Shown here in pieces: positions 1 through 64,000 of a stretch of 64,000 nucleotides of DNA (within the stretch, counting starts at the first letter, position 1; each line of letters starts with the position of its first letter). This DNA comes from Archaeoglobaceae archaeon. GTDB taxonomy: Archaea > Halobacteriota > Archaeoglobi > Archaeoglobales > Archaeoglobaceae. The DNA lies in NCBI GenBank assembly GCA_038734275.1, contig JAVYOO010000001.1, positions 372,001 to 436,000 of the forward strand. The letters are read 5' to 3'. Both the position numbers and the translations under genes were made by a program. The notes below the pieces were generated by a model. The model was not told the DNA's origin. It saw only the letters and a list, made by a program, of their open reading frames with translations, and made no database searches.

Positions 1-391
1 AATCTCTTTACCGTCTTTCGATCTTAATAGAAGTTCAAAAGGTTCTGTTGCTTTTTTAGTGTTCAAAACTTCCTGCATTTTGCTTTTAGCAATTTCTTGA
101 TATTTTGAATCAAAGAGTTCTGATAAGGAGATTTTTGAGCCAACTTCATAACCAACAATTTCTCGAGCCTTCCTGTTCATTTTCACATAGCCTTCTCTAA
201 AATCGTGATACACCAAGATATCATTGGAGTTCTCCCAAACGTTATCGTAGAGCTCATAGGCTTCCTTTAGCTTCTCTTCAGCGATCTTTTTCTCTGTAAT
301 GTCTTCCATGAACAGAACAGACATTTTTAAATTCCCTCTTTCATCGAAAATAGGACTGCTAAAGACTTCAAGCCAATAAACCTGATGACCT
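1..391 (-). CDS. Frameshifted 3' continuation of the PAS sensor gene (runs off the window)
   Basis: Reading the minus strand one frame away from the upstream sensor ORF gives an open frame from the G-run at 392-397 to the window edge. It starts with a typical PAS-domain end (GHQVYWLEVFSSPIFDERGN, then MEDITEKK) and continues into a second PAS-like stretch (YDNVWENSNDILVYHDF, then VGYEVGSKISLSELF). This is what should follow the first PAS domain encoded upstream. An internal ATG at 324 could start a separate product, but the PAS C-cap lies before it, so the two parts most likely belong to one gene broken at the homopolymer. The 3' end, probably including any kinase output domain, lies outside the window. 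Confidence 0.7.
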
Positions 392-1469
392 GGGGGGTGG
401 CAATTACTGCCTTCTCAACTTTTCTGCTTTTCATAGCTTTAATCGATGGGCAGTTTTCACATTGAGAGGCACGGTTTTGGAAAATTTCAAAGCATTTCTT
501 GCCAACGATTGATTGCTCCTTCCCAAACCATTTTTCAAGCGTTTTATTAATAGAAATGATTTTCATGTTTGGATCTATGACACAAATACCCTCAGGAGTG
601 ACATCAAAAATCGCTCTCAAAAATTTCTCCTCTTCCGCAATTTTTTCAGTTCTTTTTCTGATCTCTCTGCCGAGGTAGACATTGCCAATCAATAGAGCAA
701 TAAAAATAATAGCCCCGATAGCAATTACCTGATACAACCAGCTTGAGATAAATTCTGGTTTTACACCGAACCACTTATCAAGTGAGCGGTAGTAAACAGA
801 GTTGCTGTCCGCTTTCATTTCTGCCAAGTGTCTGTCTATGACCGAGAGCAATTCTCTGTTTTTGGAGGCGAACTTCAGACTTATGGGCGAAAATATTATA
901 TTTGTAGTCTCTAAACCATAGTCTTTAGCATAGAAGGAGCCATAGATTCTTGAAACTATTCCTACATCAGCGTAGCCATCTCTAACCGCTTCAAAAACTT
1001 GCTTATAATCTCCATCTATCTCTATTATCTCGCAACTCAGCTCGAAATCTTTTGAGATTTTCTTAAAACCCTCCGTATATACGTCTGCCTTAACCCCTGC
1101 AACCTTAAGCCCATGGAGCTCTAAAATCGAATCATATGTCTGCTTTGCAACAATCACCCCCCAGTTTGAGATAACCGTCTCGTTTGTAAAGTTAAAAAGC
1201 CTCGCTCTCTCTTCAGTGAAAGCTATTGCAGTCATCAGATCGATCTCGCCATTTTCAAGCTTTTTTATTAAGTTTGGAAAGTGATCGTATACATAAACAA
1301 TTTTCCAGCCTTCCTTATCTGCAATATGTTCAATCAGATCTATGTATAGACCTTCGTAATTCAGACCTTCTTGACTCACGAGCGGAGGGTTATCATAAAC
1401 GCCTACTCTCAGCTCTAATGCAAGAACCTGCGGTATAAGAATTAGCAGTAAAACTACGAGATATCTCAT
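327..1469 (-). CDS. Membrane sensor: periplasmic-type solute-binding domain + TM + PAS (frameshifted)
   Basis: The 380-residue reading frame begins with a signal peptide (MRYLVVLLLILIPQVLA). Residues about 20-235 form a family-3 extracellular solute-binding domain (LRVGVYDNPPLV, GEIDLMTAIAFTEERARLF). A transmembrane helix follows (about 250-268), then a short linker and a PAS domain (about 285-370) with a Cys pair in ENCPS. This architecture is typical of sensor histidine kinases and related sensors that read an external ligand. The last ~27 codons after the G-run at 392-397 do not look like PAS sequence, whereas the neighbouring frame does, so the annotated end at 327 is probably a frameshift artefact or a real mutation. 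The start ATG at 1469 lies about 25 bases after a good TATA element. The ligand and output cannot be told. Confidence 0.8.
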   Translation of the reverse strand: MRYLVVLLLILIPQVLALELRVGVYDNPPLVSQEGLNYEGLYIDLIEHIADKEGWKIVYVYDHFPNLIKKLENGEIDLMTAIAFTEERARLFNFTNETVISNWGVIVAKQTYDSILELHGLKVAGVKADVYTEGFKKISKDFELSCEIIEIDGDYKQVFEAVRDGYADVGIVSRIYGSFYAKDYGLETTNIIFSPISLKFASKNRELLSVIDRHLAEMKADSNSVYYRSLDKWFGVKPEFISSWLYQVIAIGAIIFIALLIGNVYLGREIRKRTEKIAEEEKFLRAIFDVTPEGICVIDPNMKIISINKTLEKWFGKEQSIVGKKCFEIFQNRASQCENCPSIKAMKSRKVEKAVIATPQVIRFIGLKSLAVLFSMKEGI

Positions 1470-1491
1470 TGAAAAAAATGTTTCAATTTGA

Positions 1492-1507
1492 CACTATATA
1501 AAATTTT
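1492..1507 (-). promoter_or_regulatory. TATA-type promoter of the sensor gene
   Basis: On the minus strand the sequence AATTTTATATAGTG sits about 25-35 bases before the ATG at 1469. This is the spacing expected for an archaeal promoter giving a leaderless or nearly leaderless transcript. No Shine-Dalgarno motif lies in front of the ATG, which fits. Confidence 0.5.
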
Positions 1508-1616
1508 CCTTGGGAAATGTTGAACTGACCCGAATGCATCCTATATTGTATTTTTCTGTTTTACCGCCCTGCGGATAAAAGGTAAGATTTTTATTTCCTT
1601 TTTTAAACCAAAGCTT

Positions 1617-2039
1617 ATGAATTCGAAATGCTGTGGAAGATCCGAAAATTTTCTTACGATTACGTGGCAAAGGCTAATCGAAGATGGAAAGACCTGCAGT
1701 AGATGTGAGTCCACTGAAATCGAGATTCTAAAGGCGGTTTCAACTTTAAGAGAAATCCTGAGACCATTTGGCATTAAAGTTCTGCTTGAAAAAAAGGAGA
1801 TTTCTGCAGAGCAGTTCAAAAAAGATCCGCTGAGTTCAAATCAGATTCTTATAAACGGTCTTCCTCTCGAGGACTGGCTCAACGCAAAGCTCGGACATAC
1901 TCCTTGCTGTGATCTCTGTGCCCCGTATGAGTGCAGAACTCTCGAGATCGGCGGCAAGATTTTTGAAGTCCCCACTGCTGATCTGATCGTTCAGGCGGGA
2001 ATTGAGGCAGTTAAGGATAGTATTAGGAGCTGTTGCTAA
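1617..2039 (+). CDS. DUF2703 family Cys-rich protein
   Basis: This 140-residue protein matches my memory of the DUF2703 family, with ITWQRLIEDGKTCSRCESTE, LEKKEISAEQFKKDPLSSNQILINGLPLEDWL and CCDLCAPYECRTLEI. It has many cysteines: an N-terminal CC, a CSRC pair, a CCDLC motif and a C-terminal CC. Metal or metalloid binding or a thiol redox role is therefore plausible, but no function is established to my knowledge. It stands alone on the plus strand and overlaps the end of argD tail-to-tail by 4 bases. There is no operon partner to give context. Confidence 0.8.
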   Translation: MNSKCCGRSENFLTITWQRLIEDGKTCSRCESTEIEILKAVSTLREILRPFGIKVLLEKKEISAEQFKKDPLSSNQILINGLPLEDWLNAKLGHTPCCDLCAPYECRTLEIGGKIFEVPTADLIVQAGIEAVKDSIRSCC

Positions 2040-3169
2040 CCGAGACCTGAAAGAATTTCTATTGCAAGATCTATCTCTTCTTTTCCAATTACGAGCGGTG
2101 GAACGAGCCTTATGTTCTCTTCGGACGTTGCATTCAAAATTAGCCCCTTTTCAAGTGCTTTCTTAACGAGATCTTCGGCGTTCGAAACTTTAAAGCCGAT
2201 CATGAGCCCTTTGCCTCTGACTTCGCTGTAAAGCTCTTTCAGCCTTTTCATGAAGTAATCGCCCATTTTTTCCGCATTCTCCACAAGCTTGTATTTCTCC
2301 ATGATCTCGATCGTTGCAAGCGAAGCGGTGCATGCCAATGGGTTTCCGCCAAAGGTTGAGCCATGGTCGCCCTTTTCAAGCTTTTCTGCAACTTCTTCTT
2401 TTATTGCTGAGCACCCAATTGGAAATCCTGAGCCCATTGCCTTGGCCATCGCCATTATGTCTGGCTCAAAGCCGTAATGCTCTTTTGCGAACCATCTTCC
2501 AGTTCTCCCAAAGCCTGTCTGAACTTCGTCGAAGATCACAAGGAAACCGTGTTTTTCCTTAAGCTCAAATATCGCCTTCACGAATTCCTTCTCCGCGGGA
2601 TAAACTCCAGCCTCGCCTTGGATCAGCTCAAGAATTACCGCAGAAGTCTCTCTGTCAACTTTTTTCTCGAGATCGGCGATATCGTTGAAGTTCGCAAATT
2701 CGACTGGCTGAATTAGAGGCTCGAAGGCTTTTCTGAACTTTTCCTTGTATGTGACTGAAAGAGCGCCCATGGTTCTGCCGTGGAAGGCGTTTTTGAATGC
2801 GACAAATTTCTTCTTGCCCGTTGCCTTTCTTGCAAATTTTAGCGAGGCTTCCATCGCCTCTGTTCCGCTGTTGCAGAAGAAGAATCTGTCCATGCCCGTT
2901 AGCTTTTGAAGCTTTTCAGCCAATGCGATCTGTGGAGTAGTGTAGTAAAGGTTTGAAACATGGACAAGCTTCTTCAACTGCTCACAAACCCTTGAAACAA
3001 ATTCTGGATGGGAATGGCCAATGGCAATGCATGCAATTCCCGCTACGAGATCCAAATACTTTTTACCATTGAGATCGTAGAGATAGCAACCTTCTCCACG
3101 CTCAAAGACAACGTTTTGCCTTTTATAAACCTGAGGAATTAGCTTCTTCTCCTTCTCAATCCAATCCAT
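2036..3169 (-). CDS. argD: Acetylornithine/LysW-type aminotransferase (class III PLP)
   Basis: This 377-residue class III pyridoxal-phosphate aminotransferase shows the family landmarks: LVAGIACIAIGHSHPEF near the N-terminus, NSGTEAMEASLKFARKATG in the cofactor phosphate region, VILELIQGEAG, IFDEVQTGFGRTG with the PLP-contacting Asp, and MAKAMGSGFPIG with the Schiff-base Lys. The length fits ArgD. It would transfer the amino group from glutamate to N-acetylglutamate semialdehyde in arginine synthesis, and related archaeal enzymes also serve lysine synthesis (dapA and dapB lie in this window). The gene follows apgM by 3 bases and so is the last gene of a pheT-apgM-argD operon. Substrate choice within the family is inferred, not shown. 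Confidence 0.88.
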   Translation of the reverse strand: MDWIEKEKKLIPQVYKRQNVVFERGEGCYLYDLNGKKYLDLVAGIACIAIGHSHPEFVSRVCEQLKKLVHVSNLYYTTPQIALAEKLQKLTGMDRFFFCNSGTEAMEASLKFARKATGKKKFVAFKNAFHGRTMGALSVTYKEKFRKAFEPLIQPVEFANFNDIADLEKKVDRETSAVILELIQGEAGVYPAEKEFVKAIFELKEKHGFLVIFDEVQTGFGRTGRWFAKEHYGFEPDIMAMAKAMGSGFPIGCSAIKEEVAEKLEKGDHGSTFGGNPLACTASLATIEIMEKYKLVENAEKMGDYFMKRLKELYSEVRGKGLMIGFKVSNAEDLVKKALEKGLILNATSEENIRLVPPLVIGKEEIDLAIEILSGLG

Positions 3170-3172
3170 GGC

Positions 3173-4321
3173 TCACGTTTTCTCACGTCTTAAAAAGAGA
3201 TCCATCAACTTTAAACCATCTATGCTCCCATATCTTCCCTTTGCACAGGCAAACTCTGAGAAGGTCTTAACATCGTCCTTTTCGTAGCCATAAATTGCGA
3301 ATGGGACGTTCTCGGCAACATGCGTTCTAAGCTCTATTGGCGTAGGGTGATCTGGAAGCAAAAGAATCTTTAGCTCATCAAGATCCGCTTTGTCGAGAAT
3401 CTTGCCAACGATCTTCTCATCGTAGATCTCTATAGCCTCAATTTTGCCCTCAAGATCCCCTTCGTGGCTAACCTCATCGATCCCTTCTGTGTGCAGGGCA
3501 ACGAAATCGAATTTTTCAAGCGACTTAAGCGTTGCCTTCACCAAACCCCTGTAATTCGTGTCTATGTAGCCTGTAAGCCCCTCAACTTCAACAAACTCGA
3601 ACCCCAAGCCATTGGCGATTCCCTTAAGCAGATCAACTTCTGAGATCATTGCCCCCCTCAGCCCAAAGCTTGCACTGAACTTTGGAAAATTCGGGATCTT
3701 TCCACCGCCCCATAACCAGATCATGTTCGCTTTATCCGTCACTGCTGGCAAAACCTCTTTTGACCACTCCATGAGCTCGCAAAGAAGTTCAGCAAGCTTT
3801 CCGCCTTTTGGCATGAAATCAGAGATCTTTTTACCCTGAATATCGTGCGGAGCGTAAGTTTTGACATCATTTTCGAAATCCCTGTTTATGGCAAGCAAGT
3901 TTCTGTAGCTTCTCCCGGGATAGAATTTAACGAAGTCGTGCTTCTTGTTCGAATTCAAGTGCTCTATGACCCTTTTAGCCTCTTCATCGGTTATTCTTCC
4001 CCCAGCGTAGTCGAGCATCACATCGCTTACCCTAACAAGATTACATCGAAAAACGAGATTTGCCTTGATACCACTTGCGAGAGCTTCGATAGGCCCCCTG
4101 CCCGTGTAGTATTTTCTGACGTCAACGCCAAGGATTGTGAGATTTGCCACATCGCTTCCCGGCTCAAAGCCTTTTGGCACGGTCAATGCGGAACCGCATG
4201 AGCCTTCTTTTGCTATGAAGTCCAAGTTCGGTTTCTCCGCGACTTCCAGCGGAGTTCTGTTGCCAAGCTTTTCGATTCTCCAGTCTGCCATTCCGTCGGG
4301 GATTAAAACAAGGAATTTCAT
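3173..4321 (-). CDS. apgM: 2,3-bisphosphoglycerate-independent phosphoglycerate mutase, archaeal type
   Basis: The product (about 382 residues from this start) is an archaeal-type cofactor-independent phosphoglycerate mutase of the alkaline phosphatase superfamily. It interconverts 3- and 2-phosphoglycerate in the cytoplasm. Metal-site signatures are visible: [12 protein letters not shown] at the start, [11 protein letters not shown] with the catalytic Ser, [13 protein letters not shown] and LLPDHPTP near the C-terminus. I chose the ATG at 4321 because it makes a 4-base ATGA overlap with the pheT stop and begins the protein at [11 protein letters not shown] start at 4336 would add five residues with no support. 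Translation is probably coupled to pheT. Confidence 0.9.
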
Positions 4322-5958
4322 AGCAATTCTCCACACTCAAAAAGCTTATCGAGTTCGATCTCGAATGCAACCACTGGATTCGGAATTCCAAAGTTTTCGA
4401 GGACTTCTGGATGGATCTCTCCAAAAACTCCAACTTTCTCGTTTTTAACCACGATCTCCCCCTGTCTGCCCTCTATGAAAGCGGGATCTTCTGACTCCTT
4501 AGCGGTCCATTCAAATCCGAGCTCTCTCATTACCGCTTGCACATAACTGCGAAGCTCAGCAAAATTTGCCTTTGGATGCGTTACGCAGGCACAAAGTCTA
4601 AGCCTATTCCTAAGCCCCAAAACTACATCGCCAACTTCAAAGATCCTTAAAGGCAGTTCTACGTGTTTGTTTACCGCAATCACTTCTAAAAGCTTTGAAA
4701 GAATTTCTGTTCTAACAAGAGTGTGCTCAATCGTCAGCGGATGCATCAGTGGAACATATTCTTTCCAAGGCTCTGCAGATCTGCGCAAATTCGCATATGC
4801 CCTTTCACTCGTGAGCGTGAAGGTGATAACTTCAAGAAAGCCTAGACCAAGCATGATCTCCCGAACAAGCTCCTTCAACTCATTCCATTCATGCGCCAAG
4901 CCAATTGTCATCGTCGCTGGGTATTCAGGTTTGATCCTTTCATAGCCATAGCCTATCGCAATGTCCTCGATTATATCCCATTCGTGCATTATGTCCGCTC
5001 TGTATGGTGGAACAAAAACTTCTACCGCATCGTCCTCAATTTTGGCTCCAAATCTCATTTTCTCAAGTGAGGAAATGATTTCGGAATCGCTCAATTCAAA
5101 ACCGAGCAATGAAAAGATCTCTTGCTTTCGAACTCTTAGCTTAATAGCTGAAAGGTCTGGTGTTTCCTCAGTCCGATCTGGGTAAATAACCTCAACTCTC
5201 TCGATCTCCCCACCACGATCGTGAAGCATGCATGCGACGATCTTTAAAGCCTTGTCAACGTATTCGTCAAAGCCAGTGACGTCTATGAAGAGATCTGTTG
5301 TTTTTTCAGTCACCCTTGTCTTCTCCGCATTTATTATCGGGGGAAATGAAATCGCCTCGTTTTTTGAGTCGATGATCATCGGATATGCATTCTTGCCTTC
5401 AAGGATGAACGCATACTCCTTTCCCTTTGGATGCTCTTTGAGAATTTCTGCAACACTCATCTCTTTTGCGAAGTCGAGAGGAACAAAGGAGAATTCTGAG
5501 TTAACTGCGGTGTATTTAAGCGGAAAGTTAACCCTGCTAAGATCGTGAACTCCAATAGCCATTCTACGGCGATTTCTGCCAATGGTCCAGTGAAGGTCTT
5601 CCTGCACTTCCATCAGGCTTCTGATCACTTCATCGCTCATTTTCAGATTTCTTACAACACACCCAACGATTCTCGGGCGAACCGCTAAGACGCTTTTTTC
5701 AACGAAGATCTTCCAATTCCCTTTTCTGCTTTTGTAATCCTTCAAGCCAGTCTCTATTCCAAGAAAGCCACGCAATGCTCTTGCAACACCCTCAATGCTG
5801 TAAAGATCGGGTCGATTGGGGAAGAATTCCACCGCAAGCGTTTCCTGATCGCTTCTCTCAATATCACAGCCAAGCATTGGCAATCGTTTAAGGATCACAT
5901 CTCTGCTCGTCCCAACAAGTCTCTCGAGTTCATTCCAGTTAAGCGTAATCACTGGCAT
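4318..5958 (-). CDS. pheT: Phenylalanyl-tRNA synthetase beta subunit
   Basis: This protein of about 546 residues has the length and order of the archaeal/eukaryotic-type PheRS beta chain. It has an N-terminal B1-like start ([15 protein letters not shown]), the B3/B4 region ([18 protein letters not shown]), a B5 region ([25 protein letters not shown]) and a C-terminal catalytic-like core ([36 protein letters not shown]). It pairs with PheS to charge tRNA-Phe. PheS is not in the window. The start is set at ATG 5958 because the frame upstream offers only a TTG two codons earlier. A T-rich TATA-like stretch lies about 25 bases upstream. It is the first gene of the pheT-apgM-argD operon. Confidence 0.93.
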
Positions 5959-6066
5959 TGGCAATGCTAAGGCTTGCGGGATAAAAATTCTTCCCGAAGT
6001 TTACTGTGGTCGATTAAATTAATCACAAAGTGGAGCAATTGTGGAGAATTAACTGAAAATTAAAGA

Positions 6067-6870
6067 TTAAGCATTAAAGATTTCGATTCCGAAATTCGAC
6101 GCTAATTCGATCGCCTTATCATCTGCAAAAGGTGTTACAATGATAAGTCTGCTTGGCTTAATTCCCGTTTCTCTTTCGTAGAATTCTGCTTTTCTCTTGA
6201 AAGCCAAAACGTCCCCCTGACTTATGCTCGATTTTACTTCTATCAAAATCACCTTACCATCGCTTATGGCGACATCGATTTCAATATCGCTCGGAAAGCC
6301 GAAAACGAAACCCTCTTTGTCTTTACCAATCCATTCCTCGACTTTCATTCCGAGTTCTTTTTCGATTATTCCTCTGATTCCTGCTCTGAAGGCTTTTTCG
6401 CTCATTATTCCCCATCTTGCCCCCAGAGCGGAGATCTGATTCCTCAACAACTTGAAACCATTGTTCATGTCCTCTCGAAGCTTTGCTATTTCTTCATCGT
6501 GTCTTCTAAAACCAGCAATCATGTCCTCTCGAAGCTTTGCAATCTCTTCGTCGTGTCTCTTGAAGCCTGTAATCATGTCCTCTCGAAGCTTTGCTATTTC
6601 TTCATCGTGTCTTCTAAAACCAGCAATCATGTCCTCTCGAAGCTTTGCAATCTCTTCGTCGTGTCTCTTGAAGCCTGTAATCATGTCCTCTCGAAGCTTT
6701 TTCAGCTCCTCCTCGTGTCTTAATAGAATTTCTTCGTGTTTATCAAGCCTTTTAAGAATTTCTTGGAGTCCAATAGCCCCAGCCATCGCGTAACGAAATT
6801 CCTTATCCTTTTCAAGCAATTCAATGATCGTTTCTTTGATCAGCTCTCTCATATCGTTTATCGGTAGCAT
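6067..6870 (-). CDS. PD-(D/E)XK nuclease-like protein with coiled-coil 18-residue repeats (DUF3782-like)
   Basis: The 267-residue protein has three parts. Residues 1-55 are a charged helical N-terminus. Residues about 56-135 hold tandem 18-residue repeats of the type KLREDMITGFKRHDEEIA, predicted to form a long coiled coil. The C-terminal ~110 residues contain a PD-(D/E)XK-like core: SDIEIDVAISDGKVILIEVKSS (Asp, then Glu-x-Lys) and LIIVTPFADDKAIELA. Proteins of this build are common in archaea and are often called DUF3782. Nuclease activity is inferred from fold signatures only. It is a single gene with its own TATA element, and nothing nearby gives a pathway. The repeat array at DNA level is listed separately. 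Confidence 0.75.
   Translation of the reverse strand: MLPINDMRELIKETIIELLEKDKEFRYAMAGAIGLQEILKRLDKHEEILLRHEEELKKLREDMITGFKRHDEEIAKLREDMIAGFRRHDEEIAKLREDMITGFKRHDEEIAKLREDMIAGFRRHDEEIAKLREDMNNGFKLLRNQISALGARWGIMSEKAFRAGIRGIIEKELGMKVEEWIGKDKEGFVFGFPSDIEIDVAISDGKVILIEVKSSISQGDVLAFKRKAEFYERETGIKPSRLIIVTPFADDKAIELASNFGIEIFNA
6466..6720 (-). repeat. Five in-frame 54-bp direct repeats (108-bp higher-order unit)
   Basis: Copies begin at 6466, 6520, 6574, 6628 and 6682 (plus-strand landmark CATGTCCTCTCGAAGC), exactly 54 bp apart. Copies one and three are identical, as are two and four, so a 108-bp unit was duplicated perfectly. The fifth copy is partly diverged. Each unit encodes 18 residues of the coiled-coil region. 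The multiple of three keeps the frame open whatever the copy number. Confidence 0.95.
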
Positions 6871-6888
6871 TAAAAAAACAATGAAAGA

Positions 6889-6904
6889 GAATTTATATAT
6901 CTTA
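6889..6904 (-). promoter_or_regulatory. TATA-type promoter of the coiled-coil nuclease-like gene
   Basis: The minus strand reads TAAGATATATAAATTC, ending about 20 bases before the ATG at 6870. Position and sequence fit an archaeal TATA element with a very short leader. Confidence 0.55.
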
Positions 6905-6940
6905 CTGCAATTCTTGCCTTAAATTAAAAATGTTATAGCT

Positions 6941-8116
6941 TTATCGAAGCTCATCCCATTTTCTTCGCTTCCTAACCCTATTAAATCCAAACAAGCCGAG
7001 AACTACTATTAAAACTACTCCCGCCCCAATGAGCACTAAGTTCAGATCTACAGACGGCAAAGAAAATCCCAATCCGGACTTTTCCGCTTCAACCTTTATG
7101 ATTTCCAATAAATCTTCGACATTCTTCTGAAGGGTGCTCGCGTTTGTGCCGAGTGATTCAAGCCTTTCCTTAGCAACAGCATACTTTCCAGCATCTATCA
7201 ATCCTTTAGCTTCTCTAAGCAGGCTTTCGAGATTGCTAAGCGCTGACTCAAAATTTTTCTGCTCTAAAGCGAGATCTACATATTTTTCACTCCCTTTTAT
7301 CTTATCCAGCAAGACAGAGGAATTCAAAAGCATTTTCTTGATTTCTGAAAGCCTTGATTCCACCTCATCATAGAGTTTCTCCACCAGTTTCTTGTTTGTC
7401 AGGTTCGAAAGCATATTAATCGAGGCTTCAGCTTCTTTAAGCTTTTTATCCGCATCTATGAATTTTTTGCCAAGCATAAAAGTTTCTGCTGAATTTATTA
7501 GCTCGGTAACGTTTTTGAAGTCTTCTTCGTTGTAAAGGTTCTCCTGTTTCAGCTTCTCTGCAAGCTCACTTGCCTTTGCCCTCAAGGATTTTATGTCGTT
7601 CTTGAACACAGCTTCGTTAGCAACCTTTATTGTCATGTTAGGCAATGCGTTTGCCTCGCATAACTCACATGTTGGATTTACTGCACTGAATTCGCAAAGC
7701 CTTAGATTGCAATAAGGAACAATTCCAGTTAAATTCGCTGTCAGCTTCGAAATCCCCTTTTCTTCGCCTTCAAGAGCGAAGTATTTGACATCAATCGATA
7801 CCTTTTTGCCCTTCATCTCCTCATCCCAGACACCGCCCTGATAGTAATCGATTGCCAACCTCCATGAAGCCTGCTCGAGATCTGTCTGGAAGTAGTAGGT
7901 TCTTGGATTATCTTTTTCACCTGCGAGCAGAGTTCGATAATCAGATTTCTTTGGAAGAATTTCCATTTTTATGTTCAATTTCTCTCCTGTTGTGTAGCAG
8001 TCAAGTTCAGGATCCATCTGGAACTCAACACTGAAGTGATCTGAAGTTAGCTTTTCGAGTGCTGAAACTGGAGCTATAAACGCAAGCAGTATTGCGATCG
8101 CAATTCCCAAACGCAT
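6941..8116 (-). CDS. Secreted, C-terminally membrane-anchored protein with coiled coil, unknown function
   Basis: I do not recognise this 391-residue protein by family. It has an N-terminal signal peptide (MRLGIAIAILLAFIAPVSA) and an extracellular beta-rich part to about residue 165, with a Cys cluster (PYCNLRLCEFSAVNPTCELCEANALP). A long helical, probably coiled-coil stretch (about 170-345) follows. A C-terminal transmembrane helix (LNLVLIGAGVVLIVVLGLFGF) comes before a short basic tail (RVRKRRKWDELR). It should sit on the outer face of the membrane with its tail inside. It lies just downstream of, and on the same strand as, the cohesin-dockerin genes but has its own 113-base upstream gap. 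A role in the cell envelope is an inference. Confidence 0.75.
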   Translation of the reverse strand: MRLGIAIAILLAFIAPVSALEKLTSDHFSVEFQMDPELDCYTTGEKLNIKMEILPKKSDYRTLLAGEKDNPRTYYFQTDLEQASWRLAIDYYQGGVWDEEMKGKKVSIDVKYFALEGEEKGISKLTANLTGIVPYCNLRLCEFSAVNPTCELCEANALPNMTIKVANEAVFKNDIKSLRAKASELAEKLKQENLYNEEDFKNVTELINSAETFMLGKKFIDADKKLKEAEASINMLSNLTNKKLVEKLYDEVESRLSEIKKMLLNSSVLLDKIKGSEKYVDLALEQKNFESALSNLESLLREAKGLIDAGKYAVAKERLESLGTNASTLQKNVEDLLEIIKVEAEKSGLGFSLPSVDLNLVLIGAGVVLIVVLGLFGFNRVRKRRKWDELR

Positions 8117-8229
8117 GCAGACATTTTTTCATTGAGAATTTAAAATTTTCCAAAGCCCGCAAAAATCGGCAGAATGAATGCTCAATGATTCTGAAAACTA
8201 AAAAGAAAAAATTAAGAAAAAATTTAGGT

Positions 8230-11200
8230 TTACTGTCTCTTCCTCAGCAAGTAGGCAACCGCAATCAGTCCAGCGATTGCGAAGATTGCTTCAAAGCCTG
8301 GAATTGGTCCGGGAGCGGGTGTTGTTGTCGGTGGCGGAGTTGTCTCGACTGGTGTCGGTGGCGGAGTTGTTGGTGTCACTTCTGGAGTTGTAACTGGTGG
8401 AGTCGTTGGTGGTGGTGTTGTAACTGCTGGCTTCTCCTTGAGGATCTGGACTGTCTTGATTACGAGGAGATCATCATGGGCTTTATATGTTCTTGCTAAG
8501 GCATCTGCAGGATCGAGATAATAGAGCTCCTTGGCGAGATAGTCTTCTGTCTTCTCAGCAGTTGTATTCATAGTATCTCTAATGTAGAATTTATAGGTTC
8601 CATCTGCGATACCAAGAGTCTCAAACGTAACACTTCCCTTTCCAGTGCTATCGAGTGTTACTCTCTGGTAAGACTTATAGTTCGGTCCAACCATCGTTAC
8701 CCAGACATGGTCGTAGCCCGGAACACCTTCTCTGCTTGTTTCGACGGTTATCTTAATCTGATCCCCGACGACTATTGTCTCTGGCTCGATTTTGACATCC
8801 ATCTTAAGCGATGAAATTTCAACAAGCTTCTGCACCTTATCTACTTCATCGGTTCCGAGATATAGCTTAACCGTGAATACATATAGACCAGGTTCAAGTT
8901 GTTTAGTTGCTCCTTTGTAGGCCTTAAGATCTAGGCGGAATTCCACCTGGTCATTGGCATCCGGTTGTGTATACTCAGACTTGCCGAATGCAGTTGGTTT
9001 GGCCCTTACATTTGGTCCCTCCAGTGTCCAAGTCACAGTAGCATAATTTCTATCACCAGGATCAGTCACTATCTTAACTTCAACTTCTCCCTGATATGGT
9101 ATAACGCTTGGGATCTCTACACTTAGTATTCTTGGATCGGTGACTACGATTGCGAACATTTTTTGTGGATCAGAAGACTTATCAATTTGAGAAGCGTTTG
9201 TTGGAGCATAGAAGTAGAGATAATAAGTTCCAGCATCCGCATCTAATCTCACTTTAATCTTAAAGTCAAGTCTGTCATTCGAATCGGGCTCGAATTTCTT
9301 GGTGCAAGCGGTTATTGGAATAATGGAGTCGGTTGTAACATCATCTACATTGGGCACACCTTCGAATACATTTTCTTCACTTGCAAATACACAAACGTTA
9401 TTAGCAGTCGTGGTGCCTGTGAACCTAATCTCTCCTCCCCTTGCAACCGTAGTCTTGTCAGCGTTCAGATCAATCGTCTGCTTTACAACCGATATTGACA
9501 CAGTATCTATAACATCGCCAGCAATCTTTGCCTTGAATTTGTATTCAGTTAAGGGGGCAGTCTGAGCTACCTCGATCTCTTTATATGCCTTACCAGTAGC
9601 ATCAACTTTCAAGGTTTCGTTAACTTCCTGCCCACTTCCACCGATGATCCTATTATCTTCCATTATGAAGTATACTGGACTGTTGACTTTCAGATTTGTT
9701 ATTATTGTGAACTTGACCTTGTCGCCCCTTACTACCGTGGTCTTGTCTGGGCTAATCTTAACCATGCCTTTAACGAGTTCAAACACTGTGGTTTCATCAT
9801 CTTCGAAACCAGTATCCGTAGTTAGTTTGAATTCTACCTTATAGTAGCCTGTATCCAATTGTGTGGCTCCGGTTAAATCTGGCCATCTCGTTCCAAAGTT
9901 ATCTATCTTGACAGAGAATGTTCTATCCGCACCTATTATAGCACTTGTTGTTCCAATCGTATTATCGTTAAGATCCTTTATAGTTATCGTGACCATGTTT
10001 GGAAGACCAATGTCATATTTGCTATTGGTTTCTGCAACATTTGTAACACCAGTTATAGTCAGATCAGTTCCCTTAACATGCTTTGATGGAACACTGATTG
10101 AGCTAAGCGTGGGCTTTGCGAGTATTATTACCTGAGTGGCTTCTGCTCTATAAGGATCGGTTCCTAAGAACAGGTTCTGTGGATCTTTTCCAGCAGCTAT
10201 CTTCGCTACAATATACCCCTCGGTATCTTTTGTGAATCCATACGCAGAGGTTAATTCGAAGTAATCTGGACAATTCATGTATTTCTCATCGAATTTCGAA
10301 GCCTTGTAAACCTTAGGAGTTAGTGACCATGTTCCGTTCACACAATCCGCATAATACACCTTGCCTTCCCAACCGGTCATTAGAACGCCAACAAAGTAAT
10401 CTTCAGATGCGCTCAGGCTATATTTTAGTTCTACTCTATCACCGAGAGCTGCTGTCATCGGAGTTGCGCTTATTGAGACTGCTGGTTTACCAGCTACTGG
10501 TTTAACCAAGAAGACAAGCCTATCATCCCAGATCGTTCCCAAGTTGTTAAAAGCAACGACTACGTAGTAGCTAGAATACATGCCCTGGTTTGCAGTGTTC
10601 AAGCTATATGTCCTGCTTCCGCCCTGCTCAGGCAAGCTTTCAAGCCACTTATAGTTATCTGGGTCTGTAGCCTTTGCAACGTTAAATACTCCTCCAACTT
10701 TAACCTTAGTTGTGTATGTATACCAGTCAATAACCGCAATATACCTCGTTCCATAGTCCTCTGCTTTATAATAAGACCAAGTTACCGTTAGGTCGATGGC
10801 TTGTCCATATGTTACTTCTTCATCAGAAAGCTTCATTGAAGTTATGGCTAAATCAGGTATTGTGATCGGTCCTTTATTAGTTGGGACTGTTGGTGGAGTG
10901 GTTGGTGGTGGGGTTGTTGGTGGAGTGGTTGGTGGTGGGGTTGTTGAGATTGTCAAACTGCCAACCGAAGGCGTTGCATCTACACCGTCAACACTCGCAG
11001 TAACAACATTGAAGCTTATAGTCCCTGAAGCTCCAGAATCGACTTGGAACACAGCGGTTGCAACTTTTGTCTTGCTTGCAATGTTAACTGGAGAGCTTGA
11101 AACTCCTAAATATCTGACATAATTTGCACTCGAGGATATTGTGTCCATTGTGTTGAACAATCCCTGAGTTGAGCCACTAACGTAGCTGATCTTTGAAGTG

Positions 11201-11379
11201 TCGAAGGTGAAGTTGAGGAGCACAGCATTGGCAGTGCCATCCTGAACGCTGATGTCGACTGCAAAGATTCCACCTGGGGCAACAGTGGTTTTGTTTGGTT
11301 CTATGAATACTGTAGCAGCCATCACTGGAGTCACTAATACTACTAACAACATCAACCCTATTAGTCCGAACTTTTTCAT
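8230..11379 (-). CDS. Surface-anchored cohesin-domain protein (scaffoldin-like) with PGF-CTERM-type tail
   Basis: This large secreted protein (about 1049 residues from the chosen start) begins with a signal peptide (MKKFGLIGLMLLVVLVTPVMA). A cohesin-like module follows directly (about residues 22-145: VFIEPNKTTVAPGGIFAVDI and FDTSKISYVSGSTQG). Then come a Thr/Pro linker and about 800 residues of repeated Ig-like beta domains, several with a TTVxRGxxxxF start. A second Thr/Pro linker leads to the tail PIPGFEAIFAIAGLIAVAYLLRKRQ. The PGF-hydrophobic-basic tail is the archaeosortase-processed type seen on S-layer proteins. The ATG at 11379 is preferred over 11400 because a strong GGAGGT lies seven bases before it. 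The cohesin suggests it binds dockerins of neighbouring secreted proteins and displays them on the cell. Confidence 0.85.
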   Translation of the reverse strand: MKKFGLIGLMLLVVLVTPVMAATVFIEPNKTTVAPGGIFAVDISVQDGTANAVLLNFTFDTSKISYVSGSTQGLFNTMDTISSSANYVRYLGVSSSPVNIASKTKVATAVFQVDSGASGTISFNVVTASVDGVDATPSVGSLTISTTPPPTTPPTTPPPTTPPTVPTNKGPITIPDLAITSMKLSDEEVTYGQAIDLTVTWSYYKAEDYGTRYIAVIDWYTYTTKVKVGGVFNVAKATDPDNYKWLESLPEQGGSRTYSLNTANQGMYSSYYVVVAFNNLGTIWDDRLVFLVKPVAGKPAVSISATPMTAALGDRVELKYSLSASEDYFVGVLMTGWEGKVYYADCVNGTWSLTPKVYKASKFDEKYMNCPDYFELTSAYGFTKDTEGYIVAKIAAGKDPQNLFLGTDPYRAEATQVIILAKPTLSSISVPSKHVKGTDLTITGVTNVAETNSKYDIGLPNMVTITIKDLNDNTIGTTSAIIGADRTFSVKIDNFGTRWPDLTGATQLDTGYYKVEFKLTTDTGFEDDETTVFELVKGMVKISPDKTTVVRGDKVKFTIITNLKVNSPVYFIMEDNRIIGGSGQEVNETLKVDATGKAYKEIEVAQTAPLTEYKFKAKIAGDVIDTVSISVVKQTIDLNADKTTVARGGEIRFTGTTTANNVCVFASEENVFEGVPNVDDVTTDSIIPITACTKKFEPDSNDRLDFKIKVRLDADAGTYYLYFYAPTNASQIDKSSDPQKMFAIVVTDPRILSVEIPSVIPYQGEVEVKIVTDPGDRNYATVTWTLEGPNVRAKPTAFGKSEYTQPDANDQVEFRLDLKAYKGATKQLEPGLYVFTVKLYLGTDEVDKVQKLVEISSLKMDVKIEPETIVVGDQIKITVETSREGVPGYDHVWVTMVGPNYKSYQRVTLDSTGKGSVTFETLGIADGTYKFYIRDTMNTTAEKTEDYLAKELYYLDPADALARTYKAHDDLLVIKTVQILKEKPAVTTPPPTTPPVTTPEVTPTTPPPTPVETTPPPTTTPAPGPIPGFEAIFAIAGLIAVAYLLRKRQ
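10990..11298 (-). repeat. Cohesin-coding tract, copy in the anchored protein
   Basis: By eye these 309 bases are identical to 14472-14780 in the double beta-helix gene, and nearly identical to the tract at 11815-12180 in the protease gene. The match stops sharply at both ends, as expected from recent gene conversion or duplication of the module. Confidence 0.9.
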
Positions 11380-11541
11380 TTTCTCAACCTCCTTCCGCAT
11401 TTTCGTTCACTTCCTACTATATAAATCCTACGATTTAGCGGACGGAGTATAGCCCTGGCTACCCCGCCGCCAAAGCTTAGTTATATTTAAAGTATATAAA
11501 CTTTTTGCCCATCTGTGATATACTTTACTGCAATTGACGAA
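11376..11541 (-). promoter_or_regulatory. Duplicated promoter/leader, copy A (hairpin and strong SD)
   Basis: About 166 bases ahead of the cohesin gene are some 97% identical (5 mismatches seen) to 19191-19356 ahead of the 838-residue dockerin gene. On the minus strand the element has a TATA-like box (GTTTATATACTTTAAATAT, about 11485-11503). It then has a GC-rich imperfect hairpin (GCGGCGGGGTAGCC with GGCTATACTCCGTCCGC, about 11437-11472), a second AT box (GGATTTATATAGTAGG), and the ribosome site GGAGGT seven bases before ATG 11379. If transcription starts after the first TATA, the hairpin lies in a ~90-base 5' leader. Confidence 0.75.
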
Positions 11542-11609
11542 CTCAGAGAAGTCTGTCCGCGAGTGCACTGATCACCTTTAATTATCCTTTTGTCTGCCAT
11601 CTATATTTT

Positions 11610-13865
11610 TTAACCAAATCCAGAATTAGGATTAAACAACCACTTCATTATCACATTTATCAGCTCCAAATCGCTTATTCTGTTGTTCAGCCAGTCCATT
11701 ATCGCTGCTATTAGCTCCTGATCTTCTATTCTGTCATTGCCGTTGCTGTCGTAGCTTTGCCATGGCTCTGTGCCAATTTTTATGCTCTGAACTATTGGCA
11801 TTGCATTTGCTCCATTAACACTTGCTGTAACAACATTGAAGCTTAAAGTCCCTGAAGCTCCAGAATTGACTTGGAACACAGCGGTTGCAACTTTTGTCTT
11901 GCTTGCAATGTTAACTGGAGAGCTTGAAACTCCTAAATATCTGACATAATTTGCACTCGAGGATATTGTGTCCATTGTGTTGAACAATCCCTGAGTTGAG
12001 CCACTAACGTAGCTGATCTTTGAAGTGTCGAAGGTGAAGTTGAGGAGCACAGCATTGGCAGTGCCATCCTGAACGCTGATGTCGACTGCAAAGATTCCAC
12101 CTGGGGCAACAGTGGTTTTGTTTGGCTCGATGAAGATCTTTGCTGAGGTTGTTGGTAGAGGGGTAGTAGGTGTAGGTGTTGTAGGCGGAAGACCGGTATA
12201 TTTCAATGGTAGATAGTCAGTATTGTTAATCGCAATTGTGTAAGCAGAGTCACAGATTCCATCGCCATCTGAGTCTGCACAAGTTTGCGAATATCCAGTC
12301 TCAATCGGGTTCAACCAGACATTTCCTCCAGTATACTTTCCACCAATAATATTTTTAAATGCTGTTTTTGAAATATTCCAAGAATTTTCCAGTGGGCCCA
12401 AATAAACTGTTCCATTTATTATGTTGTCAAAAAACAAATTATTGGAAGAATTAAACAGATACACTGCATAAATGGGATTTTTCTCAATTATGTTTCTATA
12501 AATAATATTACTACTTGAGTAAGATAAATACATGCCCCCGGAATTATTGTGAATCGTATTGTTGACAATGGAGTTTTTTTCCGACGTATAGCATAAATAG
12601 ATTCCAACCGAACCATTCTTAATCGAAAAACCTTCGATATGAGTATAACTTGCTGTTACATTGAATACTGGACCCCCAAAACTATCTAAAATTGCACCCG
12701 AGGTATTTTCAGCTATGAGGAGCACCGATCTGTTTACATTTATGCTTTCATTGTAAATCCCATCTCTTACTATGATCAAGTCGCCACTTTTTGCATTATT
12801 TATTGCATCCTGAACCTTTCTGTAATTGTCCGGAACGTAAATCTTCTGTGGAACAAAATCAACAAGGTAAACTGATTTTTCTATACTACATTCTCCATAA
12901 CCAACCTTAAAATGTCCATCCCCATTCCAAGTTGCTCCCCAGCTGTTCCTGACGATCCAGTATTTTCCTGTCTCGTTGTATCCAACTAAGACTACCGCAT
13001 GATTTTCTTCCTCGAGAAAAATGTCGTCAATACATCTGAATATTCCGTTTTCGTCGAAATACCCTTTACTATCATACCTCATCACTGCTACAAGAGGCCC
13101 GTATGAGACAAGAAACCTCTTTATAGTGCCAATGTCATCTGTGAGATTCCAAAAATTTGATATTTTATAAATCTCATTTCCAATTGAGCATTTTTCAGAG
13201 CATTTTTTAGTTGTGAAGCACGCTGGAGGACTACAATAGTAATCCGAGTAGGGAAAACAGCTCTCCTTAACGATACCGTGCGATTTCAAATAACTCAATG
13301 CCATATAACTGGATCCACCACTACAGTCACCTGCAGAAGAACAGGAGATCAGGTCTTGCTCAGAGAGATCAGGATTGAGATCGGGGGCATCTCTTTTTAT
13401 TTCTATTAGAGATTCCAATACAGCAACAATTGCGAAAGCCCAGCATGCACCACATAAACCCTGATCCTTTACTGGAGTTGTATAGTCTTTTCCTTTGAAA
13501 TTTCGCCAGTCAAAGTAGATCGAGGGGTCGGCTGTGCTGGTTATTTCTCCTTTTTTGACAAGATTTGCAATTTTTCCCGCTTTGAGTTTTTCGGAGCAAT
13601 TTCCCCCATTCCAGGATAAACCACATTCGCAATCGTAGAAAGCCCATGATTCACATTCACTACCATCTGGAAATACACAAAATCCCAATTCACCAGAAGG
13701 AGTTGCTTTAATGACATATTTATAGCCTAAATTCACACAGCGAATTGCTGCTGGATTTGGCATTCCTGCAACAGGGAGAGATTCTTCAATTTCCTTACAG
13801 TCCACAGGAAACAACACTAAATTCAATATTAAGACCATTAAACAACCATATACCAATTTCCGCAT
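11610..13865 (-). CDS. Secreted papain-like protease with DUF333, beta-helix, cohesin and dockerin modules
   Basis: This 751-residue protein has an unusual chain of modules. A signal peptide is followed by a DUF333-like domain (about 34-82: NPAAIRCVNLGYKY, then FCVFPDGSECESWAF). Next is a C1A papain-like peptidase (about 115-338) with catalytic Cys141 in GLCGACWAF, His289 in EENHAVVLVGY and Asn307 in WIVRNSWG. A right-handed beta-helix region (about 341-555, starting KIYVPDNYRKVQDAI), a Thr/Pro linker, a cohesin (576-697) and a dockerin (about 700-745, first loop YDSNGNDRIEDQE) complete it. The catalytic residues are intact, so it is probably an extracellular cysteine protease tethered through its dockerin to a surface cohesin. 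Only 36 bases separate it from the gene upstream, so co-transcription is likely. Confidence 0.88.
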   Translation of the reverse strand: MRKLVYGCLMVLILNLVLFPVDCKEIEESLPVAGMPNPAAIRCVNLGYKYVIKATPSGELGFCVFPDGSECESWAFYDCECGLSWNGGNCSEKLKAGKIANLVKKGEITSTADPSIYFDWRNFKGKDYTTPVKDQGLCGACWAFAIVAVLESLIEIKRDAPDLNPDLSEQDLISCSSAGDCSGGSSYMALSYLKSHGIVKESCFPYSDYYCSPPACFTTKKCSEKCSIGNEIYKISNFWNLTDDIGTIKRFLVSYGPLVAVMRYDSKGYFDENGIFRCIDDIFLEEENHAVVLVGYNETGKYWIVRNSWGATWNGDGHFKVGYGECSIEKSVYLVDFVPQKIYVPDNYRKVQDAINNAKSGDLIIVRDGIYNESINVNRSVLLIAENTSGAILDSFGGPVFNVTASYTHIEGFSIKNGSVGIYLCYTSEKNSIVNNTIHNNSGGMYLSYSSSNIIYRNIIEKNPIYAVYLFNSSNNLFFDNIINGTVYLGPLENSWNISKTAFKNIIGGKYTGGNVWLNPIETGYSQTCADSDGDGICDSAYTIAINNTDYLPLKYTGLPPTTPTPTTPLPTTSAKIFIEPNKTTVAPGGIFAVDISVQDGTANAVLLNFTFDTSKISYVSGSTQGLFNTMDTISSSANYVRYLGVSSSPVNIASKTKVATAVFQVNSGASGTLSFNVVTASVNGANAMPIVQSIKIGTEPWQSYDSNGNDRIEDQELIAAIMDWLNNRISDLELINVIMKWLFNPNSGFG
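11815..12180 (-). repeat. Cohesin-coding tract plus linker, copy in the protease gene
   Basis: This stretch closely matches the cohesin tracts at 10990-11298 and 14472-14780, with only a few differences near its low-coordinate end. It also continues into the linker DNA (GAGGTTGTTGGTAGAGGGGT), shared with the double beta-helix gene but not with the anchored gene. Confidence 0.85.
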
Positions 13866-13901
13866 CCTAACACCAATTCAGAAAAATATAAAATTAAAAT
13901 T

Positions 13902-16613
13902 TCAACTCAACCACTTCATTATCACATTTATCAGCTCATGATCGCTCAATTCGTTGTTCAACCAGTCCATTATCGCTGTGATTAGCTCCTGATCTTCGAT
14001 TCTGCCATTGCCGTTGCTGTCGTAAGCCTGCCATGGCTCCTCAATGATTTGAATATTGTAAATACTAATTTCAGAAGGTTTATTGTCGACATTTGCATCA
14101 ATAATACTAAATTCAATTGCCCCCGTTGCGTTTGAATTAACTTTAAACACAGCGGTTGCAACTTTTGTCTTGCTTGCAATGTTAACTGGAGAGCTTGAAA
14201 CTCCTAAATATCTGACATAATTTGCACTCGAGGATATTGTGTCAATTGTGTTGAACACTCCCTGAGTTGAGCCAGTAACGTAGCTGATCTTTGAAGTGTC
14301 GAAGGTGAAGTTGAGGAGCACTGATTGTGCGGTGCCATCCTGAACGCTGATATCGACTGCAAAGATTCCACCTGGGGCAACAGTGGTTTTGTTTGGCTCG
14401 ATGAAGATCTTGTTTTTAACTATTTGAATGCTGAACACAGTTAAATTAGCCAAGGATACATTTACTCCATTAACACTCGCAGTAACAACATTGAAGCTTA
14501 TAGTCCCTGAAGCTCCAGAATCGACTTGGAACACAGCGGTTGCAACTTTTGTCTTGCTTGCAATGTTAACTGGAGAGCTTGAAACTCCTAAATATCTGAC
14601 ATAATTTGCACTCGAGGATATTGTGTCCATTGTGTTGAACAATCCCTGAGTTGAGCCACTAACGTAGCTGATCTTTGAAGTGTCGAAGGTGAAGTTGAGG
14701 AGCACAGCATTGGCAGTGCCATCCTGAACGCTGATGTCGACTGCAAAGATTCCACCTGGGGCAACAGTGGTTTTGTTTGGCTCGATGAAGATCTTTGCTG
14801 AGGTTGTTGGTAGAGGGGTAGTAGGTGTAGGTGTTGGTGCGGAAGTGGGAGTTGGTGTTGGAGTTGGGGTTGTGGGTGGGGTGGTAGGTGGAGTAGTTGG
14901 CGGGGTTGTTGGTGGTGTTGTAGGCGGAAGACCGGTATATTTCAATGGTAGATAGTCAGTATTGTTAATCGCAATTGTGTAAGCAGAGTCACAGATTCCA
15001 TCGCTATTGCTATCTGAACAAGTCATTGAAAATCCGCCACCCCATGGTAGAATCCAAGCATTACCACCGAGGTAGTTACCACCAACAATATTCTTAGAGC
15101 TTTGCTTGGTCGTATTCCAATAGTTTACGGAATTCTCTAAATAGACATATTGCGTGATAAGGTTGTTATAAATCCGATTATTCGTTGAATTAACAATATA
15201 AAGTGCATGGCGAGTGTTATCCACTATTGTGTTCCATGAGATCTCGTTGTCTTCTGCAGCATAGAGTATTACCCCTTCCTTACTGTTCCCAGTGACTGAA
15301 TTATTTTGGAGGACATTGTTTTTGAAGTAATAACATGCCAATCCGTAAAGAGAACTGTTTCGGATTACATTGTTTGTGAATTTGCTTTCTGAAATCCACC
15401 ACAACTTAACTGGAGCACCTATAACAGTGCAGTTCGTAATTGTAATGTTCTTAACACCATTGGCATCAATTGAATAACTTGAATTAACTATCCTAAAACC
15501 ATCAAGTGTAACATCACTTGCTCTTATTTGTATTGCGACGACACCCAAGCCATCGATTATTGTGCAATTTGATCCGCAGGCTGATTTGATTGTTAGCGGT
15601 TTGTTTATAATTATATTTTCAGCATACGCTCCGGGTTTCACTATTATTAAGCTTCCGGGCGTTGCGTTGTCTATTGCTTGCTGGATCGTGGTATAGTTGT
15701 CTGGAACGTAGATGTCTCCAACAAGGTTTAAACAAGGATCTCTTGGAGTCAAATTAACCTTTAATGGTAAGTAATCTATGTTATTCATAGCAATTGTGTA
15801 AGCAGAGTCACAGATTCCATCGCTATTGCTATCTGAACAAGTCATTGAAAATCCGCCACCCCATGGTAGAATCCAAGCATTACCACCGAGGTAGTTACCA
15901 CCAACAATATTCTTAGAGCTTTGCTTGGTCGTATTCCAATAGTTTACGGAATTCTCTAAATAGACATATTGCGTGATAAGGTTGTTATAAATCCGATTAT
16001 TCGTTGAATTAACAATATAAAGTGCATGGCGAGTGTTATCCACTATTGTGTTCCATGAGATCTCGTTGTCTTCTGCAGCATAGAGTATTACCCCTTCCTT
16101 ACTGTTCCCAGTGACTGAATTATTTTGGAGGACATTGTTTTTGAAGTAATAACATGCCAATCCGTAAAGAGAACTGTTTCGGATTACATTGTTTGTGAAT
16201 TTGCTTTCTGAAATCCACCACAACTTAACTGGAGCACCTATAACAGTGCAGTTCGTAATTGTAATGTTCTTAACACCATTGGCATCAATTGAATAACTTG
16301 AATTAACTATCCTAAAACCATCAAGTGTAACATCACTTGCTCTTATTTGTATTGCGACGACACCCAAGCCATCGATTATTGTGCAATTTGATCCGCAGGC
16401 TGATTTGATTGTTAGCGGTTTGTTTATAATTATATTTTCAGCATACGCTCCGGGTTTCACTATTATTAAGCTTCCGGGCGTTGCGTTGTCTATTGCTTGC
16501 TGGATCGTGGTATAGTTGTCTGGGACATATATATTAGCAGACGCCACGGGAAGTATCATTATCAATACCAAACATAAACTTGTTTTTCCCATCACTATAA
16601 TTCTTTTTTCCAT
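13902..16613 (-). CDS. Secreted double beta-helix protein with two cohesins and a dockerin
   Basis: This protein of about 903 residues has a signal-peptide-like N-terminus (MGKTSLCLVLIMILPVASA). Two practically identical ~273-residue right-handed beta-helix (NosD/pectate-lyase-like) domains follow, each starting IYVPDNYTTIQQAIDNATPG and ending near SDSNSDGICDSAYTIA. A Thr/Pro linker, two tandem cohesins (about 627-745 and 750-855) and a C-terminal dockerin (YDSNGNGRIEDQELITAIMD) complete it. Beta-helix proteins of this sort often bind or cleave polysaccharides, but no catalytic residues can be assigned. Two cohesins and one dockerin in one chain would allow branching assembly. The frame opens with a TTG at 16619; ATG 16613 is preferred because a TATA-like box (CTTTTAAAGC) lies about 25 bases upstream, giving a leaderless start. 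Confidence 0.85.
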   Translation of the reverse strand: MEKRIIVMGKTSLCLVLIMILPVASANIYVPDNYTTIQQAIDNATPGSLIIVKPGAYAENIIINKPLTIKSACGSNCTIIDGLGVVAIQIRASDVTLDGFRIVNSSYSIDANGVKNITITNCTVIGAPVKLWWISESKFTNNVIRNSSLYGLACYYFKNNVLQNNSVTGNSKEGVILYAAEDNEISWNTIVDNTRHALYIVNSTNNRIYNNLITQYVYLENSVNYWNTTKQSSKNIVGGNYLGGNAWILPWGGGFSMTCSDSNSDGICDSAYTIAMNNIDYLPLKVNLTPRDPCLNLVGDIYVPDNYTTIQQAIDNATPGSLIIVKPGAYAENIIINKPLTIKSACGSNCTIIDGLGVVAIQIRASDVTLDGFRIVNSSYSIDANGVKNITITNCTVIGAPVKLWWISESKFTNNVIRNSSLYGLACYYFKNNVLQNNSVTGNSKEGVILYAAEDNEISWNTIVDNTRHALYIVNSTNNRIYNNLITQYVYLENSVNYWNTTKQSSKNIVGGNYLGGNAWILPWGGGFSMTCSDSNSDGICDSAYTIAINNTDYLPLKYTGLPPTTPPTTPPTTPPTTPPTTPTPTPTPTSAPTPTPTTPLPTTSAKIFIEPNKTTVAPGGIFAVDISVQDGTANAVLLNFTFDTSKISYVSGSTQGLFNTMDTISSSANYVRYLGVSSSPVNIASKTKVATAVFQVDSGASGTISFNVVTASVNGVNVSLANLTVFSIQIVKNKIFIEPNKTTVAPGGIFAVDISVQDGTAQSVLLNFTFDTSKISYVTGSTQGVFNTIDTISSSANYVRYLGVSSSPVNIASKTKVATAVFKVNSNATGAIEFSIIDANVDNKPSEISIYNIQIIEEPWQAYDSNGNGRIEDQELITAIMDWLNNELSDHELINVIMKWLS
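14472..14780 (-). repeat. Cohesin-coding tract, copy in the double beta-helix gene
   Basis: Identical by eye over 309 bases to 10990-11298. The other cohesin of this gene (about 14150-14410) is clearly more diverged, so the first cohesin is closer to one in another gene than to its own neighbour. Confidence 0.9.
14971..15704 (-). repeat. 734-bp intragenic tandem duplication, unit 1
   Basis: These bases are identical by eye to 15790-16523, offset 819 bp (273 codons). The unit encodes one beta-helix domain. Identity ends abruptly at both sides. It appears as GCAATTGTGT at the low end and GTTGTCTGG at the high end on the plus strand. Confidence 0.93.
15790..16523 (-). repeat. 734-bp intragenic tandem duplication, unit 2
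   Basis: Second copy of the beta-helix coding unit, identical by eye to 14971-15704. The lack of even synonymous changes over 734 bp implies a very recent duplication or ongoing gene conversion. An assembly artefact is unlikely because the flanks differ. Confidence 0.93.
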
Positions 16614-16651
16614 AAACAAATTCTGGATGGAGCTTTAAAAGCTTTTCCTAA

Positions 16652-16663
16652 TGATTACAATCA
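16652..16663. promoter_or_regulatory. Dyad TGATT-AC-AATCA upstream of the double beta-helix gene
   Basis: A perfect 5-base dyad with a 2-base centre lies just upstream of the TATA-like box of the 16613 gene, where an archaeal regulator could act. The core ATTGTAAT (reverse strand) recurs in two other promoters in this window. It is a candidate operator only. Confidence 0.35.
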
Positions 16664-16698
16664 TCAAAAAATTAAGAAAAATTGTAAAAATTTAGTGT

Positions 16699-19194
16699 TT
16701 AGCCACTTAGCCACTTCAGTATAACGTTTATGAGCTCCTGATCACTCAATTCGTTGCCTAACCAGTCCAAGATCGCTGCTATTAGCTCCTGATCTTCGAT
16801 CTTGCCATTGCCGTTGCTGTCGTAAGCCTGCCATGGCTCCTGTGGAGGTGGCGTTGTTGGTGGCGGTGTTGAAGGAACTCCGGAAACGATATACTTCAAG
16901 TAGTTTGCATTGCCGACTTTGTCTGTCGCAACGACAACTACTTCATCTCCAACAGCGAGGATGTTCTTTGGAACCGTAACAGTTGCGTTGAATCCATCGC
17001 TCGCTATGGTGCACTGATCTGTTATGTCAACTCCATTCTTGAGCACCGCAATTCCAGTGCCATAGACGAGCATGTCGATGCTTATGCCAAACTGGGAGCT
17101 ACCCAAATTATCGTAGAACCTGATCTTTGCACAGTCATCGCACTCCTCCATATAGTAGCAACCCTCGCAATTTGCTGAAGCAGAGCAGTCCATTTCGCAA
17201 TTCTGTAGTGGCACTCTTACCCACATGCTATGTGGACAGCCATTCCAGTAGTATTCGTCCCAATCTGTGTATAATCCATACCGGCAATTTCCTCCCCAGT
17301 CTCCTGGGTTGTATTCGAAGATGTCACAGTCTCTGCATCCTCCTATTATGCTCAGGTAATCCTGATAGCCAAGTTCAATTCTGTCAAAGTGCACCGCAAC
17401 GGATCTCGTCTGCTTCAATGGATCATAGAGATCATAGTAGTATCGAATATCTCTATCATATGGCGGATAAGTGTTCCAACGGCTGAATTGGAAGCCTACA
17501 TCCTTGTATTTCACTTTAATGGGCTCACTGTCAGCGTTTGCTTCAACTCCGACCAAGTTATCGGTGATGCTGAAAACTAAGCTCGTTCCAGTATCCTGCA
17601 TAGCACTGAAAGTTGGACCAGTATTGTCGATAATTATTGTCAGATTTTTCTTTGGATAAGAACTAAATGTTGCATCCGCAACTGGGTCGTAGTAAACCGC
17701 TTCTACTGTAACTTCATATTTATAGTTCAAATCGATCTTTGTGTAATCTCCAAGGCACTCACAATCCGTGTAGTAATAATCTGGCTTGTATTTAGCACAT
17801 CCCGGTATATAGCAAGTATTACCTGAAACCAAATAGAATTCGTATACGTAGAACCCATATCCATTGCTTGGGTTGGTGTCATTTACAAACCTGAATCTAA
17901 ACTGTATATTCCCTGCTGCACCCGTATCAGATATTGTATACTCGAATTTGTCTAAGCAAGTATTATCATCAATAGTGAATTCTTTTATAGTATTCCACTG
18001 TCCTCCGTAGTAAGCCTCAAAAACAACCTTGTCATTTCCAGCCAAATTTGAAGTATACATAAAGTAGACGTTAATGGAAGAATTATTGCATCTCAAAGCT
18101 ATTGGTGGGCTCGTAAGGTTACCGGGTCTATCGAGGTATCTTCCAGTTAAGTTGAATCCCCAGACATTCATTGAACTCAGAGGTTTCCCTGTATAATAAT
18201 ACGTATCTGGACATGCGTTAGGTGCTCCAAGAATTGTTGGTTCGCCATATTTCCACTGACCATCCCCGGTCCAACTATAGCTATCAATATCAAAGTAGTA
18301 GTATAACTCTCTACCCTCAAGACTGGGCACTTCAATATTTCCTGGCTCCAAGCATACGTTGGTATTCTTCACCTGAGGCGTTACTTGCTCAACCCAAACC
18401 CATCTTGATACACCGTCCTCTCCTGGCATTTTGATGAATTTCTTGAAGTATAGCAATTCTCTACCCTCTTGATACGGAGCCTTTAGATAGAAACAAGAGT
18501 CTGGAACCGCTTGCATCACTGTGTTTGTAGTGCTGTTGTAATTATAATAGCACACACCTTCACATGGCAATACCTGTGGATTCGGTGGGGGTATGACAAC
18601 GTGCTCAGCAACGCAGATCTTTGCAGTGTATTCACCATACTCTACAGTTTGATAGTAATCCATTAAGTTAATAGCTGTAACAAAGTATCCGCCCTTGTTG
18701 GGGGTTTTTACATTTGTAATATTGAGCTTGAACTTCTGAGGTCCAACAAGCTGTGTATAATTCTGTTCATTCACTTCTGTAACCACTAGATAACTCGGAG
18801 CAGTTGTGTTCTTAATAGCCTTGCTCGTTAGATCCCATGTAGCCATTGCAGTGAGATTTGTCCTGTAGTAAGAACCAATATCGGCTAAACCGAAATAGAA
18901 CTCAACTCCTGGCATTGGTGGCTGTGGGACAATTCTAATCGTATATGTGTCTGGTATAGTTCCCGTATGGTTTAGCTCGAATTCAAATATTAAGTTTGCA
19001 GTTGTATTGTTTGGCAGTGTGCATGGGATGTATGGTGCGCTCATTCCATCTATGAATTGATATATCGTCTTGTTAACCATTTGGCCTTCATATTCAAACT
19101 CTGCATAAATTGTAACGTTTTTCATTGGCACTGCACTCGCTGGCAACATTAATATCACTAACAGCACTAATCCTATCAATCCATACCCTTTCAT
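16699..19194 (-). CDS. Secreted Tyr/Cys-rich protein with C-terminal dockerin
   Basis: This protein of about 831 residues starts with a signal peptide (MKGYGLIGLVLLVILMLPASA). A long beta-rich extracellular region follows, unusually rich in Tyr. A Cys cluster lies at about 640-720 (GGCRDCDIFEYNPGDWGGNC, then MDCSASANCEGCYYMEECDDC), consistent with disulfides or metal binding. A Pro/Thr spacer leads to a dockerin (AYDSNGNGKIEDQELIAAIL, then QELINVILKWL). I recognise no enzyme domain. The dockerin suggests that the cohesins of the neighbouring gene products hold it at the cell surface. The ATG at 19194 is chosen over 19215 because GGAGGT sits seven bases before it. It shares its whole leader with the anchored cohesin gene. 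Confidence 0.8.
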   Translation of the reverse strand: MKGYGLIGLVLLVILMLPASAVPMKNVTIYAEFEYEGQMVNKTIYQFIDGMSAPYIPCTLPNNTTANLIFEFELNHTGTIPDTYTIRIVPQPPMPGVEFYFGLADIGSYYRTNLTAMATWDLTSKAIKNTTAPSYLVVTEVNEQNYTQLVGPQKFKLNITNVKTPNKGGYFVTAINLMDYYQTVEYGEYTAKICVAEHVVIPPPNPQVLPCEGVCYYNYNSTTNTVMQAVPDSCFYLKAPYQEGRELLYFKKFIKMPGEDGVSRWVWVEQVTPQVKNTNVCLEPGNIEVPSLEGRELYYYFDIDSYSWTGDGQWKYGEPTILGAPNACPDTYYYTGKPLSSMNVWGFNLTGRYLDRPGNLTSPPIALRCNNSSINVYFMYTSNLAGNDKVVFEAYYGGQWNTIKEFTIDDNTCLDKFEYTISDTGAAGNIQFRFRFVNDTNPSNGYGFYVYEFYLVSGNTCYIPGCAKYKPDYYYTDCECLGDYTKIDLNYKYEVTVEAVYYDPVADATFSSYPKKNLTIIIDNTGPTFSAMQDTGTSLVFSITDNLVGVEANADSEPIKVKYKDVGFQFSRWNTYPPYDRDIRYYYDLYDPLKQTRSVAVHFDRIELGYQDYLSIIGGCRDCDIFEYNPGDWGGNCRYGLYTDWDEYYWNGCPHSMWVRVPLQNCEMDCSASANCEGCYYMEECDDCAKIRFYDNLGSSQFGISIDMLVYGTGIAVLKNGVDITDQCTIASDGFNATVTVPKNILAVGDEVVVVATDKVGNANYLKYIVSGVPSTPPPTTPPPQEPWQAYDSNGNGKIEDQELIAAILDWLGNELSDQELINVILKWLSG

Positions 19195-19356
19195 TTTCTC
19201 AACCTCCTTCCGCATTTTCGTTCACTTCCTACTATATAAATCCTACGATTTAGCGGACGGAGTATAGCCTTAGCTACCCCGCCGCCAAACCTTAGTTATA
19301 TTTAAAGTATATAAACTTTTTGCCCATCCGTGATATATTTTACTGCAATTGACGAA
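19191..19356 (-). promoter_or_regulatory. Duplicated promoter/leader, copy B
   Basis: About 97% identical to 11376-11541, including the TATA-like box, the GC-rich hairpin and the ribosome site. One difference in the hairpin (TAGCC..GGCTA in copy A, TAGCT..GGCTA here) keeps pairing through a G-U pair, which hints that the RNA structure matters. The similarity ends near CAATTGACGAA at about 19356. Confidence 0.75.
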
Positions 19357-19646
19357 GAATTCGTTGCTTAAGATATTGCGATTACTTGGAGTATACTTAA
19401 AAACCCCCAGAATGACGTGAACAAAAAGCCAAGAGCGGTTAATTGCGGTTATATTGTTCGAAATTATCTTAAGGTCATCATCAAGGCAACGAACCACAAT
19501 TAGAGAACCGATAAAAAGCTTTAATGTATTTTCAGGATTTTCAAGAGACCAGAGAACTATTCTGATAAGTTGTCGAAAATGTTACAGAGCCCGGTATACT
19601 CAGTGGCAGAAAAGTTTAAATCATTAAATCTATTAATGAGATTGAG
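19357..19646. other. Intergenic region between divergent genes
   Basis: No convincing gene is seen here. It is AT-rich and holds the upstream part of the dockerin-gene promoter region on one side and a TATA-like box (AAGTTTAAAT, 19611-19620) about 27 bases before the ATG at 19647 on the other. That spacing suggests a leaderless transcript for the plus-strand gene. Confidence 0.5.
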
Positions 19647-20834
19647 ATGCCCAAAACCGTAAAGGATTTGCTTGTGGAGATCAGAAATACGAGCGAGTTG
19701 GTAATAGATCTCGCCTATTCATCCGTTTTATATGATGTCGAGGATGTCGCTGAGGAAGTGCTTGAACTGGAGGCAAAGTTTGTCGATCTTATTAAAGAGA
19801 TCAGAAAAATTGCAGCCTTATCAGTAAGACATATTAGAGAGACTGAAAAAGTTGCCTCCATTTTGCAGATAGCAAGTGCTGGCTACAAGATGAGCAGTGC
19901 CGCTGGAGATATTTCTTCGCTCGTGCTAAGAGGCTACAAATTGCCGAAGAACATCGTAAATCTTATTCTTGCACACTCTGAGGAGACCATAGTAAAAGTC
20001 ACGGTACCAGAAAATTCGCCCGTAGTAGGAAAATCGCTTGGAGAAGTTATGTTCCAGAAGGTCACGGGAATGAGAGTTATAGCAATAAAAAGAGATCTAC
20101 AGTGGATCTTCGACGTTGACAGGGACACAAGAATAATGAAGGGTGACGTGCTTTTTGTTCGCGGAGATCCAAACAGCGTTCCAAGGCTCTATGAGTTTGT
20201 TTTGAATGAAACCAGAGAAATTGGAATAGCAAGCGAGCTCGAGATTCCGGAGCTTGACAGAGCTGTTGATTTGCTAATCGAAATGAAAAATCTCTCAGAA
20301 CTTGCAGTCGACTTGGCCTATTCCTCGCTCATCTATGGAAACGAAGACGTTGCACTCGAAGTCGTTTACATCGAAAGCGTTCTCGACAACATGAAGTTTG
20401 AAGTTGAGAAGCTAATTCTGAGTGCAAGCAAAAAGTTCGATGATCCCTCGATATTGATCCCAATAATAGAGATAGTTCACTGCTCCGAGCAAATTGCTGA
20501 CAGTGCAAGAGAAATTGCAGAAATACTTCTCAACAAGATGGAATTACCGGAAGTTTTTAAAGATGCAATGAGAAAAACGGGAGAGATTCTAATTATGGTA
20601 AACGTCGATAAGGATTCTCCGCTTACGAATAAAACTCTTAAAGAGACAAGAGTTGAGAGCAACACGGGAATGCACATCATCGCAATAAAGCGAAGGAACG
20701 AGTGGATCACAAGACCCACTGCAAGCACTGCAATCCATGCAGGAGACATACTTATTGCAAAAGGGCCAAGAGAGAGTGAAATAGAGCTCCTTAACCTTTG
20801 TTGTTCTACAAAACAAGCTAAACCAGCATCTTGA
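19647..20834 (+). CDS. Tandem PhoU-like / RCK-C (TrkA-C) domain protein
   Basis: The 395-residue protein is an internal duplication. Each half has a helical PhoU-like domain (KDLLVEIRNTSELVIDLAYS in the first, IEMKNLSELAVDLAYSSLIY in the second). Each is followed by an RCK-C/TrkA-C ligand-binding domain (VTVPENSPVVGKSLGE.. and VNVDKDSPLTNKTLKE..). It has no membrane segments, so it is a cytoplasmic regulator, probably of a potassium or other cation transporter, with the RCK-C domain sensing a nucleotide or ion. No transporter gene is adjacent. It overlaps mfnB tail-to-tail by 17 bases. Confidence 0.82.
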   Translation: MPKTVKDLLVEIRNTSELVIDLAYSSVLYDVEDVAEEVLELEAKFVDLIKEIRKIAALSVRHIRETEKVASILQIASAGYKMSSAAGDISSLVLRGYKLPKNIVNLILAHSEETIVKVTVPENSPVVGKSLGEVMFQKVTGMRVIAIKRDLQWIFDVDRDTRIMKGDVLFVRGDPNSVPRLYEFVLNETREIGIASELEIPELDRAVDLLIEMKNLSELAVDLAYSSLIYGNEDVALEVVYIESVLDNMKFEVEKLILSASKKFDDPSILIPIIEIVHCSEQIADSAREIAEILLNKMELPEVFKDAMRKTGEILIMVNVDKDSPLTNKTLKETRVESNTGMHIIAIKRRNEWITRPTASTAIHAGDILIAKGPRESEIELLNLCCSTKQAKPAS

Positions 20835-21519
20835 GCTTTCTGACCAGTTCTCTTTTTACGTGTGAGTTTCTTCCATTTTCACATACGATCGTTCTAACAC
20901 CTATAATGTCAGGCGAAAGTCTGCGAAGCGATTCCAGATGCCCCCAGCCAAGGTTTCCAGCTAAGGCACACTGTAAACCATTTTCCTTTGCCAGAGAAAC
21001 GAATTCCTGTAGAGATTCGAAGCTCATGTGATCAAAGATTGAGCTACCATCTTTTATTGCTGTATCAACCATGACAACATCTGCACCACATTCTGAAGCG
21101 ATATGTGGTAGCTTAAGCGGAGATATGGCTCCAATCCTATAGTAATCACCATAACCAGCAATAACTACCTTCTTGCTTTGGTCGTAGCTCTTAACTGCTC
21201 TCACAACTGCCATTATTACATCTTTTGCTTCTACTTCATTCTTAACTCCATAAAGACCTACTTTAACGTAGTCCGCTCCCGCAACTGCTGCACCCAATGC
21301 TGCCAAGCTCGCTGTGCCGGGCTTGTAAGGCATGTCTCCAGTTGTTGCACTCACTTCTTTGCCATGCTTTTTTGCAAGCTTTGCAACCTCACTTATGACC
21401 CAAGGGAAATTTGCTCCCAAAGAACCTTCTGCGGGATTCTTAACGTCTATAATATCCGCTCCACCCTCAATGGCTTCGATGGCTTCGCTTAGATTCTTTG
21501 GGCTGACAAGGACAAGCAT
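20818..21519 (-). CDS. mfnB: (5-formylfuran-3-yl)methyl phosphate synthase
   Basis: The 233-residue protein matches the MfnB (UPF0264/DUF556) family. This TIM-barrel enzyme condenses two glyceraldehyde-3-phosphates into the furan precursor of methanofuran. Visible family features are MLVLVSPKNLSEAIEAIEGG, the active-site region IIDVKNPAEGSLGANFPWVI, VSATTGDMPYKPGTASLAALG, and GADYVKVGLYG. Presence of MfnB fits an organism that uses methanofuran and H4MPT C1 carriers, in line with mtd in this window. It is transcribed alone, divergent from dys with a 70-base gap. Confidence 0.9.
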   Translation of the reverse strand: MLVLVSPKNLSEAIEAIEGGADIIDVKNPAEGSLGANFPWVISEVAKLAKKHGKEVSATTGDMPYKPGTASLAALGAAVAGADYVKVGLYGVKNEVEAKDVIMAVVRAVKSYDQSKKVVIAGYGDYYRIGAISPLKLPHIASECGADVVMVDTAIKDGSSIFDHMSFESLQEFVSLAKENGLQCALAGNLGWGHLESLRRLSPDIIGVRTIVCENGRNSHVKRELVRKLKMLV

Positions 21520-21589
21520 TATACTCTTCTTTGATCTATTGTATTTATGTTTTTTGAAACTTTTTAAACTCTTTGCCGATCATTTATTC

Positions 21590-22474
21590 ATGAAAATCGA
21601 ACACCTAAAAGTTGAAAAAGGCATAAAAGCTTCAGAGCTTGTGGAAAAACTTTCATGCACAGCATTTAATGCCCGAAGACTCGGTGAAGCAGGAAAAATA
21701 TGGAAAGAAATGGTTAAAGAAGATGCTTTTATCTTCCTTACCCTCGCAGGGGCTATGATACCAGCGGGAATGAGGAATATTATTAAAGACATACTGGAAA
21801 ACAAATTTGCCCATAGCCTTGTGCTTACTGGAGCCAATATTGTTCATGAAGTCTGCGAAGCCCTTGGATATGCCCACACTTCCGGATCGCCCTTTGCCAA
21901 TGACGTTGAACTTGCAGAGAGGGGAATTAGCAGAATTTATGACGTTTTTATCGAAACACCTGCCTTTGAAGCTGTGGAGCAATTTTTCATGGAAACCTTT
22001 AAAGAGCTTTCAGGCATATTTTCAAGCTACGAGCTAATTTGGGAAATTGGCAAAAGACTTCAGGACTCCTTTATAAGCCTTGCATTCGAAAATAAGATCC
22101 CGATCTTCTGTCCAACTCTTCACGACTCCATAGCAGGGCTTCATTTAATGCTCTACGGAAAAAATGCAGTGATTGACTACTCAAAGGATACAAAAATGCT
22201 CCTTGATCTTTGCTCTCAGAAAAGAAAAATGGGCATCGTAATCGTCGGCGGAGGAGTGCCCAAGAATTTTACCTTGCAGGCAATGCTCCTTGCCGAGGGC
22301 TTCGACTACGCTGTTCAGATCACTACAGACACTCCACAATACGGCGGGCTTAGCGGAGCAACGCTTGAAGAAGCAAAAAGCTGGTGCAAACTCAAAGGCG
22401 ATGCAAAGGCTGTAACAGTCTACTGCGACGCAACGATAGCCTTGCCATTGCTCTATGCTTATCTAATTGATTAG
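21590..22474 (+). CDS. dys: Deoxyhypusine synthase family protein
   Basis: This 294-residue protein belongs to the deoxyhypusine synthase family, which moves the aminobutyl group of spermidine onto a lysine of initiation factor aIF5A using NAD. The catalytic-lysine region is present (IVGGGVPKNFTLQAML), as are LAGAMIPAGMRNII, NIVHEVCEALG and DTPQYGGLSGATLEEAKSW. The open frame extends upstream to 21332, but the ATG at 21590 gives the normal family start (MKIEHLKVEKGIKASELVE), and the upstream part overlaps mfnB. The protein is slightly short, and some archaea carry DHS-like paralogues with other roles, so the exact substrate is not certain. Confidence 0.87.
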   Translation: MKIEHLKVEKGIKASELVEKLSCTAFNARRLGEAGKIWKEMVKEDAFIFLTLAGAMIPAGMRNIIKDILENKFAHSLVLTGANIVHEVCEALGYAHTSGSPFANDVELAERGISRIYDVFIETPAFEAVEQFFMETFKELSGIFSSYELIWEIGKRLQDSFISLAFENKIPIFCPTLHDSIAGLHLMLYGKNAVIDYSKDTKMLLDLCSQKRKMGIVIVGGGVPKNFTLQAMLLAEGFDYAVQITTDTPQYGGLSGATLEEAKSWCKLKGDAKAVTVYCDATIALPLLYAYLID

Positions 22475-22528
22475 GCTCAGAACTCAAAACCCTCATCACA
22501 GCTTCAGAGGGGCCCTTTCATCATCGCC
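22474..22528 (-). ncRNA. C/D box sRNA (2'-O-methylation guide)
   Basis: The minus strand carries all four boxes in the right order within 55 bases: C box ATGATGA (22518-22524), D' box CTGA (22504-22507), C' box GTGATGA (22493-22499) and D box CTGA (22477-22480). A GGC/GCC terminal pair closes the RNA. The spacers of 10 bases (AAGGGCCCCT) and 12 bases (GGGTTTTGAGTT) match archaeal guide lengths. It starts convergently to, and ends at, the dys stop codon. TATA-like sequence lies upstream (about 22546-22560). The targets were not determined. Confidence 0.85.
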
Positions 22529-22663
22529 TTTTCAAAAGCTCTATATTCTCCCATATTAAAAACTCTTCCGCCTACTCTAATTTTTACCCTGTTGCTACGA
22601 GAATTTTTATTTTCAACTTTTTGGGTTCCGAGCAAATTTTTTAAATGTGAGCAGCATATGATT

Positions 22664-22677
22664 ATAATTACAATTAT
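22664..22677. promoter_or_regulatory. Dyad ATAATT-AC-AATTAT upstream of the lipase gene
   Basis: A perfect 6-base dyad with a 2-base centre lies about 20 bases before the probable TATA box (AAAATTTAAATAC, 22697-22709) of the 22731 gene. It shares the core ATTGTAAT/ATTACAAT with 16652-16663. The AT-rich context makes chance similarity possible. Confidence 0.3.
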
Positions 22678-22730
22678 TGTTAAATAATAAATATGATAAA
22701 ATTTAAATACACTAAATTCGAAAACTCATT

Positions 22731-24119
22731 ATGTCCACCAAGCTATCGGGGTTAGTCTTGGTGCTTGCAATGATTTCTGTTGCAACAGCTAACACTTTTG
22801 AGCAATTCGGTGAGATTCACACAGTAAAAACAGCTGATGGGGTCTCGATCAAGCTTTTGCACTACTGCTACAAAGGCGTTTGCAATAACGGAGCTCAGCC
22901 GATCGTTCTATTCTCTGGTCTAATGGCAAACATGAACGAGTATCTCGCCCATACCCCTGCAGAGTTAAAGAGCCGTTACGCCCCATACTATTCGCAGATG
23001 CCAATTGCAAGCTGGGCTCAGAATGATCCAAATGTTAAAGCAGACCCACTGCTCCAGCACAGTCTTGCTTACTATCTATGGAAAAAAGGCTACGATGTTT
23101 GGCTTGTGAACTACCGTGGAACTGGTTATGACACGATGAAAAGCCAAAAAGGTTCTGTTTACGTCAGTCTTGACGTATGGGCAATGTATGATACGCCCGC
23201 AGCGATTAACTACGTTTACTCGAAGACAGGAAAGAACCCGATCATCGGGGGGCACAGCACTGGTGGCTTAGTTAGCTACGTTTACTTGCAGGGAACAAAA
23301 TTCCAGAGCACAGTCTCTTGCCTTAGTGGGGATCCTTGGTGCAAGAAGGTTGTCTCCTATGACAGCCTCGTAAAGGAAAGAAATGGAATTATCAAAGGAG
23401 CTCAGACTGTGCTTGGTGTCATAGCCCTCGATCCTGCTATGATCCCACCGCTGCCACAAATTATGGATACAAAAGTTGGTTGGGCTTTGCTTGACATTCC
23501 GATCTACATGGATCTGAGGAGTCTTATTGAGACCATAGCCAAAAGCAGATTGTTATGGAATACAACTCTACTTGCGATGAATTTCCTTTACAAAGTAATT
23601 GAAGAAGCATACTATCAATATGGGGACAGATGCGAACTAATAAAAGCCTTGGCCATGTATGCAACCGAGGACATGAATGATGCTCTCGGTGATTTCGCAG
23701 TCAGGTATATAATGGACAGTATCTATACACCAACGCTTGTCCAATACGGCGATTTTGGACTAAGACTTACTGCCAGAGAATACTTTGAAAATGGAGGGAG
23801 AAGCTACCTGATCTCACCACCATATCCTAAGCCAGGTTTGGATGGCTATTATTACTATATATACAACATGAACAAAGTGCAAGTCCCATTCATAACGATC
23901 CTCTCAGAACTCCCGGGACTTGTTGAAGCTGAGCAGATCGAAAAAGACTTGATGGGAAGAAAGACCCCACATCCGCTCGACGAAACTTGGCTAATTAAAG
24001 GCACAGGTCACCTTGAGCTACCATTCGGCTTAAAAGCTCCGAGTGAGATCTTTCCAAAAATTGGCAACTGGCTTGACAAAATGCAAGCTCTCCATGGCTA
24101 TCCAACAACACCAAGGTAA
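22731..24119 (+). CDS. Secreted alpha/beta hydrolase (lipase/esterase-like)
   Basis: The 462-residue protein starts with a signal peptide (about 1-20) and is an alpha/beta hydrolase resembling the acid lipase group. It has PIVLFSGLMANMNEY (oxyanion-hole region), VWLVNYRGTGYD, and the nucleophile elbow GGHSTGG with the catalytic Ser at about 176. A likely catalytic His lies near the end (KGTGHLELPFG). Such a secreted enzyme could release fatty acids from lipids, which the beta-oxidation genes at 38-64 kb could then use; this link is an inference. It stands alone with a TATA-like box 22-34 bases before the ATG. An esterase with another substrate is equally possible. Confidence 0.82.
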   Translation: MSTKLSGLVLVLAMISVATANTFEQFGEIHTVKTADGVSIKLLHYCYKGVCNNGAQPIVLFSGLMANMNEYLAHTPAELKSRYAPYYSQMPIASWAQNDPNVKADPLLQHSLAYYLWKKGYDVWLVNYRGTGYDTMKSQKGSVYVSLDVWAMYDTPAAINYVYSKTGKNPIIGGHSTGGLVSYVYLQGTKFQSTVSCLSGDPWCKKVVSYDSLVKERNGIIKGAQTVLGVIALDPAMIPPLPQIMDTKVGWALLDIPIYMDLRSLIETIAKSRLLWNTTLLAMNFLYKVIEEAYYQYGDRCELIKALAMYATEDMNDALGDFAVRYIMDSIYTPTLVQYGDFGLRLTAREYFENGGRSYLISPPYPKPGLDGYYYYIYNMNKVQVPFITILSELPGLVEAEQIEKDLMGRKTPHPLDETWLIKGTGHLELPFGLKAPSEIFPKIGNWLDKMQALHGYPTTPR

Positions 24120-24142
24120 AATTTTTGATTTTTTACAAATTC

Positions 24143-24976
24143 TTATTCTTTTTCACCCAAATACTCAAGATCAACAACATATCTGTTCACATAGGGTGCA
24201 AAGCTCCCGCATCTCCGCATGAATTTCGCCTTTGCAATTATTCCGTTGCTTAAAAAAATATCTTCAACCTTTTTAGCAAGCATGCTTTCATTATTCTCGC
24301 TTTCAAACGTGTAGTAATGAACAAAACCGCCTGATTTGACTTTACCCTTAACCAGCCCAACAAAGCTCTCCGCAGAATATGGAGCAGGCATTAAAATGCG
24401 ATCGAATTTGCCCTCAAGCTTCGGAACAACTTCAGCAACATCGCCCTCGATTACAACGACATTGTTGACTTTGTTGAGCTTAACATTCCTTCTAAAATAC
24501 TCCACCGCAATCCTGTTCAGCTCAACTCCTACGACTTCTTTAGCCTTTGAAAGCCTTGCGATGACAATTGCATAAGGTCCAACGCCAGCAAACATTACCA
24601 AAACCCTCTCGCCTTCCTTTACAAGCCTTGCAATCCTTTCACGCTCGGTTGAGAGCTTTGAGGAATAGTAAACCTTCGTTGGATCCACGAGAAATCTACA
24701 GCCATGCTCCTTAGCGATCGTCTCAGTCTCTTCTCCATAGATCTTCTCGTATTTCGCAACCCTGAAAACGCCATTAACTTCACCCACTTTTCTTAAAATT
24801 GTCTTCAAATGCTTATGCTTTTTGAGTATTGCATCCGCAATGAGCTCCTTCTTGCTGATTAGCTCATCTGGGATCTCTATTATTGCAATATCTCCAATTA
24901 TCTCGAAGCTTCTTCGCAAGATTTTCAGCTCTTCTTCGCTGAGCTTATCCCTGAGCATTTCCTTGAGGGACACCAA
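24143..24976 (-). CDS. trm5: tRNA (guanine37-N1)-methyltransferase Trm5
   Basis: The protein (about 277 residues) is a class I SAM methyltransferase of the Trm5 family, which methylates G37 of tRNA and supplies m1G37 for wyosine in tRNA-Phe. Family features are SFEIIGDIAIIEIPDEL near the start, the SAM motif VLVMFAGVGPYAIVIA, GVELNRIAVEYFRRNVKLN, ILMPAPYSAESFV in the NPPY-equivalent position and a C-terminal RRCGSFAPYVNRYVVDLE. The start is uncertain: the frame opens TTG-GTG at 24976/24973, and the first ATG is at 24958. It is convergent with the lipase gene and divergent from thiE-taw1. Taw1 uses m1G37, so the neighbourhood makes functional sense. Confidence 0.88.
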   Translation of the reverse strand: MVSLKEMLRDKLSEEELKILRRSFEIIGDIAIIEIPDELISKKELIADAILKKHKHLKTILRKVGEVNGVFRVAKYEKIYGEETETIAKEHGCRFLVDPTKVYYSSKLSTERERIARLVKEGERVLVMFAGVGPYAIVIARLSKAKEVVGVELNRIAVEYFRRNVKLNKVNNVVVIEGDVAEVVPKLEGKFDRILMPAPYSAESFVGLVKGKVKSGGFVHYYTFESENNESMLAKKVEDIFLSNGIIAKAKFMRRCGSFAPYVNRYVVDLEYLGEKE

Positions 24977-25009
24977 AGTGATTTATGCAGACTGCAATAA
25001 ATACTTACG

Positions 25010-25612
25010 ATGCTTAAAGGAGTTTACTTCATCACCGACTCAAAGTTTGGAAAACATGAAGATTTGGCAAAAAAAGCCCTTGAGTTAGGTGTTAGGCTAA
25101 TTCAGTTTAGAGAAAAGAAAATGAAGGATCGGGAATTGCTTAAGGTAGCAAAAAAACTACGTGAGCTAACTGAAAGTTATGACGCACTGCTAATTATAAA
25201 CGACCGTATTGATCTTGCTTTGGCTTGCGAAGCTGACGGTGTGCATTTGGGTCAAGAAGATTTGCCCTTAGAAGTTGCAAGAGAGTTGTTCGACGGGATC
25301 ATTGGCGTTTCGGTTCACAGCGTTGAAGAAGCAAGAGAAGCAAAAAAGGCAGACTATCTTGGTGCTGGTCCAGTTTTTGCGACAACTACGAAGGAAGATG
25401 CAAAAGCACCGATTGGGGTTGATGGGCTGAAAAAAATCATCTTAGCCACTAATTTGCCTGTTTTCGCAATTGGAGGAATAAAGCTTGAGAATGTTAAAAG
25501 TGTGCTCGATTGCAAAGTTGCTGGCGTTGCAATTGTTTCCGCAATAGCAGGCGAAAGCAGAGAGAGGGCAAAGGATTTTATTGATCTCGTAAACAAATAT
25601 TTGGGCTTATGA
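25010..25612 (+). CDS. thiE: Thiamine-phosphate synthase
   Basis: This 200-residue TIM-barrel enzyme joins the pyrimidine and thiazole moieties of thiamine. It has the ThiE landmarks VYFITDSKFG, LIQFREKKM, LLIINDRIDLALACEADGVHLGQEDL, GVSVHSVEEA, YLGAGPVFATTTKEDA and VFAIGGI. The length is typical. Its stop overlaps the start of taw1 by 4 bases (ATGA), so it heads the thiE-taw1-translin-tiaS operon. A thiamine gene leading a tRNA-modification operon has no obvious functional logic. Confidence 0.95.
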   Translation: MLKGVYFITDSKFGKHEDLAKKALELGVRLIQFREKKMKDRELLKVAKKLRELTESYDALLIINDRIDLALACEADGVHLGQEDLPLEVARELFDGIIGVSVHSVEEAREAKKADYLGAGPVFATTTKEDAKAPIGVDGLKKIILATNLPVFAIGGIKLENVKSVLDCKVAGVAIVSAIAGESRERAKDFIDLVNKYLGL

Positions 25613-26484
25613 AACAGCTCTCAGACCTAAAGGGCTATCAGATTTTCAACCATTCCGCAGTGAAGACATGCTTGTGGCTCAAAAAATCGCTTAGAGACGA
25701 AGGGGTGTGCTACAAGCAGAAGTTCTATGGAATTCAGTCCCACCGATGCCTTCAGATGACTCCCGCTTTGCTATGCAACCAGGCTTGTATTCACTGCTGG
25801 CGTCCTTTGGAGCTTCTAAAGGACTTTAAAGGCTGGAATGAGCCTGAAAGGATCGTTGAAGAGAGTCTGAAGGCTCAAAAAAGACTGCTTAGTGGATTCT
25901 ACGGCACAGAAGGAATCAACAGAGTTAAGCTTAAAGAAGCGGAAAAGCCGAATCAGGTTGCAATAAGCCTACTTGGAGAGCCAACCCTTTATCCTTATCT
26001 TCCAGAGCTAATTGAATGCTATAAAAAACGCGGATTCACGACTTTTCTCGTAACGAATGGCACAAATCCAGAGATGGTTGAGAAAGTGAAGCCGACACAG
26101 CTTTACATTAGCCTCACTGCCTACAGCGAAGAAACCCATTTGACCCTTAACCGCCCAAGCAGTAATTTTTGGGCTCAAATTATGGAAAGCCTAAAAAAGA
26201 TGAAAGACTCGCAGTCAAGGACAGTTATAAGGCTAACGCTGATCAAGGGAATCAACATGGACGAAAAAGCGGTAGAGGGATTCGACAGGCTAATAAGGAT
26301 TGCTGAGCCAGACTACGTGGAGGCGAAGGCTTACATGTTCCTTGGATACTCAAGGCGAAGGCTAAAGCTTGAGAACATGCCCGAACACAGAGATGTGGTT
26401 GAGTTTAGCAAATTGCTGTGCAAAAAGGGCTATGAAATCGTTGACGAGTCTGAGCAGAGTAGAGTTTGCCTTCTGAGCCTATGA
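25609..26484 (+). CDS. taw1: tRNA 4-demethylwyosine synthase (radical SAM)
   Basis: This 291-residue radical-SAM enzyme of the TYW1/Taw1 family turns m1G37 of tRNA-Phe into 4-demethylwyosine with pyruvate carbons. The SAM cluster motif is CNQACIHCW, preceded by SHRCLQMTPALL. Other family features are FYGIQSHRC, ISLLGEPTLYPYL, FLVTNGTNPEM, YISLTAYSEE and VEAKAYMFLGYSRRRL. It lacks the flavodoxin domain, as archaeal Taw1 does. It overlaps thiE upstream and the translin gene downstream by ATGA, so translation is likely coupled. Trm5, which makes its substrate, is encoded beside it. Confidence 0.95.
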   Translation: MKQLSDLKGYQIFNHSAVKTCLWLKKSLRDEGVCYKQKFYGIQSHRCLQMTPALLCNQACIHCWRPLELLKDFKGWNEPERIVEESLKAQKRLLSGFYGTEGINRVKLKEAEKPNQVAISLLGEPTLYPYLPELIECYKKRGFTTFLVTNGTNPEMVEKVKPTQLYISLTAYSEETHLTLNRPSSNFWAQIMESLKKMKDSQSRTVIRLTLIKGINMDEKAVEGFDRLIRIAEPDYVEAKAYMFLGYSRRRLKLENMPEHRDVVEFSKLLCKKGYEIVDESEQSRVCLLSL

Positions 26485-27065
26485 GACTCGAAGACTGTCG
26501 TATTAGACTTGAGGAGCTCGAGAAAGCTCGTGAAGAGCTTTTAAAGCTTACAAGAGAACTCAGGATTCTGGCTTCGAAGTCAATCGTAGCGGTGCACTCT
26601 GGAAATATGGAGCTCGCAGAGGAGAGCATCTCTAAAGGGCTGAAAATTCTTGAAAAGATCAAAGAATTCCAGAATTGTCCCGAGATTTACTATTCGATTA
26701 CAAACGAAGCTATGCAAGAGATTGCTGAAGCGGTATTGTTCACAAAGGCTGTGAAGGGTGATTTCGATTTATCGATTGACTTCGAAGTCTCCCATTCAGC
26801 ATTCATCACAGGCTTGGCTGATGTCATTGGAGAGCTTCGCAGGTTTGCACTTTCAAGGATGATTTCCAATGAACTTGAAAAAGCTGAGAAAATTGTCGAG
26901 ATCATGGAGAAAATCTATTCAGAACTCATTTCTTTCGCGTCCTTCCCCGACAGACTTGTGCCAAATCTTAGGCAGAAGCTCGATGTTGCAAGAGCGGGAA
27001 TTGAGAGAACGAAGTCTGATCTGCTTACAGCAAGGCTCTATGCGGTTCTGGATCGGGATAGATGA
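26481..27065 (+). CDS. Translin/TRAX-like protein
   Basis: The 194-residue all-helical protein resembles archaeal translin/TRAX family members: charged helices, LTRELRILASKSIVAVHSG near the start, and DFEVSHSAFITGLADVIGELRR, where the family carries acidic residues. Eukaryotic C3PO and its archaeal relative form RNA-binding or RNase barrels that trim small RNAs and tRNA leaders. Its place between taw1 and tiaS fits an RNA role. The ATG at 26481 is chosen because it gives an ATGA overlap with taw1; an upstream start at 26466 is less likely. The 3' end overlaps tiaS by 26 bases. Nuclease competence cannot be judged by eye. Confidence 0.8.
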   Translation: MRLEDCRIRLEELEKAREELLKLTRELRILASKSIVAVHSGNMELAEESISKGLKILEKIKEFQNCPEIYYSITNEAMQEIAEAVLFTKAVKGDFDLSIDFEVSHSAFITGLADVIGELRRFALSRMISNELEKAEKIVEIMEKIYSELISFASFPDRLVPNLRQKLDVARAGIERTKSDLLTARLYAVLDRDR

Positions 27066-28290
27066 CACGGACAGCAGAAAAGGAATGTGCACAACTTATC
27101 TTGCAGTGCTCTTAATGGAAGAAATAAAAAAAATTGGCAAAGTGATTGGATTCCCAAGGCTTATAAGGCTAAATCCCACGATTCCCTTTAAAACAAGGGG
27201 AAATGGAGCGGTTAGCTTCCTTGCAGAGCTTGAAGATCTTGATCAGGCTCTGGAAATTACTGAGAAACTCGTTAAAGAATACGCTGAGCTTGAAAATGAG
27301 AACACGAATCCCGGAGTTGTTTTCGTTGAAGAAGAAAAAGCTCCTTTGTTAAGAGAATTTGCAGAAAAGGCGATAAAAGACGTTTTGAGGATTGAAGACG
27401 CTCTTGAGCTAATAGAAAAGAACCGCATTGATCATCTTAAGTTCAAGAATGGTCGCGGGCTCATTGGAGCTCTCGCCTCAGTTGGTGCACAGCTTAATGA
27501 TATCGTTTACGAGCTCATTGCTTACCGCATGCCTGAAAAAATTGGAAAACCTCGGGAATACGATAAGGAGAGCTTTTACGATCTTGACTTCGAATTCTAT
27601 CCAAAGATCTTTGACACGGTTGACTGGTGCAACGACGTTGTAATGGCGGTTCCCGGAACTCCTTGCCCTGTGCTCTTCGGCTTAAGGGGAGAAGAGCCAG
27701 AAATTCTGAAAAAAGCGCTAAAGTTCGTTAAAACAGAGCCATGCGAAAGGTGGCAGATCTTTATAACAAACCACGCCACAGACATGCATATTATCAGCAG
27801 CGAAAAAGTCGAGGATTTTCACTCCTACAGGCTAATCGGCAGAGTTGTTAAAAAGCCGTATGAGATCGTTGGTGGTCATGTTTTCTTTGAAGTCCAAACG
27901 AATTCTGGAACTTTGAAATGCTCAGCCTTTGAGCCGACCAAGCAATTCAGAAACATTGTCCGAGCCCTTATTCCGGGAGACGTTGTGGAAGTCTATGGTT
28001 CTGTCAAGAACAACACTTTAAATCTCGAAAAGCTTCGAATTGTAGAGCTTGCGAAAAAATATGTTGAGCTGAACCCGCTATGCCCAAGATGTGGAAAGAG
28101 AATGGAATCTGCAGGCAAAGGACAGGGTTTCAGATGCAGAAACTGCAAAACCAAAGCCACCGAGAAAATAAAAATTGAAGTTCCAAGAACGCTTGAGCCC
28201 GGATTCTACGAAGTCCCACCGTGTGCAAGAAGGCATTTAACGAAGCCTTTGATCAGAATAAACGCCTCAGGAAGGCATATTTTCAGATAA
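27040..28290 (+). CDS. tiaS: tRNA(Ile2) 2-agmatinylcytidine synthetase
   Basis: The 416-residue protein is TiaS, which attaches agmatine to C34 of tRNA-Ile(CAU) with ATP so that it reads AUA. It starts with the family hallmark FWIGIDDTDSRKGMCTTYLA. RLNPTIPFKTRGNGAVSF, an OB-fold-like region (VGGHVFFEVQTNSGTLKCSAFEPTKQF) and a C-terminal zinc ribbon (CPRCGKRMES..FRCRNCKTKA) follow. The frame is open upstream to 26869, but ATG 27040 gives the correct family start. It is the last gene of the operon and overlaps dapB tail-to-tail by 24 bases. Confidence 0.95.
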   Translation: MRFWIGIDDTDSRKGMCTTYLAVLLMEEIKKIGKVIGFPRLIRLNPTIPFKTRGNGAVSFLAELEDLDQALEITEKLVKEYAELENENTNPGVVFVEEEKAPLLREFAEKAIKDVLRIEDALELIEKNRIDHLKFKNGRGLIGALASVGAQLNDIVYELIAYRMPEKIGKPREYDKESFYDLDFEFYPKIFDTVDWCNDVVMAVPGTPCPVLFGLRGEEPEILKKALKFVKTEPCERWQIFITNHATDMHIISSEKVEDFHSYRLIGRVVKKPYEIVGGHVFFEVQTNSGTLKCSAFEPTKQFRNIVRALIPGDVVEVYGSVKNNTLNLEKLRIVELAKKYVELNPLCPRCGKRMESAGKGQGFRCRNCKTKATEKIKIEVPRTLEPGFYEVPPCARRHLTKPLIRINASGRHIFR

Positions 28291-29049
28291 AACGTCGAGC
28301 ATGCTGTAAATTCCCGGCTTTTCAACTCCTGCAATCCACTTCACAGCCATTATTGCTCCCTTTGCAAAGCTGTCTCTGCTCGTGGCTCTGTGCGTAATCT
28401 CCACCCGTTCCCCCTCGCCAAAGAATAGGACTGTGTGCTCTCCAACTACATCGCCCCCACGAATGCCAAAGACGCCAATCTCGTTGCCCCTCTTTCCTTC
28501 TCTGCAAAACTTCAGATCCAAAATTTTGCCTTTTTTAGCCAAAACTTCCCTTATGATCTCAGCAGTCTTTATTGCGGTCCCGCTCGGAGCATCTTTCTTC
28601 ATCTTGTGGTGAATTTCGAAGATCTCGATGTCGTAGCTATGGAGCAGTGAAGATGCGAATTCCACGATCTTGAAAAAAGCATTAACACCAATGCTGAAAT
28701 TTGGCGATATTACAGCTGGAACCTTTTTGCAATAGCTCTCCAGTTCCTTCCTTTGCTCCTCGCTGAAGCCAGTGGTGCCAATCACAAGCTTTATCCCCTT
28801 CTGCGAAGCAATCCTCGCATTCTTTATGCAGGCTTCAGGATTCGTAAAGTCCACGAGAACGTCGACGTTAAGCTTTGTAATATCATTCTCGATCAAAACG
28901 CCGATTTTTCCAACTCCAGCGAGCTCTCCCGCATCTTTTCCAACTTCAACAACATCGAAAGCCTGAAAAACTTTCAAGCCCTCATTAATTGCGTGCTTCA
29001 CGACAAGCCTTCCCATTCTACCTGCTGCTCCAGCAATTGCGAGCTTCAT
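28267..29049 (-). CDS. dapB: 4-hydroxy-tetrahydrodipicolinate reductase
   Basis: This 260-residue NAD(P)H reductase performs the second dedicated step of lysine/diaminopimelate synthesis. Landmarks are the nucleotide-binding start KLAIAGAAGRMGR, VDFTNPEACIKN, VIGTTGFSEEQ, SPNFSIGVNAFFKI and the signature IEIFEIHHKMKKDAPSGTA with the catalytic HH and Lys. It is separated from the membrane-protein gene of the dapA operon by 173 bases with its own TATA-like sequence, so it may have a promoter of its own. Confidence 0.95.
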   Translation of the reverse strand: MKLAIAGAAGRMGRLVVKHAINEGLKVFQAFDVVEVGKDAGELAGVGKIGVLIENDITKLNVDVLVDFTNPEACIKNARIASQKGIKLVIGTTGFSEEQRKELESYCKKVPAVISPNFSIGVNAFFKIVEFASSLLHSYDIEIFEIHHKMKKDAPSGTAIKTAEIIREVLAKKGKILDLKFCREGKRGNEIGVFGIRGGDVVGEHTVLFFGEGERVEITHRATSRDSFAKGAIMAVKWIAGVEKPGIYSMLDVLSENMPS

Positions 29050-29222
29050 GAAGCTAATACTCCGTTAATGTTAAAAATTTTTGGAGTGAGATTGCAAAAA
29101 CTCGATGAAATGGATTTATTGATTGAAACTCCACCATTGCACTTGGAGCCCTGCTTAAAGAGAAACTGGAGACGTTATGAAGGGCCACGGACTGAAATTC
29201 GATCGATTAAATTGAAAAAATC

Positions 29223-29741
29223 TCAAGCTTTTCTTGCTCTGTAAAGATCTCCAACTCTTGGGCTCAAGATAAGCGTTAATAGAATGTTTCCAATTGTAAG
29301 CAGTAGCATGAGTCCAAAAATTAATTTTCCCATTTGCCACGCTGGGATTAAACAAATAGTTGGAGTCAGCATCGATGCGAGTGCTCCGGAAGAGTAGAAA
29401 ACGAATTTTTTGTTTTTAGATAACTCTTTCAGGGTTTCAGGATCGACTTTTATACCAAGCACAGGGAAGAATTTAAAAATAGGATTCAAAGGAGAATTCA
29501 GCTTTGTGATTGAGGACTTTCCAACGAAGTAATATTTGAATTTAAGCCCAAGTGCTTTTCCGACAACGTAATGAGCCAAACAATGACTAAAATACCAGAA
29601 GCAGAACCAAGCAACCAAAATAACCAAGATCTGCAACGGAAAAGGAAATTGACTATAGAAAAGAATCAGAAAAAGCCCAAAAAACAAACCAAAAATCTCG
29701 AGTGTATTTCCAAGCCAAACAGGTAATCTTCGATATGGCAT
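29223..29741 (-). CDS. Integral membrane protein of unknown function
   Basis: I do not assign this ~172-residue protein to a family with confidence. It has four likely transmembrane helices: two before residue 70 (LEIFGLFFGLFLILFY and LQILVILVAWFCFWYF) and two near the C-terminus (FVFYSSGALASMLTPTICL and LIFGLMLLLTIGNILLTLIL). A conserved-looking FSHCLAHYVVGKALG sits at the end of helix two; the spaced His residues vaguely recall site-2-protease-like proteins but there is no HExxH. It starts right after dapA (ATG 29741, TTG 29744) and is probably co-transcribed with rps17e and dapA. Confidence 0.65.
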   Translation of the reverse strand: MPYRRLPVWLGNTLEIFGLFFGLFLILFYSQFPFPLQILVILVAWFCFWYFSHCLAHYVVGKALGLKFKYYFVGKSSITKLNSPLNPIFKFFPVLGIKVDPETLKELSKNKKFVFYSSGALASMLTPTICLIPAWQMGKLIFGLMLLLTIGNILLTLILSPRVGDLYRARKA

Positions 29742-29744
29742 CAA

Positions 29745-30623
29745 TTATTTTTTGATTAGCCCTAAGTCTATTAGGACTTTCTTCAGCTTTTCCGTCTTTT
29801 CAGCACTGAGCTCAACCAGCGGAAGCCTTGGCTTTCCAGCTGGCAGTCCAATTAGCTCCATTGCTTTCTTCACCGGGATCGGATTTGTGTCAATGAAAAG
29901 TGCGTCGAAAAGCGGAGAGAGTTTGTGATGAAGCTCAATAGCCTTTGCAATATTTCCACTCTCAAAGGCATTACATAATTCTTTCATCAAATGCGGTGCA
30001 ACGTTCGCAGCGACGCTTACAACTCCCTTACCGCCAATTGCGAGAATTGGAAGCGTTAGAAAATCATCGCCCGAGAGCACAACAAAATCCTTCTTTTTTA
30101 CAAGCCTTATTATATCTGAAACTTGCTTCAGATTCCCGCTTGCTTCCTTAACGCCAACGATGTTATCGATCTCAGCAAGTTTAGCCATCAATTGCGGAGA
30201 AACGTTTATTCCGGTTCTGCCCGGAATGTTGTAAACGATAAGCGGTATTGAAACTTCCTTGGCAACTGCTTTGTAGTGCTCAAGCAATCCCGCGTCATTT
30301 GGCTTGTTGTAATAAGGTGTCACAAGCATCGCAGCTTCAGCCCCAGCTTTCTCGACTTCTTTTGTGAGCCAGATCGCTTCTTTGGTCGAATTAGAACCTG
30401 AACCACCAATTACGGGTAACTTTGAAGTCTCAGCCACGAATCGAACCACTTCAACATGCTCTTCATAGCCAAGCGTCGAGGCTTCTCCAGTGGTTCCGCA
30501 GGGCACAAAGGCATCTACGTGTCTCTCCATGTAGTCAAGATCCTTTGCTAAGCCTTCATAGTCAACGCTAAAGTCTTCCTTGAAAGGAGTTATTAGTGCA
30601 GGGATTACTCCCTTGAACATCAT
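29745..30623 (-). CDS. dapA: 4-hydroxy-tetrahydrodipicolinate synthase
   Basis: This 292-residue class I aldolase condenses pyruvate with aspartate semialdehyde in lysine/diaminopimelate synthesis. Landmarks are [70 protein letters not shown] and the Schiff-base Lys in [11 protein letters not shown]. The start makes a 4-base overlap with the rps17e stop, so translation is coupled. dapB is just downstream on the same strand. Confidence 0.95.
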
Positions 30624-30817
30624 GATCCCTTCATTCCTCTATTGACTTTCCTCGTAATGTATCCTGCAACTCTGTTGCGAATTGTCTTGCTCTTTATCGT
30701 CGTTAGTTCTGAAACAAGCTTCTTGTTTTCGTCAAAGTTCGGAGTGAACTTCTCTGGATACTTTTTTAGCAATTCATTCGCTATTATCTTTATATAGGCA
30801 GGCTTTACAGTTCCCAT
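30620..30817 (-). CDS. rps17e: 30S ribosomal protein S17e
   Basis: This 65-residue basic protein matches archaeal S17e: [36 protein letters not shown], and [18 protein letters not shown]. It is a small-subunit protein found only in archaea and eukaryotes. It leads the rps17e-dapA-membrane protein operon. A TATA-like run (GATATTTAAAACTTTATC on the plus strand, seen from the reverse side) lies about 25-35 bases upstream. Confidence 0.95.
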
Positions 30818-30920
30818 GCAATCAATAGTGGTGTGATATTTAAAACTTTATCCACTCCCGAATTTCTCAAGTTTTCAAGCATCAAAAGAAATTATTAATA
30901 AACCATTTTACACTTTTGTC

Positions 30921-31526
30921 ATGCCTAAAAAGATCCTGGAAAATTCAATTGTTCTGTTCACCCCTCCTGCATTTTATTTCGCTACCAGAGTGCTTTTAGA
31001 TCCGACAAACGTCTTTAAATATCCTGGTAACTACTGCGTTCATGCGGTTCTATACTTCTTTTCTTTCCTTGTCTTCCCCGCTTTCTATCTTAGGCTTAAA
31101 AATCAAAAAATCGGCTTATTTTGTAGTAAAAAATCATTTCTTGCAGGCTTATTCGCCTACATTCCCTTCCTACCGTTTTTCTTATTCCTTTTCGGTCCTG
31201 TTCTTGGGGCAACTGGCAAGGGAATTGAATTGCTCATACTCCTGATTCTGATGTGTCTGAATGTTTCCGCAGTGGATTTTTACGTTTGGCGTGTATGGCA
31301 GGCAAATTTCAATAAATTTGTTGGCTTTACGGTCTGGCTGATCGTTCACATTCCAGAATCAATTTTCCTCGCTCAATACGGAATCCCAAAGGTCTTATTT
31401 TTTATGATAATCACTGGAGTTGTTTTTTCAGTAGTTTACGATAAAACGAAATGCGTTGGCGGTTTAATGGCTGGGCATATTGCTATAAATGTTGGAATGG
31501 CTTTGATCAGAGGGGAGTGGTGGTAG
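30921..31526 (+). CDS. Polytopic membrane protein, CPBP-like
   Basis: The 201-residue protein has about six transmembrane helices. Near the C-terminus GGLMAGHIAINVGMALIRG resembles the last conserved motif of CPBP/Abi intramembrane proteases (His and Asn spaced by three), and VHIPESIFLAQYG may be another. The expected EExxR motif is not evident, so activity is doubtful. The start follows a TATA-like sequence (ATTATTAATAAACC) by about 20 bases. Its last four codons and stop lie antisense to the 3' strand of the RNase P RNA P1 helix. Confidence 0.65.
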   Translation: MPKKILENSIVLFTPPAFYFATRVLLDPTNVFKYPGNYCVHAVLYFFSFLVFPAFYLRLKNQKIGLFCSKKSFLAGLFAYIPFLPFFLFLFGPVLGATGKGIELLILLILMCLNVSAVDFYVWRVWQANFNKFVGFTVWLIVHIPESIFLAQYGIPKVLFFMIITGVVFSVVYDKTKCVGGLMAGHIAINVGMALIRGEWW

Positions 31527-31761
31527 TAAGCCCCCTTCTGTTCCGACGGCATCAGTCTCAGCGGCTCTAAGCCTTGCACCCAGCAGTGGGCGGATTTTTC
31601 AACCAGCAGAGGTGACCTAAGCCTTTCGGCTTCATCGCATTTCCCTCTGCCGGGATTTTTCTGTTCCGCCCAATCCCCTCTCGGGGATGCTCCTTGCGGA
31701 GCCCGCCTTTACGGGTGGGGGGACTTTCCTCCTTTCGGTAAGCCGCCCACCACCGCTCCCC
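31512..31761 (-). ncRNA. rnpB: RNase P RNA, archaeal (type-M-like)
   Basis: The minus strand holds the conserved RNase P RNA elements. GGAGGAAAGTCC (CR I) lies near the 5' end, then GCAGAGGGAAATGCGATGAA, and the CR V block GGAACAGAAGGGGGCTTA at the 3' end. P1 pairs GGGGAGCGGTGG (5', 31750-31761) with CCACCACTCCCC (3', 31512-31523), with one C-A mismatch. The total of about 250 bases is short and fits the type M RNAs of Methanococci and Archaeoglobi, which lack some helices. It processes tRNA 5' ends with protein partners. The promoter region (31762-31826) is shared divergently with rps8e. Confidence 0.93.
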
Positions 31762-31826
31762 ATAATTGTAGTTGCAAAGGCATAAAATCTTTAAGGCGAG
31801 AGTGGTAGCAAGGCAAAGGTGAGCGG

Positions 31827-32210
31827 ATGATCTTTCAGGGTAGGAGTAGAAGAAAGCCTACTGGAGGATTCTATAGGGCGCACAGAAAGAAGAGAAAGTA
31901 TGAACTTGGTGGAGAGCAGGTGCTGACGACGATTGGTGATAGGAAAGCGAAAAAGGAGAGAATGATGGGGGGAAGCTACAAGCTAAAATTGTTCGCAGAT
32001 AAATATGCAAACGTTTACGATCCAGCCCAGAAGAAGGTTGTAAAAGTAGCAATTAAAAGCGTAGTCGAGAATCCTGCCCACGTTCACTACGTAAGGCATG
32101 GAGTCATTACAAAAGGAGCAATAATACAGACCGAAATCGGAAAGGCAAAGGTTACAAACCGCCCCAGCCAGGAAGGAATTATAAATGCAGTTTTAATAGA
32201 GAGAACGTAG
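31827..32210 (+). CDS. rps8e: 30S ribosomal protein S8e
   Basis: The 127-residue basic protein is archaeal S8e: FQGRSRRKPTGGFYRAHRKK at the start, TIGDRKAKKERMMGGSYKLK and KAKVTNRPSQEGIINAVLIE at the end. S8e belongs to the small ribosomal subunit of archaea and eukaryotes. The ATG follows AAAGGTGAGCGG, which holds a GGTGA ribosome site. A TATA-like AAAATCTTTAA lies about 40 bases upstream, between it and RNase P RNA. The stop codon directly abuts a GC-rich hairpin element. Confidence 0.96.
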   Translation: MIFQGRSRRKPTGGFYRAHRKKRKYELGGEQVLTTIGDRKAKKERMMGGSYKLKLFADKYANVYDPAQKKVVKVAIKSVVENPAHVHYVRHGVITKGAIIQTEIGKAKVTNRPSQEGIINAVLIERT

Positions 32211-32276
32211 GGGGCGCCAAAAAAATCATAGTTGCATCGGCGGCGGGATAGATGCCAATGATATACGCGACGCCCC
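32211..32276. ncRNA. Candidate structured RNA, unidentified
   Basis: GGGGCG at 32211-32216 pairs with CGCCCC at 32271-32276, and an inner hairpin pairs GCATC (32234-32238) with GATGC (32251-32255), extended by TT/AA across a bulged C. The element starts at the base after the rps8e stop. On the minus strand it is preceded by TATA-like AATTTAAAG (about 32294-32302), and on the plus strand a T-rich tail follows, so either orientation is possible: a 3' UTR/terminator structure or an independent RNA. It does not fit tRNA or a C/D box RNA. Confidence 0.4.
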
Positions 32277-32507
32277 TAAGATTGTTGTTTCTTTAAATTA
32301 ATAAACCTTTCGGGGACGCATTTTGAAATGCAATAATTTTTATAAAAGCTCGAAAGTTAAGCCAATATCCGCTAAAAGTTTCCTGCTGAACTAAAGTGTT
32401 TACAAGATCTTTATCCGGTAGCTGAAGCGAATTTAATGGATTTCAATTACAGCAGCCTGTGGGGATTTGGATTTCGTAAAGCTAATCCCCAATATAAAAA
32501 TTAAAAT
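32277..32507. other. Intergenic region with promoter-like box and hairpins
   Basis: A TATA-like TTTTTATAAAAG is present at about 32337-32348 on the plus strand with no gene behind it. Downstream lie CTGCTG (32383-32388) complementary to CAGCAG (32450-32455), and GGGGATT (32461-32467) complementary to AATCCCC (32484-32490). A small RNA here is possible. Alternatively the last hairpin ends mtd transcription from the other side. Confidence 0.3.
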
Positions 32508-33332
32508 TTATTGTGGCTTGCTCACGAGTTCGGTCTTAGACAAAATCTTGCCCTCTCTCGAATGCGGATTCCTGAATAGCTTGTCTCCGTATTTCTCGAT
32601 CTCTCTTGCCTCATCAGCAAGCATCGCTGCTATGCGCATCATTTCATGTGCTGAGGCTACCAAGGGCACATAAACGTTGTAGTCCTTCTCAACAAAGCAT
32701 CCACGAACGTTAATGTCCGCAACTTTCTCTGCAATGAAGTAAGCCGCCATCGCCTTAGCCTTTGCATATGGATTGCTGAACTTGCCCGCTTCAACAGCTT
32801 TTTCTGCAGTAACGATGATCTGCGGCAATTCTGGCTTCTTTCCTGCCTTAAGATCATCAATAACCTTGTCTATTGCCTCCTGAACAACTCTCAAAGCTCC
32901 AGTTGCAGCGAGAACCTTCAGAACGTCCGCATTAAACAGTGCCATTTCTGTAGGATCCAGGAATTCCCTCCTTGCACCGATCATCGAGTCCGCATTGATG
33001 AAGATGTAGCCAAATCCTTTCTCCTTCAGCTCATCCTTTGCCTTCTTAGCGGGAGCATCACTTATCACTATAACTGGCTTCCCGGCAAAGGCTTCTCTTG
33101 CAGCCTTTGGTCCTGGCAAAGCTGCATTGGGAGATGCAACAATGATCAGATCGGGGTTGAACTCCTTAAGCTTTTCCGCGACAACCGCTTCTTCTGGTTG
33201 CATTTTTGCACCGCTTGTTACGACACGAACTTCGAGGTCCTCTCTGTCCGCCCTTTCGTCAAGCAAATATTCAAGGATTACTGCGGTGCCAATTGCACCC
33301 ATCTTCAAAACTCCTACCTTCACCTTGCTCAT
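32508..33332 (-). CDS. mtd: F420-dependent methylenetetrahydromethanopterin dehydrogenase
   Basis: The 274-residue protein is Mtd, which reversibly reduces methenyl-H4MPT to methylene-H4MPT with reduced F420 in the C1 pathway of methanogens and Archaeoglobi. Landmarks are VKVGVLKMGAIGTAVILEYLLDERADRED near the start, LIIVASPNAALPGPKAARE, VIVISDAPAKKAKDELKEKG and NSDSMIGARREFLDP-like INADSMIGARREFLDPTEMA. The frame extends to 33380, but ATG 33332 (MSKVKVGVLKMG) gives the family start. It is a single gene. Confidence 0.96.
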   Translation of the reverse strand: MSKVKVGVLKMGAIGTAVILEYLLDERADREDLEVRVVTSGAKMQPEEAVVAEKLKEFNPDLIIVASPNAALPGPKAAREAFAGKPVIVISDAPAKKAKDELKEKGFGYIFINADSMIGARREFLDPTEMALFNADVLKVLAATGALRVVQEAIDKVIDDLKAGKKPELPQIIVTAEKAVEAGKFSNPYAKAKAMAAYFIAEKVADINVRGCFVEKDYNVYVPLVASAHEMMRIAAMLADEAREIEKYGDKLFRNPHSREGKILSKTELVSKPQ

Positions 33333-33367
33333 AGCAAAAGAAATGAATAAGGCGTATTTAATACTTC

Positions 33368-34105
33368 TCATTCTTGGCAAATTAAAAATCTTGCAATCCC
33401 TTCTTTAAGAACCCCATTATAATCCTGAATCCTCCCCACGAATTCTTCAATACTCGGATCAAACGGCAGACACTCAACCCCTATATCAAATTCCTCTCCA
33501 AGCTCTTTCACAGGCTCAAGCTCTCCAAATGGATAAATTCGCCCATTGGCGGTATCTAAGAAACTCATGTTTGCCAGAATAATCTTGGGCTTCAATCCCA
33601 ATTCGAGCAAGTAATCGAGCATATGCTTTACTATCTTCAAGGACAGTTTCGAAGGCAACGTTACCAAATAGATCTCGGGATCCAAAACTCTGCTAAGCGT
33701 TAGAAGCTCTTCTCCCATCCCCGGAGGCGTGTCGATAACAACCAGATCTTCTTTAACATTTGCAAGTCCTAACAAGGACTCAACAACGTTTCCCTCATCT
33801 TTTCCGGGCAAAACAACGTAGTGATCGCCAACAAGACCTCCAATGCTGTAAATCGACAGGTTGCTGACTAAAAATGGCTCAATTCCCTCTTTGCTCACTT
33901 CATGCAGTTTATTGATCCCAAAAAGCTTTAAAGTTGAGTTTCCATAGATGTCGAGGTCAATTAAAGCGGTTTTCTGCCTTTCACTCAGATTAAGTGCAAT
34001 TAATGACGCAATTGTGCTCTTCCCAACTCCCCCTTTTGCACTCATTACCGCAATAACCTTTTTTGCCTTAAATCTATTCTTAGCCATCTCGAGTATCGGG
34101 TTCAT
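33368..34105 (-). CDS. MinD/Mrp-family ATPase, probable HypB-type nickel-insertion partner of HypA
   Basis: The 245-residue P-loop protein has the deviant Walker A of the MinD/ParA/Mrp group (VMSAKGGVGKSTIASLIALNLS), ALIDLDIYGNSTLKLFG as the A' region and VVIDTPPGMGEELL as Walker B. It lacks the CxxC of iron-sulfur-carrier Mrp/Nbp35 proteins. Its start overlaps the hypA stop by 4 bases. In Thermococcus a Mrp/MinD-type ATPase acts as HypB and delivers nickel with HypA, so that role is the best inference here. The [NiFe] hydrogenase operon lies directly on the other side of hypA. Confidence 0.8.
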   Translation of the reverse strand: MNPILEMAKNRFKAKKVIAVMSAKGGVGKSTIASLIALNLSERQKTALIDLDIYGNSTLKLFGINKLHEVSKEGIEPFLVSNLSIYSIGGLVGDHYVVLPGKDEGNVVESLLGLANVKEDLVVIDTPPGMGEELLTLSRVLDPEIYLVTLPSKLSLKIVKHMLDYLLELGLKPKIILANMSFLDTANGRIYPFGELEPVKELGEEFDIGVECLPFDPSIEEFVGRIQDYNGVLKEGIARFLICQE

Positions 34106-34509
34106 ATCTCGACCGCCTCCACCCTTATCGAGGAGTCGACTTCAAAGTCATGCGAGGAACACTTCGGACACTTTGCGAATGTTGTAATTAGAGCGGGGAC
34201 CACGTGGAGCGGATTTTCTTCTCCAAAGTCTCTTAAAATCGGTTCAAGCTGAGATCTTATGTCTTTGAGCGTAAATTTGTTTCCACAAGCCCTACAGCTG
34301 AAGTTCTGATCCCTCACAATCACTTCAAGCTCTGCATCCGCAATCTTAGAGTCCTTCTTGATCACATTGAAGGCTTCCTGCAGAATTTCAACTTCGAGCA
34401 TCGAAAGAGAAGGAATAGAAAGCAAAACTTTCTTCACTTTAGCATTTCTTTCGAGTGCCCACTTCTCCACACTGCTCACCACTGACATAGCTATGGCCCA
34501 TTCGTGCAT
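34102..34509 (-). CDS. hypA: Hydrogenase nickel metallochaperone HypA
   Basis: The 135-residue protein starts MHEWAIAMSVVSSVEKWA, carrying the N-terminal Met-His-Glu nickel site. It has a zinc domain with CRAC (about 76-79) and a distant CPKC (about 117-120), the long insert between the pairs being typical of archaeal HypA. It delivers nickel to the hydrogenase large subunit. A TATA-like CTTTTTAAATACCC lies about 20-30 bases before the ATG. It is divergent from the hydBGDA operon and translationally coupled to the MinD-type ATPase, which strengthens the hydrogenase-maturation assignment of both. Confidence 0.92.
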   Translation of the reverse strand: MHEWAIAMSVVSSVEKWALERNAKVKKVLLSIPSLSMLEVEILQEAFNVIKKDSKIADAELEVIVRDQNFSCRACGNKFTLKDIRSQLEPILRDFGEENPLHVVPALITTFAKCPKCSSHDFEVDSSIRVEAVEI

Positions 34510-34623
34510 GAAATTGCGAAGCTTTGGGGGTATTTAAAAAGTTCGAGACGTGCGAAGATTATAAGTTAGTTATTACTTTTTATGTTTCAAATGCAAGAAC
34601 TTTAAAAAGCCAATTTTTCGTAA

Positions 34624-34640
34624 TCTATTTATATTCTCGT
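34624..34640 (+). promoter_or_regulatory. TATA-type promoter of the hydrogenase operon
   Basis: CTATTTATATTCT lies about 43-55 bases before the hydB ATG at 34680, implying a leader of roughly 20-30 bases that carries the GAGGGTGG ribosome site. The 158-base gap to hypA holds two divergent promoters. Confidence 0.5.
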
Positions 34641-34679
34641 GTTTTCCGCAAACCATAGCCTTAGAGGGTGGTAGCTTTG

Positions 34680-35651
34680 ATGGGAAAAAAGATTAAAAAG
34701 GAGAATTTGAAAAAGCTGTTCGATGATATAAGCAAGGAATACAGAGTCATTGCCCCCGTAAAAAGAAAAGACGACTACGTGCTAATGGAAGTCAAAGATT
34801 TCAGCGAAGTTGCACTGGACTATCCAACAACAGTTCTACCGCCAAAGAAATTCATAATGCCCTACAAAGAACCAATTTTTGCTTTGGATGGTGGAGAATT
34901 TAAAGAAATCATCCCAGAAGAAAAGGTAGCCTTCTTTGGATTGCACATGTGCGACGTAAACGCCATCGGGAGACTTGACTTGGTTTTCTGGAACGATCCA
35001 TATTACAAGGCAAGGCGTGAGAAAATGCTCGTCGTAGGAATTTCGTGCAAGCCAATCGAGACTTGCTTCTGCAAGTCAACTGGAGCAAATGTGCTAACCA
35101 ACGCATGTGATCTCTTCCTTAAAGCTGATGGAGACAGCTATGTAGGATTTTCGATGACTGAAAAGGGCAGAAAATTGCTTTCACAGCTCTACTTTGGTCC
35201 TGAGACTGTCGATGTGAAAGAAGTTAAGATCGATTACGATGAAAAGTTGCACCTCGATGTCTATGCAATCGGCAAGAAGATCCTTGAAGACTACAACAAT
35301 CCCGTATGGGAAGAAACTGCAAAGAAATGCTTGGCCTGCACGAACTGCACTCTCGTTTGTCCACTATGCTACTGCTTCGATGTTATAGACGAGACATTCG
35401 TTGTGCCGAATGAAGGCCAGAGAGTGCGTTGCTGGGACTCATGCTTACTGCTGAGCTTCGCAAGAGTTGCTGGAGGGCATAATTTCAGAAAAGACCTTAA
35501 GGCAAGATACAGAAACGTCTATACTCACAAATTCAAGACTTTCGTCGACGAATTTGGAGTGCCGAGCTGTGTAGGTTGTGGAAGGTGTATAACCTTCTGT
35601 CCAGCAGACATAGACATGAGAGAGACGCTATCTAAGTTAGGAGGTGCTTAA
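34680..35651 (+). CDS. hydB: Sulfhydrogenase/[NiFe] hydrogenase beta subunit (Fe-S electron transfer)
   Basis: The ~323-residue protein resembles HydB of archaeal cytosolic hydrogenases and AsrA of sulfite reductases. Two ferredoxin-type 4Fe-4S motifs lie near the C-terminus (CLACTNCTLVCPLCYC and CVGCGRCITFCPADID). An N-terminal domain holds FFGLHMCDVNAIGRLD and ETCFCKSTGA, whose cysteines probably bind another centre. It passes electrons between the hydrogenase dimer and the flavoprotein HydG. The frame opens with GTG at 34668, but ATG 34680 has GAGGGTGG nine bases upstream. hydG starts one base after its stop. Confidence 0.9.
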   Translation: MGKKIKKENLKKLFDDISKEYRVIAPVKRKDDYVLMEVKDFSEVALDYPTTVLPPKKFIMPYKEPIFALDGGEFKEIIPEEKVAFFGLHMCDVNAIGRLDLVFWNDPYYKARREKMLVVGISCKPIETCFCKSTGANVLTNACDLFLKADGDSYVGFSMTEKGRKLLSQLYFGPETVDVKEVKIDYDEKLHLDVYAIGKKILEDYNNPVWEETAKKCLACTNCTLVCPLCYCFDVIDETFVVPNEGQRVRCWDSCLLLSFARVAGGHNFRKDLKARYRNVYTHKFKTFVDEFGVPSCVGCGRCITFCPADIDMRETLSKLGGA

Positions 35652-35652
35652 A

Positions 35653-36474
35653 ATGGAGAACATATACAAGCCGTTTAGGAGCAAGATTTTGAAGGTAATT
35701 GAGCAAACCTATGACACCAAAGTTTTCAGACTTGAAGTAAAGGACTTCAAATACATGCCCGGGCAATTTGTTGAGCTTTCGATTCCCGGAGTTGGTGAAG
35801 CACCGATTTCGATAACCTCGAGCCCGCATGAAGAGGGATACATTGATCTATGCGTCAGGAGAATCGGAACAGTCACAAACGCGCTCCACAGAATGAAGGC
35901 TGGCGATTACGTCTGGATTCGTGGTCCCTACGGCGTTGGATTCCCATTTGAGACAATAAAGGGCAAAGACATCGTTTACGTCGCTGGAGGTATAGGAATG
36001 GCTCCGCTAAGGAGCTCGCTTAACTATGTGCTCCACCACAAGAAGGAATTTGGCAAAATCACAGTGCTCTACGGTGCAAGAACCCCCGCAGATCTGCTTT
36101 ACAAAGAAGAATTTGATAGATGGGCTAAGGAGTGCAATTTCCTCGTGACTGTTGACTCTGACAAGCTTCCAGACGGAAAGCCGAGTGGCTGGAAGGGGAA
36201 CATTGGGGTTGTTACAACACTCTTCGCAAAGCTAAACTACTCGATAAAGGATGCAATTGGAATCGTCTGCGGACCACCAGTGATGTATAAGTTCGTCATT
36301 CAGGAATTCAGAAAGGCGGGAATGCCCGATTCCTCGATCTACATATCTCTCGAGAGACACATGAAGTGCGGAGTGGGCAAATGCCAGCACTGTCAGATCA
36401 ATAACCGCTACGTTTGCCTCGATGGACCTGTGTTCAATTATGCTGACGTTAAGCAGTTACCTGAAGCCATATGA
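35653..36474 (+). CDS. hydG: Sulfhydrogenase gamma subunit (FAD/NAD(P)-binding)
   Basis: The ~273-residue flavoprotein belongs to the ferredoxin-NADP reductase fold: FAD site (VGEAPISITSS), pyridine-nucleotide site (IVYVAGGIGMAPLRSSLNYV) and CGPPVMYKFV. It ends with a 2Fe-2S cluster motif (MKCGVGKCQHCQINNRYVC). It exchanges electrons between NAD(P)H and the Fe-S chain of the hydrogenase. ATG 35653 is chosen because AGGAGGTG lies just before it; the frame opens with GTG at 35644. Whether NADH, NADPH or both are used cannot be told. Confidence 0.92.
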   Translation: MENIYKPFRSKILKVIEQTYDTKVFRLEVKDFKYMPGQFVELSIPGVGEAPISITSSPHEEGYIDLCVRRIGTVTNALHRMKAGDYVWIRGPYGVGFPFETIKGKDIVYVAGGIGMAPLRSSLNYVLHHKKEFGKITVLYGARTPADLLYKEEFDRWAKECNFLVTVDSDKLPDGKPSGWKGNIGVVTTLFAKLNYSIKDAIGIVCGPPVMYKFVIQEFRKAGMPDSSIYISLERHMKCGVGKCQHCQINNRYVCLDGPVFNYADVKQLPEAI

Positions 36475-36484
36475 GGTGGTTTGA

Positions 36485-37240
36485 ATGAAACCGAAAGTTG
36501 CGATTTTCGATCTAACGGATTGTGAAGGTTGTGAGGTTCAGATCGTGAATTCCAAGTTCATCGATAGAATCCTCGCAGGGGTTGAGTTTGTTCACTTCCG
36601 CCTTGGGCAGAGAGTGAATAGATGGGACAACTTCGATGTCGCCTTCATTGAAGGTGCGGTGATCACAAGCCACGAGCTTGAGCTTGTTAAGAAGATCAGA
36701 GAGCACAGCAAACTCGTCATAGCTTTGGGAAGCTGTGCGTGCTTTGGTGGAATTGCAGCGATAACGAACTTCATGGATAAAGAAGAGGCAAAGAGATATG
36801 TCTATGGCGAGAATGCGGACAAGATCGAGACGCTATACATCAAGCCACTGCCAGAGATCATCAAAGTCGACTTCATGATCCGTGGCTGTCCGATTGTGCC
36901 TGAGGACTTCGAAAGAGTTGTTAGCGATCTATTTGCAGGCAGAATTCCAAGGGAGCACACACGCCCAGTCTGCATGGATTGCAAGAGCAAAGGAAATCCA
37001 TGCCAGTTGCTGAAGGGCGTTGCATGCGCTGGACCAGTAGCCTATGGTGGTTGTGGAGCGCCATGCCCCTCAGCTGGAGTACCCTGCGACGGTTGTAGGG
37101 GACCACTTGAGGATCCCCAGATTACCGCGGAGCTTGAGCTTTTGAAGAAGATCGCCTCAAAAGACGACATCATAAGGCTTTTCAGGAAATTTGCCCCAAT
37201 GGCTCCAATCTTTAAAGAAATAGGAGGTGGAAAACTATGA
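36485..37240 (+). CDS. hydD: Sulfhydrogenase delta (small) subunit
   Basis: This 251-residue [NiFe] hydrogenase small subunit binds Fe-S clusters that feed the active site. Proximal-cluster residues are visible in FDLTDCEGCEVQ, LGSCACFGGI and IRGCPIVPEDF. Further cysteines in PVCMDCKSKGNPC and GGCGAPCPSAGVPCDGC bind medial and distal clusters. There is no twin-arginine signal, so the enzyme is cytoplasmic. The ATG follows GAGGTGGTTTGA, and the stop overlaps the hydA start (ATGA). Confidence 0.94.
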   Translation: MKPKVAIFDLTDCEGCEVQIVNSKFIDRILAGVEFVHFRLGQRVNRWDNFDVAFIEGAVITSHELELVKKIREHSKLVIALGSCACFGGIAAITNFMDKEEAKRYVYGENADKIETLYIKPLPEIIKVDFMIRGCPIVPEDFERVVSDLFAGRIPREHTRPVCMDCKSKGNPCQLLKGVACAGPVAYGGCGAPCPSAGVPCDGCRGPLEDPQITAELELLKKIASKDDIIRLFRKFAPMAPIFKEIGGGKL

Positions 37241-38487
37241 TCTACGATGAATTCGTCACGCAGATCGAAGGTCATGGAAGAATATACTTTGAGATCAAAG
37301 ATGGCAAGGTTGTCGAAGCTCGCCTTGAGATCCACGAAGGTTCAAGGCTTTTCGAGAGCTTCCTTAGAGGACGAAGAGCGGATGAAGTCCCACAGATGTC
37401 CTCAAGGATCTGCGGAGTGTGCCCTGTTCCGCACAACATGGCTGCAATTCAGGCTTTGGAAAATGCAATGGGCATCGAGGCTTCGGAGCAGGTAAAGATG
37501 CTAAGACGATTCATGCTCTCTTCACAGATGGTGCAGGATCATGCTTTACATCTCTACGTCCTCGCTGCAGCGGACTACTTGAACGTCAACGGCGTTGCGG
37601 ACGTTTACGCAAAGTATCCAGAAGCGGTGAAGAGGTGCATAAGAATAAGAACTGTTGGCAACCGTGGCATTGAGCTTGTAGGCGGTAGGGCGGTTCATCC
37701 AGTCAACTCAATTCCTGGCGGTTTCGCAAAGTTGCCAACAAGAGCGGATATGGAGAAAATTGCAAAGGACTTCAAGAGCATAATGAACGACTGCATAGAG
37801 ACCTTCAACCTGTTTGCAAGCCTTAAGTATCCTGAATTCGAAAGGGCTACTGAGTATCTTGCAATCGACGACGGAAAGCACTTCCCAGTTTATGCTGGAA
37901 AACTTGTGACAAATAAGGGACTAAATGCCGAAGCAAAGGACTATAGAAAGCATATTAAAGAAGAGTTCAAGCCATACTCGAACACAAAGTTCTGCACGAT
38001 CAACGGACATGGCTTCCATGTCGGAGCTATTGCAAGGGTTAATCTATTCAAAGACCGCCTGAATCCCACTGCCAAGGAATTGCTTAAGAGCAGTCCAATA
38101 AAATTCCCAAGCGATAATCCGTTCCACAACAACCTTGCTCAGGCACTCGAAATGGTTCACTACTGCGAAGAAGCTATAAAGATTGCTGAAGAGCTTGCGG
38201 TGAAGCTTAAGGACGAAGAGAGACCAAAGCAGACAAAGGCTGGAACTGGCGTTGGGGTTGTTGAGGCTCCAAGAGGAACACTGATCCACGAATACACCGT
38301 CGACAATAACGGCATTGTGCGTGACGCTAACCTGATCATTCCGACGGGAATGAACACTACGAATATCGAAGAGGATCTATACGCATTGCTTACAGCAAAC
38401 GTTAACAAGCCAAAAGAAGAGCTTAAGTGGCTTGCTTGCCAGCTATTCAGAGCCTACGATCCGTGTTTGTCTTGTTCGACGCACTAA
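37237..38487 (+). CDS. hydA: Sulfhydrogenase alpha (large, [NiFe]) subunit
   Basis: This 416-residue catalytic subunit carries both Ni-Fe ligand motifs: RICGVC (Cys59 and Cys62) and C-terminal DPCLSCSTH (Cys410 and Cys413). The set hydBGDA matches the cytosolic bidirectional NAD(P)-linked group 3b hydrogenases (sulfhydrogenases) of Thermococcales, which oxidise or evolve H2 and can reduce sulfur. The stop codon comes directly after His416, so there is no C-terminal peptide to be cleaved, unlike most [NiFe] large subunits. A T-rich stretch after the gene (38488-38515) probably ends transcription. Confidence 0.95.
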   Translation: MIYDEFVTQIEGHGRIYFEIKDGKVVEARLEIHEGSRLFESFLRGRRADEVPQMSSRICGVCPVPHNMAAIQALENAMGIEASEQVKMLRRFMLSSQMVQDHALHLYVLAAADYLNVNGVADVYAKYPEAVKRCIRIRTVGNRGIELVGGRAVHPVNSIPGGFAKLPTRADMEKIAKDFKSIMNDCIETFNLFASLKYPEFERATEYLAIDDGKHFPVYAGKLVTNKGLNAEAKDYRKHIKEEFKPYSNTKFCTINGHGFHVGAIARVNLFKDRLNPTAKELLKSSPIKFPSDNPFHNNLAQALEMVHYCEEAIKIAEELAVKLKDEERPKQTKAGTGVGVVEAPRGTLIHEYTVDNNGIVRDANLIIPTGMNTTNIEEDLYALLTANVNKPKEELKWLACQLFRAYDPCLSCSTH

Positions 38488-38634
38488 ATTTTTTATTCAA
38501 TTTTATTATTATTCTATTCAATCCTGCTCCTAATCTTTCTATAAAAATCGTTTTTAAAAAATTAACTGGAAAATTTAGAAAATTTTAAATTCTTTATTTA
38601 GAACTCATGTTTATAATTATTAGGAGGTGAATGA

Positions 38635-40416
38635 ATGGAGGTGCCAGATTTTATAAAAAATCGCTTCTGGCTAAAAAAAGGCTGGATCAACGGAATCCCA
38701 GCTGACGTTGAGATTCCTGAAAAACCCATCTATGAGGTAATTGACGAGGCTTGCATTAAATTTGCAGATAGAACCGCTTTCGTATTTTATGGAGTCAGAA
38801 TCCCGTATGGAATGCTAAAGGGATTGATAGATCGATTTGCAACATTTTTAGCAAGTATTGGGATAAAGAAAGGAGACGTTGTTGCGATCTACGCTCCAAA
38901 CTGCCCGCAATTCGCAATAGCCTACTATGGAGCAATGAAAGCGGGAGCAACGATCACTGCAATATCCCCACTTTTTGCTCCAAGAGAAGTCGAGTATCAA
39001 CTTAATGACAGTGGTGCAAAGGTTTTGGTTACAGTAGAACAGCTTTATCCGAATTTCAATGCGATTAGGAAAAACACGAAGGTTGAGAAGGTAATAGTTG
39101 CAAACATATCTGGGGGAGAAGCCAACGTTGAAGGAGAATTTATAGACTTCAGAAAAGCCCTTCTGTCAGTTGAGCCTAATCCACCAAAGATCAGCTGGAA
39201 TGTCAAGGAAGACGTTGCGGTTCTCCAATACACTGGTGGAACAACTGGATTGCCAAAGGCTGCGATGCTGACGCATTACAATGTTGTTGCAAACTGCTTC
39301 CAGCTTAAACCATTCACCGATCTAATAATAAAATGGCTCCAGTCTCACAAAGTGATCAGAGAAGAAGGAGATTATTTGATACTCGACTTTGAAGGAAGGG
39401 AATACAAAACACTCCGAGAGTATTATGAGAATGGCTACGGCTCAAGAGTGGCTATACTGCCTTGGTATCACATCTATGGGCAAACTGTGGACTTAAACGC
39501 TGGTCTCGTAAACGGGGAAGTTATCCACATCTTCGCCAGATTTGAGCCTGACAAAATCTTTGAGTCCATTCAGGAGTATAGAATTATGACATTCATGGGT
39601 GCCCCCGCCATCTTCATATACTACGTCAACAATCCAGAGCTTTTCAAGAAATATGATATTAGCTCCCTTATATACGTGAACAATGGCGCTGGACCAATAC
39701 CGCCGGAAGTTGTTCACAAATGGGATGAATTGACAAACAAGCTTGTTTATCTATGCGAAGGTTATGGATTGAGCGAGGCTTCTCCAGTAACCCACACCCA
39801 CGGACTTCCTCCACAGCTTAGGAAGAGAAAAGTCGGCTCGATTGGACCTCCAATACCAAACACTTACGCAGCGATAATTGATCCGAATACACTCGAATTT
39901 CTACCAATTGGAAAAGAGGGTGAGCTCGTTGTAAGCGGACCGCAGGTAATGAAAGGCTACTGGAACAGACCCAAGGAAACTGAAGAAGTATTCTTCTACG
40001 CAGATGGAATGAAATGGCTCAGGACTGGAGATATAGCAAAGATGGACGAAGATGGCTACTTCTACATCGTTGACAGACTTAAGGATATAATAAAATACAA
40101 GGGGCATAGCGTTTATCCAAGAGAGATCGAAGACGTGATTTACGAGCATCCTGCGGTTCAAGAGGTATGTGTGATCGGAATTCCTGACCTTTCTGCTGGC
40201 GGAGAAACAATTAAAGCTTTGGTAGTTCTAAAACCTGAATATCGTGGAAAACTAACAGAAAAAGAGCTTATAGACTGGTGTAAGGAGAGGCTTGCAACTT
40301 ACAAGTATCCAAGGATCGTTGAGTTCAGAAATGAACTCCCCAAGAGTGCTGCAGGCAAGTATCTCAGAAGGGTATTGCGTGATGAAGAACTGAAAAAGAT
40401 GGGAATTAAAAAATGA
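38635..40416 (+). CDS. AMP-forming acyl-CoA synthetase
   Basis: This 593-residue ANL-superfamily ligase activates a fatty or other carboxylic acid to acyl-CoA with ATP. Motifs are the P-loop-like YTGGTTGLPKAAMLTHYN, YGLSEASPVTHT, WLRTGDIAKMDEDGYFYIVDRLKDIIKYKG and the C-terminal Lys in PKSAAGKYLRR. A strong ribosome site (TTAGGAGGTG) precedes the ATG. The gene follows the hydrogenase operon by 147 AT-rich bases and probably has its own promoter. Chain-length preference is unknown; long-chain acids are a guess from the neighbouring beta-oxidation genes. Confidence 0.9.
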   Translation: MEVPDFIKNRFWLKKGWINGIPADVEIPEKPIYEVIDEACIKFADRTAFVFYGVRIPYGMLKGLIDRFATFLASIGIKKGDVVAIYAPNCPQFAIAYYGAMKAGATITAISPLFAPREVEYQLNDSGAKVLVTVEQLYPNFNAIRKNTKVEKVIVANISGGEANVEGEFIDFRKALLSVEPNPPKISWNVKEDVAVLQYTGGTTGLPKAAMLTHYNVVANCFQLKPFTDLIIKWLQSHKVIREEGDYLILDFEGREYKTLREYYENGYGSRVAILPWYHIYGQTVDLNAGLVNGEVIHIFARFEPDKIFESIQEYRIMTFMGAPAIFIYYVNNPELFKKYDISSLIYVNNGAGPIPPEVVHKWDELTNKLVYLCEGYGLSEASPVTHTHGLPPQLRKRKVGSIGPPIPNTYAAIIDPNTLEFLPIGKEGELVVSGPQVMKGYWNRPKETEEVFFYADGMKWLRTGDIAKMDEDGYFYIVDRLKDIIKYKGHSVYPREIEDVIYEHPAVQEVCVIGIPDLSAGGETIKALVVLKPEYRGKLTEKELIDWCKERLATYKYPRIVEFRNELPKSAAGKYLRRVLRDEELKKMGIKK

Positions 40417-40548
40417 TGCCCAATTATTTTTTAATTTTGCACGATAGGTTTTAATTTAATTCATTAGAGGCGAAACAAATTCGAAAATCTTTTAGAAAAA
40501 AACGAAAGTTTTAAATCTGTTCTCATCCTGCTGATAATGGGTGATTGG

Positions 40549-41748
40549 ATGAGAGAGGTATATATAGCAGAATACGTTAGAACTCCATTTTCAAGGAGTA
40601 GACCACAACAACCAGAAAGGGATGTATTCCACAAACTAAGAGGAGACGAACTAATGGCCTTAGTTTTGGAAGAACTCGTAAAGAGGGCAAATATTGACAA
40701 AAAAGTGGTTGATAGAATTCACATCGGTTGTGCGATGCAGATCTGGGAGAACTGGGGCTATGGAGGAAAGATGGCTTCGATACTTGCAAGATTCCCACAT
40801 GAAGTTTCGACGACTTGCGTAGATATGCAATGCGCATCTTCACTCATGACAACTGGGCTTGCTTTTCTCGAAATCGCCTCAGGAATTTGCGATGTTGTAA
40901 TATCCGGCGGTTTCGAGCATATGACAAGAGTTCCGATGGGAGCAGAGAATCCTCATAGATTTCCAAATCCAAGACTGCTTACAGAAGAATACATTGACTA
41001 CAGGATGGATATTGGCTTCGTAATGGGTTTAACTGCTGAAGAACTATTTAAAGTGGCAAATCAGGAATTTGGAACTACAAAGGAGGATATGGACAAATGG
41101 GGAGTAAGAAGTCATCTTTACGCGGCAAAAGCTTTGAAAGAAGGATATTTCAAAGGAGAAATAATGCCTGTTGAAGCGGAACAAGCTGATGGAAGAAAAA
41201 TTGTTGTCGATTCAGATCAGTCTATTAGAGCGGATACAACACTCGAACAGGTTGCAAAGCTTCCACCTGCTTTCAAACCAGACGGAGTTATCACCGCAGG
41301 CAATTCATCACCACTCAACGCGGGTGCAACCGGACTGCTATTGATGAGCAAAGAAAAAGTCAAGGAGCTTGGAATTGAGCCCATTGGAAAGATAAAGACG
41401 TATGGCACTGCTGGAGTTCCACCATGGATCATGGGTGCTGGACCCGTTCCAGCTTGTCAAAAAGCACTTGAAAAGGCAAATCTGAAAGTAAAAGACATAG
41501 CCTTCTGGGAAATCAACGAAGCCTTTGCAATAGTTCCGCTCTACGCAATCAACAAGCTGAAGATAGAACCAGAGAGAGTTAACATTAAGGGTGGCGCAAT
41601 AGCCATTGGACACCCACTTGGAGCTTCTGGAGCAAGGCTCATAGGCACACTTGCAAGGATTCTGCAGGAGAAGGGCGGAGATTACGGAATTGCCACCGCA
41701 TGTGTTGGCGGTGGTCAGGGAATGGCTGTCCTTGTTGAAAGAGTTTAA
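40549..41748 (+). CDS. Thiolase (acetyl-CoA C-acyltransferase)
   Basis: This 399-residue classical thiolase performs the last step of beta-oxidation, or acetoacetyl-CoA formation. All three active-site regions are intact: VDMQCASSLMTTG with the nucleophilic Cys, EINEAFAIVP with GHPLGASGARL (His), and IATACVGGGQGMAV with the second Cys. The start ATG 40549 (MREVYIAEY) has GGTGATT before it; the frame also offers ATG 40537, adding four residues. It lies 132 bases after the acyl-CoA synthetase on the same strand. Confidence 0.93.
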   Translation: MREVYIAEYVRTPFSRSRPQQPERDVFHKLRGDELMALVLEELVKRANIDKKVVDRIHIGCAMQIWENWGYGGKMASILARFPHEVSTTCVDMQCASSLMTTGLAFLEIASGICDVVISGGFEHMTRVPMGAENPHRFPNPRLLTEEYIDYRMDIGFVMGLTAEELFKVANQEFGTTKEDMDKWGVRSHLYAAKALKEGYFKGEIMPVEAEQADGRKIVVDSDQSIRADTTLEQVAKLPPAFKPDGVITAGNSSPLNAGATGLLLMSKEKVKELGIEPIGKIKTYGTAGVPPWIMGAGPVPACQKALEKANLKVKDIAFWEINEAFAIVPLYAINKLKIEPERVNIKGGAIAIGHPLGASGARLIGTLARILQEKGGDYGIATACVGGGQGMAVLVERV

Positions 41749-41786
41749 GGCATTTTATTTACTTTTTTAAAATTCCAGATAAAAAA

Positions 41787-41954
41787 TCAGTAATGCAGAA
41801 CTTTAATCGCCACCTGCTCGGGTTCTCTTCGCCTGAACATCTCACAAACTTCATCCTTGCTACAAAGTGCTCCCTTCGCAGAACAATAGCCCACATTTTC
41901 AGGCAATGAAAAATCCCTCAACCAGAACAGGCAATCCTTGCATCTCAATCCCAT
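41787..41954 (-). CDS. Small Cys-rich protein (55 residues)
   Basis: A short open frame encodes MGLRCKDCLFWLRDFSLPEN, then VGYCSAKGALCSKDEVCEMF and a basic tail ending IKVLHY. Five cysteines, with a CKDC pair and CSAKGALC spacing, suggest a small metal- or cluster-binding protein. A TATA-like AAAATTTATTAAC lies about 20-30 bases before the ATG, supporting a real gene. It sits alone between the thiolase (convergent) and ychF (same strand, downstream). The family is not recognised. Confidence 0.6.
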   Translation of the reverse strand: MGLRCKDCLFWLRDFSLPENVGYCSAKGALCSKDEVCEMFRRREPEQVAIKVLHY

Positions 41955-42020
41955 GTTTGTAATTACTGCTCTGAGAGTTAATAAATTTTGCGATTATTAT
42001 AACTTCACAATAATGATGAA

Positions 42021-43184
42021 CTATGATGCAGAGACAATCTTTATCACATCGTTGTGCTTTAGCTCATGGTCTTCCGCTATTCTCATCTTCTTCCTAGCAT
42101 CCAGACCGTAAATGAAACTCTTGCCAATGTCTGTGTGGATTTTGTAGGCCAATTCCCTCGCAGTGGTACCCTTTTTTACAAGAAAGGCATCAGGCAAAAC
42201 ATTACCCTTTGAATCAGTGAACTTGCGCTCATCTTCGACAGGATAAACAACTATGTATCCAAGAACATCTAAAACTAATTTGTTTATTGCATCCTGAACA
42301 CCTGTGCTCCTGTATTCCAGAAGGAAGTCCCTAATTTTTTCGAGAGCCTTTTTCTGTTTCTCGTTTAGATCCTTCAAGATCTTAAAATCACCGTCTCCGG
42401 GTAAATACTTTATATATCCTGCTTTCGCAGCAGTTCTAAGTGTTAGCTCATAATTGGCCGAAGTTGGAATTGTAAGATTATCAAATTCCTTTAGTCTTTT
42501 TATTAGCTCTTTTGGAGCTTTATCCGCTTTATTCGCTGCGATGACCATCTTTAATCTTCTTACTCTTAGTTCCCTTGCTATAAGCCTTAATTCATCGTCC
42601 TTTATTTTCTGTATGTCCTCAAAGCCCCTAAAAGCTTCCTTCACCATTATCTCATCAAATCCAAGCCCTGAGAGAGGTTCGAGAATGAATTTAGCTGTGT
42701 CTTTCTTTTCAGCCTTTGCCTTTCTAACGACCTTATCCCAGTTACGCTTTAAAATTCCAAAAATCCACATGTCGAGCTCATTTAGAAGGAATTTCACATC
42801 CTCAACAGGGTCTCTTTCTCCCACTCCAATTTCGTTTCCATTTTCATCCGTCGAACCTGAAGCGTCAACGACATGAATAATTGCCTCACTCTGTCTTAAA
42901 TCGTCCAAGAACTCATTTCCCAAACCTTTTCCCTTGTGCGCATCGGGAACAAGTCCGGCGACATCAATTAGCTTAACTGGAATAAATCTCCAGCCATCTA
43001 CGCACTTTCCACAATTCACACCAAGCTCTTCACACACGCACTTTACACGAACATAGGCTACTCCAATATTTGGTTTTATGGTGGTAAACGGATAATTCGC
43101 AATCTCTGCATCTGCAAGCGTTGCGGACTTGAAAAAAGTAGACTTGCCGGCATTTGGTTTACCGGCAATACCTATTTCGATCAT
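42021..43184 (-). CDS. ychF: Obg-like GTPase/ATPase YchF with TGS domain
   Basis: The 387-residue P-loop protein has Walker A GKPNAGKSTFF, switch region YPFTTIKPNIGVAYV, G3 IDVAGLVPDAHKGKGLGNEFL, G4 NKAD and a C-terminal TGS domain (FLVKKGTTARELAYKIHTDIG). It matches archaeal members of the YchF/OLA1-related group, linked to ribosome or translation control. The Cys-rich insert (VKCVCEELGVNCGKCVDGWRF) is typical of archaeal versions. Its start overlaps the upstream 90-residue gene by ATGA. Confidence 0.92.
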   Translation of the reverse strand: MIEIGIAGKPNAGKSTFFKSATLADAEIANYPFTTIKPNIGVAYVRVKCVCEELGVNCGKCVDGWRFIPVKLIDVAGLVPDAHKGKGLGNEFLDDLRQSEAIIHVVDASGSTDENGNEIGVGERDPVEDVKFLLNELDMWIFGILKRNWDKVVRKAKAEKKDTAKFILEPLSGLGFDEIMVKEAFRGFEDIQKIKDDELRLIARELRVRRLKMVIAANKADKAPKELIKRLKEFDNLTIPTSANYELTLRTAAKAGYIKYLPGDGDFKILKDLNEKQKKALEKIRDFLLEYRSTGVQDAINKLVLDVLGYIVVYPVEDERKFTDSKGNVLPDAFLVKKGTTARELAYKIHTDIGKSFIYGLDARKKMRIAEDHELKHNDVIKIVSAS

Positions 43185-43453
43185 AACAACCCCCTTGACT
43201 CGTATTCTCCCCTCTTTCTCTTGTTAATCATACTCTGAAGCAATGCACGATTATTTTTTAAAAAAGAAGCATATTCTTTACTTAGCTCGCCAATTCTTTC
43301 AAAATAGCTTATGATTTCAATAGCCTCCTCTACACATTTGCACACTTCGAGATGGTCGAATACAGTCGGAATGACCCTATCTCCCATCTCCTGATACAGG
43401 TTCGGAAACATCTTTTTGAACTTCTCCTTCTCCCACTCCAAATTCCTCACCAA
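43181..43453 (-). CDS. Small conserved archaeal protein, probably DUF2095
   Basis: The 90-residue frame contains KFKKMFPNLYQEMGDRVIP and VEEAIEIISYFERIGELSKEYASFLKNN, which resemble DUF2095 of archaea as I recall it; the function is unknown. The start is unclear: the frame opens with TTG/GTG at 43453/43450, overlapping the upstream gene by 77 bases. An ATG at 43411 with GGAG-type sequence before it would shorten the overlap to 35 bases. It is coupled to ychF downstream by a 4-base overlap, hinting at a translation-related role. Confidence 0.65.
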   Translation of the reverse strand: MVRNLEWEKEKFKKMFPNLYQEMGDRVIPTVFDHLEVCKCVEEAIEIISYFERIGELSKEYASFLKNNRALLQSMINKRKRGEYESRGLL

Positions 43454-44267
43454 GATCTGTCTTCAGTTCTATTTTGTCCTTTATCCAGACCCCTTCTCTT
43501 GCGATTATTCCTCCCTCTACAATACAACCTTTTTCCATATAAACCCTATCCCCTCTTACGTGAGTTCCAATCCTCGAAGAGTTAATCAGGTAAACAGTTC
43601 TACCATCAATCGAACCATGAACTATGCTGCCGTCCACGATCACCTCTCTGCCCCTTATACCTCCAATTATCTCGCTCCCACCAACATAGATATCCCTTGC
43701 TTTCAGTGTTCCAAGCAATCTGCTATCGAAAACATCTGCATTTTTTGTTGTGATTATCTTATCAACTCCTACAGAACACTTTTCGGGCAAAATGATCGCG
43801 GGTTCCATTTCAACGTCTTCTATAAGCTTAAAAACCTCTTCAAGTCTGCCAAGTCTGAAAAGGAGCATTATATAAAGCAATAAAAAGAAAATGACCGATG
43901 CTGGATTCTGAATCGTTATCAAACCTCTTGCCTCAAAGCCGTTCTTAATTCTAACGTTTCTACCAATTTCAAGATCCCCATAAACCGTTAGCTTACCATC
44001 GATTCCCGCAAACTCCCCTATGTATGCGTCTCCTTTTGAAATAAGGTTTCCTCCTATTGTGCTGAAAGAGTCGATTCTTACTTCCTCTCCAATAACATCT
44101 CCGCCAATGTGCACTCGCTCTCCAGCAACAACTCTTTTGGCAAGAATTCCGTAATCAACCCTTGAATTCTGACCGATCAAAACATCGCCATCTGCAACTA
44201 TGGTTCTCTCTTCGAATTTAGCCTTTCTAATAAGCATCTTTTCGAGCATTTGCTGTTGCTTGTTCAA
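43377..44267 (-). CDS. Bactofilin-like/left-handed beta-helix polymer-forming membrane protein
   Basis: The 296-residue protein is made of short repeating beta units rich in Gly, Ile and Val (DGDVLIGQNSRVDYGILAKR, then VIGEEVRIDSFSTIGGNLIS), as in bactofilins and hexapeptide-repeat proteins. A single hydrophobic helix (ASVIFFLLLYIMLLFRLG, about 133-150) splits the beta-helix into two arms, which is unusual. It may be a polymer-forming cytoskeletal or envelope protein. Acyltransferase activity is not supported by any visible catalytic motif. It is the first gene of a three-gene group with the DUF2095-like protein and ychF. Confidence 0.65.
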   Translation of the reverse strand: MNKQQQMLEKMLIRKAKFEERTIVADGDVLIGQNSRVDYGILAKRVVAGERVHIGGDVIGEEVRIDSFSTIGGNLISKGDAYIGEFAGIDGKLTVYGDLEIGRNVRIKNGFEARGLITIQNPASVIFFLLLYIMLLFRLGRLEEVFKLIEDVEMEPAIILPEKCSVGVDKIITTKNADVFDSRLLGTLKARDIYVGGSEIIGGIRGREVIVDGSIVHGSIDGRTVYLINSSRIGTHVRGDRVYMEKGCIVEGGIIAREGVWIKDKIELKTDLGEEFGVGEGEVQKDVSEPVSGDGR

Positions 44268-44411
44268 ACTTTTAAAAAACTTTGCTATGGTCTCTGTTGG
44301 ATTTGAATTTTATTCGCAACTTAAATCTAAAAGGACCCATTAAAAGCTTGCGATTTCCAGTCAAGTCGCACAAAGGAAATAATCAAAAATTTTAAATATT
44401 TTCAATACCTA

Positions 44412-45782
44412 ATGCCAAATATGGCTTCAATAAGCGATTGTAGTGTTTATCTGCCAGTCTGGAAGCTTAAACGAGACGAAATCGCAAAAGCCACTGGGCT
44501 TCCTTCGCTTGGTGGCGAAAAATCGGTTGCACACTGGGATGAAGACAGCATAACGATGGCTGTCGAAGCGGGTAGAATGCTTAAGGGTAGCTTCGACGCT
44601 TTGCTTTTTGCCTCTACTTCTTCCCCATTCAGAATTAAGCAGTCCGCAAGCATAGTTGCTTCAGCTCTCGATCTTGAGAACGTTTTCACAATGGACTTTT
44701 CCAACAGCTTTAGAGCTTCCACGAGTGCACTAATAACTGCAAATGAACTCGTGGATTCTGGAAAATTCGAAAGAATTCTAGTTGTCTCTGCGGATTGCAT
44801 TCCTATAAAGCCTGGAAACATCTACGAGCAATTCTACGGCGATGGTGCGGTTGCGATTACCGTTGAAAAGGAAGGAGTTGCAAAAATCATCGGCTACAAC
44901 TCCCACTCACAGCCATTGCCAGGAGCGTGGATGCTGAAAGATGAGATCATGAGCTATGACATGCGTCTCGATGCAATGTTCGGCTACGCTTCAAGCATCC
45001 AAAGATCAGCTATGTCTTTGTTGGGAAAGCTTGGAATGAGTCCTATGGATTTTGACAGAATTGTCGCCTCTGCTCCAGATCCGAAGAGCTACGAAGGATT
45101 GCTAAAAGCAGTTGGAGCAAAGCCTGAAGAGTTCTACTTCAGAAGCACCGGTATTCTTGGAACCGCACATCCTTTCCTTTTGCTCGCCTCACAACTCGAA
45201 AAAAAGGGCAGAATTTTGCTTGGTGGCTATGGTGAGGGTGCGGATGTGATTGCAATTGAGATAAATGAATCCCTCCAGACAAACCTTGGTAAAATGCTCG
45301 AAAGCAGAAAAGAGATCAGCTACAGTGAGTATTTATACAATAAAGGCTTCATAGCAAACCGAGATGCTCCCGACAGACCTCCGATTACTAAGCTGTGGAG
45401 AGAAGAAAAATCTGTGATCAGATTTTATGGAATGAAATGCAATAACTGTGGAACAATTAGCTACCCGATTAACAGATGTTGCGTTGAATGTGGAGCCAAG
45501 GATAACTACGAAGAGGTAAAGCTTGGCTACAGAGGGAAGATTTACACCTTCACGATCGATTACCTTGTATCTCCCGGAAATTACGTTGGTGACGGGGCAC
45601 ATCCTCACTGCGTTGCAGTCGTTGATTTGGAAGGTGGAGGGAGAGTTTTATTCGAAATCACCGACACGCTAACGGACTTCAAAGGGATAGAATGCGATGC
45701 AGAGGTTGAGAGAACTTTCCGCCTGCTTTTCGAGAAGAACAACTTCAGATATTATGGCTGGAAAGCAAGATTGGCGAGGTGA
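44412..45782 (+). CDS. HMG-CoA synthase-like protein fused to DUF35 (zinc ribbon/OB fold), catalytic triad missing
   Basis: The 456-residue protein has an N-terminal thiolase-fold domain like archaeal HMG-CoA synthase (about 1-310) and a C-terminal DUF35 part: zinc ribbon CNNCGTISYPINRCCVECG, then an OB fold. Aligning TMDFSNSFRASTSALITA with the usual ADFEFACKAGTAAL places Phe100 where the nucleophilic Cys should be. The Glu position is Thr69 (ASTSSP) and no catalytic His is seen. It may be a non-catalytic partner of the thiolase encoded 4 bases downstream, with DUF35 positioning the CoA substrate. Start ATG 44412, or 44421 three codons later. Confidence 0.82.
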   Translation: MPNMASISDCSVYLPVWKLKRDEIAKATGLPSLGGEKSVAHWDEDSITMAVEAGRMLKGSFDALLFASTSSPFRIKQSASIVASALDLENVFTMDFSNSFRASTSALITANELVDSGKFERILVVSADCIPIKPGNIYEQFYGDGAVAITVEKEGVAKIIGYNSHSQPLPGAWMLKDEIMSYDMRLDAMFGYASSIQRSAMSLLGKLGMSPMDFDRIVASAPDPKSYEGLLKAVGAKPEEFYFRSTGILGTAHPFLLLASQLEKKGRILLGGYGEGADVIAIEINESLQTNLGKMLESRKEISYSEYLYNKGFIANRDAPDRPPITKLWREEKSVIRFYGMKCNNCGTISYPINRCCVECGAKDNYEEVKLGYRGKIYTFTIDYLVSPGNYVGDGAHPHCVAVVDLEGGGRVLFEITDTLTDFKGIECDAEVERTFRLLFEKNNFRYYGWKARLAR

Positions 45783-45786
45783 GATT

Positions 45787-46932
45787 ATGGAAGTTGCGAT
45801 TATTGGTTGTGGGGTAACGAAATTCGGACACATCTGGGATAAAGATCACGACGATCTACTTGTCGAGGCAGTTTATGATGCGCTTCGCGATGCAAATCTC
45901 GAAATGAAGGACATCGATGCAGTGTGGTGCGGAACCTTTTACCCGTTCACTGGAATAAGCGGAAACGTTTTCAGCGATTCCCTGAAATTCTTTGGAAAAC
46001 CAATAAGCAGAGTTGAAAACTACTGCGCCACTGGAATGGACAATGTCCGCAACGCCTGTTTTGCGGTTGCAAGCGGTGCTTACGACATTGTAATCGCTTC
46101 GGGTGTTGAAAAGCTGATAGATGCAGGAAGTAGAGGAATACCGCCAATAGAGGGAATTTTCAGCATCGGAATGCCAGCTGTTAGCGCTCCGGGAATGTTT
46201 GCTCTCGCCGCAAATCGAGCTTTCAAGGAATGGGGCTGGAATAGAGAGGATTTGGCTCTCGTTGCTGTAAAGAACCACTACAATGGCGCAAGACATCCAA
46301 AGGCACACTTCAGAAAGGAAGTGACAGTTGAAGAAGTCCTAAAGGCACCAATGGTTGCCTATCCCTTGGGAGTTTATGACTGCAGTGCGGTAAGCGATGG
46401 TGCTGCTGCAGTTGTGCTTACAAGACCGGAAATTGCAAAAAAGCTCGGGTGCGATTACGCTGTGATTAAGGCAATTGGAATGGCTGTCGAGACTATGCAT
46501 CCATGGCATCGCCCCTCCGAGAGCTTTTTAAGCTTTCCAGCAACAGTAAAGGCTGCAAAGATGGCTTACAAAATGGCTGGAATTGAGAATCCAAGAAAAC
46601 AGCTTGACTTTGGAATCGTGCATGACTGCTTCACGATCACTGAGCTGATAAACTACCAAGACATGCTTCTCTGCAAACCCGGTGAAGGGGCAAAGCTGAT
46701 AAGAGAGGGGATAACTGCGATCGATGGCGACTTCCCGATTAATCCAGACGGGGGTCTAAAATCCTTTGGGCATCCAATTGCTGCAAGTGGTGTCAGGATG
46801 ATCTCGGAGCTCGCAAAACAGGTTCTCGGCAAGGCAGAAGGTTTGCAGGTTAAAGATGCAGAAGCGGGATTTGCTCACAATCTTGGCGGTCCTTATTCGG
46901 TTGCAACCGTTGCAATTGTATCAAAACCATAA
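45787..46932 (+). CDS. SCP2-type thiolase
   Basis: This 381-residue thiolase of the SCP2/archaeal type has the nucleophile in ENYCATGMDNV, HDCFTITELI, and SFGHPIAASGVR. A final HNLGGPYSV replaces the classical second Cys motif. It probably acts with the HMGCS-like/DUF35 protein just upstream on an acyl-CoA not yet known. The start ATG 45787 follows GAGGTGA; longer frames upstream overlap the preceding gene. Confidence 0.9.
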   Translation: MEVAIIGCGVTKFGHIWDKDHDDLLVEAVYDALRDANLEMKDIDAVWCGTFYPFTGISGNVFSDSLKFFGKPISRVENYCATGMDNVRNACFAVASGAYDIVIASGVEKLIDAGSRGIPPIEGIFSIGMPAVSAPGMFALAANRAFKEWGWNREDLALVAVKNHYNGARHPKAHFRKEVTVEEVLKAPMVAYPLGVYDCSAVSDGAAAVVLTRPEIAKKLGCDYAVIKAIGMAVETMHPWHRPSESFLSFPATVKAAKMAYKMAGIENPRKQLDFGIVHDCFTITELINYQDMLLCKPGEGAKLIREGITAIDGDFPINPDGGLKSFGHPIAASGVRMISELAKQVLGKAEGLQVKDAEAGFAHNLGGPYSVATVAIVSKP

Positions 46933-46953
46933 AAATATTTAATTTTTAAATTT

Positions 46954-47556
46954 TCACTCTGAATAAACAACCAGCATTACATCATCGTCATTTGCAAGGT
47001 CATCAGGCGATACGCTGTTTCCGTATTTCCAGCTCCAAGCAGGTGTGTGATCCAAATCCAGACCGCCAGAAACCAGATACGATGCCCATATGAGCTCGCT
47101 ACAGTAATAGCTATCTCCTTCGATTTCCTTTCCTCCTATATAGGTTATCCATTTGAAGTCATAAGGCAAGCCCAATTTGCTCATAGCCCACTCTATTGCC
47201 CTCTGCTTTACTGAATCTGGAGCATTAACTCTGTAAACCGCTACCGAATCCGCGTTTCTTACCATATCAACGGAAACTACTCTTACTCCGTCAATCCACG
47301 CTTCTATCATCTTTCCGTTGCCAATGAACATCGATGCATGATGCCAGTCTCCGAACAGGCTCATGAATGGGCTTATAAGCGCTCCAGTGCATCCACGACA
47401 GACTATAATGTCTCCCGGCTCAAGCTTGCTCAAATCGATCTCGTTGCCATTGCCAGCCCATTCCTTTGGAAACGCTATGAACAAAGCATAGGCGAGATAA
47501 AGCCCTAAGAAAACAAGCACAATCACTAACGCAAGCAAAACCTTCCGCAATTTCAT
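46954..47556 (-). CDS. Membrane-anchored permuted papain-like (YiiX/C92) amidase or peptidase
   Basis: The 200-residue protein has one N-terminal transmembrane helix (VLLALVIVLVFLGLYLAYALF) and an extracellular domain of the permuted NlpC/P60 type. LEPGDIIVCRG, then the catalytic His region HHASMFIGNGKMIEAW, come before the catalytic Cys region YYCSELIWASYLVSG, the reversed order that marks the YiiX group. Such enzymes cleave amide or ester bonds of peptides or lipids. There is no functional link to its neighbours. It lies convergent to the thiolase and downstream of the fused dehydrogenase gene. Confidence 0.8.
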   Translation of the reverse strand: MKLRKVLLALVIVLVFLGLYLAYALFIAFPKEWAGNGNEIDLSKLEPGDIIVCRGCTGALISPFMSLFGDWHHASMFIGNGKMIEAWIDGVRVVSVDMVRNADSVAVYRVNAPDSVKQRAIEWAMSKLGLPYDFKWITYIGGKEIEGDSYYCSELIWASYLVSGGLDLDHTPAWSWKYGNSVSPDDLANDDDVMLVVYSE

Positions 47557-47598
47557 GCTTCAGATTGAATAGCATTAAATATAAAAAATTTTTGAAAA

Positions 47599-49524
47599 TC
47601 ACCTTCCAGTCCAAGATGGGCGTCTTCTCTGCACGAAAGCCCTCATTCCCTCTGCAAAATCTTCAGTGGGTATCAGCTCGGTTATCTCGTGCAATCCCTT
47701 TTCAACAACAAATCTGAAGATGTCTCTGTAAACCCTCGAAGTCTCCTTTATTGCCCTCGCAGAGAGTGGGGCAAGCCTTGTGATCTTGTTTACAAATTCC
47801 ACACCAGTAATTTCAAGCTGGTCTTTCGAAACTATCACATCAACGATTCCCAACTGCTTCGCCTCTTCAGCATCCATTTGATCTCCAGTTAGGCAGTATC
47901 TCATCATCAGCCTTCCAATGACAGCCAAGCCAAGCGATGAAGCTATCGGCGGAATTGCTCCTATCAAACCCTCTGGCACCGAGAAGGACGCGTCTTCGCT
48001 TGCAATTACTATATCAAATGCCAGATTAAGCTCCAAACCTCCACCAAAGGCTATTCCATTGACAAGAGAAATTATCGGTTTTTTATAATTTGCAATTGTG
48101 TTAAGCAGTGGGACTGCAACGTTCGTGAAGAAAACCTTTCCGTCCATAAAGCCTTTCCAAGAACCCATAACCGCAATATCGTCTCCAGCGCAGAATGCTC
48201 TTCCTTTTCCTGTTATCACGACAGCCCTAACGTCTGGATCTTTTTCAGCTTGAATAAAAGCCTCGTTTAGCCCTTTCCACATATCCTCGTTGAGTGCATT
48301 CAGCTTCTCTGGACGATTCATTGTAATCATAACGTAATTGTCCCTTTTCTCATAAATAACTGGTCCAAACTCCTTTTTTTCGTATTTCCACTTGTAGAAT
48401 CCCTCTCCCGTCTTCTTTCCAAGTTTTCCTTCGGAAACCATCTTCGAAATTAGCGGATCAACGCCTTTGGCTTCAAGAACTTTTAAAACGTCGTCAATTC
48501 CGAAATCATCCGCCATTTCAAGTATTCCCTTAGGATAAGCCATTCCAAAAACCATTGCCTTGTCTACGCTTTCTTTGCTTGCTACTCCATTTCTTATAAG
48601 CCATGCCGCTTCGTTTACACCCGAAGCTAACAGTATTAGGGGGTTTAACCTGTAAGCAAACTTCGGCAATATCTTTGCCCTGCTATAGAACCCTTCGTAT
48701 TCATAAAATCCCCTGCCCGTTTTCATTCCAAGCCTATTCTCTTCTATCATCTTCTTCACGGTTTCAGGAACCTCTACATCCATTCCCCTGTTGCGAAGCT
48801 CCTTAATAACGTTGTAAAGCACATCTACTCCGCTGAAGTCAACTACTTCAAGAAGACCCATCGGCATTCCGATTCTATACTTCACAACCGCATCGATTTC
48901 TTCAGGCTTATATCCCTCCTCCAAAAGCCTAACAGCTTCGTTAAAAACCCTAACATTAATTCTGTTAACCACAAAGCCCGGAACATCTTTCTCAACGATT
49001 ATGTAGTCCATTCCTATGGACTTTGCAAATTCCACCGCCTTTTTCAGCGTTTCATCGTTTGTCCTTTCGCCCTTCACAATTTCCAAGAATCGGATAAGAA
49101 CTGGTGGATTGAAGAAGTGAAGCCCTATAACTTTTTCCTGTCTTTTTGTGGCTGAAGCTATGTCAGAAATCGGAATCGTCGAAGTATTTGTCGCAAGAAT
49201 TACATCTGGCTTGCAGTTTTCATCAAGCGTCTTAAATATCTCTTTCTTAACCTCTGTTTTCTCAACAACCGCTTCGATTACAAGATCCGCATCTTTCGAT
49301 ACCTCAACTAAATTTGTGGTCGTCTTTATTCTACTAATTACATCCATCGCACCTTTTAAAGCTCCTCTTTCCTCAAGCTTTTTCAGACTCCAGCCAATTT
49401 TCATCCTTGCAGACTCCAATGCCTCCTCTGAAACATCGACCAAATCAACTTCGAAGCCAGCGGTTGCACAAACAGTGGCAATTCCATGACCCATCGTTCC
49501 CGCTCCAACAACCAAAACCCTCAT
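47599..49524 (-). CDS. Fused 3-hydroxyacyl-CoA dehydrogenase/enoyl-CoA hydratase (first paralogue)
   Basis: The 641-residue bifunctional enzyme carries the dehydrogenase first: NAD site VLVVGAGTMGHGIA, catalytic HFFNPP, VNRINVRVFNEA and two C-terminal dehydrogenase domains ending GRGFYEYE and GEGFYKWK. The enoyl-CoA hydratase half follows, with FCAGDDIAV, GGGLELNLAFDI and SVPEGLIGA holding the two catalytic Glu. This domain order is the reverse of bacterial FadB and is the archaeal form. It performs beta-oxidation steps two and three. Its start is 13 bases from the downstream end of the acyl-CoA ligase gene, so they form an operon. Confidence 0.93.
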   Translation of the reverse strand: MRVLVVGAGTMGHGIATVCATAGFEVDLVDVSEEALESARMKIGWSLKKLEERGALKGAMDVISRIKTTTNLVEVSKDADLVIEAVVEKTEVKKEIFKTLDENCKPDVILATNTSTIPISDIASATKRQEKVIGLHFFNPPVLIRFLEIVKGERTNDETLKKAVEFAKSIGMDYIIVEKDVPGFVVNRINVRVFNEAVRLLEEGYKPEEIDAVVKYRIGMPMGLLEVVDFSGVDVLYNVIKELRNRGMDVEVPETVKKMIEENRLGMKTGRGFYEYEGFYSRAKILPKFAYRLNPLILLASGVNEAAWLIRNGVASKESVDKAMVFGMAYPKGILEMADDFGIDDVLKVLEAKGVDPLISKMVSEGKLGKKTGEGFYKWKYEKKEFGPVIYEKRDNYVMITMNRPEKLNALNEDMWKGLNEAFIQAEKDPDVRAVVITGKGRAFCAGDDIAVMGSWKGFMDGKVFFTNVAVPLLNTIANYKKPIISLVNGIAFGGGLELNLAFDIVIASEDASFSVPEGLIGAIPPIASSLGLAVIGRLMMRYCLTGDQMDAEEAKQLGIVDVIVSKDQLEITGVEFVNKITRLAPLSARAIKETSRVYRDIFRFVVEKGLHEITELIPTEDFAEGMRAFVQRRRPSWTGR

Positions 49525-49537
49525 ACTATCCCCTTTA

Positions 49538-51178
49538 TTACTTGGAGTAATAGTCTTTATACATTTCTCTCAGCATTCTCTTGCTGAATTTTCCAACGCT
49601 CGTCTTCGGTATTTCGTCGACAAAGATTATTTCATCTGGTATCTGCCATTTTGCAAATCTTTTTGCAAGATGCTCTCTAATTTCCTCTTTCGTTATGCTC
49701 TCTTTGAACTCTGCCTTTGGCACCACAATCGCTAACGGTCTTTCCTGCCACTTAGGATGCGGAACTCCAATTACACAGGCTTCAAAGACTTTTGGGTGTG
49801 CCATGATGTGGTTTTCGAGATCAACACTGCTTATCCACTCACCACCACTTTTTATTAGATCCTTGAACCTGTCTACGATTTTTATATATCCATTGGGATC
49901 TATTGTCGCCGCATCTCCGCTTTTCCACCATTTGCCCGTCTCATCCTCCAAGAAGGACTCAAAAGTCCTCGGATCCTTGTAGTATTCTCCAGTTACCCAC
50001 AATCCCTTGATGCAAAGCTCCCCGATCGTTTTTCCATCCCAGGGTAGCTCTCTACCACTCTCATCTACAATTTTAACATCGGTGCCAAATATCGGGACTC
50101 CCTGTTTTCTTCTGATCTCCCATCTATCATCCTCGCCCAGTTCTTCAAGTTCTGGCTTTAAGAAGTTGTAGCAAACGAGTGGAGTAGTTTCTGTTGCACC
50201 ATAGGCATGAATTATTTCGATGCCAAACTCCTTTAAACCCTTCATCATCGCAACTGGTGGTTCCGTGGCACCGCTAAATGCCCTTAGATAAAATTTAGGC
50301 TTCTCTTCAAGCTTTTGCAGATAATTAAGCATTGGTAAAAATATTGCTGGAGCTCCAGCGGTCACAGTAACTTTTTCGCTTATAAGAAGATCCACTAACG
50401 GCTTCAAATCATCAAGCATGAATCGCCCCGGAAATACTATCTTACCACCTGCAATCGTGGCAGCGAAGAATCCGCCCCAGCCCTGAGCGTGAAACATTGG
50501 GACTATCTGCATGAAAACATCACTCTTGTTGATGTTTAGAGCTGTTAGAATTGCAAAAGAGTGCAGAACAATTGATCTATGAGAGTAATAAACTCCTTTC
50601 GGCTTACCCGTGGTGCCAGAAGTGTAGCATGCGGAATACGCGGATCTCTCGTCGATCACAGGAAAATCGTATCTGTCATCCTGCTCCTTCAGCAGATCCT
50701 CATAGCTGAACGTCTCGAAGAATGTTTCTGGTGGCTTTCCATCGCTCATAACCACAAATTTCGCCTTAACTGCATCGAGCAAGGGTATCACGAGCGGAAG
50801 CAGAGATTCATCAACAAAGATGAGCTTTGCTCCGCTGTGCTTCGCAACATAAGCCATTTCCTCAGGATGGAGCCTCAAATTCATCTGCAATAAAACCGCT
50901 CCGATTCCTGGAATTCCAAAGTAAAGCTCATAGAATCTGTGCGTGTTCCAGCTGAGAACTCCTACTCTGTCACCAACCTTTACACCCAAACTTTCGAGAG
51001 CATTTGCAAGCCTTGAAACTCTCTTAAAAGCTTCTGCATAATTGTATCTAAACATTGAGCCATCCAAACGCTTTGAAGCTATTTCTCTGTTCGGAAAGAA
51101 CTTTGCAGCATACTTCAGCATGTCTATCACGTTCAACTGCTCATCCATCATTGTTGACGGAAAACCCCTGACAATCAT
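49538..51178 (-). CDS. Medium/long-chain acyl-CoA ligase (AlkK/FadD-like)
   Basis: This 546-residue ANL-superfamily ligase has YTSGTTGKPKGVYYSHRS, HAYGATETTPLVC, WWKSGDAATIDPNGYIKIVDRFKDLIKSGGEWIS and C-terminal PKTSVGKFSKRML. It resembles AlkK-type fatty-acid ligases and would feed the fused dehydrogenase/hydratase gene co-transcribed downstream. GGTGAGAAT precedes the ATG. A TATA-like GTTTATAAAT (51208-51219) and a perfect palindrome (51190-51206) lie upstream. Confidence 0.92.
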   Translation of the reverse strand: MIVRGFPSTMMDEQLNVIDMLKYAAKFFPNREIASKRLDGSMFRYNYAEAFKRVSRLANALESLGVKVGDRVGVLSWNTHRFYELYFGIPGIGAVLLQMNLRLHPEEMAYVAKHSGAKLIFVDESLLPLVIPLLDAVKAKFVVMSDGKPPETFFETFSYEDLLKEQDDRYDFPVIDERSAYSACYTSGTTGKPKGVYYSHRSIVLHSFAILTALNINKSDVFMQIVPMFHAQGWGGFFAATIAGGKIVFPGRFMLDDLKPLVDLLISEKVTVTAGAPAIFLPMLNYLQKLEEKPKFYLRAFSGATEPPVAMMKGLKEFGIEIIHAYGATETTPLVCYNFLKPELEELGEDDRWEIRRKQGVPIFGTDVKIVDESGRELPWDGKTIGELCIKGLWVTGEYYKDPRTFESFLEDETGKWWKSGDAATIDPNGYIKIVDRFKDLIKSGGEWISSVDLENHIMAHPKVFEACVIGVPHPKWQERPLAIVVPKAEFKESITKEEIREHLAKRFAKWQIPDEIIFVDEIPKTSVGKFSKRMLREMYKDYYSK

Positions 51179-51189
51179 ATTCTCACCGA

Positions 51190-51206
51190 AAAATTATTGT
51201 AATTTT
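51190..51206. promoter_or_regulatory. 17-bp perfect palindrome in the ligase/acyl-CoA dehydrogenase divergent promoter
   Basis: AAAATTA-TTG-TAATTTT is a perfect dyad with 7-base arms. It lies just downstream of the minus-strand TATA box (51208-51219), near the expected start of transcription of the ligase gene, where a repressor could act. It contains the core ATTGTAAT seen in two other promoters here. Confidence 0.4.
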
Positions 51207-51266
51207 CATTTATAAACTTTTTGAGAATGCAAAAAATTTTTATACTATAAAATAATTATTTTATGT

Positions 51267-52406
51267 ATGTTTGACCTTAACGAAGATCTTAAACTTCTAA
51301 AGAATGCAGTTAGAGAGTTTGCCGAAAAGGAGATAAAGCCCTACGGAAAGGATTTTGATGAAAAAGCTGAATATCCTTGGGAGATACTTCGAAAGGCTGC
51401 AAAACTCGGATTTATAGCTCCTGATCTTCCCGAAGAATACGGTGGTTCGAATCTTTCCACCTTAGGCTGTGTCCTCATAGTCGAGGAATTCACGAGAGCC
51501 GACAGTAGCATAGGCTCTGCGATCTTTTCCTCAGCTTTGGGCTGTCCAATGGTAAAATACTTCGGAACTGATGAACAAAAGGAAAAATATTTGCCAAAAA
51601 TCCCGAAAGGAAAAGCTGTTTCAGCAATAGCGATAACTGAGCCGGACTGCGGAACTGACGTTTCAGCAATTAAAACAAGGGCAACGAAGATTGATGGCGG
51701 ATGGATTCTTAACGGCACAAAGACATTCATAACAAACGGTAGCATTGCGGAATGGGTTGTTGTTCTTGCAAAGACTTCTCCAGACTTAGGATACAAGGGA
51801 ATTTCCGCATTCCTTGTAGAGACTTCTTCAAAAGGTTATGAAGCTAAAAGAATCAAGAAAATGGGTCTTAACTGCCATGACACTGCAGAGATCTTCCTTA
51901 AAGACGTGTTTGTTCCAGAAGAGAACCTTATAGGCAATGAGAATATGGGTTTTTACCAGTTAATGCGTTTCTTCAATGAAAGCAGAGTTGGAGTCGCTGC
52001 ATCACAGCTTGGAATGGCAATCGGAGCCTATGAGAGGGCACTGGAGTATGCAAAGCAGAGGAAGGCATTTGGAAAGCCATTGATTGAGCATCAGGCTATA
52101 GCTTTTAAGCTTGCTGAGATGTTCACGATGATTGAGGCTGCGAGGCTTTTGGTTTATAAGGCTGCTTGGCTTGTTGATGAAGGAAGCGCAAATCCTGCGA
52201 TAAGTTCTGCTGCGAAGCTATTTGCAAGTGAAGTGGCTGTGAGGGTTTGCAGTGAGGCTGTGCAGATATTCGGTGGTTATGGATACAGCAAGGAATACGA
52301 TGTCGAGAGGTATTACAGGGATGCGAGGGTTGGGACGATCTATGAAGGGACGAGTGAGGCGCAGAAGATTGTTATAAGTAGGTTTCTGGGTGGAAGGCTT
52401 TTCTAA
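51267..52406 (+). CDS. Acyl-CoA dehydrogenase (first paralogue)
   Basis: This 379-residue FAD enzyme performs the first step of beta-oxidation. Motifs are AITEPDCGTDVSAIKT with TFITNGSIAEWVVV (FAD/substrate region), RKAFGKPLIEHQAIAFKLAEM, QIFGGYGYSKEYDVERYYRD and the catalytic Glu in IYEGTSEAQKIVISRFL. The ATG has no ribosome site and follows a TATA-like box (TTTTTATACTATAAAAT) by about 18 bases, so the mRNA is probably leaderless. It is divergent from the acyl-CoA ligase. Its last 371 bases before the end are identical to a second acyl-CoA dehydrogenase in this window. Confidence 0.95.
   Translation: MFDLNEDLKLLKNAVREFAEKEIKPYGKDFDEKAEYPWEILRKAAKLGFIAPDLPEEYGGSNLSTLGCVLIVEEFTRADSSIGSAIFSSALGCPMVKYFGTDEQKEKYLPKIPKGKAVSAIAITEPDCGTDVSAIKTRATKIDGGWILNGTKTFITNGSIAEWVVVLAKTSPDLGYKGISAFLVETSSKGYEAKRIKKMGLNCHDTAEIFLKDVFVPEENLIGNENMGFYQLMRFFNESRVGVAASQLGMAIGAYERALEYAKQRKAFGKPLIEHQAIAFKLAEMFTMIEAARLLVYKAAWLVDEGSANPAISSAAKLFASEVAVRVCSEAVQIFGGYGYSKEYDVERYYRDARVGTIYEGTSEAQKIVISRFLGGRLF
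52023..52393 (+). repeat. 371-bp identical tract shared by two acyl-CoA dehydrogenases, copy 1
   Basis: Identical by eye to 63195-63565 (offset 11,172). It runs from GGAGCCTATGAGAGG to GTTTCTGGGTGG and encodes the C-terminal FAD/catalytic domain. The 5' parts of the genes are clearly diverged. Confidence 0.93.
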
Positions 52407-52434
52407 AATAAATTAAAATAAATTTATAAAAAAT

Positions 52435-54369
52435 TTATCTGCCCTTGAACTCTGGCTTCCTCTTCTCAAAGAATGCGGTTATACCTTCAACCACGTCCTG
52501 AGTTGCGGTTGCGACTCCAAAGGCAAGCTCTTCGAGGAATTTTCCTATCTCAGTTGGCAGATCCGAGCCAAAGTTTATCGCATACTTCACAACTCTCAGG
52601 CTTACTGGTGGCATCTCAGCCAATTGCTTTGCGAGTTCCATCACTTCTTTTTCAAACTTGTCTGCATCAACAGCCTTTGCAAGCCCGATCCTTTCTGCCT
52701 CGTCCGCATCAAGTCTCTTTGCAAGCATTATCATCTCCTTTGCCTTTGCAACACCCACGATCTTTGGTAATCTCTGCGTCCCTCCCCAGCCAGGAATAAG
52801 CCCGAGAGCAACCTCTGTTAAACCGATTTTGGCACCTCTTTTCATTATTCTGAAGTCGCAAGCCAATGCAAGCTCACAGCCTCCGCCAAATGCGTAGCCA
52901 TTAACCGCTGCAATCACTGGCTTCGGGAACTTCTCTATCTGAGAAAAAACTTCATTGCCCTTGTAAGTGATCCATAGCATTCTCTGTGGCGAGAAATCCG
53001 CGTTAGACTGCAAATCAAAGCCTGCTGAGAAGGCTTTATCTCCAGCACCCGTTATCACGAGCACCCTAACTTCTGGATCTGTCTCCAGCTCTTTTAGAGC
53101 CATTGAGATCTCTTCAAGTGTATCCATATCAAGGGCGTTCAATTTCTGTGGACGATTGACAGTCAATTTTGCAATTCTGCCCTTCTCAAGAACTATGTTC
53201 TTGTAGACGGCTTTTCCATAGTCATAGAATCCCTTTCCAGCCTTAACACCAGTTCTGCCCTCTGAAACCATTTTCTTCAGCAGTTCTCTTGGCTTCAGAA
53301 TCGCATATCCTTTCTCTTTGTAGAGCTCCTCAAGTTTTGCAAGAACCTTGTCAAGTCCAATCTCGTCTCCGAGCTCGCAAACTCCTTTGGGCATGTTCGT
53401 GCCGAGCTTCATCGCAGTGTCTATTTCCTTTGGCTCAGCAACTCCAAGTTCTATAAGCTCTGCTGCGATGTTTACCATCGGAGCTATGAGCCTGAGCTCA
53501 TCGTAGCCCTCAACCTTCGGAATCTTTGGTCTGCCAGCGCTCCAGTCGTAGAATCCCTTGCCAGTCTTGGTTCCGAGCTCCTTCTTATCGAATTTATCCT
53601 TAAGTATCTTCGGAGTTGGAACGAGTCCCCACTGGGAGCCTATGAACACGAGAACGTCAAGCCCGACGAAGTCTGAAAGCTCGATTGGACCCATCGGGAA
53701 TGAATACTTGTAAAGGAACACTGCATCGATCTCTTCCTGCTTTGCAATACCCTTCTCAACGTCTTCGATCGCCAAGGTTAAGTAAGGCACAAGTATTCTG
53801 TTAACTATGAAGCCAGAAACGTCTTTCTTAACAACAACAGGCGTTTTACCGATGCTCTTAACAAAGTCAACACAGATCTTTACAGTCTCATCACTTGTCT
53901 TTTCCCCTTTTACAACTTCAACGAGCTGCATTACAACTGGCGGGTTAAAGAAGTGCAATCCGACAAATTTTTCGGGGCGATCTGTTGCATTCCCGAGCTC
54001 GGTTATGCTCAATCCTGAAGTATTACTTGCAAAAATGCAGTCCTTCTTTGCAAACTTTTGAACTTCAGCAAAAAGGCTCTTCTTCAAATCCATGACTTCT
54101 GGGATTGCCTCGATCACAAGATCAGCATCTTTTACTGCCTCTTCTACCGAAAGAGTGTATTTTAATCGACTGGCAATTTCTCTGGCTTTTTGTTCCGTCA
54201 TCTTGCCCTTGGAAACAGCTTTTGCCAAGCTCTTCTCTATGGAATCCTTGGCTTTGTCTATAAACTCCTGTTTTATGTCTCTAACGTAAACTTCATAGCC
54301 CGCAGTGGCACAAACTTGTGCTATGCCACTTCCCATAACTCCCGCTCCTAAAACGGCTATCTTTTTCAT
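52435..54369 (-). CDS. Fused 3-hydroxyacyl-CoA dehydrogenase/enoyl-CoA hydratase (second paralogue)
   Basis: This protein of about 644 residues has the same archaeal dehydrogenase-then-hydratase order as the 47.6 kb gene: KIAVLGAGVMGSGIAQVCA, LHFFNPPVVMQLVEVVKG, VNRILVPYLTLA, then FSAGFDLQ, FGGGCELALACDF and GLTEVALGLIPGWGG with both hydratase Glu residues. Protein identity to the first paralogue looks moderate, so they probably differ in chain-length range. ATG 54369 follows GGTGGTGACA; the frame is open to GTG 54378. It is divergent from an enoyl-CoA hydratase gene, with a palindrome between them. Confidence 0.94.
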   Translation of the reverse strand: MKKIAVLGAGVMGSGIAQVCATAGYEVYVRDIKQEFIDKAKDSIEKSLAKAVSKGKMTEQKAREIASRLKYTLSVEEAVKDADLVIEAIPEVMDLKKSLFAEVQKFAKKDCIFASNTSGLSITELGNATDRPEKFVGLHFFNPPVVMQLVEVVKGEKTSDETVKICVDFVKSIGKTPVVVKKDVSGFIVNRILVPYLTLAIEDVEKGIAKQEEIDAVFLYKYSFPMGPIELSDFVGLDVLVFIGSQWGLVPTPKILKDKFDKKELGTKTGKGFYDWSAGRPKIPKVEGYDELRLIAPMVNIAAELIELGVAEPKEIDTAMKLGTNMPKGVCELGDEIGLDKVLAKLEELYKEKGYAILKPRELLKKMVSEGRTGVKAGKGFYDYGKAVYKNIVLEKGRIAKLTVNRPQKLNALDMDTLEEISMALKELETDPEVRVLVITGAGDKAFSAGFDLQSNADFSPQRMLWITYKGNEVFSQIEKFPKPVIAAVNGYAFGGGCELALACDFRIMKRGAKIGLTEVALGLIPGWGGTQRLPKIVGVAKAKEMIMLAKRLDADEAERIGLAKAVDADKFEKEVMELAKQLAEMPPVSLRVVKYAINFGSDLPTEIGKFLEELAFGVATATQDVVEGITAFFEKRKPEFKGR

Positions 54370-54413
54370 TGTCACCACCGTAAAAATGTGCCTTAGAGTA
54401 TTAAATAATCTTT

Positions 54414-54428
54414 CCGATTTGTAATCGG
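54414..54428. promoter_or_regulatory. 15-bp perfect palindrome CCGATT-TGT-AATCGG in a divergent beta-oxidation promoter
   Basis: The 6-base dyad lies between the two TATA-like boxes (GTATTAAATAATC, 54399-54411, for the minus-strand gene; GTTTAAATATAAT, 54431-54443, for the plus-strand gene). It thus covers the BRE positions of both promoters. A regulator bound here could control both genes at once. Confidence 0.5.
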
Positions 54429-54462
54429 TTTAGTTTAAATATAATAAAATGTTGCTTCAGCT

Positions 54463-55248
54463 ATGGGTAGAGTTGTGTTTGAGATCGACGCAGATCCGAG
54501 AGTAGTTTGGATAAAACTAAATGAGCCAAAGATGAACGTTTTAAGCATGAAAATGCTCAAAGAACTACATGAGGCAATTTTAAAAGCAGAAAGGGGTGAT
54601 TTTTCTGCAATAATTCTTTCGAGCACCTGTGAAAACTTTTGCGCTGGAGCTGATCTGAAAGAATTGAAGGATCTCTCATTCGAAGAAGGTCTTAAATGGT
54701 TTGAACAATACATGGAGATCGTCAAACTGCTTAGAACTTCGAGCAAACCTATAATTGCAGCTGTTCGTGGCTTCTGCGTCGCTGGAGGAAATGAGCTTGC
54801 AATGGCGTCCGATCTCGTTGTTGCTTCAAGAAATGCGAAGTTTGGTCAACCAGAAGTCAGGGTTGGATCAACAGCCATGGGTTTAGGTGTTCAGCTATTG
54901 CCCCTAATCGTTGGAGAAAAAAGAGCAAGAGAGCTTTTGCTCACTGGGAGAATTATAGATGCAGAAGAGGCTTTTCGCATCGGGCTTATAAACAGAGTTG
55001 TAGATGACGAAAAACTTGAAGAGACTGCAAGAGAACTCGCAATAGAAATAATCGAAAACTGTAGTCCCAAGGCTTTCAGAGTAATAAAATCAGGCTTGAA
55101 CTTCTGGACAGATCTTGCGATGCTATGGGGGCAGGTTGCAAGGGATTTGACTTCTCTTGTCTGGACTTCCGGGGAATTTAGAGAGCGATGCGAAGAATTT
55201 CTTCGTAAAGAAAAGCCCAGAGCAAGAAAATTCCATGGTATCAAATGA
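54463..55248 (+). CDS. Enoyl-CoA hydratase/isomerase family protein
   Basis: This 261-residue single-domain crotonase has the oxyanion-hole motifs FCAGADLKEL and VAGGNELAMASDL and the catalytic-Glu regions GGNELA and FGQPEVRVGSTAMG; both Glu residues are present, so hydratase activity is plausible. It may serve beta-oxidation or a related branch such as unsaturated acids. The start ATG lies about 20 bases after a TATA box. It precedes the methylmalonyl-CoA cluster by 91 bases, which hold another promoter-like run. Confidence 0.9.
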   Translation: MGRVVFEIDADPRVVWIKLNEPKMNVLSMKMLKELHEAILKAERGDFSAIILSSTCENFCAGADLKELKDLSFEEGLKWFEQYMEIVKLLRTSSKPIIAAVRGFCVAGGNELAMASDLVVASRNAKFGQPEVRVGSTAMGLGVQLLPLIVGEKRARELLLTGRIIDAEEAFRIGLINRVVDDEKLEETARELAIEIIENCSPKAFRVIKSGLNFWTDLAMLWGQVARDLTSLVWTSGEFRERCEEFLRKEKPRARKFHGIK

Positions 55249-55339
55249 TTCTGATTTTACCAAAATCTATAAGGGAACCAGAATACTGAGAAAAACAATA
55301 AAAACGATAAATTTTTAAGTTTAGGACTTAGGGGTCTCT

Positions 55340-55765
55340 ATGCTTGAGAGTCGTAGAATTAGAGTCCTCATCGCAAAGCCTGGACTTGATGGGCACGATC
55401 GCGGAGCAAAGGTTGTTGCAAGAGGGTTGCGTGATGCGGGATTCGAAGTTATCTACACGGGAATTCGCAGAACTCCCGCTGAGATTGCGGAAACCGCTCT
55501 GCAGGAAGATGTTGATGTCATTGGGCTGAGCATTCTGAGTGGTGCCCATCTTGAGCTAATTCCACCGGTCATAGAAGAACTACGAAAAAGGGGGATAGAG
55601 CCAAATAAAGACGTTCTCGTGCTTGTTGGTGGTATAATACCGAAAGATGATGCAGAAAAGTTATTAAAAATCGGGGTTGCGGGAATTTTTGGTCCCGGAA
55701 CAAATTTGGGGGAAATTGCTGATTTCATTAGAAAAGGTGTTGAAAAGCTTAAAAAGGTGATTTAA
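55340..55765 (+). CDS. mcmA2: Methylmalonyl-CoA mutase, B12-binding subunit
   Basis: The 141-residue protein is the separate cobalamin-binding domain of archaeal methylmalonyl-CoA mutase. The DxHxxG motif supplying the lower cobalt ligand is GLDGHDRG, followed by [20 protein letters not shown] and [15 protein letters not shown]. It works with the catalytic subunit encoded at 58250. It leads the cluster, and its stop overlaps the epimerase start (TAATG). Confidence 0.95.
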
Positions 55766-56154
55766 TGAAAATAGACCATATCGGGATAGCGGTCAAGAAC
55801 CTATCTGAAGCTATTAAAACCTTTGAAGCCCTTGGCTTCGAACTGGAGGAGATTGAAGAAGTTAAGGAGCAAAAGGTGAAGGTTGCAATGCTTCCAATTG
55901 GGGAAAGCAGAATAGAACTTCTTGAAGCTACTTCAGATGATTCTGCAATTGCAAAATTCCTGGCTTCGAGAGGCGAAGGGATACATCACATTGCACTCAA
56001 CATTCAAAACATCGAATCAGCTTTAAAAAAGGCGAAAGAATCCGGGGTTAAGCTTATCGATGAAAAACCAAGAATTGGTGCGGGTGGGAAAAAAGTTGCC
56101 TTTTTGCATCCTAAAAGCACACATGGCGTTTTGATAGAATTTGTGGAGGGTTAA
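55765..56154 (+). CDS. mce: Methylmalonyl-CoA epimerase
   Basis: This 129-residue VOC-fold metalloenzyme converts (S)- to (R)-methylmalonyl-CoA. Landmarks are [21 protein letters not shown] with a metal His, [10 protein letters not shown] with Glu, [14 protein letters not shown] with His and [14 protein letters not shown] with Glu. It is placed between the mutase B12 subunit and the carboxyltransferase, as expected for propionyl-CoA to succinyl-CoA conversion. Confidence 0.95.
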
Positions 56155-56155
56155 A

Positions 56156-57703
56156 ATGCAAGATGCATTAAAGAAGTTATCTGAAAAAAAGGAAAAAATC
56201 CTGAAGATGGGTGGAGAGGAGAGGATCAAAAAACAGCACGAAGACGGAAAGCTAACCGCAAGAGAAAGACTTGAAATTTTACTCGATCCTGGTAGCTTTG
56301 TGGAGTTAAATCCTTTTGTTGAGAAAAGAAATACTGACTTTGGACTTGATAAAATGGATTTGCCAGCTGATGGTGTTGTCACTGGCTATGGAACAGTCGA
56401 CGGACGACCTGTTGCAGTATTTGCACAGGATTTCACGGTTTTGGGTGGGAGCCTTGGAGAAATGCATGGATTCAAGATAGCATATCTTCTGGATTTCGCA
56501 ATGAAGCTCGGAATTCCTGTAGTGGGGCTAAATGACAGTGGAGGGGCAAGAATTCAGGAAGGGGTTGACGCGCTTAAGGGCTATGGAGACATATTCTACA
56601 GGAATACTCTTGCAAGCGGAGTGATTCCGCAGATAAGCGTCATACTTGGTCCTTGTGCTGGTGGGGCGGTTTACAGTCCAGCAATAGGCGATTTCATAGT
56701 CATGACAAAAAATGCGAACTGCTATATGTTCATAACAGGCCCAGCTGTTGTTAAGGCGGTAACTGGAGAAGATGTAACCCCATTTGAGCTTGGAGGATGG
56801 GAAGCTCATGCGACAAAAAGCGGAAACTGTCATCTTGTTGCTGAAAACGATGAAGAAGCTCTTAAGCTTGTTAGAAAGCTCCTGAGCTATTTGCCCCTGA
56901 ACAACATGGAAGATCCGCCAAGAGTTGAGACTGGAGACAGCCCCTCAAGGCTAACTCCAGAGATCTACGAAATTCTACCCGAAGACCCGGGAAAGCCGTA
57001 TGATGTTCGTGAAGTAATAAATGCGGTCGTAGATAACAGAGAATTCTTTGAAATACACAAATACTATGCTCCAAACGCTGTAGTTGGCTTTGCAAGGATC
57101 GATGGTAGAAGCGTAGGCATAGTTGCGAACAACCCTGCCTACCTGGCGGGATGTCTTGACATAAACAGCAGTGATAAGATTGCAAGATTCGTTAGATTCT
57201 GCGATTCTTTCAACATTCCGATTATCACGTTCGTCGACGTTCCGGGCTATTTGCCGGGTGTTGAGCAAGAATACGGGGGGATAATAAGACATGGTGCCAA
57301 GATACTCTTTGCCTACAGTGAGGCAACGGTGCCCATGGTTACGGTGATAGTCAGAAAAGCCTACGGAGGTGCATATCTTGCGATGGGTAGCAAGCACCTC
57401 GGAGCGGACATCGTTTTCGCATATCCTTCTGCAGAGATCGCGGTCATGGGACCAGAGGGTGCTGCAGAAATAGTTTTCAGAAAAGAGATTTCGAGCGCAA
57501 GCGATCCAAAGGCTATGAGAGAGGCGAAAATTAAAGAATATCGCGAAAAATTCGCAAATCCTTACAGAGCAGCTGCCAGAGGCTACATAGATGATGTTAT
57601 TGATCCGAAACTTACAAGAGTAAAGATAATCTCAGCGCTAAGAATACTGGAAAGCAAAAGAGAGAAGCTTCCGCCGAAAAAGCATGGAAATATACCTTTA
57701 TAA
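56156..57703 (+). CDS. Propionyl-CoA carboxylase/methylmalonyl-CoA decarboxylase carboxyltransferase subunit
   Basis: The 515-residue protein is the biotin-dependent carboxyltransferase (PccB/MmdA family). Landmarks are [97 protein letters not shown] and [12 protein letters not shown]. The start ATG 56156 follows GGAGGGTTAAA. No biotin carboxylase (accC) or membrane decarboxylase beta subunit is in the window. Whether it works as a carboxylase with a distant partner or as a decarboxylase is therefore open. Confidence 0.93.
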
Positions 57704-57712
57704 GGTGGTTTT

Positions 57713-57838
57713 ATGACACCCGAAGAATTTGTTGCAGGAGTTGTTGCGGTTCATAAATATCTCAGAGAGAAGGAGAAGCCAATCGAGATTAAAGAAGTAC
57801 CCAGAATCTGGAAGATCTCCGCAAGGGTGATGCCGTGA
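57713..57838 (+). CDS. Small protein (41 residues), possible accessory subunit of the biotin enzyme
   Basis: A short frame between the carboxyltransferase and biotin-carrier genes encodes MTPEEFVAGVVAVHKYLREK, a charged linker, and [12 protein letters not shown]. It follows AAGGTGGTTTT, a fair ribosome site. Its TGA overlaps the GTG start of the biotin-carrier gene (GTGA), so it is translated as part of the operon. The pattern of a short helix followed by W-K-x-x-A-R recalls the small delta/epsilon-type subunits of acyl-CoA carboxylases and decarboxylases. That assignment is an inference. Confidence 0.7.
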   Translation: MTPEEFVAGVVAVHKYLREKEKPIEIKEVPRIWKISARVMP

Positions 57839-58245
57839 AGTATAGGGTCGAGATTGGGGAAAAGAGTTACGAAGTCGAAGTCGAAGAAATCGGAATTAAC
57901 GAGTTCAAAGTGACCGTTAATGGAAAAACTGTGATTTTCGAGTTGAAACCAAAGAGTGAGGCAAAAGAAGTTAAGCAAACCGAAATCAGGGCGATGAAAC
58001 GTGAAGAAAGGACTTCTGAGCCTAAAACCGAAGGAAAAGTTGTTAAGGCTCCGATGAATGGAATGGTTACAAAGATACTCGTAAAACTTGGCGATGAAGT
58101 CAAAGAGGGGGATACCCTGATTGTAATCGAAGCAATGAAGATGGAAAACCCAATCAAGGCTCCGTTCGGCGGAAAAGTTTTGGAGATCTTCGTTAAGGTT
58201 GGAGACAAGGTTTCAAAGGATGCTCCCTTGCTGAGACTGGGGTGA
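57835..58245 (+). CDS. Biotin carboxyl carrier protein
   Basis: The 136-residue protein has an N-terminal beta domain, a charged linker ([14 protein letters not shown]) and a C-terminal biotinyl domain with [20 protein letters not shown] and the biotinylation motif [10 protein letters not shown]. It carries carboxyl groups for the carboxyltransferase encoded upstream. The start is GTG at 57835, overlapping the stop of the 41-residue gene; the protein then begins (M)[13 protein letters not shown]. Confidence 0.93.
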
Positions 58246-58249
58246 TTGG

Positions 58250-59893
58250 ATGAAGAAGAAAGACTGGGAAGAAAGGATTGTGATTCCGTTCATAAACAAA
58301 AGCCCCGAAAGGAAGAAGGAGTTTAAGACCGCCTCTGGTTTTATAGTAGACCGATTATACACCCCTGAAGATGTAGCAGTTGAATATGAGTCGAAAATTG
58401 GCTATCCCGGCGTTTATCCATTCACAAGAGGAATTTATCCGACGATGTATCGTGGAAGGCTATGGACGATGCGACAATACGCGGGCTACGGCACGGCTGA
58501 AGAGACGAACAAGAGATACAAGTTCCTGATATCGCAGGGGCAAACTGGATTGAGCGTTGCATTCGATCTGCCTACCCAGATAGGCTACGACAGCGATCAT
58601 CCAATGGCTCTCGGAGAAGTTGGAAAAGTTGGCGTTGCGATCTCTACGCTTGAAGACATGGCTACGCTTTTCGATGGTATTCCGCTTGCCAAAGTTTCGA
58701 CTTCGATGACGATAAACTCAACCTGTGCCCAAATTCTGGCAATGTATACTACAGTAGCGGAATCTCAGGGAGCAAACAGAGCGGAACTTCGCGGAACAGT
58801 GCAGAATGACATGCTGAAAGAATACATAGCCCGTGGAACTTACATTTATCCGCCAGAACCGTCTTTAAGGCTCGCAACAGACATAATTGTATTTTGTGCC
58901 AAAGAGATGCCGAACTGGAACTCGATAAGCGTCTCAGGATATCACATGGAAGAAGCGGGAGCCACAGCAGTGCAGGAAGTTGCATTTACACTTGCGGATG
59001 GAATAACTTACGTTGAGAAGGTTCTTGAAAGAGGAATCGATGTCGACGATTTTGCACCACAGATCAGCTTCTTCTTCTCAGCTGGCAACAATTTGCTTGA
59101 AGAAGTTGCAAAGTTCAGGGCCGCAAGAAGGCTTTGGGCAAGGATAATGAAGGATCGATTTAACGCCAAAAAACCGCAGTCCATGATGCTCAGATTCCAT
59201 GTGCAAACCGCAGGTTGCACTCTAACCGCACAACAGCCAGAGAACAACATCATAAGAGTGACATTGCAGGCTTTGGCTGCTGTGCTTGGAGGTTGCCAGA
59301 GTTTGCACACAAACAGCTTCGATGAGGCACTCTGTTTGCCAACAGAAAAGGCGGTAAGAATTGCTCTCAGGACTCAGCAGATAATCGCAGAAGAGAGCGG
59401 TGTTGCTGATGTTGTTGATCCTCTTGGCGGAAGCTATTACGTTGAATGGCTAACGGATAAAATTGAAGAAGAAGCGATGAGATACATCGAAAAAATCGAC
59501 GAGATGGGCGGAATGATAAAGGCTATAGAGACCGGATACGTTCAGAGAGAGATCCAGAGATCTGCATACGAGAAGCAGAAGGCAATAGAGAGCGGAGAGC
59601 TTACGGTGGTTGGAGTAAATAAGTATAAGATAGACGAAGAAGTCCACATTGAGCTTTTGAGGGTGCCGAAGGAGATAGTGGAGAAACAGATAGCGAGGGT
59701 GCGGAGGTTCAAGGAGAACAGAGATAGGAGCAAGGTAGAAGAGGCTCTTCAGAGGCTTGAGAAGGCTGCTGAAACCGACGAAAATCTGATGCCTTTCATT
59801 TTTGATTGCGTAAAAAGCAAAGCAACTCTTGGAGAGATTGCAAACAGCTTAAGAAGGGTTTTCGGAGAGTTCAGAGCTCCTGAAGTATTCTGA
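58250..59893 (+). CDS. mcmA1: Methylmalonyl-CoA mutase, catalytic subunit
   Basis: The 547-residue protein is the TIM-barrel half of methylmalonyl-CoA mutase: [35 protein letters not shown] (split here across two motifs), [59 protein letters not shown] and [20 protein letters not shown]. It interconverts (R)-methylmalonyl-CoA and succinyl-CoA with adenosylcobalamin bound by the separate small subunit. It closes the cluster. The usual MeaB/ArgK chaperone gene is not seen here. Confidence 0.96.
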
Positions 59894-59939
59894 GCTTTGC
59901 AAAAACAAAAAATTTTTAGTATTCGAACGAATTTTTTCT

Positions 59940-60836
59940 ATGAAAATTGAGGATATACAATCGATTGGGATTCTTGGAGCGGGAGTAATGGGCAACGGCA
60001 TTGCACAGGTTTTTGCGAGAAGCGGTTACGAAGTCGTGCTTGTTGACATCAGCAAAGAGATTCTTGAAAAAGCCCTTGATAATATAAAGTTTGGTCCTTA
60101 CGGGCTTAAAAGGCTCGTTGAAAAAGGAAAGATGAGCGAAGAAGAAATGGAAAAATGTCTCAGCAGAATTAAGACTTCGACAAGCTATGAAAGCCTGAAA
60201 GATGTTGATTTCATAATCGAAGCGATTCCAGAGAATCTGGAATTGAAAAGAAAAATATTTGCACAGCTTGATAAAACATGCAAGAAAGAAGCCATTTTTG
60301 CCTCCAACACATCTGGCATCATGATCTCAAGCATTGCAACCGCTGTGGAAAGAAAGGACAAATTTATAGGGATGCACTGGTTCAATCCCGCGCCAGTCAT
60401 GAAGCTCATCGAAGTTGTTAAAGGAGCTCTGACTTCTGAGGAGACTTTTCAAATCACCATGGAACTTTCAAAGAGGGTTGGAAAAATTCCCATTGCAGTG
60501 AATGATGCTCCAGGATTCTTCACAACCAGATTCATAAATTCATGGCTAATTGAAGCAATAAGGCTTTACGAAGCAAACGTCGCTGGAATAAAGGAGATCG
60601 ACGAGATGTGCAAGCTTGCCTTTGGCTTTCCAATGGGACCATTTGAGCTTATGGATCTCATTGGGCTCGACACGGTTTTGCACATCGCCGAATACATGTT
60701 CGAAGAAACAAAAGAAAAGCACTACGCTCCACCGATAACGCTGAAGAAACTCGTTCTTTCAGGCTATCTTGGAGATAAAAGACTTAAATTTGGAAGCAAG
60801 GGAGGATGGTATGACTTCTTCGGAATTAAAAAGTAG
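59940..60836 (+). CDS. 3-hydroxyacyl-CoA (3-hydroxybutyryl-CoA) dehydrogenase, single domain
   Basis: This 298-residue NAD enzyme has SIGILGAGVMGNGIAQVFA, VDFIIEAIPENLELK, FASNTSGIMIS, IGMHWFNPAPVMKLIEVVKG, and a C-terminal domain with FGFPMGPFELMDLIGLDTV. It lacks the hydratase domain present in the two fused paralogues. Between mcmA1 and this gene lies a short AT-rich gap with a small palindrome (ATTCG-AA-CGAAT, 59921-59932) close to the start. It is followed 9 bases later by a thiolase, suggesting a second acyl-CoA operon (dehydrogenase-thiolase-DUF35-acyl-CoA dehydrogenase). Confidence 0.93.
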   Translation: MKIEDIQSIGILGAGVMGNGIAQVFARSGYEVVLVDISKEILEKALDNIKFGPYGLKRLVEKGKMSEEEMEKCLSRIKTSTSYESLKDVDFIIEAIPENLELKRKIFAQLDKTCKKEAIFASNTSGIMISSIATAVERKDKFIGMHWFNPAPVMKLIEVVKGALTSEETFQITMELSKRVGKIPIAVNDAPGFFTTRFINSWLIEAIRLYEANVAGIKEIDEMCKLAFGFPMGPFELMDLIGLDTVLHIAEYMFEETKEKHYAPPITLKKLVLSGYLGDKRLKFGSKGGWYDFFGIKK

Positions 60837-60845
60837 GGTGGTCTC

Positions 60846-62027
60846 TTGAGGCGGGTCGCTATCCTTGGGGTTGGAATGACCAAATTTGGAAAGCATTCAG
60901 AAAAATCCCTCGTTGATCTGTTTGCTGAGGCATTTTTCGAGGCTTTTGAAGAATCTAATATAGAGCTTAAGGACATTCAGGCAGTCTATTACGGAAACTT
61001 CGTTGGAGAGATGACTGATGGCTCTGCAAATCTCGCGGGATTCATAGCCGATGAGATCGGGCTGAAAAATGTTCCTGCAATCAGATACGAAGGAGCCTGT
61101 GCTTCTTCAAGCGTTGCATTTAGAGAAGCTGTTAGAGCGGTTTCAGCTGGCTATTATGACTGCGTTGCTGTCGGTGGGAGCGAAAAATTGCTCAGTGCTG
61201 GAACTGGCATTGGAACAAGAGCTCTTGCAACCGCGGTTGATGGTGTTTACGAGATAGCGGTAGGACTCACGTTTCCGGGGGTTTTTGCACTCGCTACAAG
61301 GCTTTACGCAAAGGAATACGGAATCCCGCTCGAAAAGCTTAGAGAAATGATGGCTTATGTTTCTGTGAAGAACCACAGATATGGAGCACTGAACCCAAAA
61401 GCCCAGTTCTACGGGAAATACGGAGATTTAAAGGTTGAAGACGTTTTGAACTCCCGAATGGTTTGCTCACCAATTACTCTGCTGGACTGCTGTCCAATGA
61501 CCGACGGTGGAAGTGCGGTGATAATTGCGGAAGAGAAGCTCGCAAAGGAAGTTATCGATACCCCAGTTTACGTTCTTGGCACTGGTCAGGCTTCTGGTGG
61601 TGCTCTGTTCAGACAGGAAAAGGACATCGTGAAAGCGATTCCAAGAAGAAAGTCTGCAGAAATGGCTTTCAAAGAGGCAAAGATTCAGCCAAAAGATGTT
61701 GACTTCGTTGAGCTCCACGATTGCTTTACCATAGCAGAAATAATAGCATTGGAGGCAATGGGCTTCTTCAAATATGGGGAAGCATGCTACGCAACAAAAG
61801 AAGGTATGACGAGCATCGATGGTGATCTTCCAGTCAATCCAGATGGTGGTCTTATTGGTAAAGGACATCCAGTCGGCGCCACGGGGGTTTCGCAGATTTA
61901 TTCTGCGGTGAAACAGCTAAGAGGAGAGTTCAAGTGGAATCAGGTGAAGGATGCAAGAATTGCAATGACCGACACGCTTGGAGGCGATTTCGGAACCCTT
62001 GTAAATGTGATCCTGGGGGTGGAATGA
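60846..62027 (+). CDS. SCP2-type thiolase with DUF35 partner
   Basis: This 393-residue thiolase of the SCP2/archaeal type has RVAILGVGMTKFGKH, the nucleophilic Cys in YEGACASSSVAFRE, LHDCFTIAEII and GKGHPVGATGVSQIY. The start is a TTG at 60846 (GGGTGG four bases upstream), with no ATG near. The next gene encodes a DUF35 protein overlapping the stop, as is usual for this thiolase type, in which the DUF35 chain helps bind CoA. The acyl substrate is unknown. Confidence 0.9.
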   Translation: MRRVAILGVGMTKFGKHSEKSLVDLFAEAFFEAFEESNIELKDIQAVYYGNFVGEMTDGSANLAGFIADEIGLKNVPAIRYEGACASSSVAFREAVRAVSAGYYDCVAVGGSEKLLSAGTGIGTRALATAVDGVYEIAVGLTFPGVFALATRLYAKEYGIPLEKLREMMAYVSVKNHRYGALNPKAQFYGKYGDLKVEDVLNSRMVCSPITLLDCCPMTDGGSAVIIAEEKLAKEVIDTPVYVLGTGQASGGALFRQEKDIVKAIPRRKSAEMAFKEAKIQPKDVDFVELHDCFTIAEIIALEAMGFFKYGEACYATKEGMTSIDGDLPVNPDGGLIGKGHPVGATGVSQIYSAVKQLRGEFKWNQVKDARIAMTDTLGGDFGTLVNVILGVE

Positions 62028-62428
62028 TGTTTGCAGAGTTCTTCAGCAACCTGAAGGAAGGAAAACTCATTGGCTTGAAATGCAAAGACTGCGGGGCGAT
62101 TACATGCCCTCCAAAGAACACCTGCAACAAATGTTCTTCCAGAAATCTTGAGAGGGTTTTGCTAAGTGGCAAGGGAGTTATCAAAAGCTATACCGTCACT
62201 TACATAGCCCCAATGGGATACGAAAAAGAGGCCCCATATACTGTAGCACTCGTTGAGCTTCTCGAAGGGGCATGGATCGTTGGAAGGCTCGATGTCGATC
62301 CAAAAATTGCTGACAGCGAGGATCTTATCGGAAAGAGGGTTTCGATTTACGCCAAGGAATTTCAGAGTGAGATGTTCTATCCAGATAAGAGCAAAAGAGT
62401 CGTGCCATATTTCAAAATAGAGGGATAA
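62027..62428 (+). CDS. DUF35 zinc-ribbon/OB-fold acyl-CoA-associated protein
   Basis: The ~133-residue protein has an N-terminal helix (FAEFFSNLKEGKLIGLKC), a zinc ribbon (CKDCGAITCPPKNTCNKC) and an OB fold (GKGVIKSYTVTYIAP, ALVELLEGAWIVGRLD). Such proteins are small subunits of thiolase complexes. The start is ATG 62027 or 62024 (ATGATG); the former gives better spacing from GGGGGTGG, and both overlap the thiolase stop. The same domain is fused to the HMGCS-like protein at 44.4 kb. Confidence 0.9.
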   Translation: MFAEFFSNLKEGKLIGLKCKDCGAITCPPKNTCNKCSSRNLERVLLSGKGVIKSYTVTYIAPMGYEKEAPYTVALVELLEGAWIVGRLDVDPKIADSEDLIGKRVSIYAKEFQSEMFYPDKSKRVVPYFKIEG

Positions 62429-62432
62429 GAGG

Positions 62433-63581
62433 ATGAAATTTGAGCTAAGCGAAGAGCTAAGAGACTTGCAGAATGCGGTTAGAGAGTTTGCTGAAAAAGA
62501 GATAAAGCCCTACGGAAAGGAGTTCGATGAAAAGGCAGAATATCCATGGGAAATCTACAGAAAAGCCTCGAAGCTGGGCTATATTGGAGCGAGCGTTCCC
62601 GAAGAGTTAGGCGGAGCGGGAATGGGATGCTTGGCTGAGGCTGTGATCAGCATCGAACTAACAAGAGCGGACAGTAGCATAGGATCCGCAATCGATCTTG
62701 CGGTGCTTGGAGTTCCTATGATCCTAAAGCATGGCACTGAAGAGCAAAAGGAAAGCTACATCCCGGGAGTAGTAAAAGGAAAAGCTCCATCCGCGATTGC
62801 AATAACTGAGCCGGACTGCGGAACAGATGTTTCCGCAATTAGAACAAAGGCTGTAAAAGATGGCAACGATTGGGTGATCAACGGCTCAAAGACGTTCATA
62901 ACAAACGGTAGCATCGCTTCCTACGCAATTGTTCTTGCAAAGACTTCAGAAACAAGCCCTCCACATGCCGGAATAAGTGCTTTTATCGTTGAAACAACTC
63001 GCGAAGGCTATGAGGCTAAAAGAATCAAGAAGATGGGTCTTAACTGCCACGATACCTGCGAAGTTGTGCTTAAAAGTGTCAGAGTTCCTGCGGAGAATCT
63101 TATAGGCAAGGAGAACAGGGGTTTTTACCAGCTAATGGATTTCTTTAACGAAAGCAGAATTAAAATCGGAGCCCTGCACCTTGGAATGGCAATTGGAGCC
63201 TATGAGAGGGCACTGGAGTATGCAAAGCAGAGGAAGGCATTTGGAAAGCCATTGATTGAGCATCAGGCTATAGCTTTTAAGCTTGCTGAGATGTTCACGA
63301 TGATTGAGGCTGCGAGGCTTTTGGTTTATAAGGCTGCTTGGCTTGTTGATGAAGGAAGCGCAAATCCTGCGATAAGTTCTGCTGCGAAGCTATTTGCAAG
63401 TGAAGTGGCTGTGAGGGTTTGCAGTGAGGCTGTGCAGATATTCGGTGGTTATGGATACAGCAAGGAATACGATGTCGAGAGGTATTACAGGGATGCGAGG
63501 GTTGGGACGATCTATGAAGGGACGAGTGAGGCGCAGAAGATTGTTATAAGTAGGTTTCTGGGTGGTAAGCTAACGCGATAG
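62433..63581 (+). CDS. Acyl-CoA dehydrogenase (second paralogue)
   Basis: This 382-residue FAD enzyme has the same family motifs as the 51.3 kb gene: IAITEPDCGTDVSAIRT, TFITNGSIASYAIV, GGYGYSKEYDVERYY and catalytic Glu in IYEGTSEAQK. The N-terminal two thirds differ at many positions from the first copy, while the last third is DNA-identical. AAGAGG lies just before the ATG. It is the last gene of the 59.9 kb operon, 4 bases after the DUF35 gene. The differing N-terminal regions suggest different substrate ranges. Confidence 0.95.
   Translation: MKFELSEELRDLQNAVREFAEKEIKPYGKEFDEKAEYPWEIYRKASKLGYIGASVPEELGGAGMGCLAEAVISIELTRADSSIGSAIDLAVLGVPMILKHGTEEQKESYIPGVVKGKAPSAIAITEPDCGTDVSAIRTKAVKDGNDWVINGSKTFITNGSIASYAIVLAKTSETSPPHAGISAFIVETTREGYEAKRIKKMGLNCHDTCEVVLKSVRVPAENLIGKENRGFYQLMDFFNESRIKIGALHLGMAIGAYERALEYAKQRKAFGKPLIEHQAIAFKLAEMFTMIEAARLLVYKAAWLVDEGSANPAISSAAKLFASEVAVRVCSEAVQIFGGYGYSKEYDVERYYRDARVGTIYEGTSEAQKIVISRFLGGKLTR
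63195..63565 (+). repeat. 371-bp identical tract shared by two acyl-CoA dehydrogenases, copy 2
   Basis: Identical by eye to 52023-52393. The first mismatch upstream is one base away (T here, C in copy 1), with a few more shared bases before it. Downstream the copies split at the final codons. Confidence 0.93.
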
Positions 63582-63615
63582 AAAAAATTTTATTTTTAAT
63601 AGTTTTAATTTTTGC

Positions 63616-64000
63616 ATGGAAGATCTGAGAATAGATCAGATCGGAGTTGTAACGAGAGATATCGATAAATTGACGAGATTTTTCAGAGAAAAGTTCGGAG
63701 TTGATTTCGTTATCTTTGAAACCCAACAACAAAAGGGAAGACTAAAGATTGCGCTAACAAATCTTGGAGAAGTTCAGCTCGAACTGATTCAGGTTCTCGA
63801 AGGCGAAACAATACATGCAGAGTTTCTTAAAAGAAAAGGTGAGGGATTGCACCATATTGGCTTCTTTGTTAAGAATCTGGACGAAAAGCTGAGGATTGCA
63901 AAGGAGAATGGAATGGAAGTTGTTGAGCAAGGAGAGATCGCTGGAGTCAGATACGCCTATCTCGATACCGAAAAAGATATTGGATTAACTCTTGAATTCA
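63616..64000 (+). CDS. VOC-fold protein, methylmalonyl-CoA epimerase-like (cut by window end)
   Basis: An open frame starts at ATG 63616 and runs off the window after 128 codons. It begins MEDLRIDQIGVVTRDIDKLT and has EVQLELIQVLEG, GEGLHHIGFFVKNL and a final DIGLTLEF. These resemble the vicinal-oxygen-chelate fold of methylmalonyl-CoA epimerase and glyoxalase. The first metal position in mce is His (DHIG), but here it is Gln (DQIG), so it may not be a true epimerase. It follows the acyl-CoA dehydrogenase by 34 bases containing a TATA-like run. Confidence 0.75.
   Translation, partial: MEDLRIDQIGVVTRDIDKLTRFFREKFGVDFVIFETQQQKGRLKIALTNLGEVQLELIQVLEGETIHAEFLKRKGEGLHHIGFFVKNLDEKLRIAKENGMEVVEQGEIAGVRYAYLDTEKDIGLTLEF

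Follow-up and report, generated by a model that had tools for sequence, protein, structure and literature searches.

Cohesin and dockerin modules have been known in archaea since 1999, as indicated by a work that a later article lists (reference 167 in PMC9012536), and large multi-cohesin scaffoldins were noted to be missing from the archaea surveyed first (PMC9012536). Dockerin/cohesin proteins have been described for ANME archaea (Timmers 2017, PMC5244752; Chadwick 2022, PMC9012536), and in ANME-2c S-layer domains occur together with dockerins (Chadwick 2022, PMC9012536). Non-cellulosomal cohesin/dockerin systems of archaea, those of Archaeoglobus fulgidus included, are already known. New in the locus described here are a cohesin inserted into the S-layer-like protein of a lineage, a one-loop EF module as its putative binding partner, and a recurrent cargo of proteases and beta-helix proteins. 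Our literature search, which covered a minor part of the subscription literature, found no account of a cohesin-bearing S-layer-like scaffold system. The reading that we favor, and hold to be rather probable, is that an S-layer-type protein has come to present a cohesin to secreted cargo (a papain-like protease, beta-helix proteins and others), whose EF modules likely dock there.

The window, by which we mean the whole stretch of 64,000 nucleotides that was analyzed, corresponds to G000:C1:372001-436000, in an Archaeoglobaceae genome (G000) of 1.73 Mb. Four intact open reading frames on the minus strand, P0001 to P0004, form a single same-strand array with intergenic gaps of 209, 36, and 79 nt. 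Their module content is as originally predicted: a cohesin and a PGF-CTERM signal in P0001 (8230..11400, 1056 aa), one or more cohesins plus an EF module in P0002 (11610..13865) and P0003 (13902..16619), and an EF module only in P0004 (16699..19215). P0002 consists of DUF333, a papain-family C1 peptidase domain (12867..13514), a NosD beta-helix, a cohesin-like module (11769..12143, residues 575–699) and the EF (dockerin-like) module (11631..11768). The predicted cysteine protease cargo is supported by the family match (E 3.9e-43) and by an alignment to dipeptidyl peptidase I (E 6e-34), in which the catalytic Cys/His/Asn motifs line up. DUF333 immediately precedes the peptidase (12867-13766) and could be its propeptide or inhibitor.

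P0003, which starts with TTG and has an ATG two codons further in, contains two tandem NosD beta-helices followed by a first (14415..14798) and a second (14040..14414) cohesin-like module and an EF module (13905..14039). The DNA of the two beta-helix domains (14940-16535) is 99.2% identical, reflecting a very recent tandem duplication. P0004 is a secreted, Cys-containing protein without assigned function, whose signal peptide resembles that of P0001; it ends in a Pro/Thr linker and an EF module (16702..16839) without an adjacent cohesin. Elsewhere in the window (6067-6870), a PD-(D/E)XK_10/DUF3782 protein has near-identical coiled-coil repeats (RHDEEIAKLREDMI).

The three genes P0001, P0002, and P0003 encode four divergent cohesin modules (one, one, and two, respectively). 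Pfam and NCBIfam searches with the full-length window proteins gave no cohesin or dockerin call, and none of the window cohesin copies reached the curated cut-off of PF00963. This family matched 3 of 11 relatives (best E 5e-5), was the sole Pfam family to match more than one member, and found the cohesin copy of a genome from the same genus (G052; E 2.4e-4, 21.6 bits against a cut-off of 24.1). A profile-profile alignment (hhalign) of the window type with the standard cohesins of the class scored 75% (E 2.5e-5), with decoys at 21% or less, and the score rose to 91% once the cohesin type of a further genome, G017, was added. AlphaFold predicts a nine-strand cohesin for the cohesin-EF unit of P0002 (pLDDT 72, pTM 0.61; one good model out of five). 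A Foldseek search of the PDB with this model matched cohesins almost exclusively (best E 4.6e-7), including 2xdh of A. fulgidus, whose non-cellulosomal proteins have this fold in common with the window modules. A single-sequence PDB search with the window cohesin gave no match.

At the DNA level, the cohesin copies of the window and a further copy on contig C2 are 86-99% identical, and are therefore not chance matches; the P0001 copy is 96-97% identical to those of P0002 and P0003. Gene conversion, or selection to fit a common plug, would produce such near-identity within one genome. The window cohesins align with the standard cohesins of the same genome (contig C5) at 14-18% identity, and a mixed alignment that included the latter had diverged too far to serve in scanning genomes. 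Together, sequence profiles and the structural model support the view that the window modules are genuine but divergent cohesins, homologous to accepted ones; the predicted label stands as to fold and profile homology, but all window copies fall below the family cut-off. Cohesins and carbohydrate-binding modules belong to one superfamily and the cargo includes NosD-type beta-helices, which would accord with the cohesin-fold module being instead a carbohydrate-binding module, similar in fold class, that holds S-layer or foreign glycans. As nearly all fold matches are cohesins and this reading gives no reason for the presence of a duplicated EF module alongside, we consider it highly improbable.

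The EF module comprises 46 residues at the C-terminus of P0002, P0003, and P0004, and contains a single EF calcium loop (DSNGNGRIEDQE). This loop is of the type DxNxN/D, and the second loop is shortened and misses its ligands; two calcium-binding F-hand loops, as in a type I dockerin, were not found in the module. Two 14-residue helices repeat at an offset of 17 residues; in 10 of the 13 members, 7-10 of the 14 positions are identical (p 2e-4 to 6e-4 by shuffling). Since a dockerin is built as a duplicated F-hand and has two loops, the EF module looks, from its sequence, like one that has lost the second loop. Of the predicted dockerin label, the helix duplication is thus retained, but the second calcium loop and membership of PF00404 are not: within the G000 genome, matches to PF00404 are confined to C5 and the window EF modules are unmatched.

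These features leave room for a different function, in which the EF module would not bind cohesin but form a calcium-stabilized C-terminal cap or contact another partner (a surface glycan or the S-layer), and the cohesin-fold modules would be beta-sandwich spacers or adhesive modules. EF-hand Pfam models match all 13 members, PF00404 only one and weakly (1/13, E 0.056). The EF module is modeled by AlphaFold at pLDDT 96.7, and a fold search with the 47-residue model yielded nothing significant, EF-hand proteins ranking above 4fl4, the lone cellulosome entry listed; a single-sequence PDB search returned calbindins and calmodulins. In P0002, P0003 and the protein encoded on C2, moreover, the EF module abuts the cohesin with no linker in between. 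The EF module of P0004, however, sits on a free linker, and the genomic pairing of the two modules, discussed below, also argues against this reading.

The EF module occurs in 28 of the 393 genomes of the phylum and is more widely distributed than the window-type cohesin. In an ANME-1-like family (f7; L102, L103, L106) it ends substrate-binding proteins of the OppA/NikA type, and these modules are probably the ANME "dockerins" of Chadwick 2022. The ANME proteins resemble those of the window in being secreted, in the one-loop EF module at the C-terminus and in sometimes having several cohesins per chain. Their common cargo consists of ABC-binding proteins, whereas that of the window consists of a protease and beta-helix proteins, and ANME-2c places the dockerin with the S-layer domains, whereas here the cohesin is on the S-layer-like protein.

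Genes for EF cargo lie beside a gene for a protein with an N-terminal cohesin in the window, in the C1:51-58.6 kb region of the same genome and its counterpart in G052, and at G016:C49. In G017, EF cargo and an N-terminal-cohesin scaffold are present in the same genome; the scaffold and a propeller-type cargo protein have a common diverged cohesin (93-95% identical). G017 had been considered as a counter-example, with the EF module but no cohesin, and was dropped as such when its loci showed the diverged cohesin on scaffold and cargo. All genomes with a window-type cohesin also carry the EF module. A further window-type cohesin and EF protein is encoded on contig C2. Across loci, divergence among the scaffold cohesins tracks that among the trans-cargo EF modules (correlation coefficient 0.976; 2 of 120 permutations), a correlation over five loci only that partly reflects shared descent. 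In the G023 genome (99% complete), an EF-module protein is present and a profile search for the cohesin found none, which speaks for a function of the module apart from cohesin. Weighed against the consistent co-occurrence, the repeated gene adjacency and the parallel divergence, we judge an EF module that does not bind cohesin to be unlikely, though of appreciable weight, and favor docking of the EF cargo to the scaffold cohesin.

A protease recurs among the cargo: a C1 peptidase at the window, a C25 peptidase with beta-helix in G017 and an S8 peptidase adjoining the G016 locus. The C1 sister locus (G000:C1:51132-58572; L018:3133-10573) comprises lipase/pectinacetylesterase-like hydrolases with a diverged EF end and, after them, a PGF-CTERM protein of 1247 aa that bears a cohesin at its N-terminus. 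The hydrolase frame at this locus is interrupted by a TGA at a position where G052 has a tryptophan. The G017 protein (L116:8330-12217) combines, in an archaeon, a gingipain-type C25 peptidase and its propeptide with a NosD beta-helix and a C-terminal EF module. The EF protein of G023 (L064:6603-10847) is secreted, 1414 aa long, and has the EF module at its end.

P0001 is a long, secreted and anchored protein that is conserved throughout the lineage. Directly behind the signal peptide lies the cohesin-like module (10942..11316, residues 29–153), followed by a Thr/Pro linker assigned from the sequence (10876..10941), the body that is conserved among S-layer-like proteins of the Archaeoglobaceae (8401..10875; profile A10, residues 426–985) and the PGF-CTERM sorting signal (8233..8310, residues 1031–1056). 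The predicted surface anchor is supported: the signal matches PF18204 (E 1.7e-9) and exceeds the TIGR04126 cut-off (26.1 bits vs. 24.5), and the genome encodes archaeosortase A. No finding contradicts the earlier statement that the window has no archaeosortase gene, and the genome search placed one at C8:20704-21411 (TIGR04125, 205 bits vs. 75).

Homologues of the P0001 body (residues 426-985) occur in 49 of the 59 genomes of the class; among good genomes the figure is 39 of 43. Among the 30 homologue loci that were read, profiles found an N-terminal cohesin only in G000 and G017, and likewise on a fragment in G016. In the orthologue of the sister species G052, which is 68% identical over 906 residues, the cohesin is absent: the signal peptide is directly followed by NKGPI, where P0001 has approximately 145 extra residues (the cohesin and the Thr/Pro linker). 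The difference is most simply read as a precise gain of this segment rather than a loss, as the cohesin is rare in the P0001 family. A transferred-island origin of the scaffold cohesin was considered, and the neighbors of the S-layer-like gene differ among G052, G051, and G049. The original prediction did not foresee that the anchored protein belongs to an S-layer-like family spread through the lineage and has probably gained its cohesin.

With the S-layer glycoproteins of the PGF-CTERM/archaeosortase A type (HVO_2072 and MEMAR_RS02690 families), P0001 has in common the signal peptide, a Thr-rich stalk, the PGF-CTERM and an archaeosortase A in the genome, and these families give partial, sub-threshold matches to the C-terminal part of P0001 relatives. 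P0001 itself lies far below the family cut-offs (NF041431, 25.9 vs. 600 bits, the match being limited to the C-terminal part), and differs in its N-terminal cohesin. We therefore call P0001 S-layer-like, with a putative role in the lattice. A second widespread protein of approximately 575-670 aa (G000:C10:35520-35981, and most genomes of the class) is related to the P0001 family in its C-terminal part only; it is a possible second coat protein, and either of the two could be the one that forms the lattice. A bolder version, for which our confidence is low, is that the whole S-layer serves as the scaffoldin: each subunit of the crystalline coat would show an outward cohesin, so that proteases and beta-helix proteins could dock at high density across a two-dimensional lattice, and the Archaeoglobaceae would have made this change more than once, with sequence-distinct plug-socket pairs.

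The genome also contains a standard cohesin/dockerin set that passes PF00963 and PF00404 (C5:6452-7786). The surrounding locus (G000:C5:4572-9340, L020) encodes a 725-aa protein with a cohesin and a two-loop dockerin, a 171-aa anchored cohesin, a 189-aa dockerin protein and an anchored beta-helix protein. As at the window, an anchored cohesin, here small and with a PGF-CTERM-like signal, adjoins dockerin proteins; the window differs in its one-loop EF modules and its long S-layer-like scaffold. Because this set exists beside the window types, a single cell may have two or three kinds of plug and socket. Further dockerin-type proteins were indeed found in the genome (C2, the C1 sister locus and C5), but the proposal of a distinct kind of extracellular machine is not supported as it was put, as the same genome has a standard set like other Archaeoglobaceae and ANME archaea are rich in such modules. 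The cohesin fold and the logic of anchor, scaffold and cargo are those of the bacterial cellulosome; the four window proteins, however, lack a large multi-cohesin scaffoldin, a cellulase and a cellulose-binding module, and have the EF module in place of a two-loop dockerin. To call the window system a cellulosome-like machine would be too strong.

According to the favored model, P0001, a lineage-wide S-layer-like protein anchored through PGF-CTERM and archaeosortase, would have gained a cohesin at its mature N-terminus, onto which the EF modules of P0002, P0003, P0004 and the C2-encoded protein would dock in a calcium-dependent manner. As P0002 and P0003 carry both cohesin(s) and an EF module, they could, once docked, offer further sockets, resulting in chains or branched layers. 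The same combination on one chain, also seen in the C2 protein and in relatives from SKYB18, SKYB47, and B35_G2, would equally fit a cargo-to-cargo mode, in which P0002 and P0003 polymerize into extracellular fibers or a matrix, with P0001 serving only as the base. We regard this mode as quite unlikely; the near-identical cohesin on the anchored P0001 and the plug-only P0004 fit attachment to the cell equally, and the two modes are compatible.

In the model of cargo docked to the S-layer-like scaffold, the likely role of the system would be to keep proteolysis and glycan binding or processing at the cell coat, for feeding on or attaching to extracellular material. The one-loop module and its cohesin are a candidate thermostable plug-socket pair for display work. 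If the model is true, a cohesin on the main anchored surface protein would explain how large archaeal assemblies can exist without a scaffoldin, and would show how an anaerobic thermophile retains proteases at its coat.
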